The notes under the pieces: model-generated
Told to the model about the DNA's origin: nothing
What the model saw: only the letters and a program-made list of their open reading frames with translations
Database searches by the model: none
In this document: positions 1-14,143 of the stretch, one piece after another
Layout: each line of letters begins with the position of its first letter
How positions within the stretch are numbered: the stretch's first letter is position 1
Position numbers and translations under genes: made by a program
DNA from: Pseudomonadota bacterium
GTDB taxonomy: Bacteria > Pseudomonadota > Alphaproteobacteria > Acetobacterales > Acetobacteraceae
Length of the DNA: 14,143 nucleotides
Direction of reading: 5' to 3'
Assembly: GCA_021845835.1 (NCBI GenBank)
Contig: JAJZVE010000047.1
Location: 1-14,143, forward strand

Positions 1-635
1 ACGATCAGGAAGACTTCCGGGTGATTGTGGCTGATGGCGGTGGCGATGTTCTGCAGCATCACCGTCTTGCCGGTGCGCGGCGGCGCCACGATCAGCGCGC
101 GCTGGCCCTTGCCGATCGGCGCGATCAGGTCGATCACCCGCGGCGTCAGGTCCTTGGCCGGGCCCTTCGCCACCGACTGGAAGTTCTCGACCTCCATCTT
201 CAGCCGCTTGTCGGGATAGAGCGGCGTCAGGTTGTCGAAGTTGATGCGGTGGCGCACCGCCTCCGGCGGCTCGAAATTGATCGTGTTGACCTTGAGCAGC
301 GCGAAATACCGCTCGCCGTCCTTGGGCGCGCGGATCTGGCCTTCCACGGAATCGCCGGTGCGCAGGCCGAAGCGGCGCACCTGCGAGGGCGAGACATAGA
401 TGTCGTCCGGGCCAGGCAGGAAGTTGCTTTCGGCGCTGCGCAGGAAGCCGAAGCCGTCGGACAGGATCTCCAGCGTACCTTCGCCGTGGATCGCCTGCTC
501 GTTCTCGGCAAGGTTCTTCAGGATCGCGAACATCATATCCTGCTTGCGCAGGGAGGATGCGTTCTCGATCTGCAGCGATTCGGCGAAGCTGAGCAGGTCC
601 GCCGGGGATTTGGCCTTGAGTTCGGCGAGGTGCAT
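1..635 (-). CDS. rho: Transcription termination factor Rho (N-terminal part, 3' end outside window)
   Basis: This is the ATP-dependent RNA helicase that ends transcription at C-rich, unstructured transcripts. About 211 codons are visible and the frame runs off the window edge at position 1. The N-terminus begins [15 protein letters not shown] and continues through the conserved helical region with the motif [16 protein letters not shown]. The RNA-binding cold-shock-like domain follows, with GFGFLRS and PDDIYVS. The ATPase domain then starts with [19 protein letters not shown], a Walker A motif whose lysine is near residue 190 (E. coli Rho K184). The ATG at 635 is preceded by GAGG eight bases upstream, and the protein start fits other Rho proteins. 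It lies downstream of the haem operon in the same direction but has a separate leader of almost 300 bases. Only the 3' portion is missing; no internal lesion is seen. Confidence 0.96.
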
Positions 636-843
636 CGGAAACGCCTCGGGGGCTGGTCGTGGGGTGAACGGAACGCCGAACGGACAACAGGCCCCGCGTG
701 CATCGCAGGCGTATCGGTCCAGTTGCTCGGTTGCCGGCAGCTTCGCGGATCGCACCGCAGGAGCGCCGACACCGTCCCGGCGAGTTGGGGAGCAGTACGG
801 AGGGTGGGGCGGCGGCCGGACAGCCGCCACATGTGCCGACACG
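636..843 (-). promoter_or_regulatory. Long rho 5' leader with a C-rich tract
   Basis: This gene-free stretch sits between the candidate promoter and the rho start codon. I see no convincing small ORF or RNA gene. On the coding (minus) strand it is rich in C over G around 782-815, with runs CCCCACCCTCC and CTCCCCAACTC. Such unstructured C-rich RNA is what Rho binds. In E. coli, rho is autoregulated by attenuation in a long leader; a similar arrangement is inferred here, not shown. Confidence 0.4.
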
Positions 844-872
844 ACGCTAGCCATCCGGCCAAGCGGCGTCAA
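844..872 (-). promoter_or_regulatory. Candidate sigma-70-type promoter for rho
   Basis: Read on the minus strand, TTGACG (complement of 867-872) and TAGCGT (complement of 844-849) are separated by 17 bases. The -35 matches TTGACA at five of six positions. The -10 keeps the TA and final T. It lies between the hemJ stop and the rho start, and would give a rho leader of about 200 nt. This is inference from motif and position; the -10 is only a moderate match. Confidence 0.45.
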
Positions 873-932
873 GGAACAGATAGCACGCGCCGGCAAACGT
901 TCAAGAGGTATTCAAGTCCCTCCGGGGCGGCG

Positions 933-1385
933 TCAGAACGGCCGGACGATCACCATCACCACGATGACCAGCAGTAGCACTGTCGGCGCCTCGTTCACGA
1001 TCCGGTAATACCGGGCCGGGCGCGTATTGCGGTCATGCAGGAAGTCCCGCCAGCGCAGCACGAGCAGGCCATGCACTGCGGTCAGCAGCAGCACCGCCGC
1101 GAGCTTCACGTGCCACCAGCCGGCCGTCCAGTCGATCACCCCCGGCGTCAGCACCAGCAGGATGCCAAAACCGAAGGTCGCCAGCATCGCCGGATTGATG
1201 ATCTGCTTGAGCAGCCGCCGTTCCATGAGCTTGAAGCGCTCGCTTTCCGCCGAGCCGCGCGGCGCCTCGCAATGATAGACGAACAGCCGCGGCAGATAGA
1301 ACATGCCGGCCATCCAGGCAACCATGCTGACGATATGGGCTGCCTTGACCCAGGGGTAGTACGGCATCAGCGCATCAAAGGTCAT
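933..1385 (-). CDS. hemJ: Protoporphyrinogen IX oxidase HemJ (CopD/UPF0093 family)
   Basis: This 150-residue integral membrane protein is the oxygen-independent protoporphyrinogen oxidase common in alphaproteobacteria. It converts protoporphyrinogen IX to protoporphyrin IX at the inner membrane, the step before ferrochelatase. About four hydrophobic segments are visible, near residues 13-37, 64-84, 92-112 and 133-149. Candidate haem- or substrate-binding residues include H17 in KAAHIVSMVAWMAG, K94 in WHVK and H105. The family motif NEAPT is at 131-135. The length is close to the family norm of 140-180. The ATG at 1385 overlaps the stop of the preceding HAD gene by four bases (ATGA), which indicates translational coupling. 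It appears to be the last gene of the hemE-hemH-HAD-hemJ operon, with rho starting about 300 bases further on. Confidence 0.93.
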   Translation of the reverse strand: MTFDALMPYYPWVKAAHIVSMVAWMAGMFYLPRLFVYHCEAPRGSAESERFKLMERRLLKQIINPAMLATFGFGILLVLTPGVIDWTAGWWHVKLAAVLLLTAVHGLLVLRWRDFLHDRNTRPARYYRIVNEAPTVLLLVIVVMVIVRPF

Positions 1386-2080
1386 GCCGCGCGCCTTCGC
1401 GCCACGGCGACCAGTGCCGGCAGATCCGTCATGGCATGGAACGGGACCGCGCCGGCGGCACGCAGCGCGGCGCCGTCCCCGAGCGGGGCAAAGCCGAGAC
1501 AGTCCATGCCTGCCGCGATCGCCCCCTGCACGCCAGGCACCGAGTCCTCGATCACCACGCACTCCGCCGGCACCACGCCGGCCGCAGCAGCGGCAGCCAG
1601 GAACAGGTCCGGCGCCGGCTTGCCGCGGGCAACGTCGGTGAAGCTGTGTACCCGTCCGCCGACCAGCCCGGCAATGCCAAGGCGGCGGAACTTCGCCGCC
1701 ATCTCCGTATGCGAGGAGTTCGAGGCGATGCGCCAGGCGATCCCCATTGCCGTCACTGCCCGCAGCGCCGCCAGTGCGCCAGGAATCGGTGTCGCTTCCT
1801 CGGCCAGCGCCGCGGCGATGCGCTTCTGCAGCGTCATTTCCCAGTCCGCCGGCAGCGCCCGGCCGAGCCGCGCCTCCACCACCGGTCGCATGGCCGGCAA
1901 GGAGGCACCGACAAAACGCCGCGTCGCCTCCTGGGTCGGCATCGGCCAGCCACGCGCGGTCAGGTCCGCGGCAAGCAGGCGGTTGGACACCGGCTCGCTG
2001 TCCACCAGCACGCCGTCGCAGTCGAAGATGACGAGACGCAACTTTGCTCGCCGCGCCAGCATCGCAGCCTGCGCCGTCAT
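1382..2080 (-). CDS. HAD-superfamily phosphatase (beta-phosphoglucomutase/phosphatase-like)
   Basis: This 232-residue protein has the full HAD catalytic set. Motif I is DCDGVLVDSE, with nucleophile D20 and acid/base D22. Motif II is ASNSS around residue 120. The lysine is K154 in GKPAPD, and motif IV is VVIEDS with E178 and D179. A helical cap lies between motifs I and II (about residues 30-95), which places it in subfamily I with beta-phosphoglucomutase, phosphoglycolate phosphatase and similar small-metabolite phosphatases. The substrate cannot be read from sequence. It overlaps hemH upstream and hemJ downstream by four bases each (ATGA), so it is embedded in the haem operon and probably translated with both. 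Whether it takes part in haem metabolism or is a passenger is unknown. Confidence 0.9.
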   Translation of the reverse strand: MTAQAAMLARRAKLRLVIFDCDGVLVDSEPVSNRLLAADLTARGWPMPTQEATRRFVGASLPAMRPVVEARLGRALPADWEMTLQKRIAAALAEEATPIPGALAALRAVTAMGIAWRIASNSSHTEMAAKFRRLGIAGLVGGRVHSFTDVARGKPAPDLFLAAAAAAGVVPAECVVIEDSVPGVQGAIAAGMDCLGFAPLGDGAALRAAGAVPFHAMTDLPALVAVARRRAA

Positions 2081-3144
2081 GCCGTGACCGCCGACACGCC
2101 GGCACGGCGATGCGGACAGTCGCGGTGCGACGCGGGACAGATACCGCTGGCGAAACTGTGCAGTCCTGGCCCCTCCGCCAGCGCCCGCCGTACCAGGGCC
2201 GCCAGCGCCTCGATGAAGCCGGGATCGGCGTTCTGCGTCGGCATCCGGAAATATCCCGGCACGCTATGCCGCCGCGCCAGCTCGCGATACTCGACCTCGA
2301 GTTCCACCAGCGTCTCGCTGTGTTCGGAAACGAAAGCGATCGGCACCACCAGCACCGCGACCCCGTCGCGCCCGGCGCGTTCCACCTCGGCGTCGGTGGA
2401 CGGGCCGATCCAGCGTTGCGGCGTCGCCCGCGACTGGTAGCAGATGACGTGATCCAGATCGGGCAGCGCCAGCGCCCGCACCACCGCGGCCACCGTCCGC
2501 TCGATCTGGAACTGGTAGGGATCGCCCGCCCTGACGATCGTCTCCGGCAGGCCGTGAGCGGAAAACAACACGCGCAGCCGCCCGTCGGGGCCAAGCGCTG
2601 CCCTGGCCTGCGCGATCTGCCGGCGCAGCGTGGCCGTGATCGGGGCGACAAAGGCGGGATCGTCGGGATAACAGCAGACGGTCGTCACCGGCTTGACCAG
2701 CCCGACGCGCACCGCCGCCTCGCGCCACGCCGCCAGGCTGCTGCCGGTCGTGGTGGTGGAAAACTGCGGATAGAGCGGCAGCAGCACGACTTCATCGGGA
2801 TTCCACGCCTTCACCGCCCGCGCGGCGGCGGCGCTGAACGGATGCCAGTAGCGCATGGCGATGAAGCAGCGTGCCTCGCGCTCCGCCAGCGCCGCCTCCA
2901 GCGCCCGCGCCTGTGCCTCGGTCAGCTCCAGCAGCGGCGAACGTCCGCCAAGCAGCCGGTAGTTCTCGCGCGCCGCGCCGAGGCGCGCACCGGCGATGCG
3001 GCGGGCGAGCAGCGGGCGGATGAAGAACGGCACGCGCAGGATGGCAGGATCGCTGAACAGGTTGAGCAGAAACGGCCAGACCGACTCGATCCGGTCCGGT
3101 CCGCCCAGATTGAACAGCACGATGGCGGTACGGGGGCGAGTCAT
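2077..3144 (-). CDS. hemH: Ferrochelatase
   Basis: This 355-residue enzyme inserts Fe2+ into protoporphyrin IX to make protohaem, the last step of the pathway. The N-terminus TAIVLFNLGGPD is typical. The catalytic histidine is H197 in LFSAHGLPE, and the second conserved acidic region is FVSEHSETLVELEVEY, with E277 matching the active-site Glu of other ferrochelatases. The motif PLYPQFSTTTTGS lies near residue 123. There are cysteines at C157/C158 and in the tail at C336 and C343 (CPASHRDC), reminiscent of the [2Fe-2S] ferrochelatases of Caulobacter and Mycobacterium. The spacing is not identical and a cluster is only a possibility. It starts 30 bases after the hemE stop and its stop overlaps the HAD start, so it is part of the operon. 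The ATG at 3144 has no clear Shine-Dalgarno sequence. Confidence 0.96.
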   Translation of the reverse strand: MTRPRTAIVLFNLGGPDRIESVWPFLLNLFSDPAILRVPFFIRPLLARRIAGARLGAARENYRLLGGRSPLLELTEAQARALEAALAEREARCFIAMRYWHPFSAAAARAVKAWNPDEVVLLPLYPQFSTTTTGSSLAAWREAAVRVGLVKPVTTVCCYPDDPAFVAPITATLRRQIAQARAALGPDGRLRVLFSAHGLPETIVRAGDPYQFQIERTVAAVVRALALPDLDHVICYQSRATPQRWIGPSTDAEVERAGRDGVAVLVVPIAFVSEHSETLVELEVEYRELARRHSVPGYFRMPTQNADPGFIEALAALVRRALAEGPGLHSFASGICPASHRDCPHRRAGVSAVTA

Positions 3145-3174
3145 GGCGTCAAGGTGGCCGAAGTGCCGCTGAGG

Positions 3175-4197
3175 TCAAGCCGCCCGCACCTGTGCAACCA
3201 GGGCGGCGACATGCTCGGGCGGCGTTGCCGGCAGGATGCCGTGGCCGAGGTTGAACACGTACGGACGGCCCTGCAGCGCTGCCAGGATCGCCGCGGTCTC
3301 CGCCGCCAGCCCGCTGCCGCCTGCCAGCAGCGCCAGCGGATCGAGGTTGCCCTGCAAGGCCACCTGTGGCGGCATCACGGGCAACGCCGCAGCCGGATCG
3401 GCGGCCGTGTCCAGGCCGACACCCTGCACGCCCGTCGTCGTCGCATACGCGCCCAGCATCAACCCGGCCATGCGTGGGAAGCCGATGACCGGCACCTCCG
3501 GATGGCGCTGCCGCAGCGCCGCGACGATGCGTGCGGTCGGGGCGATCACATGCGCCTGGAACTGACGTGGCGGCAGCAGCCCGGCCCAGCTGTCGAACAG
3601 CATGACCGCCTCGGCGCCTGCCTCGATCTGCGCCGAAAGGTAGCGGATCGTCGCCTCGGTCAGCAGTGCGATCAGCCGGCCGAACAACGCCGGGTCGCGC
3701 CAGGCGAGCAGGCGGGCCGCCGGGAAGTCCTTGGTCCCTTCGCCTTCCACCATGTAGCACGCGACGGTGAACGGAGCGCCGGCAAAGCCGATCAGCGTCG
3801 CCTCGCCCACCACCGCGCGCACGCGCCGCACCGTTTCCAGCACCGGTGCGATCGCTCCGGTGAGGCGCGCGAGGTCCAGCCGCGCCAGCGCCGCCGCATC
3901 GCGCAGCGGCGGCAGGCGCGGCCCTTCCCCTTCGGCGAAACACAGGTCCTGACCGAGCGCCCAGGGCAGGATCAGGATGTCGCTGAACAGGATCGCCGCA
4001 TCCATGCCGAAGCGCCGCAACGGCTGCAGCGTCACCTCGGCGGCAAGGGCAGGGGTGGTGCAGAGCGAGACGAAATCCGGCACCTCGGCCCGTATCGCCC
4101 GGTATTCCGGCAGATATCGTCCCGCCTGACGCATCAGCCAGATCGGCGGCGGCCACACCGCCTCGCCCGCCAGCGCCCGCAGCAGTCGCTTCGTCAT
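3175..4197 (-). CDS. hemE: Uroporphyrinogen III decarboxylase
   Basis: This 340-residue cytosolic enzyme removes four carboxyl groups from uroporphyrinogen III to give coproporphyrinogen III. The N-terminal signature PPIWLMRQAGRYLPEYR carries the conserved substrate-contacting arginines R23 and R27. D73 lies in ILFSDIL and coordinates the pyrrole nitrogens in the family. Further on are CYMVEGEGTKDF, with the conserved Tyr, and FNLGHGILPATPPEHV near the C-terminus, with the conserved His. The length is normal. The ATG at 4197 begins MTKRLLRAL as expected. It is the first gene of the leftward haem operon and diverges from the DUF299 gene across a 312-bp gap that resembles a replication origin. 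The hemE promoter should lie in that gap, but I could not place one with confidence. Confidence 0.96.
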   Translation of the reverse strand: MTKRLLRALAGEAVWPPPIWLMRQAGRYLPEYRAIRAEVPDFVSLCTTPALAAEVTLQPLRRFGMDAAILFSDILILPWALGQDLCFAEGEGPRLPPLRDAAALARLDLARLTGAIAPVLETVRRVRAVVGEATLIGFAGAPFTVACYMVEGEGTKDFPAARLLAWRDPALFGRLIALLTEATIRYLSAQIEAGAEAVMLFDSWAGLLPPRQFQAHVIAPTARIVAALRQRHPEVPVIGFPRMAGLMLGAYATTTGVQGVGLDTAADPAAALPVMPPQVALQGNLDPLALLAGGSGLAAETAAILAALQGRPYVFNLGHGILPATPPEHVAALVAQVRAA

Positions 4198-4233
4198 GAC
4201 CAGTCCCGATCCCGTTCTGCGGGGCTTCCTACC

Positions 4234-4252
4234 AGAAAAGGAAAAAAAGAAA
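4234..4252 (+). other. A-rich purine tract, possible DNA unwinding element
   Basis: These nineteen consecutive purines include runs of four and seven A. They lie just inside the hemE side of the candidate origin and 24 bases from the nearest DnaA-like box. Origins usually carry an AT-rich segment that melts first; that role is inferred. On the minus strand it is a T-rich tract in the hemE leader. Confidence 0.4.
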
Positions 4253-4275
4253 CCGGTTGAAGATGTGGTAGGGCC

Positions 4276-4284
4276 TGTGGATAG
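4276..4284 (-). promoter_or_regulatory. DnaA-box-like nonamer
   Basis: TGTGGATAG on the plus strand is CTATCCACA on the minus strand, one mismatch (first base) from TTATCCACA. It lies between the A-rich tract and the second box. DnaA binding is inferred from the match and the hemE-DUF299 context. Confidence 0.55.
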
Positions 4285-4320
4285 CCGGGTACCCCGTTCT
4301 GACGATGCTTGCCGGCCTGG

Positions 4321-4329
4321 TTGTCCACA
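4321..4329 (+). promoter_or_regulatory. DnaA-box-like nonamer
   Basis: TTGTCCACA differs from TTATCCACA at the third base only. It lies 36 bases from the first box and in the opposite orientation. Weaker relatives with TGTCCCC or TATCCCC cores occur at 4375-4383, 4435-4443 and 4485-4493. Confidence 0.55.
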
Positions 4330-4479
4330 AGGGCGTCCGGCGGCAAACAGCGGAGCCGGGCGGCCTGCGCGCGGCTGTCCCCAGCGTGGGGCCGAAGCCG
4401 CTCGCGCCGTCCACCGCTCTGCTTCGCGGGGTGCTTGTCCCCGTAATTCCGCTGGCGGCGATGCGCGGGGGCTGGCGGT

Positions 4480-4497
4480 CCCCGTTATCCCCGTTAT
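4480..4497 (+). repeat. Two tandem copies of a 9-bp unit ending 12 bases before the DUF299 start
   Basis: The unit CCCCGTTAT occurs twice back to back (4480-4488 and 4489-4497). Each copy ends in TTAT followed by CC, so the repeat generates TTATCCCCG and TTATCCTGC, which resemble the left half of DnaA boxes. It occupies the place where a Shine-Dalgarno sequence and leader would be expected. It could be a weak DnaA site array or a transcription-factor site. Confidence 0.5.
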
Positions 4498-4509
4498 CCT
4501 GCTGCCCGC

Positions 4510-5370
4510 ATGTCCAGCCGCATCAATCTGCACCTCGTGTCGGACGCGACCGGCGAGACGCTGAATTCGATCGCGCGTGCGACGGTCGCGCAGTTCGAGC
4601 ACGCGCAGATCATGCACCATCGCTGGAGCCTGATCCGCACCCGTTTCCAGTTGCACCGGGTGCTGGAGGGGATCGAGTCCGAACCCGGCCCGGTGCTCTC
4701 CACGCTGGTCGAGAAGGGATTGCGGGCGGAGCTGGAAACAGCCTGCCAGCGGCTCGGCGTACCGGTCGTGCATGTGCTCGATCCGGTGCTGACGATGCTG
4801 CAGGAACAGTTTGGCGAGACCGCGATGTCGCGGCCGGGCCGGCAATACGTGCTGGATGCCGACTATTTCCGGCGCATCGATGCCATGCATTTCGTGCTCG
4901 CCCACGATGACGGGCAGTCGCAGGCCGGCATCGCGGAGGCGGACGTGGTGCTGGTCGGCGTCTCGCGGTCGTCCAAGACTCCGACCTCCTTCTATCTTGC
5001 CAATCGTGGCATCAAGGCGGCCAATATTCCGCTGGTGCCGAACCTGCCCGAGCCGGATTCGCTCGCCGACGCGCCCTGCCCGGTGATCGGGCTGACGCTG
5101 GAAGCAGAGGCGCTGATCGAGATCCGCCGCCATCGGCTGCGCCTGATCGGTGTCGGGGCCGAAGCACGGATGCGGCACGACAGCAGCGAATACGTGGACC
5201 TCGAGTCGGTGAAGGCGGAACTGCTGTGGTCGCGTCGGCTGTGTACCCGGCGCGGCTGGCCGGTGATCGACGTGACGCGGCGCTCGATCGAGGAGACCGC
5301 CGCGACCGTGCTGCAGCTTATGGAGGCCTGGCACGAACGTCGGCGCAAGGCAGAGGCTGCGCCGTCGTGA
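4510..5370 (+). CDS. ppsR: Bifunctional kinase-pyrophosphorylase (DUF299, PEP synthase/PPDK regulatory protein, RP001 family)
   Basis: This 286-residue cytosolic regulator both phosphorylates (using ADP) and dephosphorylates (using Pi) a threonine on PEP synthase or pyruvate phosphate dikinase, switching the target off and on. The N-terminus [17 protein letters not shown] is the family signature. The P-loop [11 protein letters not shown] spans residues 150-160 with K156, followed by FYLANRG and NIPLVPNLP. The C-terminal signature is [20 protein letters not shown], and the late motif [16 protein letters not shown] is typical. The target cannot be decided because neither ppsA nor ppdK is in the window, so the symbol is provisional. 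The ATG at 4510 gives the expected N-terminus but lacks an evident Shine-Dalgarno sequence. Its TGA overlaps the maf GTG (GTGA). The Rickettsia homologue RP001 and the Caulobacter homologue adjoin the replication origin. Confidence 0.94.
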
Positions 5371-5981
5371 CGGCGTGGCAGGCGCCGACGCCGCCCCTGT
5401 TGCTGGCGAGCGGTTCGGCGGCGCGGCGTGGCGTGCTGCAGCGGGCCGGTCTTGCCTTCTCCGTGCGGGCAGCGGCCATCGACGAGGCGGAGGTGAAGCG
5501 CAGCGCACGCGCCGGTGGCGCTGCGGCGGCGGAAACGGCGGTGTTACTGGCGGAGTTGAAGGCGCAGCGCGTGGCGCGCAGCGACCCGAATGCCCTGGTC
5601 ATCGGCTGTGATCAGTTGCTCGTCTGCGGTGATCGCTGGTTCGACAAGCCGGCCGACACGGCTGCAGCGCGCGCGCAACTGCTGGCATTGCGCGGGCAGA
5701 CGCACGAGCTGGTGACGGCGGTGCTGTGTCAGCGTGGCGGGCAGCGTCTGTGGCACCACGTTGCGCGACCGCGCCTCGTCATGCGGCATTTCAGCGATGT
5801 GTTCCTGGAAGCCTATCTGGCGGCGGAGGGTGATGCCGTGACCGGCACGGTCGGCGCCTACCGGCTGGAAGGGTTGGGCGTGCATCTGTTCGACAGCGTG
5901 CAGGGCGAGTACGCGGCAATCCTCGGACTGCCGTTGCTGCCGTTGCTGGCTTTCCTGCGTCAGCACGGTGTGCTGTTGTGA
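5367..5981 (+). CDS. maf: Maf-like nucleotide pyrophosphatase
   Basis: This 204-residue protein belongs to the Maf/HAM1 fold family, which hydrolyses non-canonical or modified nucleoside triphosphates to monophosphates. Visible are the N-terminal substrate loop [14 protein letters not shown] (residues 11-24), the metal-binding core VIGCDQLL with D82, and K94 in WFDKP. The tail [20 protein letters not shown] followed by [12 protein letters not shown] is typical. The first loop is SGSAARR rather than the commoner S-x-SPRR, and GCDQ replaces the frequent GADT, so substrate choice may differ from model Maf enzymes. The chosen start is the GTG at 5367, which overlaps the upstream stop as GTGA; upstream in-frame codons lie inside the DUF299 gene. 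Its own stop overlaps the GTG of the next gene in the same way, so three genes appear translationally chained. Confidence 0.92.
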
Positions 5982-6736
5982 CGGTGCGGGCGCCGCGTCC
6001 CATTCTCTCGCGTGTTCGGCAGCAGGATGAAGATCCGCTGCTGCCGTTTCTGTGTGACGAGATGCCGCAGCCGGCGCGTGCCGATATTCTCCCGGATTTG
6101 GCCGCGGATGAGAGCGCGCAGCGCCTGCCAGGGACCGCCGCTGCCCGCCCGACCCTCATCGGCACCTTTAACGACGCGGCCGAGCTTCCGTTCTCGCTAC
6201 GCCTCAGGGACTTCGAGATGGCGATGCAGGACGTCTACGACTTCCTTGACGACGTGAACCGCAGCCTCCTGGCCAAGGGCCTCCATCGCATGGATGACAT
6301 GCTGCGCCCGGCGGCGATGTCCGGCATGCTGTCGGATATGCTGACCGCCAGCGTCGCGCGCCATTCGCGCGTGCTGGTGGAGAACCGGCATTTCAACGGC
6401 CATCCTGATCTCGTCGTGCAGGGCAGGTATCCGAACAACGCCGCCGCGTCCGGCGAGCATGGCATCGAGATAAAAAGCACACGCAAGGCGGGCGGCGCGG
6501 TCGATACGCATGGCGCGCGGCGGCAATGGATGTGCGTGTTCGTCTATCGCACCGACCACACCACCGAACCGGCGGAAGCGCGAGCGCCGATGCGTTTCAC
6601 CGAAGTCTATCTGGCGCTGGTTGAGCCGTCAGACTTTCGCCGCAACCCGCGCGGCGAGCTTGGCACCCGCACCGCGACGCTCGACCGGGCGGGCATCCGC
6701 AAGCTGCGCGCCAACTGGATCTACCGCGACCTGTGA
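5978..6736 (+). CDS. PD-(D/E)xK nuclease, probable type II restriction endonuclease
   Basis: This 252-residue protein carries a clear PD-(D/E)xK core. P143-D144 lies in FNGHPDLVVQGRYPN, and E164-I-K166 in HGIEIKSTRK, with a glycine-rich loop between. A helix and E135 (VLVENRHF) precede the core, and the strand RRQWMCVFVYRTD follows it. The family was not recognised beyond the fold, so the endonuclease role rests on this core and on the adjacent convergent DNA methyltransferase gene. The start is the GTG at 5978, whose bases overlap the maf stop (GTGA). An alternative is the ATG at 6062 (residue 29), with a weaker ribosome site. The first 30 codons use more A/T third positions than the neighbours. 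Its 3' end overlaps the methyltransferase gene by 108 bp. A non-restriction nuclease, for example in repair, remains possible. Confidence 0.72.
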   Translation: MTVRAPRPILSRVRQQDEDPLLPFLCDEMPQPARADILPDLAADESAQRLPGTAAARPTLIGTFNDAAELPFSLRLRDFEMAMQDVYDFLDDVNRSLLAKGLHRMDDMLRPAAMSGMLSDMLTASVARHSRVLVENRHFNGHPDLVVQGRYPNNAAASGEHGIEIKSTRKAGGAVDTHGARRQWMCVFVYRTDHTTEPAEARAPMRFTEVYLALVEPSDFRRNPRGELGTRTATLDRAGIRKLRANWIYRDL

Positions 6737-7825
6737 CAGCGCCGGGATGGCGCGCATGGCCAGCCTGACGTAGCGGGCGTCCGCCTCGATGCCGATACTG
6801 GCATGGCCGACCGCATTCGCCGCGGCAAGCGTGGAGCCGGAGCCGGCGAACGGATCGAGGATCACGCCGGTGCCGAGCGGCAGCACGGCGCGCACCAGTT
6901 GGCGCAGGAAGTCCTGCGGTTTCAGCGACGGGTGCGGCGCCAGCAGACGCTCGGATTTCGGCGTCGGCCGCGAGCGGATCACGTCGCCGAACGGCTGTGC
7001 GGCGGACACGCGACGGAATCCGCCGGTCTGCCAGCGGCGCAGCGTGTCCTGCGCGCGTCCGTCGAGCGGCCGGCGCAGCATCACCCAGGGTTCGAACATG
7101 GAACGCGGGATCACGCTTACGTCAGTGAACTCGCGATGTGCGTTCTTCGGCCGGTCGCCGCCACGCATGGTCATCACCAGCCGCACCAGCGTGCCGCGCA
7201 CTTCCAGCCCCGCCTCCGCCATCGCGGCGGCAACGATATGGGCCAGCAGCGGGTTACTGGCGACCAGGATGTTCGCCCCCGGCCGCGCCACGCGCACGAG
7301 CAGCGTGCCAAGCCGGTGGAAGAAGCCGTGCAATGCGGCGAGGTCGTCGCGATCGAGCACGGTGAAGCGCGGCAGCGGCGCGCGGCGATGGCCGTCGAAG
7401 GACGGCGGGATGCGCCACACGCCGCCGCGCCCGGCGCGCAGCTTGCGCTGTTCCTCGGCACTGTATTCCAGCAGGCCATAGGGCGGATCGGTAACGACGG
7501 CATGGATCGAGGCCGGCGGCTGCTGCGCCAGCCACGCGAAGCAGTCGGCATGGAACAGTTGCGCGCCGCCATGCTGCAGCACCGGCGGCAACGGGCGCGG
7601 CGCCGCCGGCGCGACGGCGGCGCCGCGCAGCCGGTAGCGTCCGCGCCCGACCCGCTCGAACACCTCGGGCGTGTTCAGATTGAGGTAGGAACGCACGGAG
7701 GAAGGCGGCACGGCACCAAGCCGGCCGGCGACCGCGGCATGGATCTCCGCCACCGTCGCGGCGGTGCCGAGCACGGCCAGGTAGCCCATCACGACGTCGC
7801 GGATCGCCCCAGGTGCATGGGTCAT
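6629..7825 (-). CDS. Beta-type DNA methyltransferase (N6-adenine or N4-cytosine) with N-terminal winged helix
   Basis: This 398-residue S-adenosylmethionine-dependent DNA amino-methyltransferase has its catalytic motif DPPYGLLEYS (residues 113-122) ahead of the SAM-binding block. The C-terminal order is HPSLKPQDFLRQLVR (298-312), then DPFAGSGST (324-332), then GIEAD (345-349), the beta-class order. DPPY favours adenine-N6. Residues 8-68 look like a winged-helix domain (VAEIHAAVAGRLG and VGRGRYRLRG), perhaps for DNA recognition. The last 35 residues are Ala/Arg-rich and lie in the overlap with the nuclease gene. I chose the ATG at 7825 because AGGGG lies ten bases upstream. The GTG at 7834, three codons earlier, would leave AGGGG only one base away. 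It starts 37 bases after the XRE stop, and a perfect palindrome lies in that gap. It lacks the C-terminal extension of CcrM. Confidence 0.9.
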   Translation of the reverse strand: MTHAPGAIRDVVMGYLAVLGTAATVAEIHAAVAGRLGAVPPSSVRSYLNLNTPEVFERVGRGRYRLRGAAVAPAAPRPLPPVLQHGGAQLFHADCFAWLAQQPPASIHAVVTDPPYGLLEYSAEEQRKLRAGRGGVWRIPPSFDGHRRAPLPRFTVLDRDDLAALHGFFHRLGTLLVRVARPGANILVASNPLLAHIVAAAMAEAGLEVRGTLVRLVMTMRGGDRPKNAHREFTDVSVIPRSMFEPWVMLRRPLDGRAQDTLRRWQTGGFRRVSAAQPFGDVIRSRPTPKSERLLAPHPSLKPQDFLRQLVRAVLPLGTGVILDPFAGSGSTLAAANAVGHASIGIEADARYVRLAMRAIPALSQVAVDPVGAQLADARPVERRGAGAKLAARVAAKV

Positions 7826-7846
7826 GCCGGTCACGCCCCTGTGCGA

Positions 7847-7864
7847 AAGACGTCGGGACGTCTT
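7847..7864. promoter_or_regulatory. Perfect 8-bp inverted repeat before the methyltransferase gene
   Basis: AAGACGTC, two bases, then GACGTCTT form an 18-bp dyad. It lies 22 bases upstream of the methyltransferase ATG and covers two bases of the XRE stop codon. It could be an operator for a dimeric regulator, for instance the XRE protein encoded next to it. Alternatively it could act in RNA as a 7-bp hairpin with a four-base loop. It lacks the T-run of a good intrinsic terminator on either strand. Function is inferred only. Confidence 0.6.
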
Positions 7865-8270
7865 ATCTGCCGCGCCGGCCGATGGCTGTCAAGGAACGCC
7901 GCGGGCGCGGCAGCAGCACCGCCGCGTCCAGCACCGCGTGCAGCGCGGCCACCGTCTCCGGCGGCAGGCGGCGGATGTCCTGCGCCAGCCGGTTGGCGAG
8001 CGCGGTCTGTTCGGGCGTAAGGCCGGCAGTATCGACCAGGACGCGCGGATGCGACAGCCGCGCCAGTTGCGCCAGCGCCTCCGCCTCGTCCCAGATCAGT
8101 CCGAATGCCTCGCACACCTGATGCACGAGGCCGGCGCTCGGCGCGCCGCGCTTGCCGTGCTCCAGAGCCGAAAGATAGGCGGCAGAGACCTGCAATTGCG
8201 CCGCCAGCGCGCGCAGCGTGATGCCGCGGGCGGCACGCAGCGCGCGCAGCCGCGCCCCGAACGGCGTCAT
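7863..8270 (-). CDS. XRE-family helix-turn-helix transcriptional regulator
   Basis: This 135-residue protein begins with a lambda-repressor-like HTH: FGARLRALRAARGITLRALA, then VSAAYLSALEHGKRGAPS, with the recognition helix around residues 28-40. A second segment (residues 84-122, LTPEQTALANRLAQDIRRLP) is probably helical and may mediate dimerisation. No ligand domain was recognised. The ATG at 8270 overlaps the smr stop as ATGA, so it is probably co-translated with smr. Its stop TAA at 7863-7865 touches the palindrome ahead of the methyltransferase gene. The position suggests it may regulate its own operon or the methyltransferase, as controller proteins do in some restriction-modification systems. 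It is longer than typical controller proteins and may instead be a chromosomal partner of smr. Confidence 0.9.
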   Translation of the reverse strand: MTPFGARLRALRAARGITLRALAAQLQVSAAYLSALEHGKRGAPSAGLVHQVCEAFGLIWDEAEALAQLARLSHPRVLVDTAGLTPEQTALANRLAQDIRRLPPETVAALHAVLDAAVLLPRPRRSLTAIGRRGR

Positions 8271-8800
8271 CGCGGCCGGCGCAGCAGCAGGCGCACCGCG
8301 CCCGGGTTGGCGGCATGCGGATGGGCGGCGCCCAGCACCAGCGGGCGCAGGGCGCCGAGGTTGAGCCACATCGGCAACTCGCGCCGGATCACCCCGCCGG
8401 TTTCGCCGGTCCCGCGGCCGGTGATGACCTCCACGCAGCGGACGCGGTCGCCGTGCGCGGCCTGCACGAAGCCGAGCAGGGCGTGGAAGGCGCGGTGCGC
8501 CGTCCGCCCGTGCAGGTCGAGCGTGCGCGTCGGCGCGATGCGGCCGGACCGCAAGCGGCCCCAGGTGGCGGCGTCCAGCCCGGCCGGCTGATCGCCGATG
8601 ACGAGCGGCGCCAATGCGGCGCGCCGCGAGACCGCCGGAAGCGACGGCGGGGCAGGGCGCGGCGCCGCAACCGGCTCCGCCGGCGGCAGATCGGGCAGAT
8701 CGGGCAGATCGGGCAGGCGACGGCCGGGCAGGGCGCGAATGCTGCGGGCATAAGCCGCCCATTCGGCGCGGTCCCGATCGCTCAGGCCGCGCCGCGGCAT
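8267..8800 (-). CDS. Smr-domain protein (MutS2 C-terminal-like)
   Basis: This 177-residue protein has a C-terminal Smr domain. The signature LDLHG is at residues 94-98, followed by the helix AHRAFHALLGFVQ, the strand VRCVEVITGRGTG (120-132), VIRRELPMWL, and the closing AAHPHAANPGAVRLLLRR. Smr domains are linked to nucleic-acid nicking or endonuclease activity, and stand-alone versions are common in proteobacteria, but the cellular role here is unknown. Residues 1-90 are a Pro/Ala/Arg-rich, probably disordered linker that contains three Leu-Pro-Asp units encoded by a DNA tandem repeat. The ATG at 8800 lies three bases after the lutC stop, and the stop overlaps the XRE start (ATGA), so it is within the lutB-lutC-smr-xre cluster. 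Confidence 0.9.
   Translation of the reverse strand: MPRRGLSDRDRAEWAAYARSIRALPGRRLPDLPDLPDLPPAEPVAAPRPAPPSLPAVSRRAALAPLVIGDQPAGLDAATWGRLRSGRIAPTRTLDLHGRTAHRAFHALLGFVQAAHGDRVRCVEVITGRGTGETGGVIRRELPMWLNLGALRPLVLGAAHPHAANPGAVRLLLRRPR
8686..8716. repeat. 9-bp tandem repeat inside smr
   Basis: Three perfect head-to-tail copies of GCAGATCGG (8686-8694, 8695-8703, 8704-8712) are followed by four bases of a fourth copy. The unit length is a multiple of three, so copy-number change would add or remove Leu-Pro-Asp units in the linker of the Smr protein without a frameshift. Confidence 0.85.
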
Positions 8801-8803
8801 CGC

Positions 8804-9496
8804 TCAGCCGATCGCCGCCGGATCGTCGTCCACCAGCACGACATGCAGCCGCCGCGGCCCGTGCGCGCCGAGTTCCAGCACCGACTCGATGTCGGCCGAG
8901 CGCGACGGCCCGGTGACCAGCATGACGTTGCGCGGCAACAGCCCGTCGCGCACCTGCTCGGCGCGCAGCATGTCCCAGGCTTCCTCGTAGGCGCCGACGA
9001 TGCGGCTGGCCCACAGCGCCACGATCTCGGTCTCGCACAGCAGATTGAGCGTGGTCGGCCGGTCGGGCCCGCCGGGCAGCATCAGCGTGCCGGTCTCGGC
9101 GATGCCGGCGAAACCGTGCTGCAGGCTGACGCCGTCGTCCGCCTGCGCCCGTCCCTCGCGCAACCGCAGCAGCGGGTGTTCCGCCCAGGGCAGCGCCCGC
9201 AGCGCCGGATGCGGCGCCATCACCAGCGCCGGCGGCAGGTTCTGTGCGGCGAGATAGTCGGCGACCGCGGCGGGCACCGCCTCCGGCGCGGGCACGCGGG
9301 CGACGGTGCCGAATTCGCGTTCGATGTGGGCAATGAACAGCGCCACCTGCGCCGGTCGCGGCAGGCGGCTGCGGGCGGGAATCAGATGGCGCGGATGGGC
9401 GGCGAGGCGGGCGCGCAACGCCAGCGCCAGGTCGTCCGGCAGCGGCCCGCGGCGCAGGCCGCGCTGGATCGCGCCCAGGATGGCGGCGCGGCTCAC
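8804..9496 (-). CDS. lutC: Lactate utilisation protein C (LUD domain)
   Basis: This 230-residue member of the LutC/YkgG family (LUD domain, DUF162) is the third component of the LutABC complex that oxidises L-lactate to pyruvate. Diagnostic features are GFAGIAETGTLMLPGG (residues 128-143), where the ETGT loop is conserved, TGPSRSADIESVLELG (195-210) and GAHGPRRLHVVLVD (210-223). No cysteine cluster is present, as expected for this subunit. The start is the GTG at 9496, which overlaps the lutB TGA (GTGA) and gives the typical MSRAAIL N-terminus. The length agrees with the family, about 220-240. It is followed after three bases by smr. The substrate assignment rests on family; related complexes can serve other hydroxy acids. 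Confidence 0.92.
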   Translation of the reverse strand: MSRAAILGAIQRGLRRGPLPDDLALALRARLAAHPRHLIPARSRLPRPAQVALFIAHIEREFGTVARVPAPEAVPAAVADYLAAQNLPPALVMAPHPALRALPWAEHPLLRLREGRAQADDGVSLQHGFAGIAETGTLMLPGGPDRPTTLNLLCETEIVALWASRIVGAYEEAWDMLRAEQVRDGLLPRNVMLVTGPSRSADIESVLELGAHGPRRLHVVLVDDDPAAIG

Positions 9497-10920
9497 AGCT
9501 CGCCCCGACGCTGCGCGCGCGCGTAGCGGGCGAAGAACGTGGCGCCCTCGGGCGCCGGCAGGTCGCGCCCGTCGGTCCAGCCGCCGGCCAGCGGCAGGCG
9601 GCGGAACCGGCCGCGCTTGCGCCCGAGCAGGCCCAGGCCCGCCATCGCCGCCCGCGTCGCCAGGCGATACGCCGCCGGCCGGCGCGCGAGCCAGCCCCAC
9701 AGCGCCAGACCGGTGCGCGCGGCGGCGGGCGTCAGGTGCCGCTCGAACTCGCGTTCGCGCCAGTGCCGCATCATCTTCGGCAGCGGGATCTTCACCGGGC
9801 ACACGCTCTCGCACTTGCCGCAGAAGGTGCTGGCGTTGGGCAGATGGCCGGCGCGATCGACGCCGATCAGTGCCGGCGTCAGCACGCTGCCCATCGGCCC
9901 CGGATACACCCAGCCATAGGCGTGCCCGCCGACCGTGCCATAGACCGGGCAATGGTTCAGGCAGGCGGCGCAGCGGATGCAGCGCAGCATGTCCTGGAAC
10001 GGCGTGCCGACCATCGCCGAGCGGCCGTTATCGAACAGCACCACATGGTATTCCGCCGGCCCGTCCGGATCGTCGGCGCGGCGCGGGCCGGTCGAGAACG
10101 TGGTATAGACGGAAAATTCCTGCCCCGTGGCCGAGCGCGCGAGCAGACGCAGCAACGTGGTCGCGTCCTCGATGGTCGGCACGACTTTCTCGATACTGGC
10201 GAGCGCGATATGCACGCGCGGCAGCGTCTGCGTCAGGTCGCCGTTGCCTTCGTTGGTGACGATGACGCTGCTGCCGGTCTCCGCGATCAGGAAATTGGCG
10301 CCGGTGATGCCGACATCGGCGGCGAGGAAGCGCTCGCGCAACCGGCCGCGCGCCTCGGTCAGGATGTCGCGCCGTTCGTGGAACACCCGGTCAGCCGGCA
10401 GCTCCGTGTGCGAGCGCCGGAAGCTGTCCTCCCAGTCCTCGCGGTTGAGGTGGAAGGCGGGGGCGATGATGTGGCTCGGCGGTTCGTGGCGCAACTGCAG
10501 GATATATTCGCCGAGGTCGGTCTCGACCGGGGTGATGCCATTGGCCGCCAGATGGTCATTGAGCGCGATCTCCTCGCTCGCCATCGACTTGCCCTTGGTC
10601 ACGGTGCGCGCGCCGACGCGCCGGCAGATGGCCAGTACGGCGTCGCGCGCCTCGGCCGCGGTCGCGCACCAGTGCACCTGCCCGCCGGCGCGCTCCACGT
10701 TGGCGGCGAAGGTGTCGAGGTAGAAGTCGAGATGGGCGAGGGTGTGGTCCTTGATCCGCCGCCCGGCCTCGCGCAGCTCCTCGAACTCCGGCAGCGCGGC
10801 GACGGCGGCGGCGCGTTTGGCGGGGAATTGCGGGCGGGTGCGGGCAAGCGCCTTCTGCAGCCCGCCATCCGCCATCGCGCGGGCGGCATTCTGCTTGAAT
10901 GCGGGGCTGGTCGCGAGCAT
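9493..10920 (-). CDS. lutB: Lactate utilisation iron-sulfur protein B
   Basis: This 475-residue protein belongs to the LutB/LldF/YkgF family, the electron-transfer subunit of the L-lactate dehydrogenase complex. An N-terminal LUD-like domain has VTKGKSMASEEIALN near residue 107, ETDLGEYILQL near 133 and TGANFLIAETGS near 206. Then comes a ferredoxin-like region with C314, C317, C320 and C324 (CIRCAACLNHCP), and C367, C370 and C374 (CGKCESVCP), fitting two [4Fe-4S] clusters. HAYGWVYPGPMGSVLTP between them is conserved. The ATG at 10920 has AGGGAGA six bases upstream. The frame stays open far upstream only because of GC-rich antisense sequence. The C-terminal helical tail is normal. It starts the cluster lutB-lutC-smr-xre and is divergent from aapJ. 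The usual partner lutA (CCG-domain subunit) is absent from the window. Confidence 0.95.
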   Translation of the reverse strand: MLATSPAFKQNAARAMADGGLQKALARTRPQFPAKRAAAVAALPEFEELREAGRRIKDHTLAHLDFYLDTFAANVERAGGQVHWCATAAEARDAVLAICRRVGARTVTKGKSMASEEIALNDHLAANGITPVETDLGEYILQLRHEPPSHIIAPAFHLNREDWEDSFRRSHTELPADRVFHERRDILTEARGRLRERFLAADVGITGANFLIAETGSSVIVTNEGNGDLTQTLPRVHIALASIEKVVPTIEDATTLLRLLARSATGQEFSVYTTFSTGPRRADDPDGPAEYHVVLFDNGRSAMVGTPFQDMLRCIRCAACLNHCPVYGTVGGHAYGWVYPGPMGSVLTPALIGVDRAGHLPNASTFCGKCESVCPVKIPLPKMMRHWREREFERHLTPAAARTGLALWGWLARRPAAYRLATRAAMAGLGLLGRKRGRFRRLPLAGGWTDGRDLPAPEGATFFARYARAQRRGEL

Positions 10921-11136
10921 CGGCGGTCTCCCTCGAACCTGCGCAGTGTAGCCGCACCCCGGCCGGCCGCCAGGGCCGACCAGATTAAACGCACATTCAG
11001 CCGCTATTCCCCGTGCGGGCACGCGAGGCGGCTTTTCAATCCCCCGCCGCTGCGCCAATCTGCCCTGAGCGGCACGCCGGCCTGGATGGCGTGCCGATTG
11101 CACAACAAACGTCCCACAGCGACCCGGAGGTTGTCC
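10921..11136. promoter_or_regulatory. Divergent lutB/aapJ control region
   Basis: This 216-bp region should hold the promoters for both the leftward lut cluster and the rightward aap operon. I could not place convincing -35/-10 pairs. TACACT on the minus strand about 30 bases before lutB is a possible -10 without a good -35. The region contains the lutB ribosome site (10927-10933), a short inverted repeat CGTGC-GG-GCACG at 11012-11023, a hairpin at 11070-11096 and the aapJ ribosome site GGAGG (11126-11130). Confidence 0.5.
11070..11096 (+). other. Perfect 9-bp stem, 9-nt loop hairpin in the aapJ leader
   Basis: CGGCACGCC (11070-11078) and GGCGTGCCG (11088-11096) are perfect inverted repeats around the loop GGCCTGGAT. 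It ends 29 bases before the aapJ Shine-Dalgarno sequence. No U-run follows, so it is not an intrinsic terminator. It may stabilise the mRNA, or the DNA dyad may be an operator. Confidence 0.55.
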
Positions 11137-12168
11137 ATGCCGACCCGCATCCCCGTTGCCGCCGCGCTCGGCATGCTGTTCGCAACCGTAATGGGGGCGA
11201 GCGCCGCCCATGCGCAGGCCAGCGGCTCGGCCACGCTCGACGCGGTGCGGGCGCGCGGGCAGTTGGTGTGCGGGGTCGCCGGCGGCGTGCCAGGCTTCTC
11301 GCTGCCGGACAGCCAGGGCGTGATGCGCGGGCTGGACGCCGATGGCTGCCGCGCCATCGCCGCCGCCGTGTTCGGCGACGCGAACAAGGTCAGATACGTC
11401 AACCTGAGCACGGAAAACCGCTTCACCGCCCTGCAGTCGGGCGAGATCGATGTGCTGATCCGCAGCACCACCTGGACGCTGGGACGCGAGGCCAACCTGG
11501 GCGGGCTGTTCGCCGGCGTGAACTACTACGACGGCACCGGCTTCCTGGTGAAGACCGCGTCGGGCGTGAAGTCGGCCAGGGAGCTCGACGGCGCCACCAT
11601 CTGCGTGCAGCCGGGCACCAGCACCGAACTGGCGATCGCCGACTACTTCCGCAACAACAACATGAAGTTCACGCCGCTGCTGATCGAGAACCGCGCCGAG
11701 CTGGAATCGGCGTTCCTGTCCGGCCGCTGCGACACCTACTCCACCGACAGCTCGGCGCTGGCGACGTTCCGCGCGACGCAGCCGAAGAAGGAGGATTTCG
11801 TGCTGCTGCCCGAGATCATCAGCAAGGAGCCGCTGTCCTACATGGTGCGCAAGGGCGATGACAAATGGTTCGACATCGTGCGCTGGACCTATTTCGCGCA
11901 ACTGACCGCGGAAGAGGAAGGCGTGACCAGCAAGAACGTCGATGACCAAATGACCAGCACCAACCCCAACGTGCGCCGCCTGCTGGGGCTGGAGGGCGAC
12001 ATGGGCAAGGCGCTGAGCCTCGATAACAAGTGGGCCTACAACATCGTCAGGCAGGTCGGCAATTTCGGCGAGATGTGGGACCGCGACATCGCCGTGCTCG
12101 GCGTCCCGCGCGGCATCAACAACCTGTGGACCAAGGGCGGCCTGCAATACGCGCCGCCGCTGCGCTGA
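11137..12168 (+). CDS. aapJ: General L-amino acid ABC transporter, periplasmic binding protein AapJ
   Basis: This 343-residue solute-binding protein of the polar amino acid family 3 delivers many L-amino acids to the AapQMP membrane complex. The signal peptide has MPTR, then the hydrophobic stretch VAAALGMLFATVMGAS, with probable cleavage after AHA at residue 26. Family motifs follow: LDAVRARGQLVCGVAGGVPGF, GLDADGCRAIAAAVFGD, TENRFTALQSGEIDVLIR and TTWTLGREANL. Later come GATICVQPGTSTELAIADYF and CDTYSTDSSALA, typical of AapJ rather than of short HisJ-type proteins, which also fits the long 340-residue length. The C-terminal WDRDIAVLGVPRGINNLW is conserved. The ATG at 11137 has GGAGG six bases upstream. 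It is the first gene of the aap operon, with 24 bases before aapQ. A leader hairpin and the divergent lutB promoter lie upstream. Confidence 0.96.
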   Translation: MPTRIPVAAALGMLFATVMGASAAHAQASGSATLDAVRARGQLVCGVAGGVPGFSLPDSQGVMRGLDADGCRAIAAAVFGDANKVRYVNLSTENRFTALQSGEIDVLIRSTTWTLGREANLGGLFAGVNYYDGTGFLVKTASGVKSARELDGATICVQPGTSTELAIADYFRNNNMKFTPLLIENRAELESAFLSGRCDTYSTDSSALATFRATQPKKEDFVLLPEIISKEPLSYMVRKGDDKWFDIVRWTYFAQLTAEEEGVTSKNVDDQMTSTNPNVRRLLGLEGDMGKALSLDNKWAYNIVRQVGNFGEMWDRDIAVLGVPRGINNLWTKGGLQYAPPLR

Positions 12169-12192
12169 CGCATCGCGGGGCGGGGATCGCCG

Positions 12193-13401
12193 ATGTCGCA
12201 GCAGGCGCCTGATCCCCGCTTCGCCGACGGCACACCGGCGCCGCGCCGCGCTTGGCGCCTGTCGTGGACCGACCCGCGCACGCGCAACGTCGTCTTCCAG
12301 GCGCTCGCGGTCGCGGCCGTCATCGGCGTGCTGTGGTACCTGATCGGCAACACCGCGCGCAATCTCGCCGCGCGCCACATCGCCACCGGTTTCGCCTTCC
12401 TGCACCGCACCGCCGGCATTCCGATCGCCGAGCAGCCGATCCCGTACGACCCGGCGACCGACACGTTCGGCCGGGCGCTGCTGGAAGGCGTGCTGAACAC
12501 GCTGAAGGTGTCCGTCGTCGGCATCGTGCTGGCGACCATCTTCGGCACGCTGATCGGCATCGGCCGGCTGTCGCACAACTGGCTGCTCGCGCGCCTTACC
12601 GCGGTCTATGTCGAGGTGCTGCGCGACGTGCCGCTGCTGCTGCAACTGCTGTTCTGGTACACGCTGCTGCAGGGGTTGCCGGCGCCGCGGCAGGCGTTGC
12701 GGCTGGGACCGCTGTTCCTGTCCAACCGCGGCTTCAGGCTGCCGGTGCTGGTCTGGCAGCCCGCGCATTCCTGGGCGTTGCTGGCGTTCGTCGCGGGGAT
12801 CGCGCTCAGCGTGCTGTGGGCGCGCCACGCGCGGGCGCGGCAGGACGCGACCGGGGTGCGGCCCGCGGTCTGGCCGGTGGCACTGGCGCTGATCGCCGGC
12901 CCGCCGCTGCTGGTGTGGGCGCTGTTCGACGCGCCGCTCGCGTTCGACGTGCCGGTGCTGAAGGGGTTCGGGTTCCGCGGCGGCGGCACGGTGTCGCCGG
13001 AATACGCGGCGCTGCTGATCGGCCTCGTCGCCTATACCGCCGCCTACATCGCCGAGATCGTGCGGTCCGGCATCCAGGCGGTGCCGCCTGGGCAGTGGGA
13101 AGCGGCGGGCGCGCTCGGGCTGCATCGCGGCGCGGTGCTGCGGCTGATCGTGCTGCCGCAGGCGCTGCGCGTCATCATCCCGCCGATGACCAGCGAGTAT
13201 CTGAACCTGACCAAGAACAGTTCGCTCGCGGTCGCCATCGGCTATCAGGACATCGTCTCGATCGCCAGCACGACGCTCAATCAGACCGGGCAGGCGATCG
13301 AGGGCATTTCGATCATCATGGCGGTCTATCTGACCATCAGCCTGTCGATCAGCCTGTTCATGAACTGGTACAACGCGCGTGTCGCGCTGGTGGAGCGCTA
13401 G
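12193..13401 (+). CDS. aapQ: General L-amino acid ABC transporter permease AapQ
   Basis: This 402-residue inner-membrane permease pairs with AapM. The cytoplasmic N-terminus RLSWTDPRTRNVVFQ is characteristic, followed by TM1 near residues 34-52. The N-terminal HisM-type block is LLEGVLNTLKVSVVGIVLAT with GTLIGIGRLS. YVEVLRDVPLLLQLLFWY is the conserved permease motif. A long insertion with extra hydrophobic segments follows (about residues 190-260), as usual for AapQ. The cytoplasmic EAA loop starts at residues 303-305 (WEAAGALGLHRGAVLRLIVLP) and contacts the ATPase AapP. The C-terminal VAIGYQDIVSIASTTLNQTG and MNWYNARVALVER are typical. The ATG at 12193 has GGGG seven bases upstream. The stop is separated from aapM by two bases. 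Confidence 0.95.
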   Translation: MSQQAPDPRFADGTPAPRRAWRLSWTDPRTRNVVFQALAVAAVIGVLWYLIGNTARNLAARHIATGFAFLHRTAGIPIAEQPIPYDPATDTFGRALLEGVLNTLKVSVVGIVLATIFGTLIGIGRLSHNWLLARLTAVYVEVLRDVPLLLQLLFWYTLLQGLPAPRQALRLGPLFLSNRGFRLPVLVWQPAHSWALLAFVAGIALSVLWARHARARQDATGVRPAVWPVALALIAGPPLLVWALFDAPLAFDVPVLKGFGFRGGGTVSPEYAALLIGLVAYTAAYIAEIVRSGIQAVPPGQWEAAGALGLHRGAVLRLIVLPQALRVIIPPMTSEYLNLTKNSSLAVAIGYQDIVSIASTTLNQTGQAIEGISIIMAVYLTISLSISLFMNWYNARVALVER

Positions 13402-13403
13402 CG

Positions 13404-14143
13404 ATGGAAGCAACCCTTCCCGCCGCCGCGACGCCGGCGCGCGAACGCCCGCCCGTGGGCACCACGGGGGCGGTCGGCTGGCTGCGCGCCAACCTGTTCG
13501 GCTCCTGGTGGTCCACCGCGGTCACGCTGCTGCTGGGCTATCTGCTGCTGCGCTGGGCGTGGGGCTTCATCGGCTGGGGCGTGGTCGGCGCGATCTGGTC
13601 GGTGCCGCAGACCGCGCACGGGCCGGACCCGACGTCGTGCCGGATGCTGCGGGGCGCCGGGGCCTGCTGGGCGGTGATCGGCGACAAGGCGCGATTCGTC
13701 CTGTTCGGCCAGTACCCGTACGCGCAGCAATGGCGGCCGGCGCTGTGCGTGCTGCTGTTCATCGCGCTCTACGCGATCTCGGCCAACCGCCGGTTCTGGC
13801 GGCGGGAACTGCTGTACCTCTGGGTCGGCGCGCTGGCGGCGATCTTCGCGCTGATGTGGGGCGGGTTCGCCGGCCTGACGCTGGTCGCGGATGACCAGTG
13901 GGGCGGGCTGCCGATCACGCTGCTGCTCTCGACCTTCGGCCTGGCCGCGGCGTTTCCGCTTGCGGTGCTGGTCGCGCTCGGGCGGCGCTCGCGCGAGCTG
14001 CCGGTGGTGCGGCTGCTGTGCATCCTCTATGTCGAGCTGATCCGCGGCGTGCCGCTGATCTCGCTGTTGTTCATGGCGAGCGTGATGTTTCCGCTGTTCA
14101 TGCCGGAGGGCATGAACCCCGACAAGCTGCTGCGCGCGCAGGT
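13404..14143 (+). CDS. aapM: General L-amino acid ABC transporter permease AapM (3' end outside window)
   Basis: This is the second permease of the Aap system; 246 codons are visible and the frame is open at the window edge. The start ATG at 13404, two bases after the aapQ stop, gives MEATLPAAATPARERPPVG. The conserved VGWLRANLFGSWWSTAVTLL leads into TM1. The AapM-specific loop GACWAVIGDKARFVLFGQYP and QQWRP lies near residues 86-112. Hydrophobic segments follow near 114-125, 138-152 and 172-195. The permease motif YVELIRGVPLISLLFMASVM is near residue 212, so the missing part should include the EAA loop and last membrane helices. The ATPase gene aapP would be expected just beyond the window. 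No defect is visible in the part present. Confidence 0.93.
   Translation, partial: MEATLPAAATPARERPPVGTTGAVGWLRANLFGSWWSTAVTLLLGYLLLRWAWGFIGWGVVGAIWSVPQTAHGPDPTSCRMLRGAGACWAVIGDKARFVLFGQYPYAQQWRPALCVLLFIALYAISANRRFWRRELLYLWVGALAAIFALMWGGFAGLTLVADDQWGGLPITLLLSTFGLAAAFPLAVLVALGRRSRELPVVRLLCILYVELIRGVPLISLLFMASVMFPLFMPEGMNPDKLLRAQ

Follow-up and report, generated by a model that had tools for sequence, protein, structure and literature searches.

A probable chromosome replication origin between hemE and ppsR in an Acetobacteraceae genome, with DnaA boxes at conserved spacing in its relatives

The replication origin of Caulobacter, Cori, has GANTC as one of its features, and the oriC of Escherichia coli runs from an unwinding element, T-rich on its upper strand, past box R1, which faces that element, and past IHF to a low-affinity array at the right. 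Among the Alphaproteobacteria, Caulobacter crescentus and Rickettsia prowazekii have origins linked to hemE and COG1806 (RP001) that carry DnaA, IHF and CtrA sites, as the available parts of one comparison describe (PMC1914354); there, CtrA sites number between zero and seven in Wolbachia and other relatives. Sphingopyxis likewise has a hemE-linked origin, in which the boxes are conserved and an unwinding element is present (PMC4741004, available parts). According to the accessible portions of two further papers, Cori combines two moderate DnaA boxes with weak boxes of the TCCCCA type (G- and W-boxes, respectively; PMC4468827, PMC4285127), the consensus being TGATCCACA for the G-box and TCCCCA for the W-box (PMC4285127).

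A preliminary description of the window, the whole 14,143-bp stretch of DNA analysed here, had proposed a replication origin between hemE and the DUF299 gene. Our analysis supports that proposal, through conserved boxes, the GC skew of relatives and parS-like sites near hemE, and from sequence comparison we put the probability that the gap at 4198–4509 is the chromosomal oriC at roughly 0.93. It would be an origin of the known hemE-linked alphaproteobacterial type, and mostly as expected, an assignment that is well supported: shared with such origins are the flanking genes, the DnaA boxes, an AT-rich unwinding stretch and, in several relatives though not in G170, a place at the skew minimum. 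The features of the locus are as follows.

3175–4197, minus strand: hemE (uroporphyrinogen decarboxylase), left boundary; Pfam URO-D 388.6 bits, TIGR01464 377.5 bits, above cut-off
4198–4509: predicted oriC, the hemE–ppsR gap, 312 bp
4225–4264: predicted DNA-unwinding element (nearest-neighbour energy), containing the A-rich purine tract
4234–4252: A-rich purine tract AGAAAAGGAAAAAAAGAAA
4271–4295: conserved block around box 1, bordered by a GC spacer toward the unwinding element and by an element resembling GGGGTACC on the other flank
4276–4284, minus strand: DnaA box 1, CTATCCACA, one mismatch to TTATCCACA
4321–4329, plus strand: DnaA box 2, TTGTCCACA, one mismatch, inverted relative to box 1 and 45 bp from it, start to start
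4336–4366: IHF-like position as seen in relatives, degenerate in the window
4378–4383, plus strand: candidate weak box TCCCCA, identical to the Caulobacter W-box consensus
4435–4443, plus strand: candidate weak box TTGTCCCCG, alignment consensus TTATCCCCG
4485–4502, plus strand: candidate tandem abutting weak boxes TTATCCCCG-TTATCCTGC, directly before ppsR
4510–5370, plus strand: ppsR/DUF299 (PPDK/PEP-synthase regulator), right boundary; Pfam Kinase-PPPase 290.8 bits, NF003742 above cut-off

The family matches and the exact bounds of the 312-bp space that separates the divergent hemE and ppsR confirm the flanking pair as first described, with the ppsR product scoring under the cut-off of the narrower PpsR model NF049928. 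Transcription leads away from the gap on both sides, as had also been said: the left has minus-strand genes (hemE, ferrochelatase and a HAD hydrolase), the right has plus-strand genes (ppsR and maf). Rfam returned no match at gathering scores anywhere in the window. Among the best 80 of 553 relatives' loci, ppsR is 84–90% identical to the window's in the top six, which belong to metagenome bins named as Proteobacteria, Alphaproteobacteria and Rhodospirillales and to Limobrevibacterium gyesilva; Acetobacteraceae names are common among the remainder.

From these best 80 of 553 loci we used the 53 with a divergent hemE–ppsR pair and a gap of 250–397 bp, making 54 gaps with the window; the 27 left out of gap counts are 26 without a hemE match and L031, whose gap is 1,241 bp. 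Some of the 53 relatives are near copies of one another (for example L067–L069), so they do not count as independent, and our counts ignore kinship. A DnaA box was taken to be a match to TTATCCACA with at most one mismatch. Twenty-three of the 26 loci without a hemE match have at least 600 bp 5′ of ppsR, among them L078 with a single box; of the three with less than 600 bp, L029 carries an inverted box pair.

By this definition boxes 1 and 2 are the only DnaA boxes in the entire 14,143 bp, inverted and with 36 bp between them exactly as the preliminary description had it, and two boxes were reached in just 2 of 4,000 dinucleotide shuffles of the gap. Conservation across related genomes had been named as a check, and the boxes are indeed kept, with a fixed spacing. 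At least two occur in 35 of the 53 relatives' gaps (from the best 80 of 553), versus 3 of 2,516 tiles, each 312 bp long, taken outside them. In total, the 17,105 bp of the 54 gaps contain 100 boxes and 812,452 bp of surrounding DNA contain 63, window included. At least one box is found in 46 of the 54 gaps and none, at up to one mismatch, in the other eight (again from the best 80 of 553), while 12 of 13 additional hemE–ppsR gaps have at least one, the exception being G095. Wherever a minus-strand box is followed by a plus-strand box less than 96 bp away, as in 28 of the 54 gaps including the window's, the starts of the two are invariably 43, 44 or 45 bp apart.

Set against the origins of Caulobacter, Rickettsia and Sphingopyxis, the boxes of the window are CTATCCACA and TTGTCCACA. 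Their layout is common to many relatives; the available parts of the origin papers cited here yielded no description of it, and in those of PMC1914354 and PMC4741004 we found neither an inverted pair at 43–45 bp nor a GGGGTACC-like element. The box-pair pattern was also tried as a genome-wide origin finder and rejected: in 20 genomes it gave 12 places in ten genomes, nine of them in the hemE–ppsR gap, and the reversed pattern, serving as control, gave 11, so only the location of the matches is informative.

Alignment of the gaps revealed a common order: an A-rich stretch leftmost, then GGGCCTGTGGATA-CGGGGTACC and box 2, then the IHF-like position, TCCCCA, and boxes of the TTATCCCCG type up to ppsR. 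The best-conserved parts include the block around box 1, where the window is one base off the alignment consensus (4271–4295), and the TCCCC positions at the right. We searched for the block in a sample of 199 genomes of the family to which G001 (the genome of locus L006) is assigned, its places being the matches listed. The exact form CCTGTGGATNNNGGGGTACC occurs in 33 of them, once per genome, and the reversed control in none; by eye, and among the matches listed, 31 of the 33 lie at most 200 bp upstream of hemE, and the remaining two are in G161, adjoining ppsR near a contig end, and in G018, on another contig. The G018 match (G018:C110:7101–7120) is, among those listed, the sole exact block away from hemE and ppsR, both of which are on C146 in that genome. 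In the class sample a looser form was present in 5 of 389 genomes, in four of them at most 390 bp upstream of hemE; loci L266 and L267 of that sample (genomes G224 and G321) have CCTGTGGATATCGGGGATCC about 390 bp upstream of hemE, so the block is not confined to the family sample. Because its exact form is absent from 166 of the 199 family genomes and from the window, we regard it as a conserved tendency, not a universal mark. On the lower strand, GGTACCCGG leads directly into CTATCCACA; hence the GGGGTACC element might serve either as a second DnaA site, in tandem, or as the target of another, novel origin-binding protein.

To the left of this block lies the least stable DNA of the window, as judged by nearest-neighbour energy: the window's least stable 20-, 30- and 40-bp stretches all fall inside 4225–4264, and its least stable 50-bp stretch is 4223–4272. 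The 19-nt A-rich purine tract noticed at the outset is present within it, at 4234–4252, and in relatives the region from −50 to −21 relative to box 1 has an A+T content of 62–72%, versus 43% for whole gaps. To the right of box 2, the alignment has the IHF-like motif WATCAANNNNTTR at the same position, exactly in 9 of 53 rows and in 19 of 53 when one mismatch is allowed (0.05 and 0.8, respectively, in shuffles); in the window gap the motif matches, at up to two mismatches, a single time and elsewhere, at 4247. The several TCCCC-core weak boxes that had been suggested correspond to four TCCCC on the plus strand of the gap, at 4378, 4438, 4479 and 4488, with TTATCCCCGTTATCC at the right end (4485–4499). 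TTATCCCCG occurs anywhere in the gap in 41 of the 53 relatives, and TTATCCCCG[CT]TATC in 26 of 53 (from the best 80 of 553).

DnaA-trios, counted as at least three NAN trios within 16 nt of box 1 by a rule simplified from the available parts of PMC8287927, are present at box 1 in 11 of 54 gaps, compared with 8.1 ± 2.6 in shuffles, and absent there in the window. Since they are not enriched, the BUS unwinding system has no sequence support at box 1. The layout otherwise resembles that of E. coli oriC, with an unwinding element, a box facing it, an IHF position and then weak boxes rightward; it differs in the unwinding stretch of the window, whose upper strand is A-rich instead of T-rich. GATC occurs once in 4191–4515.

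Read in this order, the gap suggests how initiation might proceed. DnaA would bind the two stronger, inverted boxes at 4276–4284 and 4321–4329, about four helical turns apart, and the DNA immediately to the right of box 2 would bend, through IHF in relatives and through some other bend in the window's species. DnaA-ATP would then fill the rightward array of TCCCC-type weak boxes, ending at the start of ppsR, and box 1, facing the A-rich tract across the GC spacer, would direct the melting of that tract, which could then serve as the helicase loading place for two forks. DnaA binding, melting and origin activity in the window's organism are thus predictions from the arrangement of sites.

The preliminary description had also remarked that the gap has neither GANTC nor a clear CtrA site, and had concluded that its control would differ from that of Caulobacter. 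Both are in fact absent from the window gap, as TTAA-N7-TTAA and as GANTC, and with the lack of a clear IHF site this sets it apart from the CtrA-gated Cori; what the two share is a pair of moderate boxes with TCCCCA weak boxes, along with GANTC in relatives' gaps, not in the window's. For CtrA the remark needs qualifying, since absence is ordinary: the exact site occurs in one of the 54 gaps (L011) and a loosened pattern in 4 of 54 (from the best 80 of 553), so that its lack in the window is nothing unusual. For GANTC the remark is true of the window and untrue of its relatives, where the motif is enriched. It is present in 43 of the 54 gaps with 109 sites, at 6.4 per kb versus 1.3 per kb outside (from the best 80 of 553), whereas dinucleotide shuffles of the gaps gave 65 ± 7.5 sites and a maximum of 84 in 200 shuffles; the 4.8-fold excess over flanks compares with 0.7- to 2.0-fold for seven control words that match GANTC in letters or in form. 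In 14 of 54 gaps a GANTC starts at column 4353, within the IHF-like position. GANTC is missing from 11 gaps, the window's among them, which makes the window an exception. The enrichment makes GANTC methylation a plausible origin control in the relatives, and if control rests on DNA methylation rather than on CtrA, the window would have lost even GANTC.

GC skew over the complete genome had been proposed as a further check, and we sampled it in five relatives: G113, G171, G132, G052 and G170. The outcome is mixed but largely in favour of the locus. G113, the nearest relative with a complete genome in this set, whose ppsR is 84% identical to that of the window, was sampled by 40 stretches of 20 kb on a contig of 6,482,810 bp, with the gap at about 2.3007–2.3010 Mb. 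Its interpolated cumulative minimum falls in the stretch centred on 2,300,499, which contains the gap, and the step fit stays within 5% of the best at 2.28–2.32 Mb. Far stretches are negative at 0–1.77 Mb and positive at 2.8–5.6 Mb; close to the gap, individual 20-kb stretches differ in sign, and within the one at the gap the sign does not switch (−0.007 left, −0.006 right). The gap of G171 fits the skew no worse than the best origin if 20 kb is allowed. In G132 and G052, where hemE and ppsR have separated, the signal is at hemE. The two genes are 0.88 Mb apart on the 2,859,878-bp contig G132:C1, the best fit is at hemE (2487338–2488378) and much worse at ppsR, and a local minimum at 2,488,500 lies beside the hemE end at 2,488,378; the best origin of G052 is at 1.97–2.01 Mb, with hemE at 1.967 Mb and a local minimum 8 kb from it, ppsR again being much worse. 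G170 offers no support: its best GC-skew origin is at 3.18–3.36 Mb with little contrast, the gap (2.72 Mb) being slightly worse, and the polarity of the GGGNAGGG octamer is best at 2.12–2.32 Mb, data that speak against the gap as origin in that genome. Three split genomes were examined at both genes (G169, G052 and G132), and each has the origin-like block next to hemE, not ppsR, that of G169 without a box within one mismatch; hemE is the partner with which the origin module stays in these three.

These data also bear on the alternative that the real origin lies beside dnaA and that the boxes between hemE and ppsR merely mark a DnaA-regulated divergent promoter. Promoters are to be expected between divergent genes, two published Acetobacter genomes have oriC assigned beside dnaA in the available parts of the reports (PMC3751514, PMC13209655), and in G170 dnaA fits the GGGNAGGG polarity better than the gap does. 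Yet dnaA fits GC skew worse than the gap or hemE in G113 (SSE 0.0267 for dnaA at 1.978 Mb, 0.0190 for the gap, 0.0185 at best), in G171, in G052, where it is much worse, and, with little contrast, in G170 as well; in G132 dnaA (850290–850772) adjoins the skew terminus and admits no origin fit. The surroundings of dnaA in six relatives, about 21 kb, hold a single box in total. Moreover, parS-like sites (at most one mismatch), present in 12 of 15 genomes, are closer to hemE than to dnaA in all 12, the nearest being 7.6–92.6 kb from hemE, with no site less than 62.6 kb from dnaA; G170 has parS 26 kb from hemE, and G113 has a further parS-like site on a different contig. We therefore hold an origin at dnaA to be very improbable. 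The skew and parS evidence comes from relatives, whose origin position it indicates, and it places the window's origin by homology; the 14,143 bp of the window itself contain no parS within three mismatches.

The gap might instead be a conserved relic, the window's species now initiating elsewhere as a Rhodopila-like group appears to do. Loci L036, L044, L046, L049, L051–L061, L063 and L064, Rhodopila and Acidisphaera sp. S103 among them, lack a hemE match near ppsR and have no box in the 600 bp upstream of it, and G003 and G004 have none in the 650 bp upstream of hemE, so that where both genes were inspected the module is at neither. Among the 11 genomes putatively of this group (G003, G004, G155, G586–G592 and G122), the box-pair pattern matched in two and parB at more than 180 bits in seven, parS within one mismatch was found in none, and inspection of seven loci near parB for a variant parS gave nothing convincing. 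The absence of both a hemE-linked core and a canonical parS would point to a change of origin linked to one of segregation control. Loss of the module in relatives such as G003 and G004 thus lends the relic reading some precedent, as do the slight degeneracy of the window's box-1 block and IHF position and its lack of the GANTC common in relatives' gaps. Against it, the window retains both boxes, their spacing, the weak boxes and the unstable tract, and its own cumulative skew has a minimum around the gap, although gene direction alone could produce that. A functional origin in the gap remains our reading, and a relic seems barely credible. A wider scheme for the Acetobacteraceae, in which a core of fixed geometry (boxes at 43–45 bp with GGGGTACC abutting box 1) would be controlled by methylation, not CtrA, and would have undergone the linked change in the Rhodopila-like group, is a tentative proposal that we think rather unlikely to hold as a whole.

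The literature we could search on oriC and hemE in the Acetobacteraceae, with most subscription journals and DoriC outside its scope, offered only Acetobacter, with oriC near dnaA. In the available parts of PMC13209655 that oriC coincides with the skew maximum, with dif about 51 kb away, and looks like a terminus mistaken for an origin. Published Acetobacter origins beside dnaA merit re-inspection, and our results support a rule for the family, acetic-acid bacteria included: the origin should be sought by hemE, not dnaA, even where ppsR has moved. Studies of origin control gain concrete targets in the box geometry and in a GANTC enrichment that comes without CtrA sites. Farther along in the window, 5978–7834 is occupied by a convergent gene pair with a small overlap: the product of 5978–6736 (plus strand) matches no family, and 6629–7834 (minus strand) encodes a DNA methylase (type II methyltransferase model, 353 bits), possibly forming a restriction-modification pair close to the origin.
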